From assembly GCA_019912395.1 (NCBI GenBank), contig JAIOIH010000087.1:124001-188000 (forward strand): a stretch of 64,000 bases of DNA. Direction: 5' to 3'. The position numbers were made by a program, and so were the translations under genes. Shown in pieces: positions 1 to 64,000 of this stretch; the stretch's first letter is position 1; every line of letters starts with the position of its first letter. This DNA comes from Flavobacteriales bacterium. Its GTDB lineage: Bacteria > Bacteroidota > Bacteroidia > Flavobacteriales_F > PHOS-HE28. The notes beneath the pieces were generated by a model. It ran no database searches. It saw only the letters and a list, made by a program, of their open reading frames with translations, and was not told where the DNA came from.

Positions 1-182
1 TCCGGTGTGCAGCCCCCGATCTTGCTCGCCATGCGGATGGTGGCGCGCGAGGCCATCAGTTTGCGCAGCAGCGGGTTGCGCAGCTTGGTGAACTTCGGCG
101 ACAGGCTGATGATGGCCTCCAGCGCATCCGGATGCTCGCGGAGGAGGGCGGAGATCTTGGTGTTGGCGTTGATCGTGATCAT
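1..182 (-). CDS. DUF1858 domain protein, 3' end cut by window
   Basis: About 60 N-terminal residues are visible, starting MITINANTKIS; the gene runs off the left edge. The opening (ITINxxTKISxLLxxHPxALE) and the following helical stretch around KLRNPLLRKLMA are typical of the small DUF1858 domain found alone or fused to hybrid-cluster and iron-repair proteins. It lies 128 bp downstream of the DUF2249/RIC gene on the same strand. That placement suggests a shared role in nitrosative or iron-sulfur stress, but this is inference. The domain has no established biochemical activity. Confidence 0.7.
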   Translation of the reverse strand, partial: MITINANTKISALLREHPDALEAIISLSPKFTKLRNPLLRKLMASRATIRMASKIGGCTP

Positions 183-310
183 GCTTGGAAAGTGAACTCC
201 GGATATGCACGCTCCGATACATACCGGAGGCATGTGGATGTCGGGCAAAGGAAACGCATCATTGCCCGGCCCAAGGTGAAGTTCATTGTCGTCGATCCAG
301 GATCCTGCTG

Positions 311-1996
311 TCAATTCAGCGAACGCTCCAGCTCGGCAGCCTTGCGGAAGAGGATATTGTTCTCCAAATGGATGTGTACGTGCGTATCGTCCTCCAGCTC
401 GCGCAACATGCGGAAGAGCAGGGTGTAGCTCGCGCAGGCATCGTCCGGCAGGGTGTAGCCCCTGGTCACTTCATTGATCCGGTCCAGCATCCCGCCCACG
501 GACACATGCTCCTTGATCAGCGCTTCCAAGGATTCGGAGAACCGGACCATGGGGCTGGAAGGCAACGGCTGCACGTTGTTCTTGGCGGCCACCAACTGCT
601 TGATGTAGGGGAACATGTTGCGCTCCTCCTCGGCTAGGTGACCGGTGAACTCGGCGATCACTTCATCCACCAATTGACGAACCTGGTGCAGTTCGGGATG
701 GGCCTGCCCGTGTACCTGTTCCACCTTGGCCGCATATTTCCCGATGTCCGGGAGGTTCTTGCGCAGGAAGGCGTGGTGGGTATTCACAATGAAGTCGGCA
801 AGGAAGTCCACGGACCAGTCGTTGTAGGGCAGTGCCGTGGAGGTTTGCACCTTGTCCGCATCGCGCAGTTCCTGCTCCACTTGGGTCACGTCCAAGCCTT
901 TGGCGGCGCATGCTTCCCGCACGGTAAGGTGGCCGTTGCAGCAGAAGTCAAGACCGTATTTTTTGAAGACCTCCGCCTTCCGCATGTCCTTGGTCACCAC
1001 CTCGGCGAGCGTCTCTGCACCTTCACCGCTGGGCCGCTTGGTGAGCTTCACCTTCCACCACTTGGGGCCTTGCTCCATGTACTCCCACGTGAACACGTCA
1101 CCCATTTCACCCTGCATCTGGTAGTACAGCGGCTTGGGGTCGTGGTCGTTGTGGATGGTGAGGCTTTCACCCTCCTGCAAGGCATGGTAGCGCGAGAAGA
1201 TGGTGGGGTGCTTCTCCCGGGGCGCCAGCTTGGTCACGTCAAGGATGTTTTCGCCTTCACTGTGCCCTCCCGTGATGCTCCGGGTGATCTTCGCCTTCCA
1301 CCACTCAGGACCTTGCTCCAAGTATTCCCAACCGAACGCGTCTCCGAACTCGTCCTGCAAGTGGTAGCGCAAGGGAGCGGGGTCGTGGTCGTTGTGGATG
1401 ATCAGGTTCTCGCCCTCCTGCAGGTCGGCGAGGCGGGCAAAGATGGTGGAGTGCTTCACCGCCGGTGGCAGCTTGGTCACGTCCAGGATGTTGCGGCCTG
1501 CCTCATTGTTGCGGGGAGCTTGCTTGGTCAGCTTCACCTTCCACCACTGGGGGCCTTTTTCGACGTATTCCCATCCGATGGTGTCCTGGTGTGTGTGCCC
1601 GAGCTGGTGACGCAATGGGGCGGGGTCGTGGTCGTTGTGGATGATGAAGCTCTCGCCGTCCTTCAGTTCAGCGATGCGTGCGAAGAAGGTGGAGTGCTTC
1701 ACCGGTGGTGCCAGCGTGGTCAGGTCCAGAATGTTCCCGTCCGTGCCCTGGCTGCCTTGGGCACGCTTGCCGATCTTCACTTTCCACCATTCAGGGCCTT
1801 GCTCCAGGTATTCCCATGAGTACGTGTTGCCGTGCTCTGCCTGCAGATGATAGTAAAGGGGCTTGGGGTCGTGGTCGTTGTGGATGATGAAGCTCTCGCC
1901 GTCCTTCAGTTCGGCGATGCGTCCGAAGATGGTGGAGTGCTTCACTGGCGGTGCCAGTTTGGTGACATCGAGGATGTTCGCTGTGGTTGTTTCCAT
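311..1996 (-). CDS. Four-fold DUF2249 protein fused to iron-sulfur cluster repair di-iron protein (RIC/ScdA/YtfE)
   Basis: The protein has 561 residues. Residues 7-330 are four tandem DUF2249 domains, each exactly 81 residues long, sharing NILDVTKLAPP, the HNDHDP motif and a W-WKVK end. Residues about 328-385 match the ScdA N-terminal domain (KYGLDFCCNGH). Residues 395-561 are a hemerythrin-like helical bundle with several conserved His and Glu residues (THHAFL, GHLAEEE, KEHVSVGG, HVHIHLEN). RIC proteins repair iron-sulfur clusters damaged by nitric oxide. DUF2249 is often found beside or fused to them, but four copies in one chain is unusual. Start ATG 1996 is preferred to an upstream in-frame ATG at 2041, because a TACCTTCG promoter box at 2028-2035 lies between them. 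Confidence 0.88.
   Translation of the reverse strand: METTTANILDVTKLAPPVKHSTIFGRIAELKDGESFIIHNDHDPKPLYYHLQAEHGNTYSWEYLEQGPEWWKVKIGKRAQGSQGTDGNILDLTTLAPPVKHSTFFARIAELKDGESFIIHNDHDPAPLRHQLGHTHQDTIGWEYVEKGPQWWKVKLTKQAPRNNEAGRNILDVTKLPPAVKHSTIFARLADLQEGENLIIHNDHDPAPLRYHLQDEFGDAFGWEYLEQGPEWWKAKITRSITGGHSEGENILDVTKLAPREKHPTIFSRYHALQEGESLTIHNDHDPKPLYYQMQGEMGDVFTWEYMEQGPKWWKVKLTKRPSGEGAETLAEVVTKDMRKAEVFKKYGLDFCCNGHLTVREACAAKGLDVTQVEQELRDADKVQTSTALPYNDWSVDFLADFIVNTHHAFLRKNLPDIGKYAAKVEQVHGQAHPELHQVRQLVDEVIAEFTGHLAEEERNMFPYIKQLVAAKNNVQPLPSSPMVRFSESLEALIKEHVSVGGMLDRINEVTRGYTLPDDACASYTLLFRMLRELEDDTHVHIHLENNILFRKAAELERSLN
1007..1978 (-). repeat. Four tandem 243-bp coding repeats (DUF2249 units)
   Basis: The units are 1978-1736, 1735-1493, 1492-1250 and 1249-1007, each 81 codons with no insertions or deletions between copies. 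Several stretches stay near-identical at DNA level, for example the segment coding for ELKDGESFIIHNDHDP in units 1 and 2. The regular length points to tandem duplication within the gene. Confidence 0.88.
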
Positions 1997-2027
1997 GGTT
2001 GGGGTCCGGTAGATGAGGAACTGGCCG

Positions 2028-2035
2028 CGAAGGTA
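2028..2035 (-). promoter_or_regulatory. -7 promoter box for the DUF2249/RIC gene
   Basis: TACCTTCG on the minus strand fits the Bacteroidota -7 consensus TA-N2-TTTG with one change. It sits about 31 nt upstream of ATG 1996 and excludes the longer start at 2041. No clear -33 box was identified. Confidence 0.45.
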
Positions 2036-2168
2036 TGCCAAGTTCCGAATAAAAGCATGAATCTACTTTTATCCGGATGGACCAACGGGAAGGCTGCCGA
2101 TGCCCGGTGGGGAGGTATGGCCACCGCCGAACCGGGCGGGTTGATGGGAACGCAAGACAACTATCAAG

Positions 2169-3638
2169 CTACGCTTCGCTCTTGCTGGCCTTTCCTGCCA
2201 GCGCCGCGCCGTTCCCGGCCTCGTAGCCGAAAAGCTTATTGTCCTTGATCATGTTGTCCACGTACGGGGGCACCATGGACTCCCAGCCGGACTTGCCTTC
2301 ACGGATCATGCTCAGTACGGCCGTGCTGTATATGTGGAGCACGCCGGGGTCGTATGTTTCGATGTCCACCATGCGCTTGTTGCTCAGCAGGTAATCATAG
2401 AGCGGGCGCAACCGGGGGTGTATCGGCATGTTGTCCAGCACCATGATCGGTGCTTCCTTGGTGGGCTTGCTGGGATACACGTAGATCTTCAGGTCGCGCG
2501 TGAACAGGATACCGAACGCCTCGAGCATGCCTCCGTTGAGGTTGCGGTAGTACTTCTCATTGAACACCTCGATCAGGTTGCTCACGCCCATGATCAGGCC
2601 CATGCGTGCCTTGGTGTAGCGGCTGAAGTACTCCACCAGCTTGTAGTACTCCTGGTAGTTGCTGATCAGCACGGTTTGCCCGAGGGAGCAGAGAATGTCC
2701 GCCCGGTCGATGAAGTCCTTTTCATCAACGGCACCGCTGTCCGCCTGAAGGTTGTTGAGGGTGATCTCGAAGAGCACTTGCAGGTTCTGCCGGTCCACAC
2801 GCTGTTCCTTGATGAACATGTTGTAGCCGTTCATGATCATGTCGATGTTCACCTTGGTCACCGGCCGGAAGCTGCCGCGGATGGCCAGGATGTTCTTCTT
2901 GTAGAGCACCTCGCTGGCCTGGAGGTTCTGCCCATCGGGACCGAAGATCACCGCATCGGTGTAGCCGCGGCGCACGAGCTGGAGGCTGAGCAGGCGGTTG
3001 TCCACCTGGCTGAAGTCCGGTCCGTTCATCTGGATCATGTCGATCTCCACCACGTGCCGGCTCACGTTGTCGTACAGAACGGTCATCAGTTCCTGCGGAT
3101 CGTCATGGTGGAAAAAGCAGGCATGAAGGAGGTTCACGCCCAGTATCCCGATGCTTTCCTGTTGCAGGCTGATGTCGGGGTCGTGCAGGCGGATGTGGAT
3201 GATCACATCGTTGGTGGGGCGGTCCGGTGCGGTCTGAAAGCGGACACCGATCCAGCCATGGCCGCTGTGTGGCCGCTCGTAGGTGCTGCTGGACACCGTG
3301 TTGGCGAAGCTGAAGAAGCGCTTGGTAGGGTGCTCCTTCCGGTCCAGTCGCTCCACGATCAGGCTGTACTCATGGCGGATCATGTTGCGCAACCGGCTCT
3401 CACAGACGAACCGGTTGCCCGGCTCGGCACCGTAGATGGCGTTGCTGAAGTCCTTGTCGTAGGCGCTCATGGCCTTCGCAATGGTCTGCGAGGCTCCACC
3501 GGCGCGGAAGAAATGGCGCACGGTTTCCTGCCCCACACCGATCTCGGCGAAGGTGCCGTACAGGTCCGGATCGGCGTTGATGCGCTTGGCCTTCTGGTTG
3601 GCGCTCAGCTGCACCCGCTGATGTTCGATGATGCTCAT
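2169..3638 (-). CDS. Conserved Bacteroidota protein of unknown function
   Basis: A 489-residue soluble protein without a signal peptide or obvious membrane segment. It opens with MSIIEHQRVQLSANQKAKR and carries the distinctive stretches EIGVGQETVRHFFRAGGAS, SAYDKDFSNAIYG and VYPSKPT. I recognise it as a family widely kept in Bacteroidota, where homologues carry inherited and unreliable names such as TonB receptor or nucleotide adenylyltransferase. Neither name is supported here: there is no beta-barrel plug, signal peptide or HxGH nucleotidyltransferase motif. It has its own TACCTTTG promoter box 28 nt upstream. Function unknown. Confidence 0.75.
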   Translation of the reverse strand: MSIIEHQRVQLSANQKAKRINADPDLYGTFAEIGVGQETVRHFFRAGGASQTIAKAMSAYDKDFSNAIYGAEPGNRFVCESRLRNMIRHEYSLIVERLDRKEHPTKRFFSFANTVSSSTYERPHSGHGWIGVRFQTAPDRPTNDVIIHIRLHDPDISLQQESIGILGVNLLHACFFHHDDPQELMTVLYDNVSRHVVEIDMIQMNGPDFSQVDNRLLSLQLVRRGYTDAVIFGPDGQNLQASEVLYKKNILAIRGSFRPVTKVNIDMIMNGYNMFIKEQRVDRQNLQVLFEITLNNLQADSGAVDEKDFIDRADILCSLGQTVLISNYQEYYKLVEYFSRYTKARMGLIMGVSNLIEVFNEKYYRNLNGGMLEAFGILFTRDLKIYVYPSKPTKEAPIMVLDNMPIHPRLRPLYDYLLSNKRMVDIETYDPGVLHIYSTAVLSMIREGKSGWESMVPPYVDNMIKDNKLFGYEAGNGAALAGKASKSEA

Positions 3639-3666
3639 AGGTGAATGTGGCCTGTTCCCAAGGCTG

Positions 3667-3674
3667 CAAAGGTA
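3667..3674 (-). promoter_or_regulatory. -7 promoter box for the 489-residue conserved protein
   Basis: TACCTTTG on the minus strand is an exact TA-N2-TTTG match, ending 28 nt before ATG 3638. Confidence 0.5.
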
Positions 3675-3955
3675 GACCGTATGCGTTCTGGGGTGGAAAT
3701 TAGAGCATCGGCGAACAGGTAGGGGAAACGGTCGGACAATTCCGTTGCCGGGTTGCCCCCTGCGGCGCGCTTGGTCTCAGAAAATGGAGCCACGGAGGGA
3801 GAGTCGCAGTATGGTGCGTGTCCCTTCCTGTGCTCCAGGTCGCAGAAGGTCCGTCATAATACTCGTGTTTCTTCCCATGCACGGGCCTACCTGCGGAGAA
3901 GATCGCCTCGGGAGACCACCCCGTCCGGGTGGCGCACTCCCCGTGCCGTAGGCGT

Positions 3956-3978
3956 GTCGTTGCGTCGTTGCGGTGAAC
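3956..3978 (+). repeat. Dispersed intergenic repeat, copy A
   Basis: The core TTGCGTCGTTGCGGTGAAC recurs with small changes at 16454-16485 and 35532-35563. All three copies are intergenic and on the plus strand. Confidence 0.5.
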
Positions 3979-3998
3979 AAGCTGAGGCTCCCTGCGAT

Positions 3999-6320
3999 CT
4001 ATCGGATCATCAACTTCCCGGCAATAGCAGCATCCTCGCTCTGCACCTTCACGAAGTAGCTTCCCTTGGCCAGCTTCGAGAGATCGAAGTGGTAGGCTTC
4101 CATTTGGTCCTTGGATCCGAAGAACCAGGACTTCAATGTTTCGCCGGTGACGGTATGTACCGTAACCACGCACTTGCCCATGTCGCGTTCGAGATGGAGC
4201 GCGAAACGGCCATCGCCGGGGTTCGGGCTGATGCTGACCGCATTGGCGGGAACTGCCTTCTCGGGAGCTGCAATGCCCATGCTGATGGGCGCGTTACCGT
4301 GCCCGATCACGTAGCTGCTAACGCGGTAGTAGGGATTGTAACCGTCGTTGCAATCCGGGCAGGTAACGCCGCTCACGCAGTTCGGATTGTTGGGGTGGCA
4401 ATTGTCCTGGTAGCTGGTCTGGAAGATGTAGGAGAGGTTGAGGCCATTGCTGGTGAGCAAGGGCGTCAGGTCGTAGGTGTAGGGTGCCGAGATGCTGCCC
4501 GGGCACCAGCCCGCACGACTGTACGTCCACGTGCCGCTCTGGGGTTGGCAGCCATCGGGATTCGGATTGCAGGTGGTCCACAGGTCCTGTTCGAAGCTCT
4601 GCACGTCGTTCACGTTCACGTGGTGAACGGCATGATAGAATTCGGCGGCATTGCCCGTGTTGTTGCTACCCCAACCGTGGCCGCTGGTCACCAAGCGGAG
4701 CGTGGCGGCTTCCACGCCCATGCCCGGTTCCACCAGCACGGTATCCACCGGTTGCAGGTTGGCGGGGTTGCCGAAGTTGTAGTTGCCGTGCCACACCTCC
4801 TGCACGGTGGAGTACAGGAAATCCGGTGTTCCGGCAGCGTAGGTGAAGTCCAGGTCAAGCTTCCAGCCGCCGGTGCCCCAGGTCTCGATGTACATGCGGA
4901 TCTCCGTATTGCCTTGCAGGATGGAGGCAAAGTCCGTGACGTCCAAGCTGTGGTCGCAGGGCACGCCATAAGGGGTGATGTAGCGGATGATCTCCACCCA
5001 ATCGCCGTTCGGTGCCTTCGCTTCGATATAGCCCAAGCGGTCCCAATCGTCGCAGCCCCCCGCTACGCTGGGGCAGGACACGGTGAGGTGTGCCATGATC
5101 TGGTCGTAGGCACCCACGGATTGCGGGAAGGTGTAGCTGCCGGTAAACCATTGGGAAGCACCGGATCCATCGAAATTGATCACGTCACCATCAAAGGTGG
5201 CCACGGTCTGTGTTGCAGCGGTGTTCACCACGTTCACATCCACGGTCTCCGTGGCGGTATTGCCATTGCTGGCGGTAGCGGTGACGGTAACGGTATGGGG
5301 GCCGTAGCTGGAAGGTGTCCACCAGGCTTGGAAGGCACCGTTCCGAAGGACGGCTGGAATGTCCGTGCCATCCGCATTGAACACCACGCTGGTAATGCTA
5401 TTGAAGTCGGGCTCGCCGATGCTGGCCGCGGCATGGAGCGCATACGCACGCAGCTCCGGCATCTCGATGGGGTAGGCGTCGGAAAGCTTCGTGCTCACCA
5501 CCGGGAAGAAGGTGGAGAGATCGAGCACCTCGAAAGTGGTGGTGGCCGATGCCGGATACCAGGTCGCATCACCCGCCTGCTCGGCACGCACAACAACGGT
5601 CCCGGCCGTTCCGACCAGCGTGAGCAATGAACCCGCCACGCTTGCAGGGCCGGAAACCACCGAGAAGGTGACCGGCGATCCCGAGCTGGCGGTACCGTTC
5701 AGCGCAATAGGGGCTGCGGTGGTGCTTTGGTCACCAATGGCATCCATGGAAACGATCTGGTTGGACTGGCCCGTCGGCTCGCAGCCGGTGCCGCTGTACT
5801 CAAAGAGATCCAGTTCGGCCACCATCAGATAAGGGCCAGTGGAGTACGAAGAACTGACCACCAAGCGCACAAAGCGCGCGTCCACTGCACCGAAGTAGGC
5901 GGATCCCCGCTGGGCCCCGGCGCTGAGGTTCGCGTAGGTGAAGTCCCCGGCGGATTGCACGTTGCCCCAATCAGTGCCGTCCATGCTGAGGTACAGCTCA
6001 TGGCCCTTGGCCTTTCCGCTGGCCGTGCCGTTACGTGAGAGCAGGGAGATCCCGTTCACGGCATGCACCGCACCAAGGTCCAGCTGGATCTCATGCGGAA
6101 AGCCCGGACTGGCTCCCTGCCATTGGGTGTGCCAGAACGTGAGGGAGTCGCTATCGAAGGCATTCACGGCATGGCCGTTGTTCGCCCCTTCGCCGGTCAG
6201 CTCTTCGCTATCAACGTATGTCACGCTCCAAGCGGTCTTGGCGATGGCCACCGTATCGCACTGGCCCATCGAGAGCAGGGGAGCGGTGGAAAGAAGCAGG
6301 AGGGGTAGGAGTGCCTTCAT
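3999..6320 (-). CDS. Secreted PNGase F-like peptide-N-glycosidase with discoidin domain and T9SS sorting tail
   Basis: A 773-residue exported protein. Residues 1-20 are a signal peptide ending SMGQ. Residues about 25-175 resemble an F5/8 type C (discoidin) fold (HEIQLDLGAVHAVNGISLL). Ig-like segments lie in the middle. From about residue 375 come the two PNGase F beta domains. The residues corresponding to the three catalytic acids of Elizabethkingia PNGase F are all present: the second Asp of CDDWDR (near 423), Glu of YIETW (near 477) and Glu of NAAEFYH (near 560). The last 75 residues (SISPNPGDGRF to GKLMIR) are a T9SS type A sorting domain. The expected activity is removal of N-linked glycans from glycoproteins outside the cell. 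Confidence 0.88.
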   Translation of the reverse strand: MKALLPLLLLSTAPLLSMGQCDTVAIAKTAWSVTYVDSEELTGEGANNGHAVNAFDSDSLTFWHTQWQGASPGFPHEIQLDLGAVHAVNGISLLSRNGTASGKAKGHELYLSMDGTDWGNVQSAGDFTYANLSAGAQRGSAYFGAVDARFVRLVVSSSYSTGPYLMVAELDLFEYSGTGCEPTGQSNQIVSMDAIGDQSTTAAPIALNGTASSGSPVTFSVVSGPASVAGSLLTLVGTAGTVVVRAEQAGDATWYPASATTTFEVLDLSTFFPVVSTKLSDAYPIEMPELRAYALHAAASIGEPDFNSITSVVFNADGTDIPAVLRNGAFQAWWTPSSYGPHTVTVTATASNGNTATETVDVNVVNTAATQTVATFDGDVINFDGSGASQWFTGSYTFPQSVGAYDQIMAHLTVSCPSVAGGCDDWDRLGYIEAKAPNGDWVEIIRYITPYGVPCDHSLDVTDFASILQGNTEIRMYIETWGTGGWKLDLDFTYAAGTPDFLYSTVQEVWHGNYNFGNPANLQPVDTVLVEPGMGVEAATLRLVTSGHGWGSNNTGNAAEFYHAVHHVNVNDVQSFEQDLWTTCNPNPDGCQPQSGTWTYSRAGWCPGSISAPYTYDLTPLLTSNGLNLSYIFQTSYQDNCHPNNPNCVSGVTCPDCNDGYNPYYRVSSYVIGHGNAPISMGIAAPEKAVPANAVSISPNPGDGRFALHLERDMGKCVVTVHTVTGETLKSWFFGSKDQMEAYHFDLSKLAKGSYFVKVQSEDAAIAGKLMIR

Positions 6321-6490
6321 GGCCGAAAGCTACCGTGCACGAGCTTTTCGACGGGGTGCAATTTGTCCGTATCGCGGGATCCCAAGGCGTGGATCGGCCC
6401 TCCGTGGAACGTCTTGTGCAACCTACGGTCGCAGTGTGGAAAGGATTTGAATCACGCTCCGATCCATCGCGGCAATGGCATTCCATTTTC

Positions 6491-6530
6491 TGATCGTCTG
6501 ATTTTCTGATCTTTTGATCGCCCGATCACC
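6491..6530. repeat. Low-complexity TGAT(C/T) intergenic repeat
   Basis: A run of short imperfect repeats built from TGATC and CTGAT lies between the start of the PNGase F-like gene and the end of the DUF4421 gene. No coding or terminator role is evident. Confidence 0.4.
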
Positions 6531-7577
6531 TCACAACCCCACCTTCTCCAAGACCTTGATCCCCGGATCCCCCAATCGGATCCCCACCGCGAAGCGCACC
6601 CAGCCGTAGTTCGTGCTCAGGTTCAGGTTCTCCCCTATTTGTGCGGTACTGTAGTAGTAGGAGGTCGTGAGCGCCCCATACCAGCGGTCGCCATTGAAGC
6701 CTGCACCCAGCTTGAACTCCGCCACGCCGGCCGTCCCGGTCCCGTGCAAGACCTCCGCAGGTGTGGTGATCCGCTGGTCGGCGTAGGTCAAACCCGGCAG
6801 GATGGCGGCATGGATGAAGCCCTTGTGCCAGAACGCGAACGTATGCGTATAGCCGAATGTGACCCCGACCAACAACCGTTGGACACCGGAAAACCCCGAC
6901 GCCAATTGAAAGGTGTCCACCAGGGCCGGGTTTAGGATCGAACTGTCCGCGCTGATGGTGGTATGCCATGCGGAAAACCCGGCGACGGCGGTGCCCGCGC
7001 TCTTCTTCTGGCGTTCCATCTGGAACAGTGCCGCGTTCTGGCTGAAACGCCGTTTCCCGCTCAAGGCGTAGTTCAATGAAAGCAGGTACGTCCGGTTCCT
7101 CAGGTCTTCCCGCACCTCCGGATCCTGGCTTCCCGTCCAGCGTTCAGGCTCGTTCATGTAGTAGCCTTGGGTGGTGTTCCAGAAGGCTCTGGCCCAGAGC
7201 CGCCTTCCGGTAAAGCCGAGACCAAACCCCTTGGAACTGCTGTTGCCCAGCGAGGCATCATGGTTGCTCAGTGCGGGTATATTGAAGGTGGCTTCCACGC
7301 TCAGCCATTTGAAATCCAGGCCAAAGCCGTATTGTTCCTTTCCGTTGATGGAGTACGTAAGGTCCTCGCCTTGGTCCTGTTCAATGGCCACATCCACCAG
7401 TTGCAGCTTGGTGACCAGGCTGATCACCAGGTTGCTCTTGTAGGTGGCGATGTAGGCCGTGTCGTAATTCGGCGCCTTGTTGGCGTCCACGGTCAACAGG
7501 GACTGTATCTTCTTCCCGAATTGGGCATGCAGGCCACCGCCGATTACAAGGAACAGGAGTAGCAACACCGGACGCAT
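6531..7577 (-). CDS. DUF4421 family secreted/outer-membrane protein
   Basis: 348 residues. A signal peptide (MRPVLLLLFLVIGGGLHAQ) is followed by alternating amphipathic strands rich in aromatic residues, consistent with an outer-membrane beta barrel. The order of features (NYDTAYIATYKSNL, the ISLVTK segment, the FKWLSVEATFNIP segment, then GLGFTGRRLWARAFWNTTQGYY) is typical of DUF4421 proteins, which are common and uncharacterised in Bacteroidota. Start ATG 7577 is chosen because the signal peptide begins there and a TACATTCG box sits 4 nt upstream, inside the longer open frame. Confidence 0.8.
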   Translation of the reverse strand: MRPVLLLLFLVIGGGLHAQFGKKIQSLLTVDANKAPNYDTAYIATYKSNLVISLVTKLQLVDVAIEQDQGEDLTYSINGKEQYGFGLDFKWLSVEATFNIPALSNHDASLGNSSSKGFGLGFTGRRLWARAFWNTTQGYYMNEPERWTGSQDPEVREDLRNRTYLLSLNYALSGKRRFSQNAALFQMERQKKSAGTAVAGFSAWHTTISADSSILNPALVDTFQLASGFSGVQRLLVGVTFGYTHTFAFWHKGFIHAAILPGLTYADQRITTPAEVLHGTGTAGVAEFKLGAGFNGDRWYGALTTSYYYSTAQIGENLNLSTNYGWVRFAVGIRLGDPGIKVLEKVGL

Positions 7578-7581
7578 GTTG

Positions 7582-7589
7582 CGAATGTA
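7582..7589 (-). promoter_or_regulatory. -7 promoter box directly before the DUF4421 start
   Basis: TACATTCG, then CAAC, then ATG. The 4-nt gap predicts a leaderless or near-leaderless message and rules out the longer open frame. Confidence 0.5.
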
Positions 7590-7689
7590 GCCGCTTAGGC
7601 GTTCCGGTGAAATCACCCGAATGGGGGAGCGGCCTCAGCTGTTGACTTCGCCCATTCCAACAGCTTAAGGAGAGGTATGAAGTGATCGA

Positions 7690-9396
7690 TCAACGGCGCA
7701 GCGCATCCTGCTGCACCCGCTTTGCCGTGACGTACCAATTCCGATCAGGAATAAGCGTGGCCGTGCGCGCATGAAGTCCACGGGCTGGCGAGGACCACTG
7801 ATCGCTGATCGGCACCGTGCGCTCATCGCCGTTCACCATGATGGTGATCGGCATGGCAAAGCCTTTCACGCAATTGGCCCAGCGCACAAAGAGCTCATCC
7901 CTCCGCACCGTCCATTCCAGCACCGGTACCTGGGTGGTCCGTAGGTATTGGTCGAAGAAGAGCCCGAAGTCGCGGCCGGTGAAGGAGCTGATGAACTGCT
8001 CCACCTCGGCGCTGGTCACGATGGCATGGCGGTACTTCCGGTTCATTTCGCGCAGCATCGCCTTGAAGAGGGAATCGTTGGCGAGGATGTGCCGGAGCGT
8101 GTGGATCAGGTACGCGCCCTTGTAGTACATGTCCGTGCTGCCTTCCTGGTTCACGCCGTACGGCCCGATGATGGGTATGTCGTTCACGATGTTCTTCCGC
8201 AGACCGATCACATAATCGTCTCCCGCCGATATTCCGAATTGGCATTGGGTGTAGATCGTTTCCGCATAGTCGGTGAATCCTTCGTGGACCCACATGTCCG
8301 CGATGTCGGCCGTGGTGATGCTGTTCCCGAACCATTCGTGCGCGCTCTCATGCACGATCACGTAGTCCCACTTCAGGCCCCAGCCCGTGCCGCTGAGGTC
8401 GCGCCCCAAGTAGCCGTTCTTGTAATGGTTGCCATAGGCGATCGCGCTCTGATGCTCCATGCCTAACTGCGGTGCTTCCACCAGTTTGTAACCATCCGCA
8501 TAGAAGGGGTAGGGACCGAACCAGTCCTCGAAGCACTTCAGCATGCCGGGCACTTGCTTGAACTGCTCGCGGGCCTTGGCCTCGTTGGTATTCAGTACCC
8601 AGTAGTCCAGATCCAGCGGGCCGTCCTCGCCGGCGTATTCCTCGCGGAAGAGCACATAAGGCCCGATGTAAGCCGTGAGGTTGTAGTTGTTGATCGGTGC
8701 GCTCACGCTCCAGTTCCAAGTGGTGGTACCATCGCCGTTCGCGTTTTCCCCTTGGAAGCGACCATTGCCCACGCCCACCAAGCTGTCCGGCACGATGATG
8801 TACAAGGCGGCGGCCTCTGGTTCATCGGCCTGGCTATCCTTGCAGGGATACCACACGCTCGCGCCCAAGCCTTGGCAAGCCACGCTCATCCACGGCGATC
8901 CATCGGGAGCGGTCTTCCAGATCCATCCGCCATCCCATGGCGGGTTCCGCGCTTCCTTCGGCACACCGTGGTAGTAGATGTGGATCGGCATCCGCGTGCC
9001 TTTTGCCACCGTGTCCGGCAGTTCCACCCACACCACATTGCCTTCCCGCTCGAACTTCAAGCGGGGCGTACCGAACGACCCACCCGACTCCCAGGTCTTG
9101 GTGATCTCCGCGATCACACTGTCCACCACCAAAGGCTGTTGCAGATCGATCTGCATCCGTTGGCCCGGCGCCGTGACATCGAAGGTTATGGTGGTCTTCC
9201 CTACGATGGACTTGGTCGCAAAGTCCGGCCGCACGGTGATGTCATAGTGCATCACATCCCACCAAGCGCGGTAGGGGCCATTGCTTCCGCGGAGGGTATC
9301 GGCATGCGTGAAGCCTGTTTTATGGACCAAGGGTTGGGCCTTCGCCATCCCCACACCCAGCATCAACAGGAATAGCAAGGCAATGGTTGACCTCAT
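7690..9396 (-). CDS. Secreted M1-family zinc aminopeptidase
   Basis: 568 residues with signal peptide MRSTIALLFLLMLGVGMAKA. The N-terminal beta domain is followed by the substrate motif GMEHQ (a variant of GxMEN) and the zinc site HESAHEW near residue 347, with the third ligand Glu in WVHEGFTDYAE about 19 residues later, as expected for gluzincins. M1 enzymes remove N-terminal residues from peptides. The export signal implies scavenging of extracellular or periplasmic peptides. No T9SS tail is visible. The segment coding for residues about 31-163 is duplicated 3.27 kb away (12180-12580). Confidence 0.9.
   Translation of the reverse strand: MRSTIALLFLLMLGVGMAKAQPLVHKTGFTHADTLRGSNGPYRAWWDVMHYDITVRPDFATKSIVGKTTITFDVTAPGQRMQIDLQQPLVVDSVIAEITKTWESGGSFGTPRLKFEREGNVVWVELPDTVAKGTRMPIHIYYHGVPKEARNPPWDGGWIWKTAPDGSPWMSVACQGLGASVWYPCKDSQADEPEAAALYIIVPDSLVGVGNGRFQGENANGDGTTTWNWSVSAPINNYNLTAYIGPYVLFREEYAGEDGPLDLDYWVLNTNEAKAREQFKQVPGMLKCFEDWFGPYPFYADGYKLVEAPQLGMEHQSAIAYGNHYKNGYLGRDLSGTGWGLKWDYVIVHESAHEWFGNSITTADIADMWVHEGFTDYAETIYTQCQFGISAGDDYVIGLRKNIVNDIPIIGPYGVNQEGSTDMYYKGAYLIHTLRHILANDSLFKAMLREMNRKYRHAIVTSAEVEQFISSFTGRDFGLFFDQYLRTTQVPVLEWTVRRDELFVRWANCVKGFAMPITIMVNGDERTVPISDQWSSPARGLHARTATLIPDRNWYVTAKRVQQDALRR
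8906..9306 (-). repeat. 401-bp direct repeat, copy 1 (inside the M1 aminopeptidase gene)
   Basis: Aligns without gaps to 12180-12580 at a constant offset of 3274 bp. It codes from the HADTLRGSNG region to GWIWKTAP. Differences are scattered substitutions only. Confidence 0.88.
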
Positions 9397-9401
9397 GTGC
9401 C

Positions 9402-9409
9402 CAAAAGTA
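9402..9409 (-). promoter_or_regulatory. -7 promoter box directly before the M1 aminopeptidase
   Basis: TACTTTTG is an exact TA-N2-TTTG match, followed after 5 nt by ATG 9396. Confidence 0.5.
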
Positions 9410-9489
9410 CCGAGCCCCCGTTCAACACAATCCTTGGTCCATCAACTTGAACTGTTCCAGTGCATGAAAGGCATGGCAGCGAACCCTTT

Positions 9490-10998
9490 CTATTGTTTTA
9501 CCCAGCGACCAGAGGCATATGGATGGCCATTCCGGTCCAAGATGCGGTAGAGATACAGGCCATCCGGCAGGTCGGAGCAATCCACGCGGCCCGTTGTTCC
9601 TTCCATCCAGCCTTCGGCCACTTGCACACCGCGCGTGTCGATGACCACGATCTGTCCCGCAGTTAGACCTTGTCCGTTCAGCAGCACATCAAAGCCGCTG
9701 CTTCCGGGATTTGGGAAAACCAGTGCTGAACGGGAATCTTCCTGTGTTTCAATGCCAACAGTGCAATCGTTGGGGCTGAACGTTTGCACCCAAGCCACGA
9801 TGTTGCTGGTGGGGTCGGTCATGTCTTTCTTTCCGCCGATGATCGCGAAGCCTCCGTCTGGTGTGGTTTTGATCCGGACTGGAATATAGTAGGTGCTATC
9901 TTCGAAACCATCCAGCAGAAAGTCGCAGAGAACGTTCAGATCGTTGTCCATCTTGTACACATGCAAAACATCCGGCTCAATGGGTTCGTAGGGGATCCAA
10001 TCGCCCCAAAAGGAGATATTCCCCCAGGACAAGAAGTAGAACGTGTTTGTATCTATGGAAGCTATCGTACTCTGCAAAGCTGAGTGGTCATGGTAGTAAG
10101 GACTGTGCGGTACAAAAGCCTTCAACGTGGCTCCCGATGTATCCATGACGTAAACTGCTGAACTGTACTGATCATTGGGGATCTTGAAAGCCCCGCCTAC
10201 TATGTACTTCCGGTCGTTAAGTGGTCGTAGCGTCATTGCCCCCTTGACAATACTGTCCAGCGGATTGAGCGGGTTGTAGTGTGGGGCCTGGCCGTACCAC
10301 TGTGCATCAAAGTCCAGATTTGAGGAGAACCGACCATACAGGCCTGGCGGCTGAGGCCATTCATCAAAGGAAACCAATACGCCATCGGAGAATGGGACAA
10401 CATCCCTGGTATATTGAATGTGCATTCCGGACATCCCGAAGGTGTTGTCGGTGATCACTTGGCCATCGTTGTTCAGTTTCAGCAACTGCGCGTATTTTAT
10501 ACTGCCGTTCACTTCGTACGACAAGGAACCGCCCAGAATGATGGAGCCATCATCCAGAAAGGTCGCATTCTCCAACAAGGTCCGCCGAGCATTTGCCGCT
10601 ATGTTGAAGGAGGAATCCTCCAAGGATCCGTCTACGGAACAACCATAGTGGAAGAAGCCGGACAAGGAATCGGGGAACTCCGAGTAGGCGCCCAGCACAT
10701 GAAGGCGTTGGTCGGGCCCGGAAAGGACCACACTCGGGGCCGAATGGTTCAATGTACTGCCGAGCGAGCGCTCATCGATAAAAGACCCGGAGGAGGATAT
10801 TCTGATCAATGAGCCACTGTACGGAGGGTGAAATGGAGGATCGGCGTAGTAGCAGGTCAGGACCAATCCGTTGTTGGTCCATATCATGTCCGATACAAGG
10901 GCATCCCGCCCCGGCTGTCCATGGGTGAACACCCATGGCTGCTGCCCCTTGGCCACGGTTGTGGCCAAGAGGAACAGCAGACAGGTTGAACGGAACAT
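9490..10998 (-). CDS. Secreted protein with T9SS C-terminal sorting domain
   Basis: 502 residues from ATG 10998. Signal peptide MFRSTCLLFLLATTVAKGQ, then repeated beta-rich segments of the kind seen in secreted Bacteroidota propeller-like proteins (for example DGSIILGGSLSYE, DGGFAIIGGKKD). The C-terminus ALVFPNPGSSGFDV to ASGRWVKQ is a T9SS sorting domain. Start and upstream stop share one base (TGATG), so it is translationally coupled to the upstream lipoprotein gene. No enzymatic motif was recognised. Confidence 0.8.
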   Translation of the reverse strand: MFRSTCLLFLLATTVAKGQQPWVFTHGQPGRDALVSDMIWTNNGLVLTCYYADPPFHPPYSGSLIRISSSGSFIDERSLGSTLNHSAPSVVLSGPDQRLHVLGAYSEFPDSLSGFFHYGCSVDGSLEDSSFNIAANARRTLLENATFLDDGSIILGGSLSYEVNGSIKYAQLLKLNNDGQVITDNTFGMSGMHIQYTRDVVPFSDGVLVSFDEWPQPPGLYGRFSSNLDFDAQWYGQAPHYNPLNPLDSIVKGAMTLRPLNDRKYIVGGAFKIPNDQYSSAVYVMDTSGATLKAFVPHSPYYHDHSALQSTIASIDTNTFYFLSWGNISFWGDWIPYEPIEPDVLHVYKMDNDLNVLCDFLLDGFEDSTYYIPVRIKTTPDGGFAIIGGKKDMTDPTSNIVAWVQTFSPNDCTVGIETQEDSRSALVFPNPGSSGFDVLLNGQGLTAGQIVVIDTRGVQVAEGWMEGTTGRVDCSDLPDGLYLYRILDRNGHPYASGRWVKQ

Positions 10999-12053
10999 CA
11001 GTGCACTTTGGCCAATTTCCCGTAGCGGTAGGTGACCCATTGAAATCTTTCATTGCCGCCGCCCAAAACCAAGTCTCCCAAGATCGTGCAGGAAGCTGCC
11101 GACTTTGTGGATACATAACTGGTGCGGATCGTCTGCATCAGGTCCCACACACCTTGTGTATAGAACCGCATGTCTGTGGGGTCAAAACATCCACCGCTGC
11201 CTGAATTGAGATAAACCGGGTAATCCCGGATACCATCGCCGCTTACCAGATTGTCAGGTCCGATGGGTGAGGGGTGGCTCATAAGACCGATGGTTTGAGT
11301 TGATGGGTCGTCATAACCCCAATGGTCCACCCACCAAGATTCAACATTCGTCCAGTACTGGTAATATCCCCCATTTATGGCAAAGTTGATCCGACTCTGG
11401 ATCTGTTTATCAGCACATTGTCCATAGGCGGGTGGATTTGAGTTGCAACCGCACTGGTTTGGTGAACCAAGTGACATCCACCACCAGTAATCATTAGGGC
11501 CATAGGTGGTGTTTGGAACACCGCGGTCATATCCGCTTCCAACCACATACACGGCTTGGAGGTCGAGGCTGGTGCCGGTGTTCCGGGCCACCACATCCAC
11601 GATAGCCACGTGGCTGGTGCCTTCAACGTTGGAGGCGTTGATCCACTCGCCCAAGGTTTGGTACGCATTGCCGACAGGACCCTCTTGCACCTCCCCATTC
11701 ATCAATGGGATGGATATGGACAAGGTGTCCACGATCTGGTTTTCATAGGTCTGTGCAATGTTCGTGAAGGAATAGTTCAGCGCTGCTTCAATGTACCATT
11801 CGGCACTGTCCACTGACACCAGTCCATCTTCACGTGAACTGTAGCCCCGTACAGCTTTTTGGACGAACGCCTGAACCCGTGGCGTTACATTCACCTCGGC
11901 AACTTGGGTCTCAGAAAGGTTCTCGATCTTCTCCTTTTGACATCCTGAAAGAACGAATAAGGCCAATAGAGCGGATGAGCCTACGACTGTCACGTACGAG
12001 TTTGGCCTTAGCCTATGCCTGCTCTGCTCTGTGCCGTGCTGTGCCACTATCAA
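10998..12053 (-). CDS. Putative lipoprotein of unknown function, coupled to a T9SS protein
   Basis: About 350 residues with a lipobox (LFVLSGC) that would anchor it to a membrane. The mature part is polar and rich in Trp, Tyr and Cys, with a Cys-rich stretch (NQCGCNSNPP) and DPTDMRFYTQGVWD. I do not recognise a family. The start is uncertain: the coordinate given is a TTG, and GTG 11993 is also possible. A strong AAGGAGGT at 12084-12091 points instead to an ATT codon at 12077 (see findings). The next gene begins in its stop codon. Confidence 0.65.
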   Translation of the reverse strand: MIVAQHGTEQSRHRLRPNSYVTVVGSSALLALFVLSGCQKEKIENLSETQVAEVNVTPRVQAFVQKAVRGYSSREDGLVSVDSAEWYIEAALNYSFTNIAQTYENQIVDTLSISIPLMNGEVQEGPVGNAYQTLGEWINASNVEGTSHVAIVDVVARNTGTSLDLQAVYVVGSGYDRGVPNTTYGPNDYWWWMSLGSPNQCGCNSNPPAYGQCADKQIQSRINFAINGGYYQYWTNVESWWVDHWGYDDPSTQTIGLMSHPSPIGPDNLVSGDGIRDYPVYLNSGSGGCFDPTDMRFYTQGVWDLMQTIRTSYVSTKSAASCTILGDLVLGGGNERFQWVTYRYGKLAKVH

Positions 12054-12058
12054 AGGGT

Positions 12059-12076
12059 TTTGGTTTAAGAACCAAA
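12059..12076. repeat. Perfect inverted repeat upstream of the lipoprotein gene
   Basis: TTTGGTT, loop TAAG, AACCAAA. It lies just downstream of a strong Shine-Dalgarno-like AAGGAGGT (12084-12091, minus strand), so it could form a hairpin in the leader or serve as an operator. Confidence 0.4.
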
Positions 12077-12109
12077 TTTAGCCACCTCCTTGATATCGCA
12101 AAAGAATGT

Positions 12110-12667
12110 TTAAAAAATGAGTTGTTGGCTTTGTCGGCGAGTAGCAGGGGGCTCCCAGACTTGTTGGTTTGGAGGCTCAGGAGCGGTCTTCCAGATCCAT
12201 CCGCCATCCCAAGGTGGTTGCTTGGCTTCCTTCGGCATACCATGATAGTGGATGTGGATCAGTATCCGCGTGCCTACTTCAGCGGGTTCCGGGAGTTCCA
12301 CCCAAACCACATTTCCATCCCGCTCAAACTTCAAGCGGGGCGAACCGAACGACCCTCCCGACTCCCAGGTCTTGGTGATCTCCGCGATCACACTGTCCAC
12401 CACCAATGGTTGTTGCAGATCGATCTGCATCCGTTGGCCCGGTGCCGTTGCATCGAAGGTGATGGTGGTCTTACCTACGATGGACTTGGTCGCAAAGTCC
12501 GGCCGCACGGTGATGTCATAGTGCATCACATCCCACCAAGCGCGGTAGGGGCCATTGCTTCCGCGGAGGGTATCGGCATGTGTAAAGACATGGCCGTGAC
12601 TCAGCGGCTGGCCGATGACAGGAATGGAGAGCAGAAGCCAAACGGCGATCGTGTACAGCGGGCGCAT
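12110..12667 (-). pseudogene. Truncated second copy of the M1 aminopeptidase N-terminal domain
   Basis: The open frame encodes a different signal peptide (MRPLYTIAVWLLLSIPVIGQ), then the same sequence as residues 31-163 of the M1 enzyme at 7690-9396. It then leaves homology after GWIWKTAP and ends in an unrelated 22-residue tail. The catalytic HExxH domain is missing, so it cannot be a peptidase. The frame is intact and could still be translated: an in-frame ATG at 12706 overlaps the nuclease stop (ATGA). It is either a decaying partial duplication or an exported orphan beta domain. Confidence 0.8.
12180..12580 (-). repeat. 401-bp direct repeat, copy 2
   Basis: Collinear with 8906-9306, same orientation. 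Homology stops abruptly at GGAGC (12180-12184) on the 3' side of the gene and just past GGCATG on the 5' side. Confidence 0.88.
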
Positions 12668-12702
12668 TTGGTCCGCAGTTCTGCGGTTGAACAAGCTCCA
12701 TT

Positions 12703-13971
12703 TCATTTTGCTTTTGTGGCTGGCTTCTTCGGTGCCGTACCGGTGCGCTTCTTACGCAACGGCCGTTCTTCCTCCAATGCTTTGGACATCACTGCCTTCA
12801 ATTGCCGTGCCGTGGGAAGTTGGCCTCGCATGGTTTTGGGCACATCGTGCAGGAAGGTATGGTTCGCTACACCGATGGGGTTTGCCTTGGAGCGTAACGA
12901 GTACTCCACCTCCAGGTCATCGTTCTCCGCACACAGAATAATGCCGATGGACGGGTTGTCATTCTCTGCGCGTTCCTTGTCGTTCAGCACGTTCAGGTAG
13001 AAGTCCATTTTGCCTGCATGCTCGGGCTCGAATTCGTTCACCTTCAATTCGATCGCAACCAAGCAGCGCAGGAAGCGATGGTAGAAGAGCAGGTCGATGG
13101 CGTAGCTCTTCCTGCCGAGTTTCAGCACATGTTGTTGGCCGACGAAGCAGAATCCGTAGCCCAGTTCCAGGATGAAGTCGCGGACATTTTCGATCAACCG
13201 TTGCTCGAGTTCCCGCTCGCTCACTACTTTGTTAACTCCGAGGAACTCCAAGTTGTAGGAACTCTTGAGCACCTCTTCGGCTTGTGCAGCCAGATCCGGG
13301 GCCAAGGCGCGCATGAAGTTGTTGCCTATGCCTCCCTTCACAATGCGCTTGTGTGCTTGGGCAAGTATCTGGTTCAATAGGATGTTCCGGCTCCAGCCAA
13401 GTTCAACGGCTTGTCGCATGTACCAGATGCGATCGCTCACATCATCAAGCTTGTTCAGCAACACCAAATGATGCCCCCACGGTAATTCTGCGACAGCCTG
13501 TCGCATAAATGCAATTTGCCCTGGAAGTCTTGTCGGCAAAGGCTTTTCTCGTTTCGCTTGAACCTTGCCACGTACCGTTCCCAAGGGTGTTCCCAATTCT
13601 GCGACAGCCTGTCGCATAATTGCGCGCCGACTCCAGTTTTCATAGAAGCGGCGCATGTCCCAGAGGTTCCGGGCAGAGAATCCGAAGGTGCCCGGATAGC
13701 GTTTACCCAAGTCCTTGGAGAGTTGCTCCACGACACCATCGCCCCAGCCATTGTTCTCTTGTTCCTCGAGTATCGATCGGCCAATATCCCAATACAACAT
13801 CACCAGCTCGCGGTTCACCACGCGTGCCGCCTGCGTTCGGGCCGCATCGATCCGGCTGCGCATGCCTCCCAGAAATTCCCGGTAAGCTGCATCTTCGTGG
13901 CGGATACTGCTTCGCGTTGCGGGGGACTTCGCCTCCGGCTTAGCTTGCTTTTTGCTGGTGCTTTTGGCCAT
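12703..13971 (-). CDS. YhcG/DUF1016-family PDDEXK nuclease
   Basis: 422 residues. The N-terminal DUF1016 helical part (VMLYWDIGRSILEEQ, GFSARNLWDMRRFYENW) is followed by the PDDEXK nuclease core (LELGYGFCFVGQQHVL, then YAIDLLFYHRFLRCLVAIELKV), in which Asp and ExK are visible. Family members are linked to mobile elements and defence. Both ends are basic Lys/Ala-rich tails. Two copies of MRQAVAEL, 37 residues apart, flank an apparent insertion (residues about 119-155) bounded by 17-bp palindromes. The stop overlaps ATG 12706 of the truncated aminopeptidase frame. Confidence 0.85.
   Translation of the reverse strand: MAKSTSKKQAKPEAKSPATRSSIRHEDAAYREFLGGMRSRIDAARTQAARVVNRELVMLYWDIGRSILEEQENNGWGDGVVEQLSKDLGKRYPGTFGFSARNLWDMRRFYENWSRRAIMRQAVAELGTPLGTVRGKVQAKREKPLPTRLPGQIAFMRQAVAELPWGHHLVLLNKLDDVSDRIWYMRQAVELGWSRNILLNQILAQAHKRIVKGGIGNNFMRALAPDLAAQAEEVLKSSYNLEFLGVNKVVSERELEQRLIENVRDFILELGYGFCFVGQQHVLKLGRKSYAIDLLFYHRFLRCLVAIELKVNEFEPEHAGKMDFYLNVLNDKERAENDNPSIGIILCAENDDLEVEYSLRSKANPIGVANHTFLHDVPKTMRGQLPTARQLKAVMSKALEEERPLRKKRTGTAPKKPATKAK
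13489..13505. repeat. 17-bp palindrome inside nuclease gene, copy 1
   Basis: TGCGACAG-C-CTGTCGCA. An identical copy lies 111 bp (37 codons) away at 13600-13616. A half-copy (CTTGTCGCAT) is at 13410-13419. Confidence 0.85.
13600..13616. repeat. 17-bp palindrome inside nuclease gene, copy 2
   Basis: Identical to the palindrome at 13489-13505. Both copies share flanks (AATTC before, TAA/TAT-like after) and code for MRQAVAEL in the same frame. Confidence 0.85.
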
Positions 13972-13979
13972 TGGTGGAA

Positions 13980-14000
13980 GCTTATTATGCGATAATAAGC
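13980..14000. repeat. Perfect AT-rich inverted repeat between GH20 and nuclease genes
   Basis: GCTTATTAT, spacer GCG, ATAATAAGC. It lies 8 nt upstream of the nuclease start, in a GC-rich context. It could be an operator for the nuclease gene or a boundary mark; no U-tract supports a terminator. Confidence 0.5.
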
Positions 14001-14025
14001 ATTGCAGCGGATAGGCTCGTGCCGA

Positions 14026-16332
14026 TCATCGCACCTCGATCTCATCCAGAAACACGAACGCAGGCCTACCCGCACCGGCGAAGCCGTCCGGGATGTTCCC
14101 GATGTTCTCCACATCGATCCGCACGTAACGCGCTTTGCCGGTCTTCTCAAGAGTGAACGCGTGCCGACCTTTTCCGCCCATGTCCTTTGCGATGCCGAAG
14201 GGAACGAACTTCTTCCCGTCACTGCTCACGCTGTAGACCACTTCCTTGGGTAGATGGATCCAGCTTCCCGGCTCGCTCAAGGCACCGATGCTGAGGTGGC
14301 TGATCGCCTGCTCACTGCCCAGGTCCACGGTCACGCTCACGCTTTTGCGCCAGGCCAGCCACTCGTTGTTCACGCGCTTATCCTGCGCCGTGATGCCATT
14401 GACCAAGGTGAAGGCACCACCGGTGTTGTACTCATCGTGCGGCGGAAGGCTGAGCGTGGTCGGACGCGCGGTGGCTTTGTTGAACGTGAATTGTTGCTTG
14501 GAGCGGGGCATCCCTTGCGGGCCTGCTGCGGCCGTGCTGTCCTCCACCCAAGCCTCGATGATGCAAGCCGACCGTATGGTCAGCGGATCTCCGGCGCGGT
14601 CCGTATGCCTTGCTTGCAGGTCGTTACGCGCATCCGGCGCATCGGGATCCACATAGTCGGCAATGAGCTCATAGCGGATCGGCATGCCTTCCTGACTTCC
14701 CTTGAAATGCACATCGATGGAGCCAAGTGCAGCACCTTGCTCCGGAAGAATGCTCACTTGGTACAAGCTCTTGGCGTAGTTCAGGTGCATCGCATCCAGC
14801 CTCGGAAGCTCCTGCTCCAAACGAAGAAGGAAGTCCGCTTCATCCCGCTTCTCCTTCGGCGACCAAAGCACTTCGGCCAGTGCCAGCATCCGGGGCAGCA
14901 TCATGTATTCCACATGCTCCGTGGTCAGGATGTATTCGGTCCACAAATTGGCCTGCGCACCGAGGATGTATTTGGCCTCCGCTGCATTCAATTCCTCCGG
15001 GACCGGCTCGTAGCTGTACACCTTCCGCAAGGGCGTGAAACCGCCGATGGCCAAGGGTTCGTTCGCCGGATCGCCTTGGTAGTGGTCGAAGTAGCAATGA
15101 CTGCCGGGGCTCATCACCGCAAAGTGCCCGCTCTGCGCAGCCGCCACGCCGCCTTCGGTACCGCGCCAGCTCATCACTGCGGCGTTCGGCGCCAAACCAC
15201 CTTCCAGGATCTCGTCCCAGCCGATGATCTTGCGGCCTTTGCTGTTCACGAATTGCTCGATCCGCTGGATGAACCAGCTCTGCAGTTCATGCTCGTCCTG
15301 CAACCCTTCCGCCTGCATACGCGCTTGGCATTTCGGACAAACCTTCCACTGCTCCTTCGGGCATTCATCTCCGCCAATGTGGATGTAGGGGCTGGGGAAG
15401 AGGCCCATCACCTCGGTGAGCACATCCTCCAGCACGGTGAATACGGTGTCGTTGCCCGCACAGAACACATCGTCGAACACGCCCCAACCGCGCTGCGCCT
15501 CGTAAGGCCCACCGGTGCAGCCCAACTGCGGGTAGGCCGACAACGCTGCCATGGCATGCCCCGGCATCTCGATCTCCGGAACCACGTTGATGTACCGCGC
15601 CGACGCGTATGCCACCACCTCGCGGATCTGCTCCTGCGTGTAGAAACCTCCATAGCGGATGGTGTCGAACGTCTGATGATCGTATGGCCCCACCTGACTG
15701 CCCTTGCGCCGACCACCAACTTCGGTGAGTAGCGGGTATTTCGTGATCTCGATCCGCCAGCCCTGGTCATCCGTCAGGTGCCAGTGGAAGCTGTTCATCT
15801 TGTACCGCGCCAGCAGGTCGATGTACTTCTTCACGAAGGGGACCGGGAAGAAATGGCGCACCACGTCCAGGTGCATTCCGCGCCATCCAAAACGCGGATG
15901 ATCCGTAATGCTGAGGCAAGGAATGGAGCCCGTGCGTTGCCCTTGTTCCAAGAGTTGGATCAGCGTGCGGCTTCCCCGGAAAAGACCTTCTTCCGTTGTT
16001 GCGGTCAACGCAATGTGGTCCGAAGTCACCTGCAGGCTGTACCATTCAGTAGGGAGCAAGGTACCCGGCTGGAGCAGATGAAGCTCCATTGCCAACGGCA
16101 CCTCGCACTCAATTTCCGGAACGGGATGCAGCATCTTCACCTCAGCACGCAGCAATTCCATGAAGTCCGAGCTGACCGCTCTATCCGCTTGCAGGCTCCA
16201 TGGACATTCCAAGGAACAAGAGCCACCGGTCAGTTCCATCTCAGCGGGCAAGGGGATCAATGCCGGCAGCGCCGGTTCCTGGGCCACCGCAGTGCAAGCC
16301 GATAGAATAAAAAGAGCTGAGATGAAGCGCAT
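14026..16332 (-). CDS. Secreted GH20 beta-N-acetylhexosaminidase
   Basis: 768 residues. Signal peptide MRFISALFILSACTAVAQ, then the GH20 N-terminal domain, then the TIM barrel with HLTDDQGWRIEI and the catalytic pair Asp-Glu in HIGGDECPKEQW near residues 320-321. The C-terminal part contains a chitobiase-type C-terminal domain and a discoidin-like F5/8C domain (VTVDLGSEQAISHLSIGAL to VFLDEIEVR). It removes terminal GlcNAc or GalNAc from chitin fragments or glycans in a retaining, substrate-assisted reaction. With the PNGase F-like enzyme and the M1 peptidase it suggests glycoprotein degradation. A CACCTTTG box ends 4 nt before the ATG. Confidence 0.92.
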   Translation of the reverse strand: MRFISALFILSACTAVAQEPALPALIPLPAEMELTGGSCSLECPWSLQADRAVSSDFMELLRAEVKMLHPVPEIECEVPLAMELHLLQPGTLLPTEWYSLQVTSDHIALTATTEEGLFRGSRTLIQLLEQGQRTGSIPCLSITDHPRFGWRGMHLDVVRHFFPVPFVKKYIDLLARYKMNSFHWHLTDDQGWRIEITKYPLLTEVGGRRKGSQVGPYDHQTFDTIRYGGFYTQEQIREVVAYASARYINVVPEIEMPGHAMAALSAYPQLGCTGGPYEAQRGWGVFDDVFCAGNDTVFTVLEDVLTEVMGLFPSPYIHIGGDECPKEQWKVCPKCQARMQAEGLQDEHELQSWFIQRIEQFVNSKGRKIIGWDEILEGGLAPNAAVMSWRGTEGGVAAAQSGHFAVMSPGSHCYFDHYQGDPANEPLAIGGFTPLRKVYSYEPVPEELNAAEAKYILGAQANLWTEYILTTEHVEYMMLPRMLALAEVLWSPKEKRDEADFLLRLEQELPRLDAMHLNYAKSLYQVSILPEQGAALGSIDVHFKGSQEGMPIRYELIADYVDPDAPDARNDLQARHTDRAGDPLTIRSACIIEAWVEDSTAAAGPQGMPRSKQQFTFNKATARPTTLSLPPHDEYNTGGAFTLVNGITAQDKRVNNEWLAWRKSVSVTVDLGSEQAISHLSIGALSEPGSWIHLPKEVVYSVSSDGKKFVPFGIAKDMGGKGRHAFTLEKTGKARYVRIDVENIGNIPDGFAGAGRPAFVFLDEIEVR

Positions 16333-16336
16333 GCAG

Positions 16337-16344
16337 CAAAGGTG
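16337..16344 (-). promoter_or_regulatory. -7 promoter box directly before the GH20 gene
   Basis: CACCTTTG, one mismatch to TA-N2-TTTG, 4 nt before ATG 16332. Confidence 0.4.
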
Positions 16345-16453
16345 CGCACTGCGGACCCTCTTTTTGGCGTGAGGTGTGTCGGTCCCCTACTTCTACTTGT
16401 CCTTGTCCGCGGCAGGCATGCTTGGCGGTCCGCACTTCAGAACGTTGCGCATC

Positions 16454-16485
16454 CGTTGCGTTCGTTGCGTCGTTGCGGTTAAACC
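16454..16485 (+). repeat. Dispersed intergenic repeat, copy B
   Basis: Repeated CGTTGCG units ending CGGTTAAACC, related to copies at 3956-3978 and 35532-35563. It lies between the divergent GH20 and rpsP genes. Confidence 0.5.
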
Positions 16486-16497
16486 TTTCCCCACTTG

Positions 16498-16528
16498 TTT
16501 GTCAGTTCAGGGAAAAACCCGACATTTG
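16498..16528 (+). promoter_or_regulatory. Promoter of rpsP
   Basis: A TTTG -33 box (16498-16501), exactly 19 nt of spacer, and a GACATTTG -7 box (16521-16528) match the Bacteroidota promoter layout with one mismatch. The leader to ATG 16568 is about 35 nt. Confidence 0.55.
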
Positions 16529-16567
16529 CCACCCCTTAACGAAAAGGGACCAAAAACCAACCGCGAC

Positions 16568-17191
16568 ATGCCGACCCGCATCCGCCTTCAGAGAAAAGGC
16601 AAAAAAGGCAAGCCCTTCTACCACTTGGTAGTGGCTGACCAACGCGCTCCGCGCGACGGAAAATACATCGAACGCATCGGGGCATACGACCCGAACCGCA
16701 ACCCTGCCCTGGTGGAGGTGGACCGCGACAAGGCGTTGGATTGGCTCCAGAAAGGTGCCCAGCCCAGTGATACCGCCCGTGCCATCCTCAGCTACAGCGG
16801 CGTGGTGTACAAGAACCACCTGCTGAACGGGGTGAAGAAGGGTGCATTCGATCAAGAAGAGGCCGATCGCCGGTTCGATGCCTGGTTGAACGAAAAGAAC
16901 AACAAGGTTGAAGCCAAGCGTGAGCGCATCGTGGATAGCGCTGCCAAGGCATTCAAGGACCGCCTTGCTCTGGAGACCAAGAAATCCCACGATCGTGCGG
17001 ATGCGTTGACGGCCAAGTTGGCTGCCTCCATGGCACCGCCCCCTACCGCGGAAGCGGAGGCCACTCCCGCCGAGGGCGATGCCGCTCCCGCAGCGGAGGC
17101 CGAAGCTGCACCCGAGGCCGAAGCTGCTGCTGCTCCGGAAGCGAGCGAACCAGCCGCCCCTGCTGACGACGCGCCCGCCGAAAAGGAGTGA
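16568..17191 (+). CDS. rpsP: 30S ribosomal protein S16 with long Ala/Glu/Pro tail
   Basis: 207 residues. The first 80 or so are classic S16 (MPTRIRLQRKGKKGKPFYHLVVADQRAPRDG, IERIGAYDP, DWLQKGAQPSDT). The rest is a charged helical stretch (about 110-155) and a low-complexity Ala/Pro/Glu tail, a length increase often seen in Bacteroidota S16. Start ATG 16568 matches the S16 N-terminus; the frame is open further upstream but lies across the promoter. A strong terminator follows at 17215. Confidence 0.95.
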   Translation: MPTRIRLQRKGKKGKPFYHLVVADQRAPRDGKYIERIGAYDPNRNPALVEVDRDKALDWLQKGAQPSDTARAILSYSGVVYKNHLLNGVKKGAFDQEEADRRFDAWLNEKNNKVEAKRERIVDSAAKAFKDRLALETKKSHDRADALTAKLAASMAPPPTAEAEATPAEGDAAPAAEAEAAPEAEAAAAPEASEPAAPADDAPAEKE

Positions 17192-17214
17192 CCACAACGT
17201 CATGAACAATGAAG

Positions 17215-17247
17215 GGCCCGGTTCCGCATGGAGCCGGGCCTTTTTTT
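17215..17247 (+). terminator. Rho-independent terminator after rpsP
   Basis: An 11-bp stem (GGCCCGGTTCC with GGAGCCGGGCC, one G-U pair), a GCAT loop and seven T residues. Confidence 0.85.
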
Positions 17248-17276
17248 CCTCCTCCCCAAGGATGAAGCCGCAGTTT

Positions 17277-17284
17277 TACATTCA
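17277..17284 (+). promoter_or_regulatory. Candidate -7 box for rimM
   Basis: TACATTCA lies between the rpsP terminator and ATG 17294. It would restart transcription for rimM-trmN6. Confidence 0.35.
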
Positions 17285-17293
17285 CCCCCGGAG

Positions 17294-17839
17294 ATGGACT
17301 TGAGCCAATTGCACCATTTGGGGCGGCTGGGAAAGCCGTGGGGACATCGGGGGGAACTCGTGTTCCATCTCGGTGATACCGAACTGGAGGAAGTGCTCGA
17401 ACTGGGCGTGCTCTTTGCCGAGCTCGATGGCCTGCGCGTGCCTTTCCATGTGAGCCATTTGAGGGAGCATCCGCGTGTGGGGGCCGTGGTGAAGTTCGAG
17501 GATATCGATGATCCCCAGAGCGGGAGCTTTCTGGTGAATTGTGAGGTCTATGCGCCGCCGGGGCATATTCCGCCCGAACTTGAGCAGCAGGAGGACGAGG
17601 AAAACCTGAACCCCGAGGACCTGATCGGCATGTTGGTGCTGGACGAGAACTATGGTGAGCTTGGCGAGATCACCGGAACGGAAGGCACCGAGGCACATCC
17701 GGTGATGGTCGTCCGCAAAGGCGAACAGGAGATCCTGATCCCCATGGTGGACGACATGATCACGGGGATCGATTTTGATACCGGGCATCTTGTGGTGCGC
17801 ACTCCGCCGGGGCTGGTGGACCTGTACCGGAGCATGTGA
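17294..17839 (+). CDS. rimM: Ribosome maturation factor RimM
   Basis: 181 residues with the RimM N-terminal beta barrel (LGRLGKPWGHRGEL) and the PRC-barrel C-terminal domain (LDENYGELGEITG, then ILIPMVDDMITGIDFDTGHLVV). RimM binds S19 and helps mature the 30S head. Its place after rpsP is the usual bacterial order, but a terminator separates them here. ATG 17294 gives the normal N-terminus. Confidence 0.92.
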   Translation: MDLSQLHHLGRLGKPWGHRGELVFHLGDTELEEVLELGVLFAELDGLRVPFHVSHLREHPRVGAVVKFEDIDDPQSGSFLVNCEVYAPPGHIPPELEQQEDEENLNPEDLIGMLVLDENYGELGEITGTEGTEAHPVMVVRKGEQEILIPMVDDMITGIDFDTGHLVVRTPPGLVDLYRSM

Positions 17840-17857
17840 TCCACCACGCCGTTTGGA

Positions 17858-18568
17858 ATGCCGAACGACTATTTCCGATTCAAGCAGTTCACTGTCCGGC
17901 AGGATCGCTGTGCGATGAAAGTGGGAACGGATGGCATGTTGCTGGGGGCGTGGACGAGGTATGCGAGTGCCTTGCGGATACTGGACATCGGCACGGGAAC
18001 TGGTCTGCTGGCGCTGATCGCCGCGCAGCGGAATAACAGGGCGACGATAGAAGCGGTGGAGATCGACGGGGCATCCGCGGAACAGGCGCGGGAAAATGTA
18101 TGGGCAAGTCCGTGGGCGGAGCGCATCAAGGTGTTCCATGCGGATGTGAGGAATTGGGACACTTCGGTCGGCTATGACCTGGTGCTCTGCAATCCACCTT
18201 TCTACAAGGGGCATCAGGCTTCCCGCGGGTTGCGCACCGCAACGGCCAAGCATGACCTTGAGCTCAGCCTCGCCCAACTCTTGCAAGTGGCCGATCGTTC
18301 CTGCACCCCGCATGGGCGCCTCTGCATGATCATTCCCGTCAATCGGCTTAAGGAACTTGGATCACTCGCAGTTGCCAATGGATTCGTGCAGACGCGGGAG
18401 TGCCTGGTGTACTACGTGGCCACCAAGAAGCCCAAGCGCGTCCTGGTGGAACTCTCCCGCACTTTCGACCTCGACCTGATGAGGGCGGAAATGGCGGTGC
18501 AGCGGTACCCCGGTGAATTCACGCCGGAATACAAAGCGATGCTCAGCGACCTGGAGCTGCACTTCTAG
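17858..18568 (+). CDS. tRNA1(Val) (adenine-37-N6)-methyltransferase-like protein
   Basis: 236 residues of class I SAM-dependent methyltransferase. The start (PNDYFRFKQFTVRQDRCAMKVGTDGMLLGAW), the SAM motif LDIGTGTGLLAL and the catalytic NPPF typical of N6-adenine methyltransferases identify the TrmN6/YfiC group. It lies 18 bp downstream of rimM and is probably co-transcribed. Its stop codon shares CTAG with the stop of the convergent dehydrogenase gene. Confidence 0.88.
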   Translation: MPNDYFRFKQFTVRQDRCAMKVGTDGMLLGAWTRYASALRILDIGTGTGLLALIAAQRNNRATIEAVEIDGASAEQARENVWASPWAERIKVFHADVRNWDTSVGYDLVLCNPPFYKGHQASRGLRTATAKHDLELSLAQLLQVADRSCTPHGRLCMIIPVNRLKELGSLAVANGFVQTRECLVYYVATKKPKRVLVELSRTFDLDLMRAEMAVQRYPGEFTPEYKAMLSDLELHF

Positions 18569-19908
18569 ACCGCAACCACCTTCTCCGTGAAGGCGATCCC
18601 CAATGTAGCCAGCTCATCCAAGATCGGGTCGTACAGTTCCGGCTTCAGGGGCAACAAGACCCCGCGTTCGCTGATCTTCCCGTTCAACAGCAGCTTCGCA
18701 CCGATCCCCATGGGGAGCCCCACGGTGCGTGCCATGGCGGTGTAGGTGGTGTCCAAACCCTTCACCACCAGGGCGGCATGGATCTCCCTGCTCCTGCCTT
18801 CCAGCGCATAACGGAAGCGGTGCCACATCACCAGCATGTCCTTGTCGTTCGGGCCGAGTTCCCACTTCTGCTCCAGGAGGCGTTGCAGCGTGGCGGCCGG
18901 GGTAAGCCCCGCCTTGCCGATGGTGCCGTTGCCGAACAGCTCCAGCCAGTCCAGGCGCTCCATCACTGCGCCCTCGGGGTCGAGGCCCAAGTATTGAGCG
19001 GTGGCTGAGCGTACGTCCCGTCCGGTCGCATTCTCGGGGAGGAAGGACCGGAGGTACTCCGCCCATGTGGCATCGGCGGGCAGCTCCATCGCATAGCCGT
19101 CCTCGGTGCAGCCCAGTTGCACGAAGGCATCCCACGCCTCGCAGAAACCACCCTTGCGCAAGGTCCCGCGCTTCATGGTGGGTATGCCGCTGATGCCGTA
19201 GATCTCGCGATATTTCAGGGAATCACGGTTCGCATAGCCGTCAAAGCCGCCAAGGCCGGGCAGTTCCACCCGCGTGGTGCGTTGGTAAAGCGTGTGGTAG
19301 GGGATGTATTTCAGTTCGCCGTCGTGGATGTAGCGTGCCGCAGTGCCCTGCCCGGCGAGCACCACGTTGCGCGGGTTCCAGCTGAACTTGTAGCCCCAGG
19401 GATTGTCGTCGCTTTCCGGTGCCACCAGCCCGCCGCAATAGCTTTCGAAGGCCTCCATCCGTGCGCCTTTCGCACGCAAGGCGTCGAGGATACGCATCGC
19501 GCTCATGTGATCGATGCCCGGATCCACGCCCATTTCGTTCAGCACCGTTAGTCCGGCTTTCCTGAACTCCGCGTCCAGCGGCCACAGCGCATCGGGCACA
19601 TAGCTGGGGGTGATCACGTTCTTCTTCAAGCGAAGGCAGTCCTTCAGCACGTCCATGTGCATGAAGGCCGGGAGCATGCTGATCACCAGGTCGTGCTTCG
19701 CGATCAGTGCCGCACGGGCCTCCGCATGGGTGGCGTCCAGCTCAACGGGTGTTGCCACATCGTCATGGCCCCGCGTCAGCTCACGCACGTGCGCGATGGC
19801 GCGCTCCGCCACGGTAACGCGCCATTCCTGCTCGGGGGCATGGTCGATCAAGTACTTGAGCAGGGACGATGCCGAGCGGCCCGCACCGAGGAGAAGGATG
19901 GTACGCAT
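18565..19908 (-). CDS. Saccharopine dehydrogenase-family protein
   Basis: 447 residues. N-terminal Rossmann motif (ILLLGAGRSASSLLKYL) with the family fold, including SYVPDALWPLDAEFRKAGLTVLNEMGVDPGIDHM-type sequence. Most similar in outline to lysine-pathway saccharopine reductases (Lys9-like), which reversibly join 2-aminoadipate semialdehyde and glutamate with NAD(P)H. Substrate cannot be fixed from sequence. It is 80 bp downstream of the peptide-ligase operon on the same strand, so it might belong to it, but a TACACTTG box at 19922-19929 suggests its own promoter. Confidence 0.82.
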   Translation of the reverse strand: MRTILLLGAGRSASSLLKYLIDHAPEQEWRVTVAERAIAHVRELTRGHDDVATPVELDATHAEARAALIAKHDLVISMLPAFMHMDVLKDCLRLKKNVITPSYVPDALWPLDAEFRKAGLTVLNEMGVDPGIDHMSAMRILDALRAKGARMEAFESYCGGLVAPESDDNPWGYKFSWNPRNVVLAGQGTAARYIHDGELKYIPYHTLYQRTTRVELPGLGGFDGYANRDSLKYREIYGISGIPTMKRGTLRKGGFCEAWDAFVQLGCTEDGYAMELPADATWAEYLRSFLPENATGRDVRSATAQYLGLDPEGAVMERLDWLELFGNGTIGKAGLTPAATLQRLLEQKWELGPNDKDMLVMWHRFRYALEGRSREIHAALVVKGLDTTYTAMARTVGLPMGIGAKLLLNGKISERGVLLPLKPELYDPILDELATLGIAFTEKVVAV

Positions 19909-19988
19909 GGGGGAGTTTCTTCAAGTGTAGCGGCCGCGAAATTGCGGAACAGGAATTTGGCACCCGCAGCCCCCGGGAGCGTGATCGA

Positions 19989-20681
19989 TCAGTCCATGGT
20001 GCGCAGCACCTCGGCAAGCGTGGCGAAGAGGGTTCGCGCCACCTCGCGGTCCATGCGGCCGTTATGGGCAAAACGCTGGTTCACTTCCAGTTCGATCCCG
20101 CCATAATGCCTCGGGAAGAGGTGCCGCATCGTGGTGGGCAATCCATCGGAAATGCCTTTGTAGGGCTGGTTCATCCGCACGGTCAAGCTCGGCATGCGGT
20201 GCTTGAGCACCCTCCGCCAGGACAGACAGAAGTTGCGTTCGTTCGCTCGCGCGGGATCGTACAGCAGGCCGATGTCCATGGTGCGCTTTACGCCGTTCAA
20301 CACGGGCGTGAAACTGTGTACCGCCACATGCATCACCTCGGTCCTCGCGGCGATCCGTTCCCGCGTCCGTTCGATAAAGTCGTTGCGGTAGCGGTGATGA
20401 AGATCCAGTAGGCGCTGTTTTTGCGCAGCACCCAACTGGCGGGTGAATTCGGAGAAGAGCCGGGGATGGGCCTCGGACCGGTTCAGCTCGATGCACAACC
20501 GCGAAAGGGTGGCATAAGTGGTTTCCGCCGCCAGCGGGGCCAACCGATGGAAGAGGTCCAGCGCACCGAGGTCGAGGGCGCGATGCGTTTCAAGCACATC
20601 CTCATGTCCGGCAAAGCAGGGGAGAAGGTCCTTGGGCACCTCGTTCCCACCGTGCTCGCAGCTGAGGAAGAGCGCGGTCAT
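19989..20681 (-). CDS. N-formylglutamate amidohydrolase family protein
   Basis: 230 residues. SCEHGGNEVP near the N-terminus is the family metal-site motif. HSFTPVLNGVKRTMDIGLLYDP and GIELEVNQRF also fit. Known members hydrolyse N-formyl-glutamate to formate and glutamate in histidine breakdown, but no hut genes are here. In this operon it may act on a glutamyl or acyl-glutamyl amide. ATG 20681 overlaps the GCS2 gene stop (ATGA); open frame further upstream is only an antiphase extension. Last gene of the four-gene operon. Confidence 0.82.
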   Translation of the reverse strand: MTALFLSCEHGGNEVPKDLLPCFAGHEDVLETHRALDLGALDLFHRLAPLAAETTYATLSRLCIELNRSEAHPRLFSEFTRQLGAAQKQRLLDLHHRYRNDFIERTRERIAARTEVMHVAVHSFTPVLNGVKRTMDIGLLYDPARANERNFCLSWRRVLKHRMPSLTVRMNQPYKGISDGLPTTMRHLFPRHYGGIELEVNQRFAHNGRMDREVARTLFATLAEVLRTMD

Positions 20682-21910
20682 TGCAGTTGGCGATCCTCGC
20701 GCAGGCAGGCGGCGAGCTCCTTGTACACGTCCTTGATCCGCTCGGCATCCGGTTCGGCTCCAGTGCGCGCGAGGATCCTCTGGGCCAAGCATCCGTGATC
20801 GAGGATGTGCGTGATGGCGGTGCGCGCATCGCTGCTCATGCCCGTTCCCACTTCGGCGAAGATGTGGGCCCAGAGATCCCTGGCCGTGGCCTCCGGGCGG
20901 TCCATCCCGAACATCAACAGGAATTCCTTCCGGTGGATCGGGGTGGCCCCGGCATCCTTGATCACCTCCTTGAAGATGGCCAGCAGGTCGTTCTGGTGCC
21001 AGGCACGCTGCAGGTAGTTGCTCACCCAGCGCCCGTCCACCAAGGCCTTCAGGGTTTCCACGATCAGCTCGGCGATGGCGAGGTCCGCACCGGGGCACTC
21101 CTGGATGTCCACCACGCGGATCTCGATGGCGTTGCGGTCGAAGCGGGCGATGGCACCCCGCGAGTTGGCGAACTGGTGGTCCATGATCCCCTCCGGATCG
21201 AAGGGCGCCAGGGCCTTCCCGATCGGGCCGAAAATCTCGCGGTAGTATTCCTCTTCGTTCAGCACGGCCTCGGGGATCAACGCGCCCATGAGCTGCGGAA
21301 GCCGCTCCTGATGATGCAGGTAGGCTTCCATCCGGGCGTCCATGTGGCCGGTGGGCTTGCCGTCCAGAATGGGGGAGCTGGCGCTAAGGGCCGGAATGAT
21401 GGGGAGCAGGAGCCGGATCGCGGTGTGGAGTTTGGCGAACTCCTCGTCGTTGGCGAAGGGCAGATTGAGGTGTACGCTCTGGAGGTTGCTCCAGCCATGG
21501 CCGCGACAATCGAAGATGCGGTTGTAGAGCGCATAGATCTCGTTGTTGTCGTGCGGCCAGATCACCGTCTCGGTGAAGGGGTCGAAGAGGGGATGGGCCG
21601 CTGTGGGCAGCAGCATGAGACCGCGCTTGGCGAGGAGGGCATCGATGGCACGCACTTCGGAGGCGAACTTCTCCCTATAGGACGGGATGCTCGGCGTGGG
21701 CCTGGCGGTCTTCAGCTCCACCACGTGGGCCACCAGTTCGTTGCTCCAGTCCACATCGCCGCGCTCCACATCGCTGGTGATCGCACCGCTGACATCCTTG
21801 AAGAGCAGGTCCACGGTGGGGCTGGCCCGCAAGGTTTCACGGTCCACCACCATGTACTCCAGTTCGATGCCGGTGACCTCGAAAAGGCCGTAGGGTTTCC
21901 GCTCGCTCAT
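20678..21910 (-). CDS. GCS2-type carboxylate-amine ligase (glutamate-cysteine ligase-like)
   Basis: 410 residues. GIELEYMVVDRETL near the N-terminus carries the paired acidic residues of the glutamine synthetase-like fold. QSVHLNLPFANDEEF, ARFDRNAIEIRVVDIQECP and MEAYLHHQERLP are typical of the GCS2/YbdK-like ligases, which use ATP to join the gamma-carboxylate of glutamate or a related acid to an amine. Start ATG 21910 overlaps the ATP-grasp gene stop (ATGA), and the amidohydrolase start overlaps its own stop. With the adjacent ATP-grasp ligase it predicts two sequential amide-bond formations. Confidence 0.85.
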   Translation of the reverse strand: MSERKPYGLFEVTGIELEYMVVDRETLRASPTVDLLFKDVSGAITSDVERGDVDWSNELVAHVVELKTARPTPSIPSYREKFASEVRAIDALLAKRGLMLLPTAAHPLFDPFTETVIWPHDNNEIYALYNRIFDCRGHGWSNLQSVHLNLPFANDEEFAKLHTAIRLLLPIIPALSASSPILDGKPTGHMDARMEAYLHHQERLPQLMGALIPEAVLNEEEYYREIFGPIGKALAPFDPEGIMDHQFANSRGAIARFDRNAIEIRVVDIQECPGADLAIAELIVETLKALVDGRWVSNYLQRAWHQNDLLAIFKEVIKDAGATPIHRKEFLLMFGMDRPEATARDLWAHIFAEVGTGMSSDARTAITHILDHGCLAQRILARTGAEPDAERIKDVYKELAACLREDRQLQ

Positions 21911-23409
21911 GACTTGGCCGGGGTGGTCCCGACGGTGGTTTGTGGTATGCCGATCTTCTTCTCGATGGTCTTTTTCAGCGAACCGATGATGCGGCGGTAG
22001 ATCTCGTCCCCCAGTTCCACATCCTCTATCCCATGGTCGATGTTGGGGCATTCGTTCACTTCGATCACGTAGGCCTTGCCGTTGTGCTCCTTCACATCCA
22101 CACCGAAAAGACCGTGGTCGCCCACCATGGCGCGGACGGCCTTCAGCGCGGCGTCCATGATGTGCTTGGCACATTCTTCCACCTTCACCGTTTCGAAATT
22201 GCCCGTCTCGCCGTCCTTCGTGGTACTGCCCCAGTTGTAGATCTGCCAATGGCCACGTGCCATGTAGTATTTGCAGGCATAGAGCGGCTTGCCGTCCAGC
22301 ACCCCCACCCGCCAGTCGAAGTCGCTGGGCATGTATTCCTGCGCCACGGCAAGATCGCTTGTGGACAGGATCTTATCCAGCTTGGTGTCCAGTTCCTTCT
22401 GGTCCTTGGCCTTTTCCACCCCTACGCTGAAGGTGCTGTCCGGCAATTTCAGCACCACCGGGAACCCGAGTCGTTGCCCCACCTCGTGGCGGTTCTCGCT
22501 GTGTACGATCATGGTGCGCGGAGTGGGTACGTGGTGCGCCTCCATCACCTCCGCGAGGTAGACCTTGTTGTTGCACTTGAGGATCGCGTCCGGGGCATCC
22601 ATCACCGCCAGCCCTTCCTGCTGTGCCTTCCGCGCCATGCGGTAGGTGTGGTTGTTCACGTGGGTGTTCTCGCGGATCAACAATGCATCGTATTCGCTGA
22701 TGCGGTCAATGTCGTCCGGACCGATGATGTCCACCCGGAAGCCCATCTCTTCCGCGGCCTGCCTGAATTTCACGATGGCGCGCTTGTTCGAGGGCGCGGC
22801 CTTGTCATCGGGGTTCACCAGGATCGCCAAGTCGTAGGCACTGCGGTCCTCCCGGGCGGTGTCGTAGCGCTTCTTCCCGAAGTATTCAGCGGCGAACTCC
22901 TTCAGCAACGGGATGTGCTCTTCCTCGATGTCCTTGTACGGAACGGGGCGCACCGAGCGCAGCTCCCATTTTTCGCCCTTCACGAAACGGGCACGCAGCA
23001 ATGGGGCTTCAAAGACCTTGTACAGCTCATGCGCGAGCTTGTCGTACCGCGGGTTCACGTTCCGGCCGAAGTACATGCTCAGGGTGAAGTCGTGCTTTTC
23101 CTTATGCCCCAAACTGTGCTGGATCACCTCATCGAGGTCGCGCGAGAGCACCTTCACGATGCTCGGGTTCTTCAGGTCGAGGATGGTCTTGGCACTGGGG
23201 ATCACCTTCTGTCCGCGGGCCTCCGCCAGCAGGCTCACGTAGTAGCCCCGGCTCTGGTACACAAAACTGCGGGCCAGGTTGAAGATGCGCGTGTTCCTCA
23301 GCTGCGCGAAACGCGGTGCGGTCAGATAATCCTTGCTGGAGACCACCTCCACGCCCGGCGCCCCCAATTTGAAGGCCTTGGGATCATGCACCACAATGAT
23401 CTTCTTCAT
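21907..23409 (-). CDS. RimK-like ATP-grasp ligase with N-terminal RLAN-type domain
   Basis: 500 residues. Residues 1 to about 150 (IIVVHDPKAFKLGAPGVEVVSSKDYL, ARSFVYQSRGYYVSLLAEARG) resemble the RimK-like ATP-grasp N-terminal domain. From about 200 a pre-ATP-grasp domain leads to the ATP-grasp core (KCNNKVYLAEVM, FPVVLKLPDSTFSVGVEKA, then DVKEHNGKAYVIEVNECPNIDHG with the Mg-binding Glu and Asn). RimK relatives add glutamate or other amino acids to an acyl acceptor through an acylphosphate. Acceptor unknown. Start and stop overlap both neighbours by 4 bp. Confidence 0.87.
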   Translation of the reverse strand: MKKIIVVHDPKAFKLGAPGVEVVSSKDYLTAPRFAQLRNTRIFNLARSFVYQSRGYYVSLLAEARGQKVIPSAKTILDLKNPSIVKVLSRDLDEVIQHSLGHKEKHDFTLSMYFGRNVNPRYDKLAHELYKVFEAPLLRARFVKGEKWELRSVRPVPYKDIEEEHIPLLKEFAAEYFGKKRYDTAREDRSAYDLAILVNPDDKAAPSNKRAIVKFRQAAEEMGFRVDIIGPDDIDRISEYDALLIRENTHVNNHTYRMARKAQQEGLAVMDAPDAILKCNNKVYLAEVMEAHHVPTPRTMIVHSENRHEVGQRLGFPVVLKLPDSTFSVGVEKAKDQKELDTKLDKILSTSDLAVAQEYMPSDFDWRVGVLDGKPLYACKYYMARGHWQIYNWGSTTKDGETGNFETVKVEECAKHIMDAALKAVRAMVGDHGLFGVDVKEHNGKAYVIEVNECPNIDHGIEDVELGDEIYRRIIGSLKKTIEKKIGIPQTTVGTTPAKS

Positions 23410-24113
23410 TCGGTGAAGGGGGTTGGGGAGAGGACAAGCAAGTTGGCGTCATAGGTCACGATGCCCAGCATGATGCTGTTGATCAAACGACCCACGGGCA
23501 CTTCGTAGGTACGCCCTTCGGCCATGGGATTGTCGTGATAGGGATCGGCAACGAAGACGTGTTTCTTCTCCATGCCGCGCAGTACCACGAAGTGCCCCAT
23601 GGGCTTGCCGCGCAGGTCATGGTACACGCTTCGGCCCTTGGAGTCGGCGTATTCGCGTTTGCTCTTGTAGAGATATGTGGCACTGAGGCCGGCCAGAATG
23701 GGCAGGTTTGCGTTGAAGTAGGTGTTCAGAAGGGCAGGGGAGGGATCATCGAACCGGATATCACCGCCTTCCTTCAGAAAGCGGGCGTAGGCCAAGGATG
23801 CCGCGTGCAGCTTCTTCCCGTCCTTGATCCGCGTCTGCGCGATCAACTTCCGGCGCAGGGCTTCCGGGGATAGACCATCCCAGGAAGGATCGAAGACGGC
23901 GAGGTTATAGCTGTAGAGCCGGACGTGATAGCCGCGCAGCAGTGCATGGATCCCCAGCAACACCGCCAAAGTGCCGCCTTCCTCCATGTGGTGTACCTCA
24001 TTGATCACCTGCTGCAAGGGGTCCTTTTCGCCGAAATGCCGATAGACGGCGTGGAGCGCCGTAGCGCCGCAGGTGTCGTCATCGGGCTGGGCCTCGATCC
24101 GAAGGTTTTGCAT
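23406..24113 (-). CDS. C39-like papain-fold cysteine peptidase
   Basis: 235 residues without signal peptide. DDDTCGATALHAVYRHFG holds the likely catalytic Cys, MGHFVVLRGM the His and VFVADPYHDNP the Asp, in the order of C39/papain-like peptidases. It is first in an operon with two ligases and an amidohydrolase, so it may process or trim the product or act as an acyltransferase. ATG 24113 has no Shine-Dalgarno of its own. A 10-codon upstream ORF with a good one ends 2 nt before it, suggesting translation by re-initiation. Confidence 0.8.
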   Translation of the reverse strand: MQNLRIEAQPDDDTCGATALHAVYRHFGEKDPLQQVINEVHHMEEGGTLAVLLGIHALLRGYHVRLYSYNLAVFDPSWDGLSPEALRRKLIAQTRIKDGKKLHAASLAYARFLKEGGDIRFDDPSPALLNTYFNANLPILAGLSATYLYKSKREYADSKGRSVYHDLRGKPMGHFVVLRGMEKKHVFVADPYHDNPMAEGRTYEVPVGRLINSIMLGIVTYDANLLVLSPTPFTE

Positions 24114-24115
24114 GG

Positions 24116-24148
24116 TTAGTGCCGGTGGCTATGGGCGATGGTCATCAT
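24116..24148 (-). CDS. 10-codon upstream ORF, MMTIAHSHRH
   Basis: ATG-ATG start, TAA stop at 24116-24118, then CC and the ATG of the C39-like gene. An AAGGAG at 24157-24162 lies 8 nt upstream, the best ribosome binding site in this neighbourhood. Three of ten residues are His. It may couple or regulate translation of the operon. Confidence 0.4.
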   Translation of the reverse strand: MMTIAHSHRH

Positions 24149-24156
24149 GACACATG

Positions 24157-24162
24157 CTCCTT
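24157..24162 (-). promoter_or_regulatory. Shine-Dalgarno AAGGAG of the upstream ORF
   Basis: AAGGAG with an 8-nt spacer to ATG 24148. Such clear sites are rare in this window. Confidence 0.45.
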
Positions 24163-24173
24163 CGCCGACGGTG

Positions 24174-24181
24174 CAAAGTTC
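24174..24181 (-). promoter_or_regulatory. -7 promoter box of the peptide-ligase operon
   Basis: GAACTTTG, one mismatch to TA-N2-TTTG. The predicted leader to the C39-like gene is about 55 nt and contains the upstream ORF. Confidence 0.4.
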
Positions 24182-24298
24182 GTCCGTTCCGATTATTCCC
24201 GATCCGTGTGCGCGGGCAATATCAATACTGGCTTGTTCACTGGGGAGCAGGTCAAGACCTCTCTTCCTTTGCCGAGCGATGGGCCCGGTTGTCGGCCG

Positions 24299-25228
24299 TC
24301 AATGCGACTGAAATGCCTCCGGCGGGCGGAACATCACGTGCAGTTCCCGCTCCACATCAAAGGGCATCACCAGCCATGGCGGTGCCAAGGTGCTCCGCGC
24401 GATCAGCTTGCCCCCCGCATCGAAGATCCCCAGGATGATCGGGTCCTTACGGGTGGTGTCCTCCACCCGCAGGCTGTAGATCAAGCGGGCATGGAGGGTG
24501 TCGTTCGGATCCTCCAGCCCCCTGCCGTAATAAATGGACAAGTTGCGCAGGTACTTTTCCACCTTGACATTGTCCGCTGGCTGGCCGTTCACGATCCAGT
24601 CCGTGCCGCTTCGCTCCAGGGAATACCCCACACTTCCGGGAAATACGAAGGTGATGCGCTCCCAGTGGTCAGGGTCTCCGTTCACCATGGGCTTCGGTAT
24701 CCAGCCGATGAAGTCGAGGTCCATGATCCACGTGATCGCACCGGGCACCAGGTACACGTTGGGGTCTCCATCCAGGATCACGGCCGTGGCGGGATCATCT
24801 CCTCCGGAGGTGGTCCCGATGCGGAGCGTGACCTTCTTCGGATCGCGAAGGACCAATGTGTTGGCGAGGCTGTCGCTCAGTCCGTAGCGCTCAATGGTGG
24901 CGGCATCGGCACCGGCCACGGCTCGTGGGCGCATGTCCACCAGCGCCGCCAGCAGGCGGTTCAAGGGCGTGGTGAACGCTGGGGTGGCGCGGTCGCCTTG
25001 GGTGGCGGTCCAGCCTAGGCCGTCGCGTTGAAACTGGATCAGGGAGTCGTGCCTCGCAGGTGCCGGAATGATGGTAAAGGAGCGCAACGCAGCGGTATCC
25101 ACGGCCAGCAGCTGTTTGGGGAAACTGCGCTGCTCAGCTTCCAAGGGAGTGCGCCCACCGATCCACCAGACCAAGGCGAGAACCACCACCAAGGCGGCCA
25201 GCAGCGTAATGCGGACCTTATCGGACAT
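24299..25228 (-). CDS. DUF4340 domain protein, gliding-operon partner
   Basis: 309 residues. One N-terminal membrane anchor (ITLLAALVVVLALVWWIGG), then repeated beta units typical of DUF4340 (RYGLSDSLANTLVLRDPKKVTLRIG, WERITFVFPGSVGYSLERSGTDWIVNGQPAD). In many bacteria this family follows GldG-like ABC genes and probably works with them in the cell envelope. It overlaps the end of gldG by 11 bp, so it is the last gene of the gldA-gldF-gldG operon. Confidence 0.83.
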   Translation of the reverse strand: MSDKVRITLLAALVVVLALVWWIGGRTPLEAEQRSFPKQLLAVDTAALRSFTIIPAPARHDSLIQFQRDGLGWTATQGDRATPAFTTPLNRLLAALVDMRPRAVAGADAATIERYGLSDSLANTLVLRDPKKVTLRIGTTSGGDDPATAVILDGDPNVYLVPGAITWIMDLDFIGWIPKPMVNGDPDHWERITFVFPGSVGYSLERSGTDWIVNGQPADNVKVEKYLRNLSIYYGRGLEDPNDTLHARLIYSLRVEDTTRKDPIILGIFDAGGKLIARSTLAPPWLVMPFDVERELHVMFRPPEAFQSH

Positions 25229-26732
25229 GGTCTGGTGCCATGCGGCGTTTGCGCTGTTGGCGACGCCATTGTCCGCGGAACAGGCCATAGAGCAGGACCA
25301 CCACGATCGGTAGCAACAGGTTCAACCACTTCAGGAAGGAGCGCTCCGTATCACCGGGATCGGTAATGGGGCGATAGTTCTTCTGCTTCCCCCGGATCGA
25401 AAGCAGCTCCGTGTTTCGGGTCACCCAATCCGTGGCGTTCACCATCAGGTCCAGGTTTCCCTTCGGCAGCGCCGCTTGCTGCCCCCCTTGGTCCCCCGTG
25501 CAGAAATTGCCATTGCTGAAGACCACCAATCGGCCTGCGGAAGTATCCACGGGTTCCACCGCTCCGCCCAGTACTTGAGGACCCAACGGGAAATCCGCAT
25601 CGGTCCACTTTTTCCGCAGGTCGATGGTCAAGGGAGTGTATTTCAACCCGCTCCGGGAACTGGTACTGAGAATGGGGGAGAACCGCAGTTTCGTGCTGTC
25701 GCCGATGAAGGTCATGGGTGAAGCGAACTGGAACATTACCATGTCCAGACCGTGCGCCACCGGATGCTCGTTGAACTGCTCCAGCAGCGGATAGTAAGGG
25801 AATTGAATGGAGATCGGTTGCTGGATGGCGCTCTGCATCACACCCACTTGTCCGCAATGCTCGTCCACCACGATCCCAGGACCGATGCGCACTCCATGCC
25901 GCGCCAGCCATGGACTGATGCCGATGTCGCGCATGCGGGCTTCAGGTGAAACGGCCAGGTTCGTCTCCACCGCGCTGAAAGCCAGCACCACGCCGTGTCC
26001 CTTGGCCATGTAGTCATCGATCAGTTTCAGGTGCCAAGCCGAAATGCTGTCCTTGGGGTCGATCACCAGAATGGAGGTGAAGCGCTCGTTGATGGGGAAG
26101 GAGTCATAGATCGCCGTGGCCTCCACATCGTACTGGGCGTTCAATAGGGTGGCCAGTTCATCCAGGTCCCTTGTCGAGGGTTCCATGTGCCCCTGCATGA
26201 TGCCGATCAATGGCTTTTCGATCCGGATCACCTGGGCGATGGCTGAGGAAAGGATCCATTCCATTCCCGGTCCTTCCTGCAACGCAGGGATCGCCGAACT
26301 GCGTTCGCCCATACGCACTACGGCGCCCATGAGTACTTGGATGTTCTCACTGCGGTCCTTCTGCCTGGTTTGGGCGAGCAAGGGGCGCACACCTTCCTGC
26401 ATGGCCTTCGCTGCCACGAGGTCCGAACTTCCGGGATCCTCAAATTCGAAAACCAATTTGCCCCCGGAGCGCTCGGCGTATTCCACCAGCAAGTCCTTGA
26501 AATCCTGGCGAACTACCGCCAGTTCCGGCGGGAGATCCCCGGTAAAGTAGGCGGTTACGGTCACTGTTTCGGGCAATCCCTGGATCAGTTCCAGCGTGGC
26601 CCGGTCCAGTGTATAGCGTTTATCTCCGGTGAGGTCCGCACGGAATTTGTAGCGCTGGGCCAGCAGGTTCACGAATACGATGGCCACGATGGCCAGCAAC
26701 AACGTGATCAGCGGTGCGGCGCGCGTGCTCAT
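25218..26732 (-). CDS. gldG: Gliding motility-associated ABC transporter protein GldG
   Basis: 504 residues with one N-terminal membrane helix (LITLLLAIVAIVFVNLLAQRY), a long periplasmic ABC-type uncharacterised domain (FRADLTGDKRYTLDRATLELIQGLPETVTVTAYFTG in outline) and a C-terminal membrane helix (LNLLLPIVVVLLYGLF) before a basic tail. This architecture and gene order match GldG. GldA-GldF-GldG support gliding motility and T9SS function in Flavobacterium. The start overlaps the gldF stop (ATGA). Confidence 0.88.
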   Translation of the reverse strand: MSTRAAPLITLLLAIVAIVFVNLLAQRYKFRADLTGDKRYTLDRATLELIQGLPETVTVTAYFTGDLPPELAVVRQDFKDLLVEYAERSGGKLVFEFEDPGSSDLVAAKAMQEGVRPLLAQTRQKDRSENIQVLMGAVVRMGERSSAIPALQEGPGMEWILSSAIAQVIRIEKPLIGIMQGHMEPSTRDLDELATLLNAQYDVEATAIYDSFPINERFTSILVIDPKDSISAWHLKLIDDYMAKGHGVVLAFSAVETNLAVSPEARMRDIGISPWLARHGVRIGPGIVVDEHCGQVGVMQSAIQQPISIQFPYYPLLEQFNEHPVAHGLDMVMFQFASPMTFIGDSTKLRFSPILSTSSRSGLKYTPLTIDLRKKWTDADFPLGPQVLGGAVEPVDTSAGRLVVFSNGNFCTGDQGGQQAALPKGNLDLMVNATDWVTRNTELLSIRGKQKNYRPITDPGDTERSFLKWLNLLLPIVVVLLYGLFRGQWRRQQRKRRMAPDHVR

Positions 26733-27460
26733 GCGTGGCGTGCCCCGCGACGGGCGAGTTCATGTCCGGCGAGCAGCAGGCCGACGAAGGTGAACGTGAT
26801 GAAGAACACCAGGTCGCGGCTGTCGATCACGCCCCGTCCCATGCTCTCGTAATGGCTGCCCATGCTGAGGTAGCGGAACACCTGCCCGATCGTCCCCGTA
26901 ACGTTGGCCGCCACCACCGAGGCGCCGAAATGGAAGAAGGCCATGAAGACCAGGGCCAGTACGAAGGCCGTGATCTGGTTGGCCGTGAGGCTGCTGGCAT
27001 AAAGGCCCATTGCGATGTACGCAGCGCTCATCAGGAGCAGTCCGAGATAACCGCAGATGACGGCACCGTGGTCCACCGGCCCCAGGCTGGCCACCGTGAA
27101 ATAGTACGGAAGCGTGCAGGTCAGCGTAAGTGTGATCAGCGCAAGGCAGGCGAGGAATTTCCCGGTGACCACCTGTTGCGGGGTGACGGAGCGGGTGAGC
27201 AGGAGGTCCAAGGTGCCGCTCTTGCGTTCCTCGGCCAAGGTGCGCATGGTGAGCGCGGGGATCAGGATGAAGAACGACCAGTTGGCCACATTGAAGAAGG
27301 TGCTGAGGTCGGCGATGCCGCGGAGGAATACGTCCGTACCGAACCACCACGTAAAGAAGCCACTGGTACCCAAAAAGGCCACAATGACCAGATAGGCCAT
27401 CGGTGAATCGAAAAAGGAGGACAGTTCCTTGCGGGCGATGAGAAGGGATGCTCGCATCAT
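26729..27460 (-). CDS. gldF: Gliding motility-associated ABC permease GldF
   Basis: 243 residues with about six membrane helices. The N-terminal IARKELSSFFDSPMAYLVI and EERKSGTLDLLLTRSVTPQQVVTGKF are signatures of ABC-2 type permeases of the GldF/NosY group. It overlaps gldG by 4 bp and starts 3 bp after the gldA stop. Confidence 0.87.
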   Translation of the reverse strand: MMRASLLIARKELSSFFDSPMAYLVIVAFLGTSGFFTWWFGTDVFLRGIADLSTFFNVANWSFFILIPALTMRTLAEERKSGTLDLLLTRSVTPQQVVTGKFLACLALITLTLTCTLPYYFTVASLGPVDHGAVICGYLGLLLMSAAYIAMGLYASSLTANQITAFVLALVFMAFFHFGASVVAANVTGTIGQVFRYLSMGSHYESMGRGVIDSRDLVFFITFTFVGLLLAGHELARRGARHA

Positions 27461-27463
27461 CGA

Positions 27464-28387
27464 TCACCTGTTGGTGGCATCACGGAACACATCCTCCAGG
27501 CGGCTTTCCATGGGTCGCAATTCCCCAATGCTCCAGCCTTGCGCGGAACAGGCAGTGAAAATACGCTCGCCTTCCGCACTGCTCATGCGCACTTCGTAGC
27601 GGCCCTCGCTGCCCTGGATCGTCGAGGCACTGACCACCTCTTGGATGCCGCGCAGCAACGGAAGTACCGCATCCGGCCCCGCTCCACTGATGCGCACGTG
27701 GAACACCGTGCGCCCCAGCACCTGGGTACGTAGTTGTTCCGAGGTGCCGTCCGCAACGATCCGCCCCTTGTTGATGATGAGGATCCGGTCGCAAACCGCT
27801 TCCGCCTCCGGCAGGATATGGGTGCTGAATACCACGGTCTTGGTCTTTCCCAATTCCTTGATCAAGGTGCGCACCTCAATGATCTGGTTCGGGTCCAGGC
27901 CGGTGGTGGGTTCATCCAGTACCAGTACGGCGGGGTCGTGGACCATGGCAAAGGCCAGGCCCGCACGCTGCCTGTAGCCCCGGCTGAGCTCCCCGGTGCG
28001 CTTGTGCTTTTCATCGCCCAGGCCGCATGCATCCACCATCTCCCTGATCCTCCCGTCAATGGCGTGGCCGGGCACGCCCTGCAGTTTGGCACCGAAGCGC
28101 AGCAGGTCCAGCACCGGCATGTCCTCATACAGCGGGTTCGTCTCGGGCAGGTATCCGATGGCGCGGCGCAGGTCCACGGCTCCGGGATCCATGAGGCGAT
28201 CACCGATGAACACCTGCCCGTTGTCCGGTCCGATCAACCCGCAGATCATGCGCATGGTGGTGGTCTTGCCGGCCCCGTTCGGCCCCAGAAAACCCAGTAC
28301 CTCGCCTTCGCGCACCCGGAAGGAGACGTCGTCAACGGCCACTTGGCTACCGTAGCGCTTGGTGAGGTGCTCGGTGCGTATTTCCAT
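27464..28387 (-). CDS. gldA: Gliding motility-associated ABC ATPase GldA
   Basis: 307 residues. Walker A GPNGAGKTTT, a signature-like ELSRGYRQRAGLA and Walker B AVLVLDEPTTGLD are all present, followed by a C-terminal regulatory extension (about 215-307) usual in this group. It energises the GldF/GldG complex. First gene of the operon with gldF, gldG and the DUF4340 gene. Confidence 0.88.
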   Translation of the reverse strand: MEIRTEHLTKRYGSQVAVDDVSFRVREGEVLGFLGPNGAGKTTTMRMICGLIGPDNGQVFIGDRLMDPGAVDLRRAIGYLPETNPLYEDMPVLDLLRFGAKLQGVPGHAIDGRIREMVDACGLGDEKHKRTGELSRGYRQRAGLAFAMVHDPAVLVLDEPTTGLDPNQIIEVRTLIKELGKTKTVVFSTHILPEAEAVCDRILIINKGRIVADGTSEQLRTQVLGRTVFHVRISGAGPDAVLPLLRGIQEVVSASTIQGSEGRYEVRMSSAEGERIFTACSAQGWSIGELRPMESRLEDVFRDATNR

Positions 28388-28442
28388 CGGGGTGGCGTAC
28401 GGCCGGGCATTCCGGCCAGGCTACTGCGCGGCCCAGGATCGT

Positions 28443-29054
28443 TCAGGATCCTTTCACGCGGTGCTCCACTTCCTCTTTGGTCAGGCCCTCGCGGATCAAC
28501 TCCAGGGCTTGAGCGATACGGCGTTTTCGGGTTTCCTCTTTGCGCCCGTCGGCTATCCATTCGGCGTATTCCTGGCGGCTTGAGGCCGTGAAGGATTCCC
28601 AGTTCGCCCAAGCGTTCGGGTCCTTCCGCAGTACGCTCTCCAGCTCCACGAACAGAGGGTCCTTGTTACCAGCGGCCTCGTTTTCGGCCTTGGCCAATTT
28701 CACGTTCAAGGCGATGGCCCGTTGCACCAAGGTGATAAAGGCGGCCTCGTTGATCGCATCGGCCTCGCGGAATTTCACGGTGCGCGTGGGTTTGTCCTCC
28801 GCACAAGGCTCATAAGGCATCCGCGACGATCTGAGCTGTGCGCCCTTGGGGAAAGTGACGCTGACCGAGGTCTTGCTCGCGCTGATGCCCAGCAGGGGCA
28901 AGGAAGCCAGTTCGAAATGCGGGCTTTGGGCACGCCAGGTCTCCTGCACGTCCTCGCTCACCGAATGCACGAGCTGCCGCAGCCGTACCATCAGTTTGCG
29001 TTGCCATTCCGGATGACCGGCGATGTAGAGGTTGATCTGTTCGGAGCTGAGCAT
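28443..29054 (-). CDS. DUF1801/YdeI-type protein
   Basis: 203 residues. The N-terminal half (about 10-115) resembles the small DUF1801 domain. The C-terminal half contains SRQEYAEWIADGRKEETRKRRIAQALELI, the marker of the YdeI/OmpD-associated family. Soluble, no signal peptide. The biochemical role of the family is not established. Confidence 0.75.
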   Translation of the reverse strand: MLSSEQINLYIAGHPEWQRKLMVRLRQLVHSVSEDVQETWRAQSPHFELASLPLLGISASKTSVSVTFPKGAQLRSSRMPYEPCAEDKPTRTVKFREADAINEAAFITLVQRAIALNVKLAKAENEAAGNKDPLFVELESVLRKDPNAWANWESFTASSRQEYAEWIADGRKEETRKRRIAQALELIREGLTKEEVEHRVKGS

Positions 29055-29085
29055 GGTGGTCGATTATGGGGGACTAAGATGCGGT

Positions 29086-30687
29086 TTAGCGGCGAGCTCC
29101 GTCGCTCATCTCGATCAATACCGGAAAGGTACGGTCCTTTCGGAAATCCGGGGCTCCCTCCATGCCGTACCGGCCATCGCCCATCGGCCAGACCGTGTCC
29201 GCATCGAAATAGCCCTGTTTGTATCCGTCCTTGAGCACCACCTTTTCCTTGTACCCGCCATCGTCCTTGAACTCAAGCATCAAGGCGTCCTTCGGTTTGT
29301 CCACTGGATCCACGGGTGTTTTCTTCTTGCGGAGGTCAATGTTGGCCTCAGCATCATTGTAGAACAGGAACAGCACGTCGCTGAACGCTATGGAGAAGGC
29401 CTTGCCCGGTCCGTCATTGGTGAAGCTCATTTCCCGAGGCACCTCGGTATACCATTTCAGCTCCCCCGCCGCATCGAGTTCCATTACGTGGAAGGCCCCG
29501 TTCACCCATTCGGTCTTGTCGATCTTCTTGCCGCTGAGGTCGCTCACCTGGTGGGTCTCAATGCCCGAGCGCTCGGCCACTACGAACACGCCTCCATCGC
29601 TCTTGGGCCACACATGCTCCAAGTGCATGTTCGTCTGCAGGCGCTCCACCTTTTTGACCACCTGAAGGTTGAAAGGGGTGCGCGAGGCCATCGACCAAGC
29701 ACCTTCGGCCGTGTCCAGGACGGTATGGAAAGTGCCGATGGATTCGCTCCGGTTCGCATCTCCGTTGGAGTACACGCCTCCGCATACCAGCTTGCCGTTG
29801 GGAAGGAAGGCGAAACCGGCTTCCTGCACGAAGTCCTTCTTGCCGAGGTCCAGCGGATAGGCCTGCTGACCGAGACTGTCCAAGCGGTAGAGGCTATAGC
29901 TGTAGCCCACCTTGTCCGCGGCCTTGGGGTCGGCATCGTTCACGTTCCTGATCAGGTACCAGGCGGACCCGTTCTTGTCCACCATGGTGCTCACCACGTC
30001 CGTGCGAACGTTCCCTGGTTCCGTGGCCAAGGTCTTGGTCCAAATGGGCTGCATCCTGCTATCCACCATTACTCCCAGGATCGGGGATCCGGCCGATCGC
30101 ACGGTGGTGGAGGGGTCGAGCCCGATGAGCATGTGCTTGCCGTCCGCGGATAGCGTAGTGGTGAACCCGACGGCCATGCCGGGCTTGAAGTATTCCGGGC
30201 TTTTCCCGAAGAGGTCGTACGGGATCTCCGTGATCAACGCGGCCGCCCGGCCGGTCAGGCTTCGGGAACTGAGCACTTGTTCGAGCAGCAGCAGTTTGCC
30301 TTTGTCGGGCTTCGAGAGGATCACGCGGAAATTCTTGTTGAAGCTCTCGATGGTCTCCATGGCAACGGGCCCGATCCCCCATACGAACTTGGGCTTGTCG
30401 TGCTTGATGTCCACCATGGTCTTGGAGTCGATCACATAGAGCCGCCAGCCGAGCTCTGCATCAGGGATGCCACCGATCATGCGCTTTCCGCCCAACGTTT
30501 TCAAGGCCACGAAGCTGCCGTCATCGCCATGCACGGTTTTCGAGAGGCCCAGTTCCCTGTCGGGTTGAGCATTCAGGTCGGCATTCACCTTCACCCGCAC
30601 CTTGCTCACTTGCGCATGGCTCATGGAAAGGCAGGTGGCGGAAAGGAGGGCGAGGGCAACAGGACGGAACAGGGGATTGCTGGTCAT
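29086..30687 (-). CDS. Secreted protein of unknown function
   Basis: 533 residues with a signal peptide ending MSHAQ. The body is beta-rich with repeated blade-like segments (for example FAFLPNGKLVCGGVY, DGGVFVVAERSG), suggestive of a propeller. No T9SS tail or catalytic motif was seen, and the C-terminus ends RTFPVLIEMSDGARR. It is probably periplasmic. Confidence 0.65.
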   Translation of the reverse strand: MTSNPLFRPVALALLSATCLSMSHAQVSKVRVKVNADLNAQPDRELGLSKTVHGDDGSFVALKTLGGKRMIGGIPDAELGWRLYVIDSKTMVDIKHDKPKFVWGIGPVAMETIESFNKNFRVILSKPDKGKLLLLEQVLSSRSLTGRAAALITEIPYDLFGKSPEYFKPGMAVGFTTTLSADGKHMLIGLDPSTTVRSAGSPILGVMVDSRMQPIWTKTLATEPGNVRTDVVSTMVDKNGSAWYLIRNVNDADPKAADKVGYSYSLYRLDSLGQQAYPLDLGKKDFVQEAGFAFLPNGKLVCGGVYSNGDANRSESIGTFHTVLDTAEGAWSMASRTPFNLQVVKKVERLQTNMHLEHVWPKSDGGVFVVAERSGIETHQVSDLSGKKIDKTEWVNGAFHVMELDAAGELKWYTEVPREMSFTNDGPGKAFSIAFSDVLFLFYNDAEANIDLRKKKTPVDPVDKPKDALMLEFKDDGGYKEKVVLKDGYKQGYFDADTVWPMGDGRYGMEGAPDFRKDRTFPVLIEMSDGARR

Positions 30688-30735
30688 ACGGATCGAGGGT
30701 CTGTTAGAGAAGGTGAATATAGCGGGGCCGACCGA

Positions 30736-31941
30736 TCAGGCCCGCTCGATGATGGTGGCGTAGCCTTGGCCCACGCCCACGCACATGGTGCAAAGGGCAT
30801 ACCGTTTCCGGGTGCGGTGCAATTCCAGCGCAGCGGTCTGGAGCAGGCGGGCCCCGGTCATGCCCAAGGGATGCCCCAAGGCGATGGCACCGCCGTTGGG
30901 GTTCAGCCGGGGATCGTCGTCCGCGATACCCCACGTGCGGGTGCATGCCAGTGCCTGGGCCGCGAACGCCTCGTTCAGTTCGATCACGTCCATTTGATCC
31001 AGCGTGAGCCCGGCACGTTTCAAGGCCAGTTCCGTGGCATGCACGGGACCGATGCCCATGATGCGCGGCTCCACGCCGGCCACACCACTGCTTACGATCC
31101 GCGCAAGAGGGGAGAGCCCGTGGGTCTTTATGCCGGCTTCGCTGGCGATCAACAAGGCGGCTGCTCCGTCATTCAATCCGCTGGAATTGCCTGCGGTAAC
31201 GCTACCGCCCTTGCGGAATGCAGGCCGAAGCGCCGCGAGAACTTCCAAGGAGGTATTGGGCTTGACGAATTCATCCTGCGAGAACTGGACGGGGTCTTTC
31301 TTTCGCTGTGGAATGCTCACCGTGGCGATCTCCAGGGCCAACCGACCATCCCGCTGTGCCGCGGCCGCTTTCTGTTGGCTCCACAGGGCGAAGCGGTCCT
31401 GGTCCTCACGGGTGATGGTGCGCGTTTCCAGCAGGTTCTCCGCTGTTTCGCCCATCGCCTCGATGCCGAATTTCTCCTCCATCACGGGGTTCACGAAGCG
31501 CCAGCCGAAGCTGCTGTCATAGAGCTTGGCATCGCGGCCGTACGGTGTGCTGGTCTTGCTCATCACCCAGGGGCTGCGCGTCATGTGCTCCACACCCCCG
31601 GCGATGAACACATCGCCATGCCCCACGGCTATGGCACGGCCCGCCTGTACCGCAGCACTCATGCCCGAGGCACAGAGCCGGTTCACCGTCTCGCCCGGCA
31701 CGCTCACCGGAAGGCCCGCCAGCAACGAGGCCATGCGCGCCACATTGCGGTTGTCCTCACCGGCCTGGCCGGCACAGCCCATGATCACATCGTCAATGGC
31801 GGCGGGATCCAGATCGGGGTGGCGTGTCACCAAGGCGTTGATCGCATGTGCCGCCAGATCGTCCGCGCGCATGGCGGACAAACCACCGCCCAGGGAACCG
31901 ATCGGGCTGCGGATGCCATCAATGATGAATGCGTCCTTCAT
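30736..31941 (-). CDS. Acetyl-CoA C-acyltransferase (thiolase, PaaJ/PcaF-like)
   Basis: 401 residues. The nucleophile Cys is in [10 protein letters not shown] near residue 91. The C-terminal [17 protein letters not shown] and [10 protein letters not shown] carry the other active-site His and Cys. Thiolases cleave 3-oxoacyl-CoA with CoA. The PaaI-like thioesterase gene is divergent next door, so a role in aromatic or dicarboxylic acyl-CoA breakdown (3-oxoadipyl-CoA thiolase) is plausible, though fatty-acid oxidation is not excluded. ATG 31941 is preferred to the longer open frame; a GACCTTTG box ends 5 nt before it. Confidence 0.9.
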
Positions 31942-31946
31942 GGGGC

Positions 31947-31954
31947 CAAAGGTC
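31947..31954 (-). promoter_or_regulatory. -7 promoter box directly before the thiolase
   Basis: GACCTTTG, 5 nt before ATG 31941. Confidence 0.4.
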
Positions 31955-31995
31955 GCAGTTGTCGCGAAACTGCGGGAACCTGAACCTTCCCCGGC

Positions 31996-32003
31996 TACTT
32001 TCG
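31996..32003 (+). promoter_or_regulatory. -7 promoter box directly before the PaaI-like gene
   Basis: TACTTTCG, CAAC, ATG 32008. It is divergent from the thiolase promoter about 40 bp away, so one regulator could cover both. Confidence 0.45.
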
Positions 32004-32007
32004 CAAC

Positions 32008-32430
32008 ATGGACCCACAGGAACTCGCCCAACGCGTGGTGGCGCGGATGATGGAAAGGGATGCCTTCAGCAAGTGGCTGGGGATCGAGGTAATGGAGGTG
32101 AAACCCGGTAGCTGCGTCTTGCGGATGGCGGTCCGGGAGGAGATGGACAACGGTTTCCAAATTACCCATGGGGGTATTACATACTGCTTGGCGGACAGCG
32201 CCTTGGCGTTCGCTTCAAACTCCCATGGCAGCCATGCGGTCTCCATCGAGACCTCCATTTCCCACGTAAGGCCGGTGCGAAGCGGGGATGTGATCACCGC
32301 CAAGGTGGAGGAACTGAGCCGGAGCAACCGCATCGCGGTATATCACATTACCGTGGTTGATCGGGAAGGGGTGACCGTGGCGCTGTTCAAGGGCACGGTG
32401 TTCCGCACGGGGAAGGTGTGGGAGCTTTGA
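32008..32430 (+). CDS. PaaI-like hotdog acyl-CoA thioesterase
   Basis: 140 residues of hotdog fold. THGGITYCLADSALAFASNSHG is the PaaI motif with the catalytic Asp, preceded by MDNGFQI and followed by SISHVRPVRSGD. PaaI hydrolyses hydroxyphenylacetyl-CoA and related stalled intermediates in phenylacetate catabolism. It is divergent from the thiolase gene. Confidence 0.88.
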   Translation: MDPQELAQRVVARMMERDAFSKWLGIEVMEVKPGSCVLRMAVREEMDNGFQITHGGITYCLADSALAFASNSHGSHAVSIETSISHVRPVRSGDVITAKVEELSRSNRIAVYHITVVDREGVTVALFKGTVFRTGKVWEL

Positions 32431-32496
32431 TCATTCCCCCGTTCTCCCGCAGCGGTTTTGTGCCATAAGGCGGAGAACCCGCCCCCGCGGAATTCC

Positions 32497-32940
32497 TTAC
32501 TTCTTCGGCTTCTTGTTCAAGGGCAGAACGTGCCGCACCAGAAATTCCTCCGCATTCAATACCTCCAATTCTCCGAATTGGAAGTCGTTCCTGTCGTAAG
32601 TGACAATGCAGGTGCAATTGGCTTTTTCCGCGGAATAGTACTCCAGCCCGTCCTCGAAGTCCTCGATCTTCCGGTTGGCCACGGTCCGCTGCACGGCATC
32701 GTGGTCCACGGTGGTCACCTTCAACTTTTCCGCCAGCAGCGCGATCTTCTTTTTGGCTTCTCGCTTTCCGTTCTTCTTCTTGGAATAGTGCATCCCGATC
32801 GCCAGGCAAAGAGGGGAGGTGTAGACCTCGAAACGCGTGTCATCGCAAAGGCTGAGCACGCGAGCACAAAAGCTGTAACGCGGGTACTCGTTGCAGAGCA
32901 CCGTTACCAGAATGTTGGCATCCAGGAAAATGCGCTGCAT
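32497..32940 (-). CDS. PIN-domain toxin (VapC-like)
   Basis: 147 residues. IFLDANILVTVL carries the first catalytic Asp, the middle acidic residues lie in EDFEDGLEYYSA, and VTYDRNDF closes the PIN fold. Such RNases cleave tRNA or rRNA when free of antitoxin. The ATG overlaps the antitoxin stop (TGATG), giving coupled translation. Confidence 0.85.
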   Translation of the reverse strand: MQRIFLDANILVTVLCNEYPRYSFCARVLSLCDDTRFEVYTSPLCLAIGMHYSKKKNGKREAKKKIALLAEKLKVTTVDHDAVQRTVANRKIEDFEDGLEYYSAEKANCTCIVTYDRNDFQFGELEVLNAEEFLVRHVLPLNKKPKK

Positions 32941-33197
32941 CAGCCGCGGCTGTCCAGATAGTCCTTCTTTACGGACTTCCTGCGGCTGTTCTTGCGGACG
33001 TATTCCACCTTGCCTTCGCTGACCGCGCTGACCCAATCGGAAACGGGGAGTTCATCCAAGCTGCGGTAGGTGGCATTGCCTACTTTGCTGAGCAGGAATT
33101 CGGTGAGGCGCGACAAGCTGATGTTCTGCTCGGCGGCAAAGCGCTTGGCCCTGTTGATGACGGCCTCATCGAAGCTCAGGGTGATCTTGGCGTCCAT
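32940..33197 (-). CDS. Antitoxin of the PIN toxin (DUF6364-like)
   Basis: 85 residues. ITLSFDEAVINRAKRFAAEQNISLSRLTEFLL is a ribbon-helix-helix-like start, as in antitoxins paired with PIN toxins; the basic C-terminus (NSRRKSVKKDY) likely wraps the toxin. ATG 33197 is chosen since the frame upstream crosses the promoter at 33217-33224. Confidence 0.8.
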   Translation of the reverse strand: MDAKITLSFDEAVINRAKRFAAEQNISLSRLTEFLLSKVGNATYRSLDELPVSDWVSAVSEGKVEYVRKNSRRKSVKKDYLDSRG

Positions 33198-33203
33198 TGT
33201 TCC

Positions 33204-33224
33204 GTGGTTTACACCACAAATATA
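33204..33224 (-). promoter_or_regulatory. Promoter and candidate operator of the toxin-antitoxin pair
   Basis: TATATTTG (33217-33224, exact -7 consensus) abuts an inverted repeat GTGGT-TTAC-ACCAC at 33204-33217. The position is right for binding of the antitoxin to repress its own operon. Confidence 0.5.
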
Positions 33225-33285
33225 TTGTTTTTCTACGTAAGAATAATGCGCAAGAAAAAAAGGCGCAGGGCCGCGACCTGCACGT

Positions 33286-33780
33286 TCAGAAAAGCTCCTT
33301 GGCCAGAGCGCCTTCATGCTCCAGGAGCCACTTCTTTCGCCACAGTCCACCCGCATATCCGGTCAATAGCCCGCTTGAACCCACAGCCCGATGGCAAGGC
33401 ACCAAGATCAATAGCGGGTTCACCGCACAGGCTGCTCCCGCTGACCGGGCCACGCCGCCCGCACGCTCGGCCAACTGTGCGTACGTGATCAGCTCGCCCT
33501 GACGCACGTTTTCCAGTTCGCCCCAGACTTGCCGCCGGTATGCCGAGCCGACATGATAAAGCGGCAGATCGAACTTTTTCCGCCTGCCGGCGAAATAGGC
33601 CTTCAACTGGGTGATCGCCTCTGCGAGCACTTTGGGGCGCTTGGCATGCCGTCCGCGACCGGGGTTGCTAAAGGTGGTACGGGTGATGAGCTTCCCGTCG
33701 GATTCCACCCATAGTTTTCCGATCGGCGTGTTCACTGAGGCCACGTATTGGGGCCCGAAAAGCTCGGGCTCCTTCTTCAT
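33286..33780 (-). CDS. ogt: Methylated-DNA-protein-cysteine methyltransferase (Ogt)
   Basis: 164 residues. The active-site motif PCHR (near residue 127) in ILVPCHRAVGSSG, with YRRQVWGELENVRQGELITYAQLAERAGG before it, is diagnostic. It repairs O6-alkylguanine by suicide transfer to Cys. ATG 33780 is chosen; an ATG at 33795 is also possible. Confidence 0.93.
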   Translation of the reverse strand: MKKEPELFGPQYVASVNTPIGKLWVESDGKLITRTTFSNPGRGRHAKRPKVLAEAITQLKAYFAGRRKKFDLPLYHVGSAYRRQVWGELENVRQGELITYAQLAERAGGVARSAGAACAVNPLLILVPCHRAVGSSGLLTGYAGGLWRKKWLLEHEGALAKELF

Positions 33781-33830
33781 CCTATGTGTGCCCATGGTGC
33801 ATCGGTATCTTGGTGCCAAAATACAGATCA

Positions 33831-34487
33831 ATGGCTTGGTTCAGCCCCGACTTCAACCGCTTCTTCATCGAACTGGCGGCGAACAACAACAAGGACTGGT
33901 TCCACGCGAACCGTACCCGATACGAGAACGTGGTGAAGCAGCCCTTCGAGCGTTTCGTGGGGGAGATGATCACGCGTGTGGCCAAGGTGGACCCCAAGGT
34001 GCGGATCGAACCGAAGGAGGCCATCTTCCGCATCAACCGCGATGTCCGCTTCAGCAAGGACAAGGCCCCGTACAAGCTGAACCGCTCCGCTCTCATTTCC
34101 GCAGCGGGCCGGAAGGACATGAACGCTCCCGGGATCTACTTCGAGCTGGGGCCGGAGGTGGTACGCATCTATGGCGGCGCCTACATGCCGGACAAGGATG
34201 CGCTGATCCGCATCCGTTCCCGCATCGCGAAGGACCTCACCAAGTTCAGGAAGCTGCGGGAGGACAAGGATTTCATAAAACGCTTCGGGACCGTACAGGG
34301 CGAAGCGAACAAGCGCCTTCCCCCGGAATTCCAGGCCGCCGCCGCCAAGGAACCGCTGCTCTACAACAAGCAGTTCTACTACGGCGCGGAGCTGCCGCCC
34401 AAGCTGGTGACCAGTCCAAAACTGCCCGATCTCCTCATGGAGCATTACGCCGCAATGGCCCCGATGAACGCCTTCCTGCTGCGATAA
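33831..34487 (+). CDS. DUF2461 domain protein
   Basis: 218 residues starting MAWFSPDFNRFFIELAANNNKDWFHANR, the hallmark opening of DUF2461, followed by RINRDVRFSKDKAPYKLN. A widely distributed cytosolic family of unknown function. It is divergent from ogt. A TATCTTGG box at 33806-33813 lies 17 nt before the ATG. Confidence 0.85.
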   Translation: MAWFSPDFNRFFIELAANNNKDWFHANRTRYENVVKQPFERFVGEMITRVAKVDPKVRIEPKEAIFRINRDVRFSKDKAPYKLNRSALISAAGRKDMNAPGIYFELGPEVVRIYGGAYMPDKDALIRIRSRIAKDLTKFRKLREDKDFIKRFGTVQGEANKRLPPEFQAAAAKEPLLYNKQFYYGAELPPKLVTSPKLPDLLMEHYAAMAPMNAFLLR

Positions 34488-34496
34488 GGTGCGGCA

Positions 34497-34958
34497 CTAA
34501 ACGATCGCCAGCAATCGCTGCTGTCGACCATTGAACGTTCCGGACCCTCCGACGGCCAAGGTGCTCAACATGGTAAGGATCGGTGCCTGCATGAAGATCG
34601 CCATCACCGTTCTGCCTTCCACTTCGATCTTCCCCAAGGCACCACTCACGTAAAAGAATCCTTGGTCCGTGGAAACCAGCGCACCCGGCAAAATTTCGGC
34701 ATATCGGCGTGTTGGGTCGATCCGCAGCAGGAAGGCTTCCATCGTTTGCAGATGCTGTAAGGCGGTTGCCTGCTTTTCCAGTTCCTGGTGCGCCATGGCC
34801 CGGGCCGTCTCATGTTTGTCCCCGGCGCTGCTCTTGGTTTCGGAAAGTCCGGAAAGCCGGGCTTCCTCCATGCTGGCCTCGGCGTGAAGGATCCGCTCGC
34901 GCAGATGCCGGGCGCAGGCCGCATGCACTGCCTGCTTCAGGCTGAAAAGATCCTCCAT
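34497..34958 (-). CDS. Small GreA/GreB-like conserved protein
   Basis: 153 residues. The N-terminal part (1-85) is a charged helical hairpin with the family stretch ETKSSAGDKHETARAMAHQELEKQ. The C-terminal part (about 90-153) is beta-rich and may be an FKBP-like lobe as in Gre factors. Homologues in Bacteroidota often bear an inherited name, 3-oxoacyl-ACP synthase, which the sequence does not support. ATG 34958 is preferred; a GTG one codon upstream is possible. It converges with the DUF2461 gene. Confidence 0.68.
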   Translation of the reverse strand: MEDLFSLKQAVHAACARHLRERILHAEASMEEARLSGLSETKSSAGDKHETARAMAHQELEKQATALQHLQTMEAFLLRIDPTRRYAEILPGALVSTDQGFFYVSGALGKIEVEGRTVMAIFMQAPILTMLSTLAVGGSGTFNGRQQRLLAIV

Positions 34959-34965
34959 CACGTCC

Positions 34966-35382
34966 TCAGCCCAGCACGTTCTTCCGGGCCACGTCCACTA
35001 CAAAGCGACCGCGCATGAACTTGCGGCCCAGCAACACCTGGTACTTCATGTCGCTGCGGTCGAACAAGGTGAACTGCGTGTTCACCGTAAAGCCGTTGAG
35101 CCGTACCGGGGTGCTGATCAAAAAACGATCGGTGCGCTGTCCCGTACTGCTTTTCACCGTCACCCGGCTGAAGCGCTTGAATACCATTCGGGTGCGCTTG
35201 CGGCCCATCGCGAAGGTGACCACCAGTTCCTCCTTGCCGTCCACCTCGCGCAGGTTCAGCTTCTGGTAGTGCAGTGCGCTGCGGTAAGCGCCGGTATCCA
35301 TCTTCGCATGGACCCGCGCAACGCCCAGCTTGGGCAGGGCGATGTACTCCAGCCGACCGATGGTGACCTTGGCTATTGCCAT
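34966..35382 (-). CDS. RimK-associated retropepsin-like protease domain protein (PF05618 type)
   Basis: 138 residues. KMDTGAYRSALHY is the retropepsin-like active-site motif with the key Asp, and LLGRKFMRGRFVVDV closes the domain. Members are often encoded next to RimK glutamate ligases; here no ligase is adjacent, but a RimK-like ligase lies about 12 kb away in the 20-24 kb operon. It starts 8 bp upstream of the Gre-like gene, so the two are likely co-transcribed. Confidence 0.8.
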   Translation of the reverse strand: MAIAKVTIGRLEYIALPKLGVARVHAKMDTGAYRSALHYQKLNLREVDGKEELVVTFAMGRKRTRMVFKRFSRVTVKSSTGQRTDRFLISTPVRLNGFTVNTQFTLFDRSDMKYQVLLGRKFMRGRFVVDVARKNVLG

Positions 35383-35531
35383 GGCATGCAAGATGGCCCG
35401 ATAGCGGCCGGGCAGTGGGGTCGGTCGGAACAAAGTTTCACGTCCGCTGTGTTGAAAGCAGCGATTGAAACCAGGCTCTCAACTCAGGGTTCCTTCGGAG
35501 GACGTTGAGGGAATCGGGCCATCAGCACCTT

Positions 35532-35563
35532 CTTTGCGTGCTTTGCGTCTTGGCGGTAAACCT
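35532..35563 (+). repeat. Dispersed intergenic repeat, copy C
   Basis: CTTTGCGTGCTTTGCGTCTTGG-type sequence ending CGGTAAACCT, related to the copies at 3956 and 16454. Confidence 0.5.
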
Positions 35564-35571
35564 ATCACCGC

Positions 35572-35919
35572 TCACAAGTGCATGAACTCCTTCTTCGCCA
35601 GCAACTGCTCGTTGGTCTCCCGGTGATCGGGATCGTCCACGCAGCAATCCACCGGGCAAACCGCCGCACACTGCGGCTCGTCGTGGAACCCCGTGCATTC
35701 GGTGCATTTGTCCGGAACGATGTAGTAGATGTCCATCGATATCGGGGCCATGCCCGTGTCCGCTTCGTAGGTGTTGCCCGTCGGCAGGGTTTGCATGCCG
35801 TGCAGGCTGGTACCGTCGCTCAGCCTCCATTCCGCGCCACCTTCATAGATGGCATTGTTCGGGCATTCGGGCTCGCAGGCACCGCAATTGATACATTCCT
35901 CCGTGATGATAATGGCCAT
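35572..35919 (-). CDS. 4Fe-4S dicluster ferredoxin
   Basis: 115 residues with two cysteine clusters: ECINCGACEPECPNNAIYEG at the N-terminus and CTECTGFHDEPQCAAVCPVDC in the middle, the layout of YfhL-like ferredoxins. A small cytosolic electron carrier. It is divergent from the acyl-CoA reductase gene, an arrangement I recall as common in Bacteroidota. A TACTTTTG box lies at 35988-35995. Confidence 0.92.
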   Translation of the reverse strand: MAIIITEECINCGACEPECPNNAIYEGGAEWRLSDGTSLHGMQTLPTGNTYEADTGMAPISMDIYYIVPDKCTECTGFHDEPQCAAVCPVDCCVDDPDHRETNEQLLAKKEFMHL

Positions 35920-35987
35920 GGTATCCGGTAAATTCGCGCCTTCGATATCAGCGTCCCATCATGCGGGCCACCTTCGCTCAGGCGCTG

Positions 35988-35995
35988 CAAAAGTA
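35988..35995 (-). promoter_or_regulatory. -7 promoter box of the ferredoxin gene
   Basis: TACTTTTG on the minus strand, an exact match, with a leader of about 65 nt to ATG 35919. Confidence 0.45.
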
Positions 35996-36003
35996 GACAC
36001 CCC

Positions 36004-37104
36004 GTGAGCAACCGTACACCAGCACCCCGAACTTCCGGTCCGGCAACGCGTATTTCCGCGTTCGCCCAACTGGGCCGCGCACTGGAGCTTTTCGCCAACC
36101 GGTCGGCGTGGCCGGGCCATTCCAGTGGGCTCACCGAGGACGAATACAACGCGTTCGACACCGCGCTTGACCATGCCCGCGTGCGCAACGGCTGGTTCAC
36201 CGAGGAACAGGTCCGCTTCGCCGCAAGGGGCCTTGCGCGGATGCTGGACCAGCAAGCATTGGAGAATTGGCTCGCGAACTATCCCGGGCTGGACAGCGCG
36301 CATGCGCCCAGGACCATCGGCATCATCATGGCCGGCAACATCCCGTTCGTGGGCTTCCATGACCTGCTGTGCGTGCTCCTCTGCGGGCACCGCGCCAAGG
36401 TGAAGGTCGCTTCCGATGATGCGGGGCTCACCCCGGCACTGATCCGGCTGCTGGCCTGCTTCTCCCCGGAAATGGCCGACCAGGTGGAGGTGGCCGATGG
36501 CAGGCTCGGCGAGGTGGACGCCATCATCGCTACGGGCAGCGACAACACGGCCCGCTACTTCGAGCACTATTTCGGCCACTTGCCGCGCATTATTCGGAAG
36601 AGCCGTACCAGTGTGGCGGTGCTGGACGGCAGCGAATCGGAAGCGGAGCTGGCCGCGTTGGGCGAGGACGTCTTCCGCTACTTCGGCCTCGGATGCCGCA
36701 ACGTGGGCAAGGTCTTCATTCCGCAGGACTTCGATCTGGACCGCCTTTTCGGCGCGATCTTCTCCTGGAAGGAGATCATCAACCATCATAAGTACGCGAA
36801 CAACTACGATTACCACAAGGCAGTGTGGATGTTGGACCGTGCGCCGATCGTGGAGAACGGTTTCCTGATCGTGAAGGAGGATAAGGCGCTCAATAGCCCG
36901 GTGGCCGCGCTTTACTACGAGCGGTATGCGGATGCGTCAACCGTGGAGGCGAGGCTGAGGGAAGAGAAGGAAAGGCTCCAGTGCATCGTGGGCCATGGCC
37001 ACACTCCCTTCGGTGAAGCCCAATATCCCGGCCCCGGCGAATACGCGGACAACGTGGATACGATGAAGTTCCTGTTGGAACTGGATCAGGGGGGGAACTC
37101 GTAG
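36004..37104 (+). CDS. Acyl-CoA reductase (LuxC-like)
   Basis: 366 residues from a GTG start. IGIIMAGNIPFVGFHDLLCVLLCGHRAKVK and the nucleotide-binding ATGSDNTARYFEHYFG match the LuxC-type acyl-CoA reductase family in the aldehyde dehydrogenase superfamily. GCRNVGKVFIPQDFDLDRLF contains the candidate catalytic Cys. It would reduce an acyl-CoA or related thioester to an aldehyde with NAD(P)H. The 3' end overlaps the convergent lipoprotein gene by 19 bp. Confidence 0.82.
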   Translation: MSNRTPAPRTSGPATRISAFAQLGRALELFANRSAWPGHSSGLTEDEYNAFDTALDHARVRNGWFTEEQVRFAARGLARMLDQQALENWLANYPGLDSAHAPRTIGIIMAGNIPFVGFHDLLCVLLCGHRAKVKVASDDAGLTPALIRLLACFSPEMADQVEVADGRLGEVDAIIATGSDNTARYFEHYFGHLPRIIRKSRTSVAVLDGSESEAELAALGEDVFRYFGLGCRNVGKVFIPQDFDLDRLFGAIFSWKEIINHHKYANNYDYHKAVWMLDRAPIVENGFLIVKEDKALNSPVAALYYERYADASTVEARLREEKERLQCIVGHGHTPFGEAQYPGPGEYADNVDTMKFLLELDQGGNS

Positions 37105-38582
37105 CAGCCCAGATCGGGCACGCCGTCCCACGCCCGCACTACATTGTCCAGGTCATTGAACGCTTCTGGGTCGGTGCCAAAATCGTCCAATCCCTTGTTA
37201 CGCGCATAAGCGTTCTCCGTGAGGTGGAAATCTCCATTGCTCGCATCCACAAAGCCCGGGCTCTGGTTCCTGTATGTGGTACTTTGTTCAAAATGTCCGG
37301 CATCGGAAGTGCTCTGGTCGGTGCGGAACAGGAAGTTCTTGAAGAGGAAGTCGGGTGATAGCTGGTTGTCGAAGGCGAGTTGGAACTCATTGCCATTGTT
37401 GCCATAGATGATGCCGTTGCGGAAGCTGCTCGCCTCCACATCGCGCACATGCGTGGCCCCGTACAGGTCGCTGAAGGTGTTGGTCATAATGAAGGCCGGC
37501 TCCTGACGCACATCGTAGCTCCAGTAGTTCGCGATCGTGCTGTGGTTGAAGTCGTACTTACCGCCGCCGGTGAGCGCCACACAGTACTGGCCGCAATTTT
37601 CCACCAGCAGGTTGGTGCTTTTGATCCGATAGTTCTCCGAGAGGATCCCCGCTGCGGAGCAATTGCGGATGCTCACGTTGTTCAGCACGAGCCAGTTCGC
37701 ACTGGTGGGCTGCCCCGGCGTTCCGATCCAACTCTGCGGCTGAATGCCGACCAGCGCGTTCTTGATGTCCACATGCTTGAACTCATTGTTGTTCGGTCCG
37801 TCATTGATCCAGATGCGGTCCCATTGTCCGGGCAGGTCGGCGTATTCCGCTTCCAAGCGGTCCCCTTGGAAGGTGATGTGTTCATCGTATGTCCCGTTCG
37901 CCTGGATATTGCCTCCCCGATACACCCACAGCCCGCCGCCGCCGTGGAAGTAGACCCGAACACCAGGGTCGATGATCAGCGTGCAGCAGGAATCCACCAC
38001 CGCATAGCCGAAGATCACGTAGGGCTTGTCGTTCGTCCAGTGTACGGTCTCGCAGATCTGGTTGCCCGAACTATCATATCCACCTGCGATGTAACTGAAC
38101 GCGGGAAAACCCTGAACGTAGGTGTCCGGCCGGTAGAAGTGCGCGTTCTGGCCCCAGGCGTTCAGGGTTACTCGCTGCTCGTTGCCGTTGGTGTTGAACA
38201 GAATGTGGTCCTCTATCACGAATGGCGTGTTCGATCCTCCGGGCCCCAGGGTGGCCTCCACGAAGATGTAGATGCTGTCCCCGCCGGGGATCTCCACATC
38301 GCTGAAACTGAGTCCCGAGCTTCCGTCCACATTGATGCGGAACGGGGAGGGGGAGCCGCCTTCCAAGGCGATGTTCACCCGTACGCCGTCGCTGTTCCGG
38401 TTGCGTGCCGTGAACCGCTTGGTCACCGTGCCCACCGTAGTGAAAACCGTGTCGAACAAGATGGAATCCACGGAGAATTCCAACCGTGCGCTTGGCGAGT
38501 CGGTGAAGAGCTGGTCCTTGCGGCAGCCGAAAAGAACAGCGGCCAGTAGGATGAGCAGTAGGGTGGGGCGGAGGATCTTCAA
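37086..38582 (-). CDS. Lipoprotein with parallel beta-helix repeats
   Basis: 498 residues. Signal peptide with lipobox LAAVLFGC, then a beta-sandwich region (about 30-150) and a right-handed parallel beta-helix (about 190-440; short repeats such as NNEFKHVDIKNALVGIQ, NLLVENCGQYCVAL, ASSFRNGIIYGNNGNEF). The start is a TTG at 38582; no ATG precedes the signal peptide, and a CATCTTTG box lies 7 nt upstream. A cell-surface adhesin or polysaccharide-binding role is possible. Confidence 0.75.
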   Translation of the reverse strand: MKILRPTLLLILLAAVLFGCRKDQLFTDSPSARLEFSVDSILFDTVFTTVGTVTKRFTARNRNSDGVRVNIALEGGSPSPFRINVDGSSGLSFSDVEIPGGDSIYIFVEATLGPGGSNTPFVIEDHILFNTNGNEQRVTLNAWGQNAHFYRPDTYVQGFPAFSYIAGGYDSSGNQICETVHWTNDKPYVIFGYAVVDSCCTLIIDPGVRVYFHGGGGLWVYRGGNIQANGTYDEHITFQGDRLEAEYADLPGQWDRIWINDGPNNNEFKHVDIKNALVGIQPQSWIGTPGQPTSANWLVLNNVSIRNCSAAGILSENYRIKSTNLLVENCGQYCVALTGGGKYDFNHSTIANYWSYDVRQEPAFIMTNTFSDLYGATHVRDVEASSFRNGIIYGNNGNEFQLAFDNQLSPDFLFKNFLFRTDQSTSDAGHFEQSTTYRNQSPGFVDASNGDFHLTENAYARNKGLDDFGTDPEAFNDLDNVVRAWDGVPDLGCYEFPP

Positions 38583-38693
38583 AGCCGGGCAAAGATGGGA
38601 TGCCGGGGCTATTACGGGAAAGCCGCTGGATCATTGCCCGGAACGGGAGGTGCGGCAGCTTACGGGAACGTGTTCGGTAGAACGGATTTTCGT

Positions 38694-38701
38694 TACATTT
38701 G
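38694..38701 (+). promoter_or_regulatory. -7 promoter box of rpmE2
   Basis: TACATTTG, an exact match, about 49 nt before ATG 38750. Confidence 0.55.
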
Positions 38702-38749
38702 CGCCCCGTTGGCGGAAATCCAACGGCAGCACCGTAAAGCAGACCCGCA

Positions 38750-39067
38750 ATGAAACCAGGCATCCATCCCGAGAACTACCGCATCGTCATCTTCAAGGAC
38801 ATGAGCAATGACGACATGTTCCTCGGCAAGAGCTGTGCGAACACGAAGGACACCATGAAGTGGGAGGACGGCAACGAATACCCCTTGGTGAAGCTGGACA
38901 TCAGCAGCTCGTCCCACCCGTACTACACGGGCAAGATGATGCTGATCGACACCGCCGGCCGCGTGGACAAGTTCAAGAAGCGCTTCGCGAAGCATGCCGA
39001 GATGAAGAACACCGCCACTGCCGCCAAGAAGGAGGAAGAGGAAGGCGGCGAGGAGGCTGCCCAGTAA
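38750..39067 (+). CDS. rpmE2: Type B 50S ribosomal protein L31
   Basis: 105 residues. [24 protein letters not shown] and [27 protein letters not shown] define L31. The zinc-binding Cys pattern of type A is absent, so it is the zinc-independent type B. A Lys/Glu-rich tail follows. It has its own promoter and terminator. Confidence 0.93.
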
Positions 39068-39097
39068 GCTCGCGCCTCGAAATACACCGATTTCAGG

Positions 39098-39126
39098 GCC
39101 CTCTCCGGATGCGGAGGGGGCTTTTT
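39098..39126 (+). terminator. Rho-independent terminator after rpmE2
   Basis: 10-bp stem (GCCCTCTCCG with CGGAGGGGGC, one G-U pair), GATG loop, five T residues. Confidence 0.82.
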
Positions 39127-39139
39127 CGTGGACAAAGCC

Positions 39140-39147
39140 TACATTCG
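39140..39147 (+). promoter_or_regulatory. -7 promoter box directly before the zinc-ribbon gene
   Basis: TACATTCG, GCTTC, ATG 39153. Confidence 0.45.
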
Positions 39148-39152
39148 GCTTC

Positions 39153-39548
39153 ATGCTTGCCGAACGCGCCACCGAAAAAAAGGTCTGTCTGGAGTGCGGG
39201 GAACCCATCAAAGGCCGCACGGACAAGAAGTTTTGTTCGGATGCCTGCCGCAATCTGTTCCACTACCGCACCAACAACGCGCCCATTAATTACGTGCGTA
39301 ACGTGGTGAACACCCTCAAGCGCAATCGGAGGATCCTAAGCGAGTTGAACCCCGGTGGCAAGATCAAGGTGCATCGGGATAAACTGGTGGAGCGCGGCTA
39401 CAACTTCATGTACCACACCAACATCTATCGCACCAAGGTGGGCAACGTCTACGTGTTCTGCTTCGAGCACGGTTACTTGGAACTCAGCGAGAACTGGTAC
39501 GCGCTCGTCCGCCGCGACGAATACCTGGAGCGCGCAGGGGACGCTTGA
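39153..39548 (+). CDS. Small zinc-ribbon protein (DUF2116-like)
   Basis: 131 residues. VCLECGEPIKGRTDKKFCSDACRN gives a CxxC and CxxxC zinc ribbon, followed by a basic helical region (NTLKRNRRILSEL) and a C-terminal beta portion. Nucleic-acid binding is likely but unproven. Common in Bacteroidota. Confidence 0.72.
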   Translation: MLAERATEKKVCLECGEPIKGRTDKKFCSDACRNLFHYRTNNAPINYVRNVVNTLKRNRRILSELNPGGKIKVHRDKLVERGYNFMYHTNIYRTKVGNVYVFCFEHGYLELSENWYALVRRDEYLERAGDA

Positions 39549-39581
39549 AAGCTGAAACCGGAAAGCTGAGACTGGAAGCTT
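39547..39581. repeat. Short GAAAGCTGA-type repeat
   Basis: Three imperfect units of GGAAGCTGA/GAAAGCTGA lie after the zinc-ribbon stop. No function assigned. Confidence 0.35.
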
Positions 39582-39590
39582 ACGTGGCGA

Positions 39591-39716
39591 TCAACAGCTG
39601 GCCCAGAGGATCAGGACCACCATGCCCAGGATCATGATCGCCAGCACGACCGGACCGCCGATCTCATTCTGTTCAGCTTCCTCCGGGAAATGGCCTTCGT
39701 GCTCGTGGTCGGACAT
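39591..39716 (-). CDS. 41-residue single-pass membrane protein
   Basis: ATG 39716 to TGA 39591. An acidic, His-containing N-terminus (MSDHEHEGHFPEEAEQNE) is followed by one hydrophobic helix (PVVLAIMILGMVVLILWAS) and a final Cys. The composition and helix resemble genuine small membrane proteins rather than chance. No family recognised. Not co-directional with its immediate left neighbour. Confidence 0.55.
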   Translation of the reverse strand: MSDHEHEGHFPEEAEQNEIGGPVVLAIMILGMVVLILWASC

Positions 39717-39796
39717 GTGGTGCAGTGTTTTGGTGCGGCGAATATAGAGCCGGGAAGCGAGCTTCCGAACACGTTCGCCAGCCCAAGACCCTGGAG

Positions 39797-39988
39797 TCAG
39801 TTCAAGCTGAAGGTAGGCTGACGTAGGACCATCCTTGCGATCACATGGCTTTCGTTGGCCCGCATGCGGCGTACCATGGACCGAACGTGTTCCTCCAGTT
39901 CCCGGTCGCTCAGGCTGGACAAGTCGGTGTACACCGCAAGGCTGCTTCGGCTCTTGAGTATGAGTGCTATTTTGTAGGAGCGTGACAT
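39797..39988 (-). CDS. Small basic hypothetical protein
   Basis: 63 residues starting MSRSYKIALILKSRSSLAVYTDLSSLSDRELEEHVRSMVRRMR in outline, with a possible N-terminal strand and an amphipathic basic helix. The frame is open upstream, but 39988 is the first ATG with this composition. No family recognised; it could be non-coding. Confidence 0.4.
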   Translation of the reverse strand: MSRSYKIALILKSRSSLAVYTDLSSLSDRELEEHVRSMVRRMRANESHVIARMVLRQPTFSLN

Positions 39989-40208
39989 GGTGTATGCCCT
40001 ATAGACGGGGCACCCCTGCCAAGGGATGCCTCGGAAGTGGGCGGATCCGAGCAACGGGCCTTCCCGACCGGGAAACGGCTGACGGGATGGGCGAAATGAG
40101 CCGGCAGGGCATTCCCGTGGCCGACCGGGCAAGCAACGGTTCGCACGTTGAAGGCTTTCCTTGGTGGGGGTAGCTGCATCGTTCTCGCCCCTGTTCGCTT
40201 CGCTCCGC

Positions 40209-40271
40209 GGGGCCTTTTCATGCGCCCCTTCGCTCAAGCTTTGCTTGGCTTGGTGCGCATGAAAAAGCCCC
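40209..40271. repeat. Large inverted repeat, 17-bp arms, one mismatch
   Basis: GGGGCCTTTTCATGCGC pairs with GCGCATGAAAAAGCCCC across a 29-nt loop. The right arm overlaps the tRNA-Pro terminator, so the two hairpins exclude each other. Confidence 0.7.
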
Positions 40272-40291
40272 TGCGACTTTGTCGCAAGGGC
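40262..40291 (-). terminator. Rho-independent terminator of tRNA-Pro
   Basis: On the minus strand an 11-bp stem (GCCCTTGCGAC with GTCGCAGGGGC, one G-U pair) and AAA loop are followed by five T residues. Confidence 0.8.
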
Positions 40292-40302
40292 TCAAACGCT
40301 GG

Positions 40303-40377
40303 TCGGGGTGAGAGGATTCGAACCTCCGGCCTCTACGTCCCGAACGTAGCACTCTAACCGGGCTGAGCTACACCCCG
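40303..40377 (-). tRNA. tRNA-Pro (anticodon CGG)
   Basis: 75 nt. The acceptor stem CGGGGTG pairs with CACCCCG, the D arm is TAGCTCAGCCCGGTTAGAGTG, and the anticodon arm is CTACG-TTCGGGA-CGTAG with CGG at 34-36. TTCGAAT is the T loop. No encoded CCA. Confidence 0.93.
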
Positions 40378-40395
40378 TAGCCCACTTTGGGGCGG

Positions 40396-40403
40396 CAAAT
40401 ATA
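40396..40403 (-). promoter_or_regulatory. -7 promoter box of tRNA-Pro
   Basis: TATATTTG, an exact TA-N2-TTTG match, 18 nt upstream of the tRNA 5' end. Confidence 0.5.
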
Positions 40404-40519
40404 GGGGCTTCGTCGATCCGAGTCCCGAGTGTCGAGCATGGTCGGCGGAAACGGAGTCACCTCGTTCCCATTGCTGTTCGATCGCTGCGGACGAGGTCTT
40501 CGGGTCGTGCCGACCAAAA

Positions 40520-40550
40520 TTTTACGAGTGGACCTGCCGTACTACATTCG
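40520..40550 (+). promoter_or_regulatory. Promoter of tRNA-Gly
   Basis: TTTT (40520-40523), 19-nt spacer, TACATTCG (40543-40550), 10 nt before the tRNA. Confidence 0.45.
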
Positions 40551-40560
40551 CGGCCTCCAA

Positions 40561-40633
40561 GCGGGAGTAGCTCAGTTGGTAGAGCATCAGCTTCCCAAGC
40601 TGAGGGTCGCGGGTTCGAGTCCCGTTTCCCGCT
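40561..40633 (+). tRNA. tRNA-Gly (anticodon CCC)
   Basis: 73 nt. Acceptor GCGGGAG with TTCCCGC (one G-U), D arm AGCTCAGTTGGTAGAGCA, anticodon loop TTCCCAA, T loop TTCGAGT. No encoded CCA. Opposite strand to tRNA-Pro. Confidence 0.93.
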
Positions 40634-40690
40634 CAAGGCCCCGGTCCAATGGGATCGGGGCTTTCCTCTCCTACTTCGAGCGCGGTGAAC

Positions 40691-40698
40691 GACCTTTG
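40691..40698 (+). promoter_or_regulatory. Candidate -7 box of msrA
   Basis: GACCTTTG lies 24 nt before ATG 40723. An AAAGGA directly abuts the ATG and is too close to act as a normal ribosome binding site. Confidence 0.35.
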
Positions 40699-40722
40699 CA
40701 GCATATCCCCCGGCCGAAAGGA

Positions 40723-41280
40723 ATGCCCCAGCCCGTAACCTCCGTGAACTCTGCCGCCAGCGCCGTGTTCGGCACGGGCTGCTTTTGGTGTTCCGAGGCG
40801 GTGTTCAGCGAATTGAAAGGCGTGCTGAAGGTGGAGCCGGGATACATGGGAGGCGATCCCGCGCGAGCCAACTACAAGGATGTCTGTGCGGGCGATACCG
40901 GACATGCCGAGGTCTCGCGCATCACCTTCGATCCCCGGGAGATCTCCTATGATGAGCTGCTGGAGGTGTTCTGGCAGACGCACGACCCCACCTCGCTCAA
41001 CCGCCAGGGCGGCGATGTGGGAACCCAGTATCGTTCCATCATCTTCTTCGCCAACCCCGAACAACAAGCGAAAGCCTTGGCACAACGCGATCGCTTGGAC
41101 CAGAGCGGGGCGTGGGAACGCCCCATCGTAACGGAGGTCACCCCAATGGTGGACTTTCATCCTGCGGAGAACTTCCACAACGACTACTTTGCGAACAATC
41201 CCGAACAGGGGTATTGCCGAACGGTGATCCGACCGAAAATGGAGAAGTTCCGCAACGCCTTCAAGCAGAAATTGAAATGA
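40723..41280 (+). CDS. msrA: Peptide methionine-(S)-S-oxide reductase MsrA
   Basis: 185 residues. The catalytic motif GCFWCSEAVF (near 19) and YMGGDPARANYKDVCAGDTGHAE and DVGTQYRS are definitive. It repairs oxidised Met residues. ATG 40723 gives the standard N-terminus; the open frame further upstream runs through the tRNA-Gly. The stop overlaps the start of the next gene (ATGA). Confidence 0.94.
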   Translation: MPQPVTSVNSAASAVFGTGCFWCSEAVFSELKGVLKVEPGYMGGDPARANYKDVCAGDTGHAEVSRITFDPREISYDELLEVFWQTHDPTSLNRQGGDVGTQYRSIIFFANPEQQAKALAQRDRLDQSGAWERPIVTEVTPMVDFHPAENFHNDYFANNPEQGYCRTVIRPKMEKFRNAFKQKLK

Positions 41281-42062
41281 CCACGAACATCAACGGACCC
41301 ATGGTCCGATCCTCCTGCGTTGCCCTCCTTGTCATGGCGAGCTTGGCGCACTCAAACCTGCTCGCCCAAACAGCCGCAGTAAAGAACCTGGTGCCGAACG
41401 GAAGTTTTGAGGAGGTGAGCAAGGAACCCAAAACGTTCGACCAACTGAGCCGCGCCCAAGGATGGGGAGATGTCACCATTGGCATGGCGGAATTGTTCAG
41501 CAAGTCGGCCTCGGTGAAAACCGTGGGCATTCCGGAGAACTTCTACGGCACCATGGAACCGCATGAAGGAGCGCGCTATGCAGGCTTCTTCGCGTGGAAG
41601 GATGATCAACGCCGTGATTACGATGGAGATCCGGAGGATCCGTTCATGCCCGGATGGAGCGCGTACTCGGAATATCCCTGGATCGAACTTCCGAGCACGT
41701 TGAAGGAGGGACAGGTCTATGAGGTCAGCTTCCAAGTGGCGTTGGCGGGGAACAGCGATCGTGCGGTGGCGGGCATCGGTGCGTTGGTCTCTCCCTTGGA
41801 GCTGAACTACCAGAACCGCAGCTTCCTCCGGGAGAGGCCCCAGGTGGTGGAGACCAAGATCCTGGAGGAGCGTGGCGTGTGGGTGGAAGTGAAGGGCACG
41901 TTCAAGGCGGACGGGGATGAACGCTACCTGATCATCGGTACTTTCCCCACGGCCATTTTCGAGACCAAGCGGATCATTGAAGGGCCGGATAACCAGTACG
42001 CCTATTACTACCTCGATAGCGTGGTGCTCAGGGAGGTCCACGAAGAGGAAGCGGGGAAGTAG
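41277..42062 (+). CDS. Secreted beta-sandwich protein of unknown function
   Basis: 261 residues. A signal peptide (VALLVMASLAHSNLLAQ) follows a short N-terminus. NLVPNGSFEEVSKEP and the later WIELPSTLKEGQVYEVSFQVALAGNS are typical of a carbohydrate-binding-like jelly-roll found at the start of some Bacteroidota OmpA-type proteins. Here the second domain is absent. Start ATG 41277 overlaps the msrA stop; ATG 41301 is an alternative. Confidence 0.7.
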   Translation: MTTNINGPMVRSSCVALLVMASLAHSNLLAQTAAVKNLVPNGSFEEVSKEPKTFDQLSRAQGWGDVTIGMAELFSKSASVKTVGIPENFYGTMEPHEGARYAGFFAWKDDQRRDYDGDPEDPFMPGWSAYSEYPWIELPSTLKEGQVYEVSFQVALAGNSDRAVAGIGALVSPLELNYQNRSFLRERPQVVETKILEERGVWVEVKGTFKADGDERYLIIGTFPTAIFETKRIIEGPDNQYAYYYLDSVVLREVHEEEAGK

Positions 42063-42136
42063 GGGTTGGGTGTGTCCCAATAAAGAACTGGCTGCGAAAC
42101 CCTTTTGAGGGCGCCGGATGGGATGCGCTTCACTGC

Positions 42137-42811
42137 TTATTCCTGAAGCTCGGGCGGGATCGATCCGAAGAGCACATATTGATAGGGCATCTTCTTGTAG
42201 AATATGCCCACATCATCATACCCGAACCCCGTGATCTCGTCGGCTACCGTGTTGTAGCCCATGCGTTGGGAAAGGGGAGGACCCACGGGTGTTTGCTGCG
42301 GCATGAAGTTGACCAGGTAGAACGTGTGCGGGGCCTTTACCCCCTGCATCAACTGTGCGAACCAGGCCGGTCGGTCACCCAGCGTGGAGTATTCGCGGGT
42401 GATCAACGCCAAGTCCACTTCATCCGGTATCAGGCCCGTAATTCCAGGGGTGGTCAGCCGGATCAACAGGCGATCGTCCCCGATCCCCTCGCTCTTCTTG
42501 CGTGCCTCCAACGCGGCAATGTTCTCCGGGTTGTCATCGATGGCCAATACCCGTGCGCCGGCACCTAGAAGTCTCCAGGTGTAATATCCGTCCCCTGCGA
42601 ACATGTCCGCCACCACCTTGCCCTCCAGAGGACCGAGGACAGTGAGCAGTGAATCCCCCGCTCGCCAATCATTGGGGTCTTCCCGAGGTATGGTTTGAAC
42701 CACCTCGGGAGCGGTCTCGGGCGTGTTCGTGGTATCGGTTCCGCTGCAACCGGCCTGGATGAGGACCGCGAGCAGACAAGAGGGAAGCAGAAAGCGCATA
42801 TTGTTCAACAT
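42137..42811 (-). CDS. Lipoprotein with class I methyltransferase fold
   Basis: 224 residues. Lipobox LIQAGC, then a Rossmann-type methyltransferase core (VVADMFAGDGYYTWRLLGAGARVLAIDDNPEN) and DLALITREYSTL. It is odd for a SAM-dependent enzyme to carry an export signal; similar exported proteins are known in Bacteroidota but their substrate is not. ATG 42811 is chosen because a TATTTTCG box ends 5 nt before it; the frame is open further upstream. Confidence 0.75.
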   Translation of the reverse strand: MLNNMRFLLPSCLLAVLIQAGCSGTDTTNTPETAPEVVQTIPREDPNDWRAGDSLLTVLGPLEGKVVADMFAGDGYYTWRLLGAGARVLAIDDNPENIAALEARKKSEGIGDDRLLIRLTTPGITGLIPDEVDLALITREYSTLGDRPAWFAQLMQGVKAPHTFYLVNFMPQQTPVGPPLSQRMGYNTVADEITGFGYDDVGIFYKKMPYQYVLFGSIPPELQE

Positions 42812-42816
42812 GGGGT

Positions 42817-42824
42817 CGAAAATA
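42817..42824 (-). promoter_or_regulatory. -7 promoter box directly before the methyltransferase lipoprotein
   Basis: TATTTTCG, ACCCC, ATG 42811. Confidence 0.4.
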
Positions 42825-42878
42825 CAGTTGTGCGGGGAAGTGGGACCGTTATTATTCCCCATGTAAAATACCAGCACG

Positions 42879-42886
42879 TACCTTTG
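42879..42886 (+). promoter_or_regulatory. -7 promoter box directly before the MarR gene
   Basis: TACCTTTG, an exact match, CACC, ATG 42891. Confidence 0.5.
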
Positions 42887-42890
42887 CACC

Positions 42891-43343
42891 ATGGTGTCGA
42901 TCGAAAAGGAGCTCATCATGGACTTCAAGAGCGAGCATCAAAAGCTGCTCCTGAACCTGATCTTTACCTCCAATTGGCTGAAGCATATGGAGGCGGAACG
43001 GCTGCGTCCGTCCGGCCTCAGCCCGCAGCAGTATAATATCCTTCGCATCCTCCGGGGGGCCGACGGTAGGAAAATGAGCATGCACGATGTGCTCAAACGC
43101 ATGTTGGACCGTGCGCCCAACGCCACACGGCTCACCGATAAACTGATCGCCAAGGGCCTGGTGCTGCGCGAGCGTTGCGAGGATGATCGGCGGGTGGTGC
43201 ATCTGCTGATCAGTGCCAAGGGCAGGGAGCTGGTCAACTCCCTGGACCAGAGTGCCGAACGCACGGTTGAACTGGTGGCACAGAAATTGACCATCGCTGA
43301 AGCCAAGGCCATGAACCGCCAGTTGGACAAGTTGCGGTCCTGA
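42891..43343 (+). CDS. MarR-family transcriptional regulator
   Basis: 150 residues of winged helix-turn-helix: LSPQQYNILRILRG, then the recognition helix region NATRLTDKLIAKGLVLRERCEDDRRVVHLLIS. MarR proteins repress nearby genes until a ligand binds. The YceI gene follows 55 bp downstream and is a likely target. ATG 42891 keeps the IEKEL start common in relatives; ATG 42918 has a better ribosome binding site (AAAGGAGC) and is possible. Confidence 0.9.
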   Translation: MVSIEKELIMDFKSEHQKLLLNLIFTSNWLKHMEAERLRPSGLSPQQYNILRILRGADGRKMSMHDVLKRMLDRAPNATRLTDKLIAKGLVLRERCEDDRRVVHLLISAKGRELVNSLDQSAERTVELVAQKLTIAEAKAMNRQLDKLRS

Positions 43344-43398
43344 GCCATGGCGCAGAACACTTTCTTCAAAAAACTCCCATCCCAAACGCTCAAAGCAC

Positions 43399-43992
43399 AT
43401 GATCAAAGCCGTCACCATCACTCTTTCCCTGGCATTCGCCACTGGCACCCTGGCCCAAAGCACCACCTATGCCGTGGACCCTGCTACCACCAAGCTCGTT
43501 TGGACCGGCAAGAAGGTGACCGGACAGCATCATGGGAATATTAATGTGGATTCCGGGAGCGTCCACTGGGGGGAGAGCGGTCTGACCAAGGCCGAGGTCA
43601 TCATCGACATGACCAGCATCACCAACCTTGATATGAATCCCGAGAGTGCTTCCAAGCTCATCGGGCACCTGAAGTCAACGGATTTCTTCAATACGGAGAC
43701 CTACAAGACGGCCACCTTCAAGACCAGTACCGTGGATAAGAAGACCGGTGTGGAAGCAGGAATGCCCAACTACACGGTGGCGGGTGACCTTACCATCAAG
43801 GGTGTGACCAAGCCGGTGCGGTTTGATGTGCTGGCATGGAAGGAAGCGGGCATCGTTCGCGCTGCAGGTACCATCGTATTCGATCGCACCCTCTACGACA
43901 TCAAGTACCGCTCCGGGCAGTTCTTCGATGCCCTTGGCGACAAGATGATCAACGATATGGTGGAACTCACCTTTGACCTGAGGGGCAAGTGA
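43399..43992 (+). CDS. YceI-family secreted lipocalin-like protein
   Basis: 197 residues with a signal peptide ending TLAQ. TYAVDPATTKLVWTGKKVTGQHHG, then DLTIKGVTKPVRFDV and DIKYRSG are YceI motifs. The family binds isoprenoid-like lipids in the periplasm. It lies downstream of a MarR gene, a pairing seen in other Bacteroidota. Confidence 0.9.
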   Translation: MIKAVTITLSLAFATGTLAQSTTYAVDPATTKLVWTGKKVTGQHHGNINVDSGSVHWGESGLTKAEVIIDMTSITNLDMNPESASKLIGHLKSTDFFNTETYKTATFKTSTVDKKTGVEAGMPNYTVAGDLTIKGVTKPVRFDVLAWKEAGIVRAAGTIVFDRTLYDIKYRSGQFFDALGDKMINDMVELTFDLRGK

Positions 43993-44016
43993 GCCTTGGC
44001 CGCTTGAACTCCTCGA

Positions 44017-44325
44017 TCACCGGTGTGTGGCCAACTTGGCCACCATCGCTTGGTTGAGGCTGCCGGCCCTGGGGCCGAAGGCATTGACCAGAACCCCCTT
44101 CACACCGTGTTTTCCCGAGCTGATCGCATAGACGATGCTCTCGTCGCTGGGGTTGGAGTCTCCCTCGAACCGATGGAATTCGTCAATGGTGAAATCATCC
44201 GGGTGGAGCGAGGTGTTGCTGCCATTACAAATGACGCATTCATCATGCAGCGTCAGTTCGTCGGTGTAGCCGCGAGCTTGCAGGTCATTGACGGCCTGGG
44301 ATAAGGTGTCATAAGCGCGTTGCAT
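44017..44325 (-). CDS. Small conserved protein of unknown function
   Basis: 102 residues. LHDECVICNGSNTSLHPDDFTIDEFHRFEGDSNPSDESIVYAISS is the conserved core. Homologues in Bacteroidota are often mislabelled as phosphoribosylpyrophosphate synthetase; it is far too short and lacks the motif. ATG 44325 is preferred, since a TATCTTCG box (44331-44338) overlaps upstream GTG choices. Confidence 0.7.
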   Translation of the reverse strand: MQRAYDTLSQAVNDLQARGYTDELTLHDECVICNGSNTSLHPDDFTIDEFHRFEGDSNPSDESIVYAISSGKHGVKGVLVNAFGPRAGSLNQAMVAKLATHR

Positions 44326-44330
44326 CACCA

Positions 44331-44338
44331 CGAAGATA
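44331..44338 (-). promoter_or_regulatory. -7 promoter box directly before the 102-residue protein
   Basis: TATCTTCG, TGGTG, ATG 44325. Confidence 0.4.
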
Positions 44339-44369
44339 TGGACTTCACCGGGGCACGCTCCATGATCCG

Positions 44370-44406
44370 GAACAGGCAGGGCCGTCCTGTTCGGAACGGC
44401 CCTGCC
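44370..44406. repeat. Overlapping alternative hairpins
   Basis: GAACAGG (44370-44376) pairs with CCTGTTC (44386-44392), or GGCAGGGCCGT (44375-44385) pairs with ACGGCCCTGCC (44396-44406). They cannot both form. It lies in the gap between the stomatin-like gene and the next gene. Confidence 0.75.
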
Positions 44407-44432
44407 ATGGAACGGTAGGAAACGCCTGAGGT

Positions 44433-45428
44433 CTATCCGAGTTTCTTGCCCACGTCCAGCATGTCCTTGATGCCGCCCAAGCTGCTTAGTACACCGGTGG
44501 CCTCGTAAGGGATGTAGACCACCTTGTTGTCCTTGCCGGTGGTCATTTCCTGCAAGGTCTCCAGGTAGCGCATCGCGATCAAGTAATTGGCAGGGTCGGC
44601 ATTGGTGCCTTTAATGGCCTCAGTGACCAAGCGGATGGCCTCGGCCTCGCCCTGTGCGCGGCGGATGCGGGCCTGTGCGTCGCCCTCGGCCTCCAGGATC
44701 TGCGCCTGCTTCTGGCCGTCGGCCTCGTTGATCTGCTTCTGCTGTACGGCTTCCGCGGAAAGGATCACGGCGCGCTTGCTGCCCTCGGCATCAATGATCT
44801 GTGCACGCTTGTCGCGTTCGGCACGCATCTGCTTCTCCATCGCCTCGCGGATATCGCGCGGCGGGTTGATGTCCTGCAGCTCCACACGGTTCACCTTCAC
44901 GCCCCACTTGTTGCTGGCCTCGTCCAGGATGTTGCGCAGCTTGGCATTGATGGTGTCTCGACTGGTCAGGCATTCGTCCAGGTCCAGTTCACCGATGACG
45001 TTACGGAGCGTGGTCTGGGTGAGCTTCTCGATGGCCAAAGGCAGGTTCTCGATCTCGTACACCGCCTTTACGGGGTCCATGATCTGGAAGTAGAGCAGCG
45101 CATTGATCTCGGTGCCCACGTTGTCCTTGGTGATCACGTTCTGCTTGGGGAAATCGTAGACGGTCTCGCGAAGGTCCAGTCGTTCCTTCTTCACGAACTG
45201 GACGTACTTGTTGCCGTCCGGCAGTTCGCGGGAGTACCGGAAGATGATCTCGCGCGGCTTGTCGAACACCGGTATAATGACGTTGAAGCCGGCGTTGAGC
45301 GTTTCACGGTACTTGCCGAAGCGTTCGATGATCATCGCTTCGCTCTGTTGGATAATGCGCACACCCTTTGCGATGATGAAGACGACGAAGAAGGCAATGA
45401 GGAGCAGTATGATGGTTCCGGGGCCCAT
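44433..45428 (-). CDS. SPFH/Band 7 (stomatin, QmcA-like) membrane protein
   Basis: 331 residues. An N-terminal membrane helix (TIILLLIAFFVVFIIAKGVRI) and an SPFH domain (IIQQSEAMIIERFGKYRETLNAG, then YDFPKQNVITKDNVGTEINALLYFQI) are followed by a long charged coiled coil (about 200-260; EAVQQKQINEADGQKQAQILEAEGDAQARIRRAQGEAEA in outline). It organises membrane microdomains and often works with NfeD, encoded 2 bp upstream in the same operon. Confidence 0.9.
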   Translation of the reverse strand: MGPGTIILLLIAFFVVFIIAKGVRIIQQSEAMIIERFGKYRETLNAGFNVIIPVFDKPREIIFRYSRELPDGNKYVQFVKKERLDLRETVYDFPKQNVITKDNVGTEINALLYFQIMDPVKAVYEIENLPLAIEKLTQTTLRNVIGELDLDECLTSRDTINAKLRNILDEASNKWGVKVNRVELQDINPPRDIREAMEKQMRAERDKRAQIIDAEGSKRAVILSAEAVQQKQINEADGQKQAQILEAEGDAQARIRRAQGEAEAIRLVTEAIKGTNADPANYLIAMRYLETLQEMTTGKDNKVVYIPYEATGVLSSLGGIKDMLDVGKKLG

Positions 45429-45430
45429 GG

Positions 45431-45877
45431 TCAGGTTGTGGTTAGGGGTTTTACGATAAGGGTGTTGCTCTCCACGCGCACCACCTCGATGGTGTCGCCG
45501 ATGCGAAGCGGTGTATCGGTCAGGCTCTCGGCGCGCCAGTCATCGCCGCCTACTTGCACGCGGCCCAGGCGCAGTCCGGGGTCGAAGTCCTGGCTCACGC
45601 GGCCGCGAAGACCCACCAGGGCATCCGCATTGGTGAGCACCGTGCTCTTTTTCCAAAGGCGCTTCATCAGTATGGGGCGCACGGTAAAGAAGGCGATGAG
45701 GGAGAAAGCGGAGAAGACGAGCAATTGGCCCGCTGGCCCAAAGCCCAAGCCTGCGGTGATGCTGGCACCTATGCAACCCACACCCAGACAGAACAGGAAG
45801 AAGCCGGGGAGGAAGATCTCCGCGATCATCATCAACAGGGCCGCCCCCGCCCACCAATGCCATTGAAAGAATTCCAT
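45431..45877 (-). CDS. NfeD-family membrane protein
   Basis: 148 residues. About four membrane helices (WWAGAALLMMIAEIFLPGFFLFC and others), then the OB-fold C-terminal domain (ADALVGLRGRVSQDFDPGLRLGRVQVGGDDWRAES). NfeD and stomatin-like genes form conserved pairs. ATG 45877 is chosen; the more upstream codon is a TTG that overlaps a TATCTTG box at 45899-45905. Confidence 0.88.
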   Translation of the reverse strand: MEFFQWHWWAGAALLMMIAEIFLPGFFLFCLGVGCIGASITAGLGFGPAGQLLVFSAFSLIAFFTVRPILMKRLWKKSTVLTNADALVGLRGRVSQDFDPGLRLGRVQVGGDDWRAESLTDTPLRIGDTIEVVRVESNTLIVKPLTTT

Positions 45878-45988
45878 CCGGTGCTTTTCTTCGATGCGCA
45901 AGATAGCCCCGTATTCTTCGCTTTTGTCCGTATTCGGGATGAGCGGTGCCCAACGCTGATGAAGGCGGGAATACGACGGCGGTTGCGC

Positions 45989-45996
45989 TACTTTCG
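45989..45996 (+). promoter_or_regulatory. -7 promoter box directly before the flippase gene
   Basis: TACTTTCG, 6 nt, ATG 46003. Possible main promoter of the left end of the polysaccharide locus. Confidence 0.4.
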
Positions 45997-46002
45997 CCCG
46001 CT

Positions 46003-47817
46003 ATGGCCGGAAAGATCAAGGGCTTCCTGAACTCGCCGCAAGGGCGGGACAGCCTGCTGACCTACCTCACGGAGGCGCTTTCCATGCTGGGCATGATCCT
46101 CACCTATCGGCTCGCCGCACAGGTCAGCAAGCAGGACCTGGACCTGTACGTGATCGTCCGCCGTACGGTGTCCTTTGTTTTTCCGGTGCTGATCATGGGC
46201 GCTATGGTGGGCCTTACCCGCTTTGTGGCCATGAGCCGGGAACCCGCACAGCAGCGCGGCTACCTCCGCGGTGCGCTCACCTGGGTGCTGCCCTTGGGCG
46301 CGTTGACCATGTTCCTGGCCGTGGTGTTCGCGAAACCCTTGGCCTGGGTGATCTTCGGTTCCGAAGCGAGCGCAGGGCTTGTGCCCCCGTTGGGCTTGAT
46401 GATCGTGGGCATTAGCCTGCACGGGGTGGCCTATGGCTTCCTCCGCGGGAAAAAGTCCATGGTGGCCGCCAATGCCGTGCAGCTGTTTGTGCTGGCCGTG
46501 GGTCCGTGCGCGGCATTTGTGCTATGGGATGACATGCGTACGGTGTTATGGGCCACGGGCATTGCCTGGGTCGGAGTGCCGATGCTCTCCCTGGTGCCCG
46601 CGCTGGTGGCCCCGCGTAAGCGCAAAATGCGCCGGGAACGAAGCGAACTGCTGCGCTACGGCCTTCCGCGCGTTCCGGGCGACATCGCCCTGGGCGCCCT
46701 GCTCACGGTGCCGGGCTACGTGGCCCTGCGCACCCATGGCCTGGACGTGAGCGGCGAAGTAGGATTCGGGGCCACCTTGCTCAACCTGGCCGCAGCGGCA
46801 TTCTCGCCGGTGGCCCTGCTCTTGTTGCCTGCCGCTGCAGGTCGATTGGCTGCTGGCGACCATGCGGGGTTGGAAAAGAGCATTGCGCGGATGACGTGGA
46901 TGATCCTCGCCGCTTCCGTGGCGCTGACCGTGGGCTTTGAGCTGCTGGCGGAACCGTTGCTGCTGATCTACCTCGGACCGTCCGGGGCATCCTACCTGCC
47001 CATGGCGCGCATCATCTTCATCGGCGCCTTGCCCTTCGCCTTCTTCAACGGCATGCGCAGTGTGCTGGACGCCTATTTCCACACCCCGCGCAACGGCATG
47101 AACCTGATGGCCGCATTCGGCCTGCTCCTGGTAGGCAGCGTGATCCATCTGGCCGTGCCCACGCCGTGGTATACCATGGGTGTGGTCCTGGTGATCTCCA
47201 TGTGCTGGTTGGGTTGGGCCACATGGCGCGATGTGCGCTACGTGCGAAGTGAATTGCGCAGGTTGGCCGTCCGTGGCCCTGGTCAATTGCGGTTGGTGGT
47301 GCTGATACCGGACCGTGCCGACGGTTCGACCTTCGCTGCATCAGAGGCGCAGGCGCGTTCCTTGGCCCTCAGCGGCTGTGAAGTGTCCCTCTTCCACTTG
47401 GAGAGCCGGACCTCGATCACCAAACTGTGGAAGGCCCGCCGCAAGTTCAAGAAGCTCCTGCGCGAACAACGCCCGGATGCCGTACACGTCCACTTCGGCT
47501 CCGTGGCCGCGCTCTTCGGCGTGTTGACGAGCACCGTGCCGGTGATCGTCACCTTCATGGGCGACGACCTGAACCGCAAGGGCCTAGCCGGCTTGGCAAG
47601 GCCGTGGATGGGAGGTCTGTTCAGCCAGTTGTCGGCATTCTTCGCGGCGGGCATCATCTGCTCTGACGAAAGCGTGCGCGAGCACTTGTGGTGGCGGCAA
47701 AGCGAGGCCCTGGTGCTGCCTTTCGGCGAGGATGGAAAGGCAAATACGGGAGAGACCTTGGCGTATTTGCGTGAGGTGGCGTTGCACAAGGGGGCGAATG
47801 AACTAGCGGAAGGATGA
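46003..47817 (+). CDS. Wzx-like polysaccharide flippase fused to the N-terminal half of a glycosyltransferase
   Basis: 604 residues. Residues 1 to about 415 have 12-14 membrane helices and the layout of MATE/Wzx flippases (for example LTYRLAAQVSKQDLDLY, YGLPRVPGDIALGALL). Residues about 425-604 are a soluble GT4-like Rossmann domain (LRLVVLIPDRADGSTFAASEAQARSLALSG, then PDAVHVHFGSVAALFGV, VTFMGDD). The C-terminal GT domain with its E-x7-E donor site is missing, and the next gene is a complete GT4 enzyme. It probably flips a lipid-linked glycan; the extra domain may bind acceptor or partner. Confidence 0.78.
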   Translation: MAGKIKGFLNSPQGRDSLLTYLTEALSMLGMILTYRLAAQVSKQDLDLYVIVRRTVSFVFPVLIMGAMVGLTRFVAMSREPAQQRGYLRGALTWVLPLGALTMFLAVVFAKPLAWVIFGSEASAGLVPPLGLMIVGISLHGVAYGFLRGKKSMVAANAVQLFVLAVGPCAAFVLWDDMRTVLWATGIAWVGVPMLSLVPALVAPRKRKMRRERSELLRYGLPRVPGDIALGALLTVPGYVALRTHGLDVSGEVGFGATLLNLAAAAFSPVALLLLPAAAGRLAAGDHAGLEKSIARMTWMILAASVALTVGFELLAEPLLLIYLGPSGASYLPMARIIFIGALPFAFFNGMRSVLDAYFHTPRNGMNLMAAFGLLLVGSVIHLAVPTPWYTMGVVLVISMCWLGWATWRDVRYVRSELRRLAVRGPGQLRLVVLIPDRADGSTFAASEAQARSLALSGCEVSLFHLESRTSITKLWKARRKFKKLLREQRPDAVHVHFGSVAALFGVLTSTVPVIVTFMGDDLNRKGLAGLARPWMGGLFSQLSAFFAAGIICSDESVREHLWWRQSEALVLPFGEDGKANTGETLAYLREVALHKGANELAEG

Positions 47818-47830
47818 ATGGTCCGCGGTC

Positions 47831-48973
47831 ATGCAGTGGAAGGTCGATCCGGAAAGGAAGACTACGGGTAATGATGAACTACAGATCATTCACATGGTGA
47901 TCGCGTTGCTGGCTCCCGGAAGTTCAATTCATACGGTCCGTTGGGCGAATGCTTTCGTCTTTCGCGGCCATCGTGTTCATCTGATCACGCAGCATGCACC
48001 TTCGGACGATCTGGTCCCGTCGGTGAGCGTGCATCTTCTCCCGCATTTCAGCGGCGCGGGCTATTTGCTGAACGGTCCACGATTGAAACGGATCTTGCGG
48101 ACCATCAGGCCCGACGTGGTGAATGCACATTACGCTACGGGATATGGCACTTTGGTCCGGTCCTGCTCGGAATTCCCGGTGGTGCTCAACGTATGGGGCA
48201 GTGATGTGTACGACTTTCCGCGGAAGGGGCCGATCCATCGCTGGTGGCTTTGTGGCAACCTTCGCCGGGCCGATGTGCTGGTCTCCACAAGTGAGGCCAT
48301 GGCCGATCACACGTTGACCCTGTGCCCGGAACTGACACGGGCCACCGTGGTACCCTTCGGCGTGGATACGGAACTGTTCAAGCCCGTGTTCAGGGATCCA
48401 CATGCCGTGGCCCCGCTGGTGGTGGGCACTGTGAAGACGCTGGCCCCTAAGTATGGCATCGATACGCTGCTGCATGCCTTTGCCTTGTTGCCTCTACTCC
48501 CGGCGCATGGCATGGAACTGCACGTGGTGGGCAGTGGACCACAGGAGCCGGAGTTGCGAGCGCTGGCCCGTTCGTTGGGCATAACAGACCGCGTCCGGTT
48601 CATTCCTCGGGTACCCCATGACCGGGTTCCGGGAGTGCTGGCCGGTTTTGACGTGTATGTGGCGTTGAGCCGAATGGACAGCGAGAGCTTCGGGGTGGCG
48701 GTGATCGAGGCCTCTGCCTGTGGCATCCCCGTGGTGGTGAGCGACGTTGGAGGATTGCCCGAAGTAGTGAAGAACGGCATCACCGGTTTTGTGGTGCCCC
48801 GGCAGGAAGCTTCAGCCGCTGCGGAAAAGATCGAGCAGCTGTTGCGTTCCCCGGAACTGCGTGAACGCATGGGCAAGGCAGGGGTGGATCTGGTGAAAAG
48901 CCAATACGAATGGAATGCATGCGTGGACCGCATGCTCCATGCCCTTCAGCAAGGGGATGGCACAGCACATTAA
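47831..48973 (+). CDS. GT4-family glycosyltransferase
   Basis: 380 residues of GT-B fold. N-terminal Rossmann domain from IIHMVIALLAPGSSIHTVRWANAFVFRGH; C-terminal donor domain with DSESFGVAVIEASACGIPVVVSDVGG (E-x7-E). It transfers a nucleotide-activated sugar to the growing lipid-linked glycan. It begins 13 bp after the flippase stop and is probably in one transcript. Confidence 0.9.
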   Translation: MQWKVDPERKTTGNDELQIIHMVIALLAPGSSIHTVRWANAFVFRGHRVHLITQHAPSDDLVPSVSVHLLPHFSGAGYLLNGPRLKRILRTIRPDVVNAHYATGYGTLVRSCSEFPVVLNVWGSDVYDFPRKGPIHRWWLCGNLRRADVLVSTSEAMADHTLTLCPELTRATVVPFGVDTELFKPVFRDPHAVAPLVVGTVKTLAPKYGIDTLLHAFALLPLLPAHGMELHVVGSGPQEPELRALARSLGITDRVRFIPRVPHDRVPGVLAGFDVYVALSRMDSESFGVAVIEASACGIPVVVSDVGGLPEVVKNGITGFVVPRQEASAAAEKIEQLLRSPELRERMGKAGVDLVKSQYEWNACVDRMLHALQQGDGTAH

Positions 48974-49053
48974 GGAAGGTCTTCTTGCGGCTGATATGTT
49001 CCGGTCGTGAAGGGAGCTTTGACGGGTCGCTACCAAAACACATGGAAAGCCGC

Positions 49054-49061
49054 GATATTCG
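49054..49061 (+). promoter_or_regulatory. -7 promoter box directly before the second GT4 gene
   Basis: GATATTCG, TCACCC, ATG 49068. Confidence 0.35.
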
Positions 49062-49067
49062 TCACCC

Positions 49068-50237
49068 ATGGCCAACGAGCAAAAGGTCCCCATTACCATC
49101 GGCTACATCACCGTGGATGATCCGCATGATCGCCGTACGTGGTCGGGCATCAACAATTTCCTGTTGCGGGCCTTGAATGAAAGGGTGGAGCGGGTGATAC
49201 CACTCGGCCCGTTACGGCCACAGCCGCTGCTTTTCCTCCTCAAGCTCATCAATCAGGTGATGCTGCGGACCACCGGCAAGCGCTTCAACTACCGGGATTC
49301 GTTCCTTCTTTCCCGTGCCTACGCGCGACGGATCGATCGACGGTTGAAGGGCGTGGACCTGCTCCTTGCTCCTGCGGGCTTGGCCACCACGGCGATGCTG
49401 CGGACCAAGGTCCCCGTGGTCTATGTCAATGATCGGTGCATTGCCGGTGCATTGGATTATCACCATATCCTCAGTGGCTTGGCGGCGTTCTCCCGCAAGG
49501 AGAGCTTGAAGCTGGAGCAACGTGCCCTGGAACGTGCCGACCTGGTGATCTACAGTTCGCACTGGGCGGCGGAGGCAGCCGTGCGATCCAATTCCTCGAT
49601 CGCGGCCAAGGTCCACGTGGTGCCTTTCGGGGCCAATCTGGAGGTGGCGCCGGCACCTCCGGATGCTCATGCCTTTCCACCGGAGCGCTTGAAATTGCTG
49701 ATGCTCGGGGTGAAGTGGGAGGAGAAGGGTGGTCCGATCGCTTACCGGACCTTGCAGGAGTTGAAGTTTCGCGGTTACCCGGCGCAATTGGTGGTTTGCG
49801 GGTGTACACCACCACCTGAATTCGATGACCCGGATCTGGTCCGCGAAGGTTTTTTGAACAAGAACATACCGGCCGATCTGGAGAAGCTGGTGCATCACCT
49901 GCGCACGGCCGACCTGCTCATCCTCCCCACGCGCTTTGAGGCATACGGTATTGTGTTCTGTGAAGCTGCCGCCTATGGGCTTCCGGTGCTGGCATCCCGG
50001 ACCGGCGGGATCCCCACCATCGTTCAGGAAGGTCGTACGGGATTCCTGTTCGACCTTGAGGACGATGGCGTTGCCTATGCGGATCGCATCATCGAGTTGG
50101 TCCATCGGCCTGGGCAGTGGCAAGAGATGCGTAGGAATGCCCGCGCCCGATACGAGAACACCTTGAACTGGGAAGCTTTCGTTAACTCGCTCTTGAGTCT
50201 CGCTCAAGATGCCGGGTGCATCAACAAGGACCTGTAG
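49068..50237 (+). CDS. GT4-family glycosyltransferase
   Basis: 389 residues. N-terminal domain starts VPITIGYITVDDPHDRRTWSG; donor domain has TRFEAYGIVFCEAAAYGLPVLASRTGG (E-x7-E). It overlaps the convergent double glycosyltransferase gene by 34 bp, so the two strands meet here. Confidence 0.9.
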   Translation: MANEQKVPITIGYITVDDPHDRRTWSGINNFLLRALNERVERVIPLGPLRPQPLLFLLKLINQVMLRTTGKRFNYRDSFLLSRAYARRIDRRLKGVDLLLAPAGLATTAMLRTKVPVVYVNDRCIAGALDYHHILSGLAAFSRKESLKLEQRALERADLVIYSSHWAAEAAVRSNSSIAAKVHVVPFGANLEVAPAPPDAHAFPPERLKLLMLGVKWEEKGGPIAYRTLQELKFRGYPAQLVVCGCTPPPEFDDPDLVREGFLNKNIPADLEKLVHHLRTADLLILPTRFEAYGIVFCEAAAYGLPVLASRTGGIPTIVQEGRTGFLFDLEDDGVAYADRIIELVHRPGQWQEMRRNARARYENTLNWEAFVNSLLSLAQDAGCINKDL

Positions 50238-52189
50238 CGTTCATTTAACCGGGTGAGGTCGAACTCCTGTTGCGCTTGGTGAAGTGCCACGCCTTTCATG
50301 CGCTGGAGCCGGCCGCGCTCCCGATCCAACTCCACGATGGTAGCGGTCATTTCATCCACCACCTTCGTTGCTTCCACGCTGGAAGTGACCAAGGAGAATG
50401 AGGGATCCAGACGATTGGGAATATCGCCCACGGGTGTGGCAACCACAACGAGCCCGTTCGCCATGGCCTCCATCACGACCATGGGGAAGCCTTCTCTGGA
50501 TGATGTTAGCGTAAGAATGTCATGATCGGCGTAGAGGTTTGCCATCAGTTCGTGATCATTCACCGTGCCGGTGAATCTCACATGTGCATGGCCGTCAATA
50601 GGTTTATTCCCGACCACAGTGAAGCGGAATCGGCCCGGATGTTCGGCTTCCAAGGCATCGGCCAAGGCGAGGAAAAGACCAAGGCGCTTTTCCGGGGAAT
50701 CACGCCCCACGAAGAGCAGTCCGGTGCGTTCATGCGATCGGACCTCGCCGAATCGATGTACCGCGTTGGGGATGAACACCAATTTGCCGAATTCCGATCC
50801 CGGGACGTTATTGGCGAAAAGGAACTTTTGATACTCCTCCATAGCCTGCTGCGAAACGAAGAGATAGCGGTCAACTCGGGGAAACAGGGGAAGCCATGAG
50901 CGATGCTTGACATTCCCTTGCGGCTGGTACAGGAACGCATGGATGAGCTGGAACGCTTGGGCGTCGGCATTCAGCTGGGGAAGCAGTTCGAAGAACAGGC
51001 CGCTGTTGGCACCGAGCAGCACCGCATTCTTCCGGTGGTTGATGGCCGTGGTGAGCTGCCGCCGGGTCCATCGCCTGGTGAAGGGATGATGCACTAAACG
51101 GGGGACCTCGACCAATGCGCCGATCCGAGCATAACGCTCCGCGAAGCCACGGTCCTTGGAAAACCCTTCGATCACAATGAGCGGGTGCTGGTCGGCCACA
51201 GTGCTCATGATGTCGGCATGGGCCTGTTCGGCCCCTCCGGTACTGAGGTAGGGGAAGGTGAACACATGACGGCCTTTCCAGGTGTCGAGCACCTTGATCA
51301 GCCGGGCGCGTTCGCGCAGCAGTCCGAGCGGTGAATAGGTGAGGAGGCGATAGCTGCCGCGCAGGAACGGAAGGGCCACGTTGTTCCGCAGGTGGCGGGC
51401 AGCTGTTCGCATTTGGGCCCTGAAAACCGCGCCATGCACCTTTGTGAAACGCCCTCTGCTCCATTCCTCGGAAAGGAACCGCCAGCGCGCATGGAGCAAC
51501 CGTCGTTCGTAAGGAATGGTGCGCTTGTCGATCGCTGTGATGCTGCCGGGATGGATCCTGTACCGCAGCAGGACTTTGGGGATCTTGGCCAGGCGCAGCC
51601 CTCGTGAAAGCATGCGCAGCCACAGGTCCCAATCCTCGGCGCCGTGGCGCGGGGCATAGCGCAGTTCGCGCAGCGCCGATCGACGGAACATCACCGAAGG
51701 GTGCGCGAGGCAATTGGTGCGCGGAAGCATGGCCGCGATCGTGGCTTCGTCGGGCGTAGCGCGGTCGGTATCCCAAGGCCCGGTAGGGGCGCCCTCCACA
51801 TTGATGTACTCAATGAAACTCGCGACCAATGCGATTTCCGGACGGGTGTCGAGATACGCTACTTGTTCCGCTAATCTTTCCGGTAGCATCACATCGTCGC
51901 CATCCATGCGTGCGATGTATTCGCCCTTGGCCAGTTCCACCCCTTCATTCAGGGTTGTTGCCAATCCTCGGTTCTGTTGATGCACCACGATACGGATGCG
52001 GGGGTCGGGATAGGAGCGCAGTATCTCCAAGCCATCATCCGTGGAGCCGTCATCGATCGCCAAAAGTTCAAAGTTGTGCCAGGTCTGCGCAAGGATGCTA
52101 TCCATGGCTTCACGCAGGAACCGGGCGCTGTTATGCACCGGTAACAGCACAGTGACCTTCGGAGGACTATGTTCCGCCACTTCGGTCAT
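50204..52189 (-). CDS. Two-domain GT2-GT4 glycosyltransferase
   Basis: 661 residues. Residues 1 to about 290 are GT2 (PKVTVLLPVHNSARFLREAMDSIL, then ARMDGDD as the DxD metal site). Residues about 310-661 are GT4 (HVFTFPYLSTGGAEQAHADI, then TSSREGFPMVVMEAMANGLVVVATPVGD with E-x7-E). The single chain could add two successive sugars. ATG 52189 overlaps the stop of the upstream GT4 gene (ATGA); the longer open frame is out of the family alignment. Confidence 0.88.
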   Translation of the reverse strand: MTEVAEHSPPKVTVLLPVHNSARFLREAMDSILAQTWHNFELLAIDDGSTDDGLEILRSYPDPRIRIVVHQQNRGLATTLNEGVELAKGEYIARMDGDDVMLPERLAEQVAYLDTRPEIALVASFIEYINVEGAPTGPWDTDRATPDEATIAAMLPRTNCLAHPSVMFRRSALRELRYAPRHGAEDWDLWLRMLSRGLRLAKIPKVLLRYRIHPGSITAIDKRTIPYERRLLHARWRFLSEEWSRGRFTKVHGAVFRAQMRTAARHLRNNVALPFLRGSYRLLTYSPLGLLRERARLIKVLDTWKGRHVFTFPYLSTGGAEQAHADIMSTVADQHPLIVIEGFSKDRGFAERYARIGALVEVPRLVHHPFTRRWTRRQLTTAINHRKNAVLLGANSGLFFELLPQLNADAQAFQLIHAFLYQPQGNVKHRSWLPLFPRVDRYLFVSQQAMEEYQKFLFANNVPGSEFGKLVFIPNAVHRFGEVRSHERTGLLFVGRDSPEKRLGLFLALADALEAEHPGRFRFTVVGNKPIDGHAHVRFTGTVNDHELMANLYADHDILTLTSSREGFPMVVMEAMANGLVVVATPVGDIPNRLDPSFSLVTSSVEATKVVDEMTATIVELDRERGRLQRMKGVALHQAQQEFDLTRLNERYRSLLMHPAS

Positions 52190-53373
52190 GTGTCGGTTCG
52201 CACCAGGTCCTGATAGGTGTCCATGTATTGTTCCGCGATCAACTGCCAGGTGAACCGCTCGCGCCAAGCCCGATGGCCGTTCTCTCCTGCGGACCTTCGT
52301 TTTTGGGCATCCGCGATCAGCTCGCTCAGCATGTGGGCACCCTTGGAGAGGTCGGGGTGTACCCGGTGCAGCGCATCACGTTTGCCGGGAATGATCCATC
52401 CGCCATTGGACCATGCTGCTATCTCCCCCGAGTTGCCCGCCTCACTGGCCAAGAATGGAATGCCTGCCGCCATGGCCTCGAAGAGCACGATCGGGGAGCA
52501 TTCCAAATTGCTGGGAAAAAGGAAGAGGTCCGCTTCCTTCAATGCTTCCACAGTGCTTGGCCGGTCCAATTCCAGGAACAGGATGCGCTTGTCGGCCAAG
52601 TACGTTCGCCAACGCAGTAGCATGTATCGCCAATGCCGCTCGAAATAGGTCTTCAGCCTGTTGTTGCCATTGCCGATAAGTGCCAGAACGGCATCCTTGG
52701 ATCGCGCCTTGGCGAAGATCGTTATGGCCTCGCGATGACCTTTTAAACCGGTATAACTGCCTATGTGGAGAATGAGCACTTTTTCCGGTGAAATGCCATG
52801 GGTTATGCGGAACGCTTGGGTCGGCTGTCCATCGAATTCCTCCGCTGCAGCGCCGTTCGGGATCAGTTTGGTGTTGGTCACCCCGTGGGCCTTCGCGAAA
52901 GCAACATCCCGATAGCCGTTGGAAAGGAAAATATTGAGGTCCATCCGCTTCAACCATTCCGGCATGCGGGCGTAGTAATCGGCCCAACTCGGATCGTACA
53001 GGGCACTAAAGCCTGTGGGAACGAAGACCTTCTTGGCAGTTAGTTCCTCCAGATGGGGCAACACGGCATCCGTGGACCATTGCTGCGCCGCGAAGAAGGT
53101 GATCACATCAAAAGCCCCTGTTCGCAATGCATCCACATAGGCGGATGTATCTCCCTGCATCCCATCGACCGCATTGCCGCTGATCGCGAATTCACGGATC
53201 GTTACACCGTTCAGTACGTCGACCGTTCGGGTCGGATGTGTTGATGTGAGGACCGTGACGTGGTGGCCCTTGGAGACCATGCGTTCCGAAAGCTGCTTCA
53301 CCACTTCGGGCATGCCGCCCAATGCTGGGGCATAGCTCTCCAAACAGTGCGCTATCCTCAACGGGCGATCCAT
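52186..53373 (-). CDS. GT4-family glycosyltransferase
   Basis: 395 residues. IAHCLESYAPALGGMPEVVKQLSERM opens the N-terminal domain; FPSNLECSPIVLFEAMAAGIPFLASEAGN holds the donor-site E-x7-E. Start overlaps the end of the fucosyltransferase gene by 16 bp, and stop overlaps the GT2-GT4 gene by 4 bp. Confidence 0.9.
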   Translation of the reverse strand: MDRPLRIAHCLESYAPALGGMPEVVKQLSERMVSKGHHVTVLTSTHPTRTVDVLNGVTIREFAISGNAVDGMQGDTSAYVDALRTGAFDVITFFAAQQWSTDAVLPHLEELTAKKVFVPTGFSALYDPSWADYYARMPEWLKRMDLNIFLSNGYRDVAFAKAHGVTNTKLIPNGAAAEEFDGQPTQAFRITHGISPEKVLILHIGSYTGLKGHREAITIFAKARSKDAVLALIGNGNNRLKTYFERHWRYMLLRWRTYLADKRILFLELDRPSTVEALKEADLFLFPSNLECSPIVLFEAMAAGIPFLASEAGNSGEIAAWSNGGWIIPGKRDALHRVHPDLSKGAHMLSELIADAQKRRSAGENGHRAWRERFTWQLIAEQYMDTYQDLVRTDT

Positions 53374-54254
53374 GTGGAAGGGATGATATCGGAGCTAGGT
53401 GTGGCCGTGCCTTTGAACCACTGTGCCGGTGCGATCACTGCCTTGTGCGGGGAAGGATCCAGCCAAGCACCCCACCAACTAAAACTACTGTTGGCGATGA
53501 TGTGATGTTGGCAATGTTTCATCAGGAACAAGTCCCAGTGGGTGTCGCTACCGTGGTTGTGGCTGACATAGGTGGTGGGCCAAGGCAGATGGATATTGGT
53601 TTTCACCCAGCGAGGGTCGTCGGAAAAAATGAAGAAATGGTCCACATCATGTTGTTGGACCAACAGAGCGGCAGAGCTGGTGTAGTACTCCACGGAGCAG
53701 GCCCCATGGTAGCGGCCTGCTTCCGAGTTGGTCACGTAATCCCCGCGGCGGATATGGATGCTCGCGCTCCGCGTTGACCGGATGGAGCTGAGAAGTGCCG
53801 CGTTCTTTTCGGATAGATCCCTCTTCAGTACAAACAGTGTGTTGCGCAATGCGTTGGCCTCGGAGACAAAATAGCCTTCGTTCTGCCAGAAGCCTTCGAG
53901 ATAGACCGGTGCGCTGCATTGGAATATCGCGGGGTCGAACCCAGTGCCACGCTCCACAAAGCACTTGGACGGAAATAGATCCGGAAATACTCGCTTTGCA
54001 GATCGGTACCAGCGGTCGTCCAATTCCCGCCGCATGCGTACCACTTGCTTTTCGCTGGCGAAAGTGATCGGTAGTTGGAACACATCGAGCTCGAACGAAC
54101 GTGGGGTCCAGGTCATTCCCTTTGGTCGGCTGTCGAGGAAGGTGCGGTCCAGCAGAAGGGGGACGTCCAACTGCTTGGCCACTGTGTAGCCGGTGGCATA
54201 CTGGAACATCTGGTTGCCCAGTCCACCCATCAACCGAATGATCACGCTTTCCAT
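53358..54254 (-). CDS. GT11 alpha-1,2-fucosyltransferase-like protein
   Basis: 298 residues. GGLGNQMFQYATGYTVAKQL is the GT11 N-terminus and SIHIRRGDYVTN is the GDP-fucose binding motif; ANSSFSWWGAWLD closes the family pattern. It adds fucose, or a related GDP-sugar, to a galactose-type acceptor. No GDP-fucose synthesis genes are in the window. Confidence 0.92.
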   Translation of the reverse strand: MESVIIRLMGGLGNQMFQYATGYTVAKQLDVPLLLDRTFLDSRPKGMTWTPRSFELDVFQLPITFASEKQVVRMRRELDDRWYRSAKRVFPDLFPSKCFVERGTGFDPAIFQCSAPVYLEGFWQNEGYFVSEANALRNTLFVLKRDLSEKNAALLSSIRSTRSASIHIRRGDYVTNSEAGRYHGACSVEYYTSSAALLVQQHDVDHFFIFSDDPRWVKTNIHLPWPTTYVSHNHGSDTHWDLFLMKHCQHHIIANSSFSWWGAWLDPSPHKAVIAPAQWFKGTATPSSDIIPSTWIAR

Positions 54255-54257
54255 GGT

Positions 54258-55091
54258 TCACCGAAGAAAGAGCCAATGGGTGATCGGTCGGCCGGAGCCG
54301 CGACGCGCCCTTCGCAATTGGCGAGTTATGGCGCAGCGTTGCGCGCGCGGGAAGGCGGCATAGGCGTTGGCTTTTCGAAGGTCGCTGAGCACCGCATCGC
54401 GCTGAGCGGCCACCGACATGGAGCCGGACCTCAAGCTGGCGGCTGGTGCATCGTTGTACAGCACCAAGGGCTCAGCGCAATAGGCAAAGGAGGTAAGCGC
54501 ACAGAGGCGCAGCCAAAGGGCATAGTCCTCCAAGGCCTTCAGTTCGGGAGCCTCCGGGAAACCACCGGCTTGCAACAGCCGGGACCGCTTCACCAGCACG
54601 GAACTGCAGATCACGCGGTTCACCGGCAAGAGTTCCTTCAGCCCGAAGGTAGTGGAAGCATCGGTGAAGTAGACACCCAGGGATTCCCCTGTTGGCCTGA
54701 TCCGTACTGCATTGGTGCAGGAGGCATCCGTTCCAACCAGGGACATGTGCTCCATTTGAAGAGCGAGTTTTTCCGGTAGCCAGGCATCATCGCTGTCCAA
54801 GAATGCGATCCATTTACCTGTCGCGGCCTCGACACCTCTGTTCCGTGGTACTGCGGGCCGACCGACGTGGGGACCGGGGAGCCATTTGACACGTGGATCG
54901 CCCAAGGCTGCCATGCGGGCATGCGAATCGTCCGTGGAACCGTCATCACACACCAGTACTTCATGCACGGGATTTGTTTGTGCCAGACAGCTCAGCACTG
55001 CGCGTTCCAGCATGAAGGCCCGATCGAAGGTGGGAATCACCACGCTTACCGTTTCCGCTGCCTTCGTTCCATATGGGCCGTTAGTGCTCAC
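54258..55091 (-). CDS. GT2-family glycosyltransferase
   Basis: 277 residues from GTG 55091. VSVVIPTFDRAFMLERAVLSCL opens the GT-A fold, VCDDGSTDDS follows and AFLDSDDAWLPEKL has the DxD metal site. No in-frame ATG lies near; GTG 55091 begins 2 nt after the stop of the upstream methyltransferase. It belongs to the minus-strand polysaccharide operon. Confidence 0.85.
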   Translation of the reverse strand: MSTNGPYGTKAAETVSVVIPTFDRAFMLERAVLSCLAQTNPVHEVLVCDDGSTDDSHARMAALGDPRVKWLPGPHVGRPAVPRNRGVEAATGKWIAFLDSDDAWLPEKLALQMEHMSLVGTDASCTNAVRIRPTGESLGVYFTDASTTFGLKELLPVNRVICSSVLVKRSRLLQAGGFPEAPELKALEDYALWLRLCALTSFAYCAEPLVLYNDAPAASLRSGSMSVAAQRDAVLSDLRKANAYAAFPRAQRCAITRQLRRARRGSGRPITHWLFLR

Positions 55092-55093
55092 GA

Positions 55094-55783
55094 TCAGTAG
55101 TGATGGCGGTAGCGCATCGAGCGGTACAATTCGCGCAATAGACGTTTGGGACCAAGCGTGTACACTGGCTTTTCTTGTGCCACGGGAAGTGCGGTGCCAA
55201 CATGGCATACGGATTCGAGATTCCGTACACGCTCGGCACGGAACGGTTGTTCCCATTCGAAGCCTTCCATGACCCACGGTAGTAGATCGTTCAGTGTGCG
55301 CGTGTATCCCTTGTTCAGGGTTTCGAAGAAGAAGGCCTGCACAGGCTTGAATGCGTCGAGCGGTGTATCCGACTTCTTCATGTACCGGAATGACCCGTGG
55401 TCATGCTTCAGGTAGTTCTCATGCGCCCCGATATTGTACAGATATTCGTAATAGCAGAGCGGATACTCGAAGTATCCGCGTTTGGCCACTCGGAAAACCT
55501 CGGCCAAAAAAGCCTCCACGTCGGGTACATGCTCCAGGACATGCGAGCAGATCACATAATCGAATTCCGCATCCTTGAAGGGGAAGCGGTGACCATCGTA
55601 GAACACGATCTGTTTATCGGTGCTCAGCACGCGATCGTGGCCGAATTGCTTACCGTATTCGGCCGGATCATCGAAGGCCATTTCCAAGAGGACATCCGAG
55701 CGGGGGTGCGGGTCGGCGCCCGGCCCGATTTCCAGTACTCGGTGGACGGGCTCTATGCGGGTGATTCGTTCCGGGAAGAACAT
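55094..55783 (-). CDS. Class I SAM-dependent methyltransferase
   Basis: 229 residues. VLEIGPGADPHP is the SAM-binding motif, followed by FDYVICSHVLEHVPDVEAFLAEVFRV. The start shares one base with the stop of the ABC ATPase gene (TAATG), so translation is coupled. In ABC-dependent O-antigen systems a methyltransferase often caps the chain, which fits here. Confidence 0.85.
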   Translation of the reverse strand: MFFPERITRIEPVHRVLEIGPGADPHPRSDVLLEMAFDDPAEYGKQFGHDRVLSTDKQIVFYDGHRFPFKDAEFDYVICSHVLEHVPDVEAFLAEVFRVAKRGYFEYPLCYYEYLYNIGAHENYLKHDHGSFRYMKKSDTPLDAFKPVQAFFFETLNKGYTRTLNDLLPWVMEGFEWEQPFRAERVRNLESVCHVGTALPVAQEKPVYTLGPKRLLRELYRSMRYRHHY

Positions 55784-57024
55784 TAGGCTAAACGCTGGAT
55801 CCGGGTAGTCATTTGGTTTATCAAGAGGCCGCTCTTACTGTTCACGATCCGGGTATCGTTGGTCAATGTACTGATGTCGCTGATGGAAAGTGTGGCCTGG
55901 TCGGGAACGTATTGCAGGGTTCGGCCTTGATCACTGAGGCCGATCACGAGCTTGTATGGACCTGCCGTAAGATGGATCCCATCGTTGACGAAGATCGCCT
56001 CATATCGCCCGGGATCGATGGGCCGTGCAAGGCTCCATGAAGTTCGGATGGGCAGGTCCAACAATGTGCTGATGCCGAGGGCGATCACGAAACCATCCAA
56101 CGGTTTTTCCACAGTGAAGCCGATGCGTGCCTGCCATGGCGAACCGATGGGCACCTCAGGTAGCGGTTGTCCGTGCTGGTCCTCGATGCGGAGCGTGGTG
56201 GTAAATGCTGCGGGAACGGGATCAACGGGAGGGGCGAATTTGAGATCGGTCGCTGTGGTGATCGAGTGCTGCAGGTACCGGTCCACCACCTTCTCCATGG
56301 GGCCAGCGGCGATGAGTTGCCCCTTGTGCAAGAGCAAGCCTTTATTGCAGAGGCGTTGCACTGCATCCATCTGGTGGCTCACGAACAGGACCGTTCGCCC
56401 TTCACCGGCCACGCTTTCCATCTTTCCCAGGCACTTCCGTTGAAACGCTGCATCCCCTACTGCCAGCACCTCGTCCACGATCAGGATCTCCGGCTCCAAG
56501 TGCGCGGCCACGGCGAAGGCGAGCCGTACGTACATGCCGCTGCTGTAGCGCTTCACCGGGGTGTCCAGGAACTGCTCCACCTCGGCGAAGGCGACGATCT
56601 CATCGAACTTGGCGGCGATCTCTGCCCGACCCATCCCCAGGATGGAGCCGTTGAGGAAGATGTTCTCCCGGCCCGTAAGCTCCGGATGGAACCCCGTGCC
56701 CACCTCCAGTAGGCTGGCCACGCGACCCTCGATGATGATGCGGCCCTTGGTGGGTTCCACGATGCGGCTCAAGACCTTCAGCAGCGTGCTCTTTCCGGCA
56801 CCGTTCCTTCCGATGATGCCCACTCGATCGCCAGCATTCACGGTGAAGCTCACATCGTCCAGCGCCAGGAACTCCTCGGTCGTTGTCCGTGGCGCACGTC
56901 GGCGGAAGAGGGTACGGGCCTTGTCCGTCAACACATCGCGCAGGGCCGTGTAACGTGGGGCCTGTTGATGGCGCAGGATGTAGCGCTTGGTCAAATGCTC
57001 TACGGTGATGATCGGTGCGGCCAT
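55783..57024 (-). CDS. Polysaccharide ABC exporter ATPase (Wzt-like) with C-terminal glycan-binding-type domain
   Basis: 413 residues. Walker A GIIGRNGAGKST, signature region VKRYSSGMYVRLAFAVAAHL and Walker B ILIVDEVLAVGD define the ATPase in residues 1-240. Residues about 265-400 are a beta-sandwich like the Wzt C-terminal domain that recognises the chain end in E. coli O8/O9a. It works with Wzm. ATG 57024 is preferred to the longer open frame, which runs into wzm. Confidence 0.9.
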   Translation of the reverse strand: MAAPIITVEHLTKRYILRHQQAPRYTALRDVLTDKARTLFRRRAPRTTTEEFLALDDVSFTVNAGDRVGIIGRNGAGKSTLLKVLSRIVEPTKGRIIIEGRVASLLEVGTGFHPELTGRENIFLNGSILGMGRAEIAAKFDEIVAFAEVEQFLDTPVKRYSSGMYVRLAFAVAAHLEPEILIVDEVLAVGDAAFQRKCLGKMESVAGEGRTVLFVSHQMDAVQRLCNKGLLLHKGQLIAAGPMEKVVDRYLQHSITTATDLKFAPPVDPVPAAFTTTLRIEDQHGQPLPEVPIGSPWQARIGFTVEKPLDGFVIALGISTLLDLPIRTSWSLARPIDPGRYEAIFVNDGIHLTAGPYKLVIGLSDQGRTLQYVPDQATLSISDISTLTNDTRIVNSKSGLLINQMTTRIQRLA

Positions 57025-57026
57025 GG

Positions 57027-57869
57027 TCAGATCACGTCGGCGAAGCCGCGTTCGGTCTTTCGGAAATAACGGATACCGATGATCAACAGCGCTGCACTGA
57101 TGCCGATGGACAGCAGGAAGCCGGGCACGTACAACGCGGTTTCCCCCCCGAGGATGCACCACCGGAAGCCATCGATCACGCCCACCATGGGGTTCAGGGC
57201 ATAGATGAACTTGAGGACCTCCGGAATGCGCTCGCTATCATAGATGTCGGAACTGGAAAAGGCCACCGGCGACACATACAGGCCGAACTGCACGATGAAG
57301 GGCACGATGTAGCGGAAGTCGCGGTATTTGACGTTCAATGCGGCGATCAACAGGCCGCTTCCAATGGACGTTACAAGTGCCAAGAGCAGGAACAAGGGGA
57401 GAAACAGTATTCGGACATCCGGGGCGAACTGGTAGATCACCATCAGGACCAATAGGATCACGAAGGAGATCAGAAAGTCGATGAGGCAAACGATCACCGT
57501 GCTGATGGGCACGATCAAGCGTGGAAAATAGACCTTGGTAAGCAGGTTGCTGTTGGCGATCAAACTGTTGGATGCTTCGCTGAAGGCCGTGCTGAAGAAG
57601 GTCCAGGGCAAGGTGGCCGCCCCCACAAGCAGAAGCCGAGGTACGTTCCCCGGTAATTTGCTTTCGAACAACCAGCCAATGAAGGCCATTACCCCCAAGG
57701 TGAGCAGAGGCCGTACCACGCTCCACGCAATGCCGATGGCCGTTTGCTTGTACCGAACAAGGATATCCCGCCAAGCCAAGAACCCGAAAAGTCCCCGATA
57801 GTTCCACAGGTCGCGCCAATAATGGCGGTCTGCCGAACCGGGTTCGAGGACGATACGGTATTTGTTCAT
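57027..57869 (-). CDS. Polysaccharide ABC exporter permease (Wzm-like)
   Basis: 280 residues with six membrane helices. WRDLWNYRGLFGFLAWRDILVRYKQTAIGIAWSVVRPLL is the family N-terminus and VAFSSSDIYDSERIPEVLKFIYALNPMVGVIDGFRW the conserved C-terminal segment. It starts the minus-strand half of the locus; the Wzt gene follows 2 bp later. Confidence 0.9.
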   Translation of the reverse strand: MNKYRIVLEPGSADRHYWRDLWNYRGLFGFLAWRDILVRYKQTAIGIAWSVVRPLLTLGVMAFIGWLFESKLPGNVPRLLLVGAATLPWTFFSTAFSEASNSLIANSNLLTKVYFPRLIVPISTVIVCLIDFLISFVILLVLMVIYQFAPDVRILFLPLFLLLALVTSIGSGLLIAALNVKYRDFRYIVPFIVQFGLYVSPVAFSSSDIYDSERIPEVLKFIYALNPMVGVIDGFRWCILGGETALYVPGFLLSIGISAALLIIGIRYFRKTERGFADVI

Positions 57870-58190
57870 GCAGGGAGGGGTAATTCCGCGAGTCCTGGGG
57901 CCGTTGGGTAGCGCAATAATACCACACCATCCCCGGGGTGCTTCTTCCGGGCCAATGGGGCACGCTTTCTTGACCTGTGCGAAGGTTCAAGGCGGTCGAT
58001 GCCGGATGGAGCTATGCTCTTGGGTCCTTTTCGACCTCCTACCTTCGGCCACCGTCGAGGCCTCTTACACGGCCTCGAATGAACGCCTGTAGGCTTGAAG
58101 CATGATCATAGCTGCTGTAACTGATGCTGTTCGGCCCATGGCATGCGCGGCATTTCCGGAAACAGCCGATCTCTCATCCGTTCGGCCAGC
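57870..58190. other. 321-bp divergent intergenic region between the two halves of the polysaccharide locus
   Basis: Probably holds the promoters for the minus-strand exporter operon and the plus-strand WbuB-like operon. A possible TATTATTG box (57914-57921, minus) and TACCTTCG (58040-58047, plus) are candidates. A 7-bp inverted repeat CGAGGCC/GGCCTCG sits at 58056-58077. No JUMPstart/ops element seen. Confidence 0.5.
58056..58077. repeat. Inverted repeat in the divergent promoter region
   Basis: CGAGGCC, 8-nt loop TCTTACAC, GGCCTCG; 9 nt downstream of a candidate -7 box. Confidence 0.45.
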
Positions 58191-59420
58191 ATGAGGATCA
58201 TCTTTCTCACCCAGTATTTCCCGCCGGAAACAGGGGCACCGCAGAACCGCTTGTTCGCCATGGCCAAAGGCTTGCAGGCGCACGGTGCGGAGGTCACGGT
58301 GCTCACCGCCATGCCCAACTACCCGGACATGCGCATCCAAGAGGCCTACAGGGGCAAGTTCCTTATGCATGAACAACGCGACGACCTGGATGTACACCGC
58401 GCTTGGTTGTTCGTTTCCCAAGGTCGCGGTATCCTTTCCCGACTCTGCAACTACTTCTCATTTGTTTTCACCTCCTTGCTCGTGGGCATCTTCAAGCTCA
58501 GGAAGGCCGATGTGCTGCTGGTGGAATCGCCGCCCTTGTTCCTGGGCATCACTGCGATGTGGCTGGCCCGGATGAAGGGTGCGAAGCTGGTGTTCAATGT
58601 GAGCGACCTCTGGCCGGAAAGCGCCGTCCAGCTCGGGTTGGTCACCAACAAGACCATGATCCGCCTGAGCACTTGGTTGGAGGAGCGTTGCTATCGCCGT
58701 GCAACGCTGATCACCGGGCAGACCCAAGGGATCGTCAACGACATCCGGCAGCGGTTTCCGAAGAAGGAGATCCTTTGGGTGCCCAACGGCGTGGACTTCA
58801 ATGCCATTGCCTCAGCGGAAGGTGTACCGCCCTCGGCGATCCGCGAGCACTTGAACATCAAGCCCACGGACCTGGTGCTTGCCTATGCAGGGATCCTGGG
58901 ACATGCGCAGGGCTTGCAGGTAGTCCTGGAAGCTGCGGCCCGGCTGCGCGAAAGGAGCGACATCCATTTCATTCTGATGGGTGATGGACCGGAGAAGGTG
59001 AAGCTGCTCGCGCTGAAGAAGGAACTTGATCCGATCAGGGTGCATTTTGTGGATCGGATGCCGCGCCCGGAATTGCTGGGCATGATGCGGTCGATCGATG
59101 GGGTAGTGGTACCCTTGCTCCGGAACGACCTCTTCAAGGGAGCGATCCCCAGCAAGATCTTCGAGGCGTTGGCCTTATCGAAACCAGTGCTCTTGGGCGT
59201 GGATGGTGAAGCACGCGACCTGTTCATTACTGCGGGACAGGCCGGCATTTACTTTACGCCGGAAGATCCCGAAGCGCTGGCCGAGGCTGCTGTTCGATAC
59301 GCGGATGATCGGGCACTGGTGGCCTTGCACGGCGTGAACGGTGAACGATACGTACGGGAGCTCTTCGACCGGAACACCATTACGGACAACCTCTGGAATG
59401 CGCTTGAACGATTGGCATAA
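58191..59420 (+). CDS. WbuB-like GT4 glycosyltransferase
   Basis: 409 residues. RIIFLTQYFPPETGAPQNRLFAMAKGLQAHG and ESPPLFLGITAMWLARMKGAKLVFNVSDLWPESA match the WbuB-type transferases that act early in O-unit assembly. Donor site in GAIPSKIFEALALSKPVLLG. ATG 58191 gives the usual N-terminus. Its end overlaps the ligase gene by 23 bp. Confidence 0.9.
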   Translation: MRIIFLTQYFPPETGAPQNRLFAMAKGLQAHGAEVTVLTAMPNYPDMRIQEAYRGKFLMHEQRDDLDVHRAWLFVSQGRGILSRLCNYFSFVFTSLLVGIFKLRKADVLLVESPPLFLGITAMWLARMKGAKLVFNVSDLWPESAVQLGLVTNKTMIRLSTWLEERCYRRATLITGQTQGIVNDIRQRFPKKEILWVPNGVDFNAIASAEGVPPSAIREHLNIKPTDLVLAYAGILGHAQGLQVVLEAAARLRERSDIHFILMGDGPEKVKLLALKKELDPIRVHFVDRMPRPELLGMMRSIDGVVVPLLRNDLFKGAIPSKIFEALALSKPVLLGVDGEARDLFITAGQAGIYFTPEDPEALAEAAVRYADDRALVALHGVNGERYVRELFDRNTITDNLWNALERLA

Positions 59421-60669
59421 TGAGACCTCCTGGCAGGGCCGTGCGGCGTTTCTGGGCCGCTTGGCATTGCTCTTGGCATTCGCTGCATTGCCGGTCCACG
59501 GTCCGTTGGTGCCGTTGCCGTTGGCGCTCGGCATCGTCTTGTTGCTTCCTCAGGCACTGGCATTCGGGCATTTGCGTGACAAGGGGCTCCTGTTGCTTCC
59601 GGTAGCCTTCTACCTGTTGCACGTGGTGGGCATGGCCTACAGCACCGACATCGCTTTCGGTCTCTTCGACCTGGAAGTGAAGTTGAGCCTGTTGCTCGTT
59701 CCGCTGGTTGCTGCGGGGTTGGTCCATTCCGGTGGAAAGGATTTTTTGCGAACCGCCATGATCGCCTTCTCCATCGGATTGCTGATCGCTATGGCCTTAA
59801 GCGTACGGTCCGCCCTTTCCTGCTACGGCGCAATTGGCGGATTGGAGTGCTTCACACAGAGCAATCTCTCTGCCCGGATCCACCCCAGCTACATGGCGTG
59901 GTTTGCGTGCTGGACTCTGTTCTTCTGGGGAAAGCTGCTTGCCGATGGTGGACTGGTGCCTGGCCGATGGCGAATGATCGTGGCGTGTTTTCTCGTGTTG
60001 CTCCTGGGGTACATCGTGATGCTCACCAGCAAAAGTGGACTGGTCGGCCTGGTCGTGGTAATGCTCTTCCTCGTCTACCATGCCATGCGTACCCTGGATC
60101 GGCGGACCGGGGTAGCCTTGGTCGTCCTGCTGATCGTTGTCATGGCGATACCGCTTGCATTCCTGGGCCCTGTACTATCCGGCCGGATCCACGAAACAGT
60201 GGGTGCCGTTCAGAGGATGTTGGACGATGATCCATCCTTGGTCACGGTGGAAACCAGCACCAACGAGCGACTTACGGCATGGGGATGCAGCGTGGACTGC
60301 CTTACCGCATCGCCGTGGGGCACGGGCACCGGTGATATCAAGCATGCCCTGATGGCATGCTACCGGGAAAAGGGAGCCACAGCCGCCATCCAACACCGCC
60401 TCAACAGCCATTCACAGATACTGCAGAGCGGTGTGGCCTTGGGCTGGCCCGGCTTGTTGTTGGTGTGTGCCATGATGATGGTCCCGCTGTTGATAGGCAT
60501 TCGTCGGAACGATCCCTTTCTTTCGATCTTCGCCTTGTTGTTCATCGTGAACGGAGCCATTGAATCCGTGCTTGAAGTACAGGCCGGTGTGGTCTTCTTC
60601 ATTCTCTTCTACATCGTGTTGGTCCGTCGGTCCAGCAGTGTTCCGCAGGAAAAGTCCAGGCAGCCATGA
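59398..60669 (+). CDS. O-antigen ligase/polymerase (Wzy/WaaL type)
   Basis: 423 residues with about ten membrane helices and a periplasmic loop after STNERLTAW. SHSQILQSGVALGWPGLLLV and the HxxxLQ-like His match the O-antigen ligase family. Sequence cannot separate ligase from polymerase. ATG 59398 is in the end of the preceding gene; GTG 59341 would place the start deeper in it. Confidence 0.85.
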   Translation: MRLNDWHNETSWQGRAAFLGRLALLLAFAALPVHGPLVPLPLALGIVLLLPQALAFGHLRDKGLLLLPVAFYLLHVVGMAYSTDIAFGLFDLEVKLSLLLVPLVAAGLVHSGGKDFLRTAMIAFSIGLLIAMALSVRSALSCYGAIGGLECFTQSNLSARIHPSYMAWFACWTLFFWGKLLADGGLVPGRWRMIVACFLVLLLGYIVMLTSKSGLVGLVVVMLFLVYHAMRTLDRRTGVALVVLLIVVMAIPLAFLGPVLSGRIHETVGAVQRMLDDDPSLVTVETSTNERLTAWGCSVDCLTASPWGTGTGDIKHALMACYREKGATAAIQHRLNSHSQILQSGVALGWPGLLLVCAMMMVPLLIGIRRNDPFLSIFALLFIVNGAIESVLEVQAGVVFFILFYIVLVRRSSSVPQEKSRQP

Positions 60670-61892
60670 TCCCATTCGCACCACCCCGCATCGACGAGCG
60701 CACCATCCAGGCCGTTACGGAGGTGCTCCGCAGCGGATGGATCACCACGGGACCGCAAACCAAGGAGTTCGAGAAGCGCCTGGCCGTGTACTGTGCGGCG
60801 GAGAAAGTGATCGCACTGAACAGTTGGACCAATGCCGGTGAACTCGTCCTGCGCTGGTTCGGTATCGGGCCGGGGGATGAGGTGATCGTTCCCGCCTATA
60901 CCTACTGTGCCACAGCCAACATCGTGAAGCACGTGGGAGCCAAGCCGGTGATGGTGGACGTGCTGGACGACTTTACCATGGACCCCGAGGCAGTGCGGAA
61001 TGCCATGACCCCCCGAACCAAGTGCATAATTCCCGTGGATATCGGCGGGATGCCGGCGCGGGTGGCGGAGATCGTGAAGGTGGCCGAGGATAGCTGCGCT
61101 TGGTTCATCCCTGCGGTGAACTTGCGCGTAGGGGGAAGCAATCCGCAGATGCGCTTGGGGCGGGCCTTGGTACTGAGCGATGCGGCCCACTCCTTCGGGG
61201 CACGCATCGCGGACAAGCCCGTGGGGACCCAAGCGGACATCACCGGCTTTAGCTTTCACGCCGTGAAGAACCTGACCACTGCCGAGGGTGGAGCCTTGGC
61301 CTTTGCGCTGCCACCGCCCTTCAAGGCGGAGGAGCTCTATGCTTGGTTCAACACCATGAGCCTGCACGGCCAAAGCAAGGATGCCCTTGCGAAAACCACT
61401 CCGGGCGCATGGCGCTACGATGTGGAGGCCGCCGGCTGGAAGTGCAACATGACGGACATCCAGGCGGCCATCGGCATGGTGGAACTCGAGCGCTACGATC
61501 GCGAAACCTTGCCCCGGCGCAAGGCCATCTGTGAGCGGTATGATGCGGCTTTTGCGAAAGATCCACGGTTCATGGTGCCGTTGTTGAAGGAGGCCGGCAG
61601 GGAAAGCAGCTATCACCTCTACATGTTGCGTGTGAACGAGGCGACGGAAGATCAACGCGACGCGATCATTTCCGCCATAGCCAAGCAGGAGGTTAGCGTG
61701 AACGTCCACTTCATCCCCCTGCCCATGCTGAGCTTCTATAAGGCCGCTGGCTATCGCATGGAGGACTATCCCCGCACCTTCCAGCACTACAGTCGCGAGA
61801 TCAGTTTGCCGGTATACTTCGACCTCACGGACGAGCAGGTGGATACCGTGATCGCCGCGGTGATCGCGGCGGTGAACGAGGTGATGGGTTGA
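60666..61892 (+). CDS. DegT/DnrJ/EryC1/StrS-family sugar aminotransferase
   Basis: 408 residues of PLP-dependent aminotransferase. SDAAHSFGARI holds the PLP-binding Asp region and FSFHAVKNLTTAEGGA the Schiff-base Lys. These enzymes install an amino group on a keto-sugar nucleotide. An amino sugar is thus expected in the glycan. The start overlaps the ligase stop by 4 bp. Confidence 0.92.
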   Translation: MIPFAPPRIDERTIQAVTEVLRSGWITTGPQTKEFEKRLAVYCAAEKVIALNSWTNAGELVLRWFGIGPGDEVIVPAYTYCATANIVKHVGAKPVMVDVLDDFTMDPEAVRNAMTPRTKCIIPVDIGGMPARVAEIVKVAEDSCAWFIPAVNLRVGGSNPQMRLGRALVLSDAAHSFGARIADKPVGTQADITGFSFHAVKNLTTAEGGALAFALPPPFKAEELYAWFNTMSLHGQSKDALAKTTPGAWRYDVEAAGWKCNMTDIQAAIGMVELERYDRETLPRRKAICERYDAAFAKDPRFMVPLLKEAGRESSYHLYMLRVNEATEDQRDAIISAIAKQEVSVNVHFIPLPMLSFYKAAGYRMEDYPRTFQHYSREISLPVYFDLTDEQVDTVIAAVIAAVNEVMG

Positions 61893-61895
61893 TCC

Positions 61896-62498
61896 ATGCT
61901 GAAGCGTGCGTTCGATATCGTTTTTGCCGCATGCCTCGTGCTGTTGCTACTGCCGATCCTGCTGATCTTCGCCTTGGCCGTGGCGCTCACATCACCCGGG
62001 GGTGCCTTTTTTGCCCAGGAAAGGGTGGGGCGGGGCGGACGCTCCTTTCGCTTGTTGAAGTTCCGCACCATGCGACCCGGCAGTGAGGCCTTGGGGCAGC
62101 TCACCATCGGTGGGCGCGATCCGCGCATCACCGGTGTGGGTTATTTCCTGCGGAAGACCAAGCTCGATGAGCTGCCGCAGCTCTGGAACGTGCTGGTGGG
62201 CGACATGAGCGTGGTGGGGCCCCGGCCGGAGGTGCCGAAGTACGTGGCGCTCTATTCCCCGGAACAACGGGCGGTGCTCTCCGTGAGGCCGGGCATCACT
62301 GGAATGGCCAGCATCCATTATATCGATGAGAACGAGCTTCTGGCACGGGCCGCCGATCCGGAAAAAGCGTATGTGGAGGTGGTGATGCCAGCCAAGTTGG
62401 TGCTGGACCTGAAATATGTGAAGGAGCGTAGCCTATGGCTGGACCTGCGCATCATCCTCGCCACGGTGGCCAAGGTGTTCGGTGGTTGGGGTCGATGA
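61896..62498 (+). CDS. Initiating monotopic phosphoglycosyltransferase (PglC/WcaJ type)
   Basis: 200 residues. One N-terminal membrane segment ([25 protein letters not shown]), [25 protein letters not shown], the catalytic [28 protein letters not shown] and the C-terminal PGITGMAS. It moves a phospho-sugar onto polyprenol phosphate, the first step of glycan assembly. It follows the aminotransferase by 3 bp, and the donor may be the amino sugar made there. Confidence 0.93.
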
Positions 62499-62502
62499 CC
62501 GC

Positions 62503-63366
62503 TCACAGCGCGGTCAACAGCCGCTTCAGGTCTTCCACCCGGTCGGGGTCATTCAGCTTTTCGTAGCTGTTCAGCAGATTGTTCAGCAGGCGCCGCACGA
62601 TGTCGATGTTGGTGCAGGGCTGATAGAAGTTCTCCTCCAACGGGAGGTCCAGTTTGCCGAGGAATTCATCGATCTCCGCCTTGCCCAGGATGTCCCCCTG
62701 ACTGAAGGCGTTCACATAGAACAGTACGTCCCCGTGCCCGAATTCACTGGCGGCCACCCCGGTCTCATCCATGTACGCGAGCACGAAGTGGTTGGGCAGG
62801 TTCACGCCCCGCATGGGCAGCTCCAGTTCCTCGGCGAGAAGCTGATAGATCAGGGCCAAGGAAAGCGGATTGCCTTTCCTGCATTCCAGCACCTCATTGA
62901 TGTAGCTGTTCTGCGGCGCGTGATAATTGCGCTTGTTGCCCTTGAAGCCGTGGACCTGGAAGAAGATGTGGTTGAAGACGCGCACCTTCTCGAATGCCGT
63001 GAGGTTGTCGTTCAGTTCCAGCCAAATATCCTGGCGGACTGCGGCCAGGCGGGACTTAACGCGGTGTTCGTCCAGTTCGGCATAGCGATACCGGCATACC
63101 GCCAACGCCCCTTCCAGCAGGTCTTCGCCGCCCGCTTCGCGCCAGGCCTCCAGCCGGTGATAGGTGATGTCCAAGTGGATCGTGTGCAGGAGGTCCTCGA
63201 TGCGATTCCGGACCAGGTCCCCCTGATCATCCTGCTCCCATGCGTGCTCGAGAACGGACACCACCGGCTGCCCCAAGGCAAGGATCCGGTCCCTCACATG
63301 ACAGTAGATCCCCTCATCGGGATCATCGATCAACGTGATGAGGGCTTGGATCTCGGTGTCGCTCAT
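62503..63366 (-). CDS. SirB1-family protein (transglutaminase-like and TPR)
   Basis: 287 residues. CRKGNPLSLALIYQLLAEELELPMRGVNLPNHFVLAY is the SirB1 transglutaminase-like core and NLLNSYEKLNDPDRVEDLKRLL a TPR-like end. The core lacks a clear Cys-His-Asp triad and may not be enzymatic. Role not established. Converges with the glycosyltransferase 4 bp away. Confidence 0.85.
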   Translation of the reverse strand: MSDTEIQALITLIDDPDEGIYCHVRDRILALGQPVVSVLEHAWEQDDQGDLVRNRIEDLLHTIHLDITYHRLEAWREAGGEDLLEGALAVCRYRYAELDEHRVKSRLAAVRQDIWLELNDNLTAFEKVRVFNHIFFQVHGFKGNKRNYHAPQNSYINEVLECRKGNPLSLALIYQLLAEELELPMRGVNLPNHFVLAYMDETGVAASEFGHGDVLFYVNAFSQGDILGKAEIDEFLGKLDLPLEENFYQPCTNIDIVRRLLNNLLNSYEKLNDPDRVEDLKRLLTAL

Positions 63367-63542
63367 GGTATGTGGCGTCTTGGCCGGGAATGGCTGGCAT
63401 CATCGCCCGATCGCTACCGGCACCGGCGAATGTATCCGGACGGGCCGGGGTATGGCCGGGAGTCCGCCCCCATCTTTCCACCAAGTAACTGTTGATCCCG
63501 GCTTCCGAGCTGTACCGGACTTCTTCAAGGACGCTCCGTGGA

Positions 63543-64000
63543 TCAGCCTACAAGCCGCTCCAATACCTGCCCGATCATCCGGTCGATGGCCGTATTGTGG
63601 TCCTTGCTGTATTCCTTCCGCAGGCGATTGGCCACCACGGTGCAGATGGTACAGGCCCGGTGCCCGAGAAGCCCGCTAAGCCCATAGAGCGCGCTGGTCT
63701 CCATCTCGAAGTTCAGCAGGCGCAGGTCCTCGTGCCGGAAGGAGGTGAAGGCTTCGTTCAGCCCGCCCACGCTGGGGATGGCACGTAGCTGTCGCCCCTG
63801 CGGGCCATAAAATCCCCCGGCCGTGGCCGTGAGGCCCACATGGTTGCCGTTCCCGAGGCGGGCCACCAACTGCTCATCGCCGGTGGCGAGGTAGGGCAGG
63901 GGCAGGTTGTCCGGCCATTCGGTATGTTGAAGAAAGTCTTGCAGGATCCGCAGCTCGGCATCGGTCTGCTCGTGCGCGTAGTAGTGCAGCACGTTGTCCA
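63543..64000 (-). CDS. Nucleoside phosphorylase (uridine/purine type), N-terminus cut by window
   Basis: About 152 C-terminal residues. NFEMETSALYGLSGLLGHRACTICTVVANR is the ribose/nucleobase site of the PNP/UDP phosphorylase family, and LTATAGGFYGPQGRQLRA the phosphate-loop region. It splits a nucleoside with phosphate. Uridine phosphorylase fits best; purine activity cannot be excluded without the missing half. Confidence 0.85.
   Translation of the reverse strand, partial: DNVLHYYAHEQTDAELRILQDFLQHTEWPDNLPLPYLATGDEQLVARLGNGNHVGLTATAGGFYGPQGRQLRAIPSVGGLNEAFTSFRHEDLRLLNFEMETSALYGLSGLLGHRACTICTVVANRLRKEYSKDHNTAIDRMIGQVLERLVG

Follow-up and report, generated by a model that had tools for sequence, protein, structure and literature searches.

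A conserved four-gene operon of two amide-bond ligases and two amide hydrolases in a Flavobacteriales bacterium

What does a bacterial operon produce when it encodes two unrelated ATP-dependent enzymes that form amide bonds together with two enzymes that break them? Such an operon lies on the minus strand of the 64,000-nucleotide stretch of Flavobacteriales DNA analysed here (the window). The two ligases very probably work together on a small peptide-like molecule, and the C39 and FGase hydrolases probably break the product down again. On balance we lean slightly towards a small, non-ribosomal, N-capped peptide that the operon makes and recycles.

Organization of the operon and protein families

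The genes and their junctions are listed below, with stop codons included in the gene coordinates.

23406..24113, minus strand: g1, stand-alone C39-like (papain-fold) cysteine peptidase, 235 aa (PF03412)
21907..23409, minus strand: g2, RLAN domain plus RimK/LysX-type ATP-grasp ligase, 500 aa (PF14401, and ATP-grasp fold in the model)
20678..21910, minus strand: g3, GCS2-type carboxylate-amine ligase, 410 aa (PF04107, and fold in the model)
19989..20681, minus strand: g4, FGase-family (N-formylglutamate amidohydrolase-like) hydrolase, 230 aa (PF05013)
23406..23409, minus strand: g1/g2 ATGA overlap, ACCGAATGAAG
21907..21910, minus strand: g2/g3 ATGA overlap, AAGTCATGAGC
20678..20681, minus strand: g3/g4 ATGA overlap, CTGCAATGACC

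The initial annotation had proposed a four-gene operon with three ATGA start-stop overlaps, and exactly this motif was found at all three junctions. The span that it gave, 19989-24181, is correct at its low end, but the operon starts at 24113 and not at 24181. Overlaps of this kind fit translational coupling, although the claim that the proteins are made in step goes beyond what they show.

Comparison with homologues showed that the conserved catalytic residues are present in the operon proteins. The peptidase g1 matches Peptidase_C39 with 35.6 bits (cut-off 22; E=1e-8), and its catalytic Gln, Cys, His and Asp (Q9, C15, H174 and D190) are invariant in 25 homologues from several phyla. Unlike the C39 peptidases that process bacteriocins, it carries no ABC-transporter fusion. 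The RLAN domain of g2 scores 154 bits (cut-off 25; E=3e-45) and is followed by an ATP-grasp domain that also matches the RimK and D-ala-D-ala-type families of Pfam, which makes g2 an RLAN-domain RimK-like ATP-grasp protein. In its predicted model (pLDDT 86.8), residues 188-486 superimpose on LysX (3vpd; Z 28.1, rmsd 2.2, 267 aligned), and RimK follows at Z 26-27; the structure-search matches are filled by the ATP-grasp part and not by the RLAN domain. Residues D438, E450 and N452 are invariant in 32 homologues. Among solved structures, those of RimK, LysX and ArgX lie closest to the ATP-grasp part (Z 26-28), but g2 differs from them in its additional RLAN domain, its operon partners and its full-length scores, which fall far below the curated cut-offs for RimK (NF007764, 23.9 versus 331) and LysX (TIGR02144, 76.9 versus 275.6). 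Nor does it qualify as a GAK-type ATP-grasp protein (TIGR04356, 17.8 versus 300).

The second ligase, g3, belongs to the GCS2 superfamily by its PF04107 score (88.8 bits, cut-off 21; E=5e-25), its glutamate-cysteine-ligase fold and its ExE and Arg/Glu core, with E16, E18, E65, R259 and E263 invariant in 30 operon copies. The predicted model (pLDDT 94.5) aligns over its full length with YbdK (1r8g; Z 38.3, rmsd 2.6, 346 aligned) and with plant glutamate-cysteine ligase (2gwc; Z 35.2), while PafA and Dop of the Pup system lie well below YbdK at Z 16-21. Despite the fold match, g3 shares only 16% identity with YbdK-family carboxylate-amine ligases and scores far under the curated cut-offs (TIGR02050, 52.4 versus 176.4; TIGR02048, 39.2 versus 249). 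For the hydrolase g4, the FGase score of 69 bits (E=7e-19) is above the curated cut-off, the closest solved structure is 2odf (Atu2144; E=1e-31 using the family profile), and H10, H118, H122, E197 and E199 are invariant in 22 homologues. A role as the HutG N-formylglutamate deformylase of histidine degradation was rejected (TIGR02017, 14.9 versus 278.75). Both g3 and g4 are the only members of their families in the genome of the window.

Conservation of the gene neighbourhood across phyla

Our survey covered 168 RLAN loci, de-duplicated and drawn from many phyla. GCS2 adjoins the ATP-grasp gene on the same strand in 114 of them, a GNAT acetyltransferase gene takes this place in 48, six loci have neither and none has both. 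Only two changes on the ATP-grasp tree explain the GCS2/GNAT state, and few evolutionary events underlie the exclusivity. The ATP-grasp enzyme can pair with either GCS2 or GNAT, the two being interchangeable partners. FGase occurs in 84 of the 114 GCS2-type loci and in none of the 48 GNAT-type loci. C39 is found with both types (77/114 among the GCS2-type loci), and g1 is a remote homologue of the DUF3335 peptidase from GNAT-type loci (hhalign 97%). We also observed one locus (L145) with ATP-grasp and FGase genes and no GCS2.

The four-gene order is identical in loci of many phyla, and the two ATP-dependent ligases and two amide hydrolases described in the initial annotation form a conserved unit. 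All junctions in the RLAN loci are co-directional (GRASP-GCS2, 114/114; C39-GRASP, 77/77; GCS2-FGase, 84/84), with median gaps of -4, -1 and -4 bp, respectively. This uniform direction, the near-zero gaps and the order kept across phyla exceed what would be expected by chance. In addition, within the planctomycete set, four genomes encode ATP-grasp and GCS2 as a single fused protein. The possibility that the homologues are scattered without linkage is contradicted by the Bacteroidota, where 30 of 395 genomes contain an operon-type GCS2 and all 30 have the ATP-grasp gene adjacent. These 30 genomes all fall within the 44 that carry RLAN, with a hypergeometric P of about 1e-34 when kinship is ignored. 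Both hydrolases are dispensable, as the counts for C39 and FGase indicate, so the proposed sequence of building and then trimming is unlikely to be obligatory.

All-against-all clustering of gene calls of at least 70 aa from more than 100 loci revealed no conserved fifth gene, whether precursor, transporter or NRPS, in agreement with the absence of such genes remarked on at the outset. This result bears on the reading of the locus as a RiPP (graspetide-like) cluster, in which C39 would cut a leader peptide and the ATP-grasp enzyme would make lactam bonds in a ribosomal precursor. We consider it highly improbable: we know of no RiPP role for GCS2 or FGase, the ATP-grasp enzyme groups with RimK and LysX, and many loci have no C39. 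RiPP loci do contain both C39 peptidases and ATP-grasp enzymes (PMC8939145), but a RiPP or bacteriocin cluster was rejected given the lack of a transporter fusion in the stand-alone C39 and of a conserved neighbour among the gene calls, all of 70 aa or longer.

The full operon was not found in the phage and plasmid collections. The plasmid matches are RLAN-type RimK proteins (30-46% identity) or remote ATP-grasp proteins, with no GCS2 seen in the one annotated plasmid neighbourhood inspected, and the phage matches span the ATP-grasp part only.

Loss of the ATP-grasp gene in the genus of the window

Seven genomes (species) of the same genus keep GCS2 and have no ATP-grasp gene. The solo GCS2 gene lies at the same genomic site wherever flanks were compared, and the tree, in which the solo proteins sit on long branches, indicates about three independent losses of the ATP-grasp gene. 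Whereas held-out operon copies lose at most 6 of 55 invariant residues, the solo proteins have lost 1, 1, 9, 18, 18, 21 and 28; five of the seven lost many catalytic residues, and the two from G024 and G026, with one loss each, are within the range of the operon copies. FGase occurs in this genus only where the ATP-grasp gene does. A presumed in-frame stop in the ATP-grasp gene of G015 turned out to be the normal stop codon.

Co-inheritance, and the way GCS2 decays once the ATP-grasp gene is lost, indicate that the two ligases belong to one pathway and that GCS2 is no independent glutathione enzyme. It is very unlikely that GCS2 acts as the glutamate-cysteine ligase of the cell, with the operon making glutathione or gamma-glutamylcysteine. 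The fold and catalytic residues of g3 agree with that role, as does its uniqueness in a genome that encodes a GSH-S_ATP-like protein elsewhere. However, its curated scores are far too low, an acetyltransferase replaces it in the GNAT-type version, and it decays even though a RimK/GSH-S-like protein persists in several of the genomes concerned. An ordinary glutathione enzyme, which the initial annotation had named as an outcome that would undo its proposal, was rejected on the basis of the curated scores and the solo GCS2 decay.

Proposed pathway and related systems

For the favoured reading, a small capped peptide, we infer the substrates, the order of steps, the bond cut by each hydrolase and the free small-molecule product. 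GCS2 would activate a carboxylate by phosphorylation and then couple it to an amine, either that of an amino acid or another one; judging from the GCS2 family, the likeliest carboxylate is the gamma-carboxylate of glutamate. Like LysX, RimK and glutathione synthetase, the RLAN/ATP-grasp enzyme would attach one more amino acid to one of the carboxylates of this molecule. The GNAT acetyltransferase would act in place of GCS2 in the sister system, which suggests that either an acyl or a glutamyl group can serve as the cap. Since C39 accompanies both versions, its most likely target is the bond on the ATP-grasp side; there is a precedent in the C39-related phytochelatin synthase, which takes glycine off glutathione (PMC10318531). 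FGase occurs only with GCS2 and so most likely removes the GCS2-made cap. As each hydrolase is missing from many loci, its assignment to a particular bond is correlative. More tentatively, these loci may represent a widespread new class of small capped peptides, made and fully recycled, in which a common ATP-grasp-made core can bear either an acetyl-type (GNAT) or a glutamyl-type (GCS2) cap, C39 opening the shared core bond and FGase releasing the GCS2 cap.

Alternatively, the ligases might tail a protein, reversibly, rather than make a metabolite. A protein target is conceivable, since RimK, which with LysX is among the closest characterised relatives of the ATP-grasp enzyme, modifies the C-terminus of a protein. 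The best structural matches of g2 are RimK, the enzyme that tails ribosomal protein S6, and LysX/ArgX, which charge the carrier protein LysW with an amino acid. PafA and Dop also appear among the GCS2 matches, and reversible tailing would explain the paired hydrolases. We nevertheless consider it unlikely, because no conserved target or carrier-protein gene accompanies the operon among gene calls of at least 70 aa, YbdK and glutamate-cysteine ligase, both small-molecule ligases, match GCS2 much more closely than PafA and Dop do, and the replacement of GCS2 by GNAT suits a capped metabolite at least equally well.

The proposed capped-peptide pathway resembles glutathione biosynthesis (GshA/GshB; fused GshF), where an enzyme of the glutamate-cysteine-ligase fold is followed by an ATP-grasp ligase, fusions of both exist and phytochelatin synthase cuts the ATP-grasp-made bond. 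It differs in that the operon ligases match no curated glutathione model, and in the RLAN domain, the FGase and C39 partners and the exchange of GCS2 for GNAT. By analogy only, the sister RLAN type recalls N-acetylglutaminylglutamine amide (NAGGN, TIGR03103), a capped dipeptide made by GNAT and ATP-grasp activities, but the operon of the window has no GNAT, and the RLAN-type GNAT (GNAT-C39) proteins of the sister loci reach at most 38 bits against a cut-off of 569.

The operon belongs to a known but uncharacterised kind. Iyer et al. 2009 (Mol Biosyst 5:1636) reportedly predicted neighbourhoods of this kind, for which we know of no tested activity. Linked distinct peptide ligases (RLAN/RimK ATP-grasp with GNAT or COOH-NH2 ligases), the same kind as in this operon, and GNAT-DUF3335 fusions were noted there, as conveyed by PMC4431377 and PMC10318531. 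The description of the conjugate as new stands for the product and not for the linked ligases, already noted in PMC4431377 (citing Iyer 2009). No experimental study of the four-gene operon was found in the literature searched. The GCS2/GNAT exclusivity, FGase-GCS2 pairing, ATP-grasp-GCS2 fusion and solo GCS2 decay were measured in the present analysis; the co-inheritance and decay data tell which genes belong together (ATP-grasp with GCS2 or GNAT) and which are optional.

RLAN ATP-grasp genes occur in about 11% of the sampled Bacteroidota; for the phyla of a gammaproteobacterial and a planctomycete MAG the figures are 18% and 27%, respectively. A small molecule or tag that is common in bacteria may thus still await a name. 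The closely related species of the genus provide natural pairs with and without the ATP-grasp gene for metabolomics, which makes an old prediction directly testable.

A four-gene operon found in several phyla

The operon consists of four open genes on the minus strand (24113-19989 of the window), whose products match the following Pfam families above the curated cut-off:

Operon gene 1, minus strand: Peptidase_C39
Operon gene 2, minus strand: RLAN plus RimK-like ATP-grasp
Operon gene 3, minus strand: GCS2
Operon gene 4, minus strand: FGase

The initial annotation had claimed ATGA start-stop overlaps at all three junctions, and these are exact in the sequence. FGase and GCS2 each occur once in the window's own genome (4.13 Mb, 99% complete), both within the operon. 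The NCBIfam models, which carry functional cut-offs, gave no named function to any of the four proteins, all scores being far below the cut-off, including those for RimK, LysX, YbdK, glutamate-cysteine ligase and HutG.

A contig scan uncovered loci in Bacteroidota, Fibrobacter, Ignavibacteriales, Balneolales, planctomycetes, Desulfobulbaceae, spirochaetes, Omnitrophota, Uhrbacteria, a myxococcal MAG and others. The order C39, ATP-grasp, GCS2, FGase is common to most of them; the Flavobacteriaceae lack the C39 gene and retain the other three. Adjacent genes were co-directional at 114/114 ATP-grasp-GCS2, 77/77 C39-ATP-grasp and 84/84 GCS2-FGase junctions, with median gaps of -4, -1 and -4 bp, respectively. 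No conserved fifth gene adjoining the operon was found across the loci among gene calls of at least 70 aa. Directly upstream of it, the window carries one further block:

24299-28387, minus strand: GldG/GldF/ABC-like and DUF4340-like block

This block adjoins the operon in most of the genus and is also kept in genomes G018 and G026 after ATP-grasp loss.

Homologues from several phyla showed invariant residues in the C39 protein (Q9, C15, H174, D190), ATP-grasp (D438, E450, N452), GCS2 (E16, E18, E65, R259, E263) and FGase (H10, H118, H122, E197, E199); judged by these residues, the four proteins are enzymes. Predicted structures were good (mean pLDDT 86.8 for ATP-grasp and 94.5 for GCS2). LysX, ArgX and RimK are the best structural matches of the modelled ATP-grasp part (Z 26-28). 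The GCS2 model aligns along almost its whole length with YbdK (Z 38) and with plant glutamate-cysteine ligase (Z 35).

RLAN systems of the GCS2 and GNAT kinds

Whole-genome surveys, which have no skew to the window's kind, detected the RLAN family in 44/395 Bacteroidota genomes and in 7/198, 72/398 and 53/199 genomes from the phyla of a Desulfobulbaceae, a gammaproteobacterial and a planctomycete MAG, respectively. Gene contexts were read for a sample of the survey genomes and for the loci found earlier; de-duplication at 95% identity left 168 loci. This set is skewed towards systems like the window's, since the contig scan was ranked by likeness to its operon. GCS2 stood beside ATP-grasp at 114 loci, and a GNAT acetyltransferase was beside it, fused to it or divergently oriented at 48, with both at none and neither at 6. 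C39 occurs in both kinds (77 GCS2-type and 29 GNAT-type loci), as remote homologues (hhalign 97%), and FGase is found at 84 loci of the GCS2 kind, none of the GNAT kind and one of the rest. The ATP-grasp tree requires 2 changes of the GCS2/GNAT state, 18 of C39 and 26 of FGase, indicating that the second ligase is fixed per lineage and that the hydrolases were gained or lost often.

At L145 (Breznakibacter) alone, an RLAN/ATP-grasp gene precedes FGase and lacks an adjacent GCS2, an exception to the FGase-GCS2 pairing. At L211-L227, L254 and L263, all from the phylum of the gammaproteobacterial MAG, the RLAN/ATP-grasp gene and a GNAT or GNAT-C39 gene are transcribed divergently and share a short upstream region; some genomes (G714, G718, G802) have two such loci.

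Single proteins of ~990-1030 aa joining RLAN, ATP-grasp and GCS2 were found in four genomes of the planctomycete set (G1177, G1231, G1202, G1171):

L247:2391-5354: RLAN-ATP-grasp-GCS2 fusion
L280: RLAN-ATP-grasp-GCS2 fusion
L281: RLAN-ATP-grasp-GCS2 fusion
L282: RLAN-ATP-grasp-GCS2 fusion, flanked by a C39 gene and an FGase gene

Other genomes carry GNAT-ATP-grasp fusions, and therefore the core ligase has been fused to either alternative partner.

Inheritance and loss of the ligases

Operon-type GCS2 was strong in 30/395 Bacteroidota genomes, all 30 among the 44 RLAN genomes and adjoining ATP-grasp (hypergeometric P ~1e-34, phylogeny ignored). Among 35 genomes of the window's genus, GCS2 is present in 33, ATP-grasp in 26 and FGase in 18, the last only together with ATP-grasp. 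Seven genomes, several near-complete and one a single contig, kept GCS2 with no ATP-grasp, C39 or FGase beside it. In G026, compared with its sister G023, the flanks are collinear and only C39 and ATP-grasp are gone; G018 retains the DUF4340/GldG/GldF/ABC neighbours seen in the window. On the tree about three ATP-grasp losses are required, and GCS2 evolved faster after them. Operon copies have 55 invariant residues, of which the seven solo copies lost 1, 1, 9, 18, 18, 21 and 28; held-out operon copies lost at most 6. Catalytic acids of the ExE motif are among those lost in five cases, G026 having E18D alone. Since solo GCS2 sheds invariant residues, its activity is not kept for its own sake and depends on the presence of ATP-grasp. 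This decay argues against a stand-alone glutathione role.

The solo genes (L273-L279, in G009, G010, G018, G021, G024, G026 and G029) lost catalytic residues and kept ~400-aa frames open over long branches; they may be pseudoenzymes with another role. A second RimK/GSH-S_ATP-like protein (G000:C9:108137-108859 in the window's own genome; 25% identity to the operon ATP-grasp) occurs in many of the genus's species, whether or not they have the operon.

Proposed reactions and earlier predictions

The two ligases, unlike in fold, most likely act on one molecule. Glutathione is made by a GCL-fold and ATP-grasp pair and N-acetylglutaminylglutamine by a GNAT and ATP-grasp pair, both being N-capped short peptides; such a product is the simplest common reading of the GCS2/GNAT exchange. 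As C39 accompanies ATP-grasp in both kinds of system, it would cut the ATP-grasp side. Phytochelatin synthase, of the C39 clan, removes glycine from glutathione, cutting an ATP-grasp-made bond (PMC10318531). FGase accompanies GCS2 only, and so would take off the GCS2-made cap. This proposed step resembles those of the amidohydrolases that cleave off glutamyl groups during the biosynthesis of ergothioneine and butirosin. The frequent loss of C39 and FGase makes a part in recycling more likely for them than one in maturation.

According to PMC4431377, which cites Iyer et al. 2009, ATP-grasp ligases had already been seen in operonic linkage with COOH-NH2 ligases or GNATs, and PMC10318531 again notes fusions of DUF3335 peptidases to GNATs. 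The operon thus belongs to a known kind, already predicted and apparently uncharacterised; the quantitative results may be new.

Elsewhere in the window we observed one further feature:

16376-17191, plus strand: ORF resembling ribosomal protein S16, extended at the C-terminus by a long Ala/Glu/Pro-rich stretch
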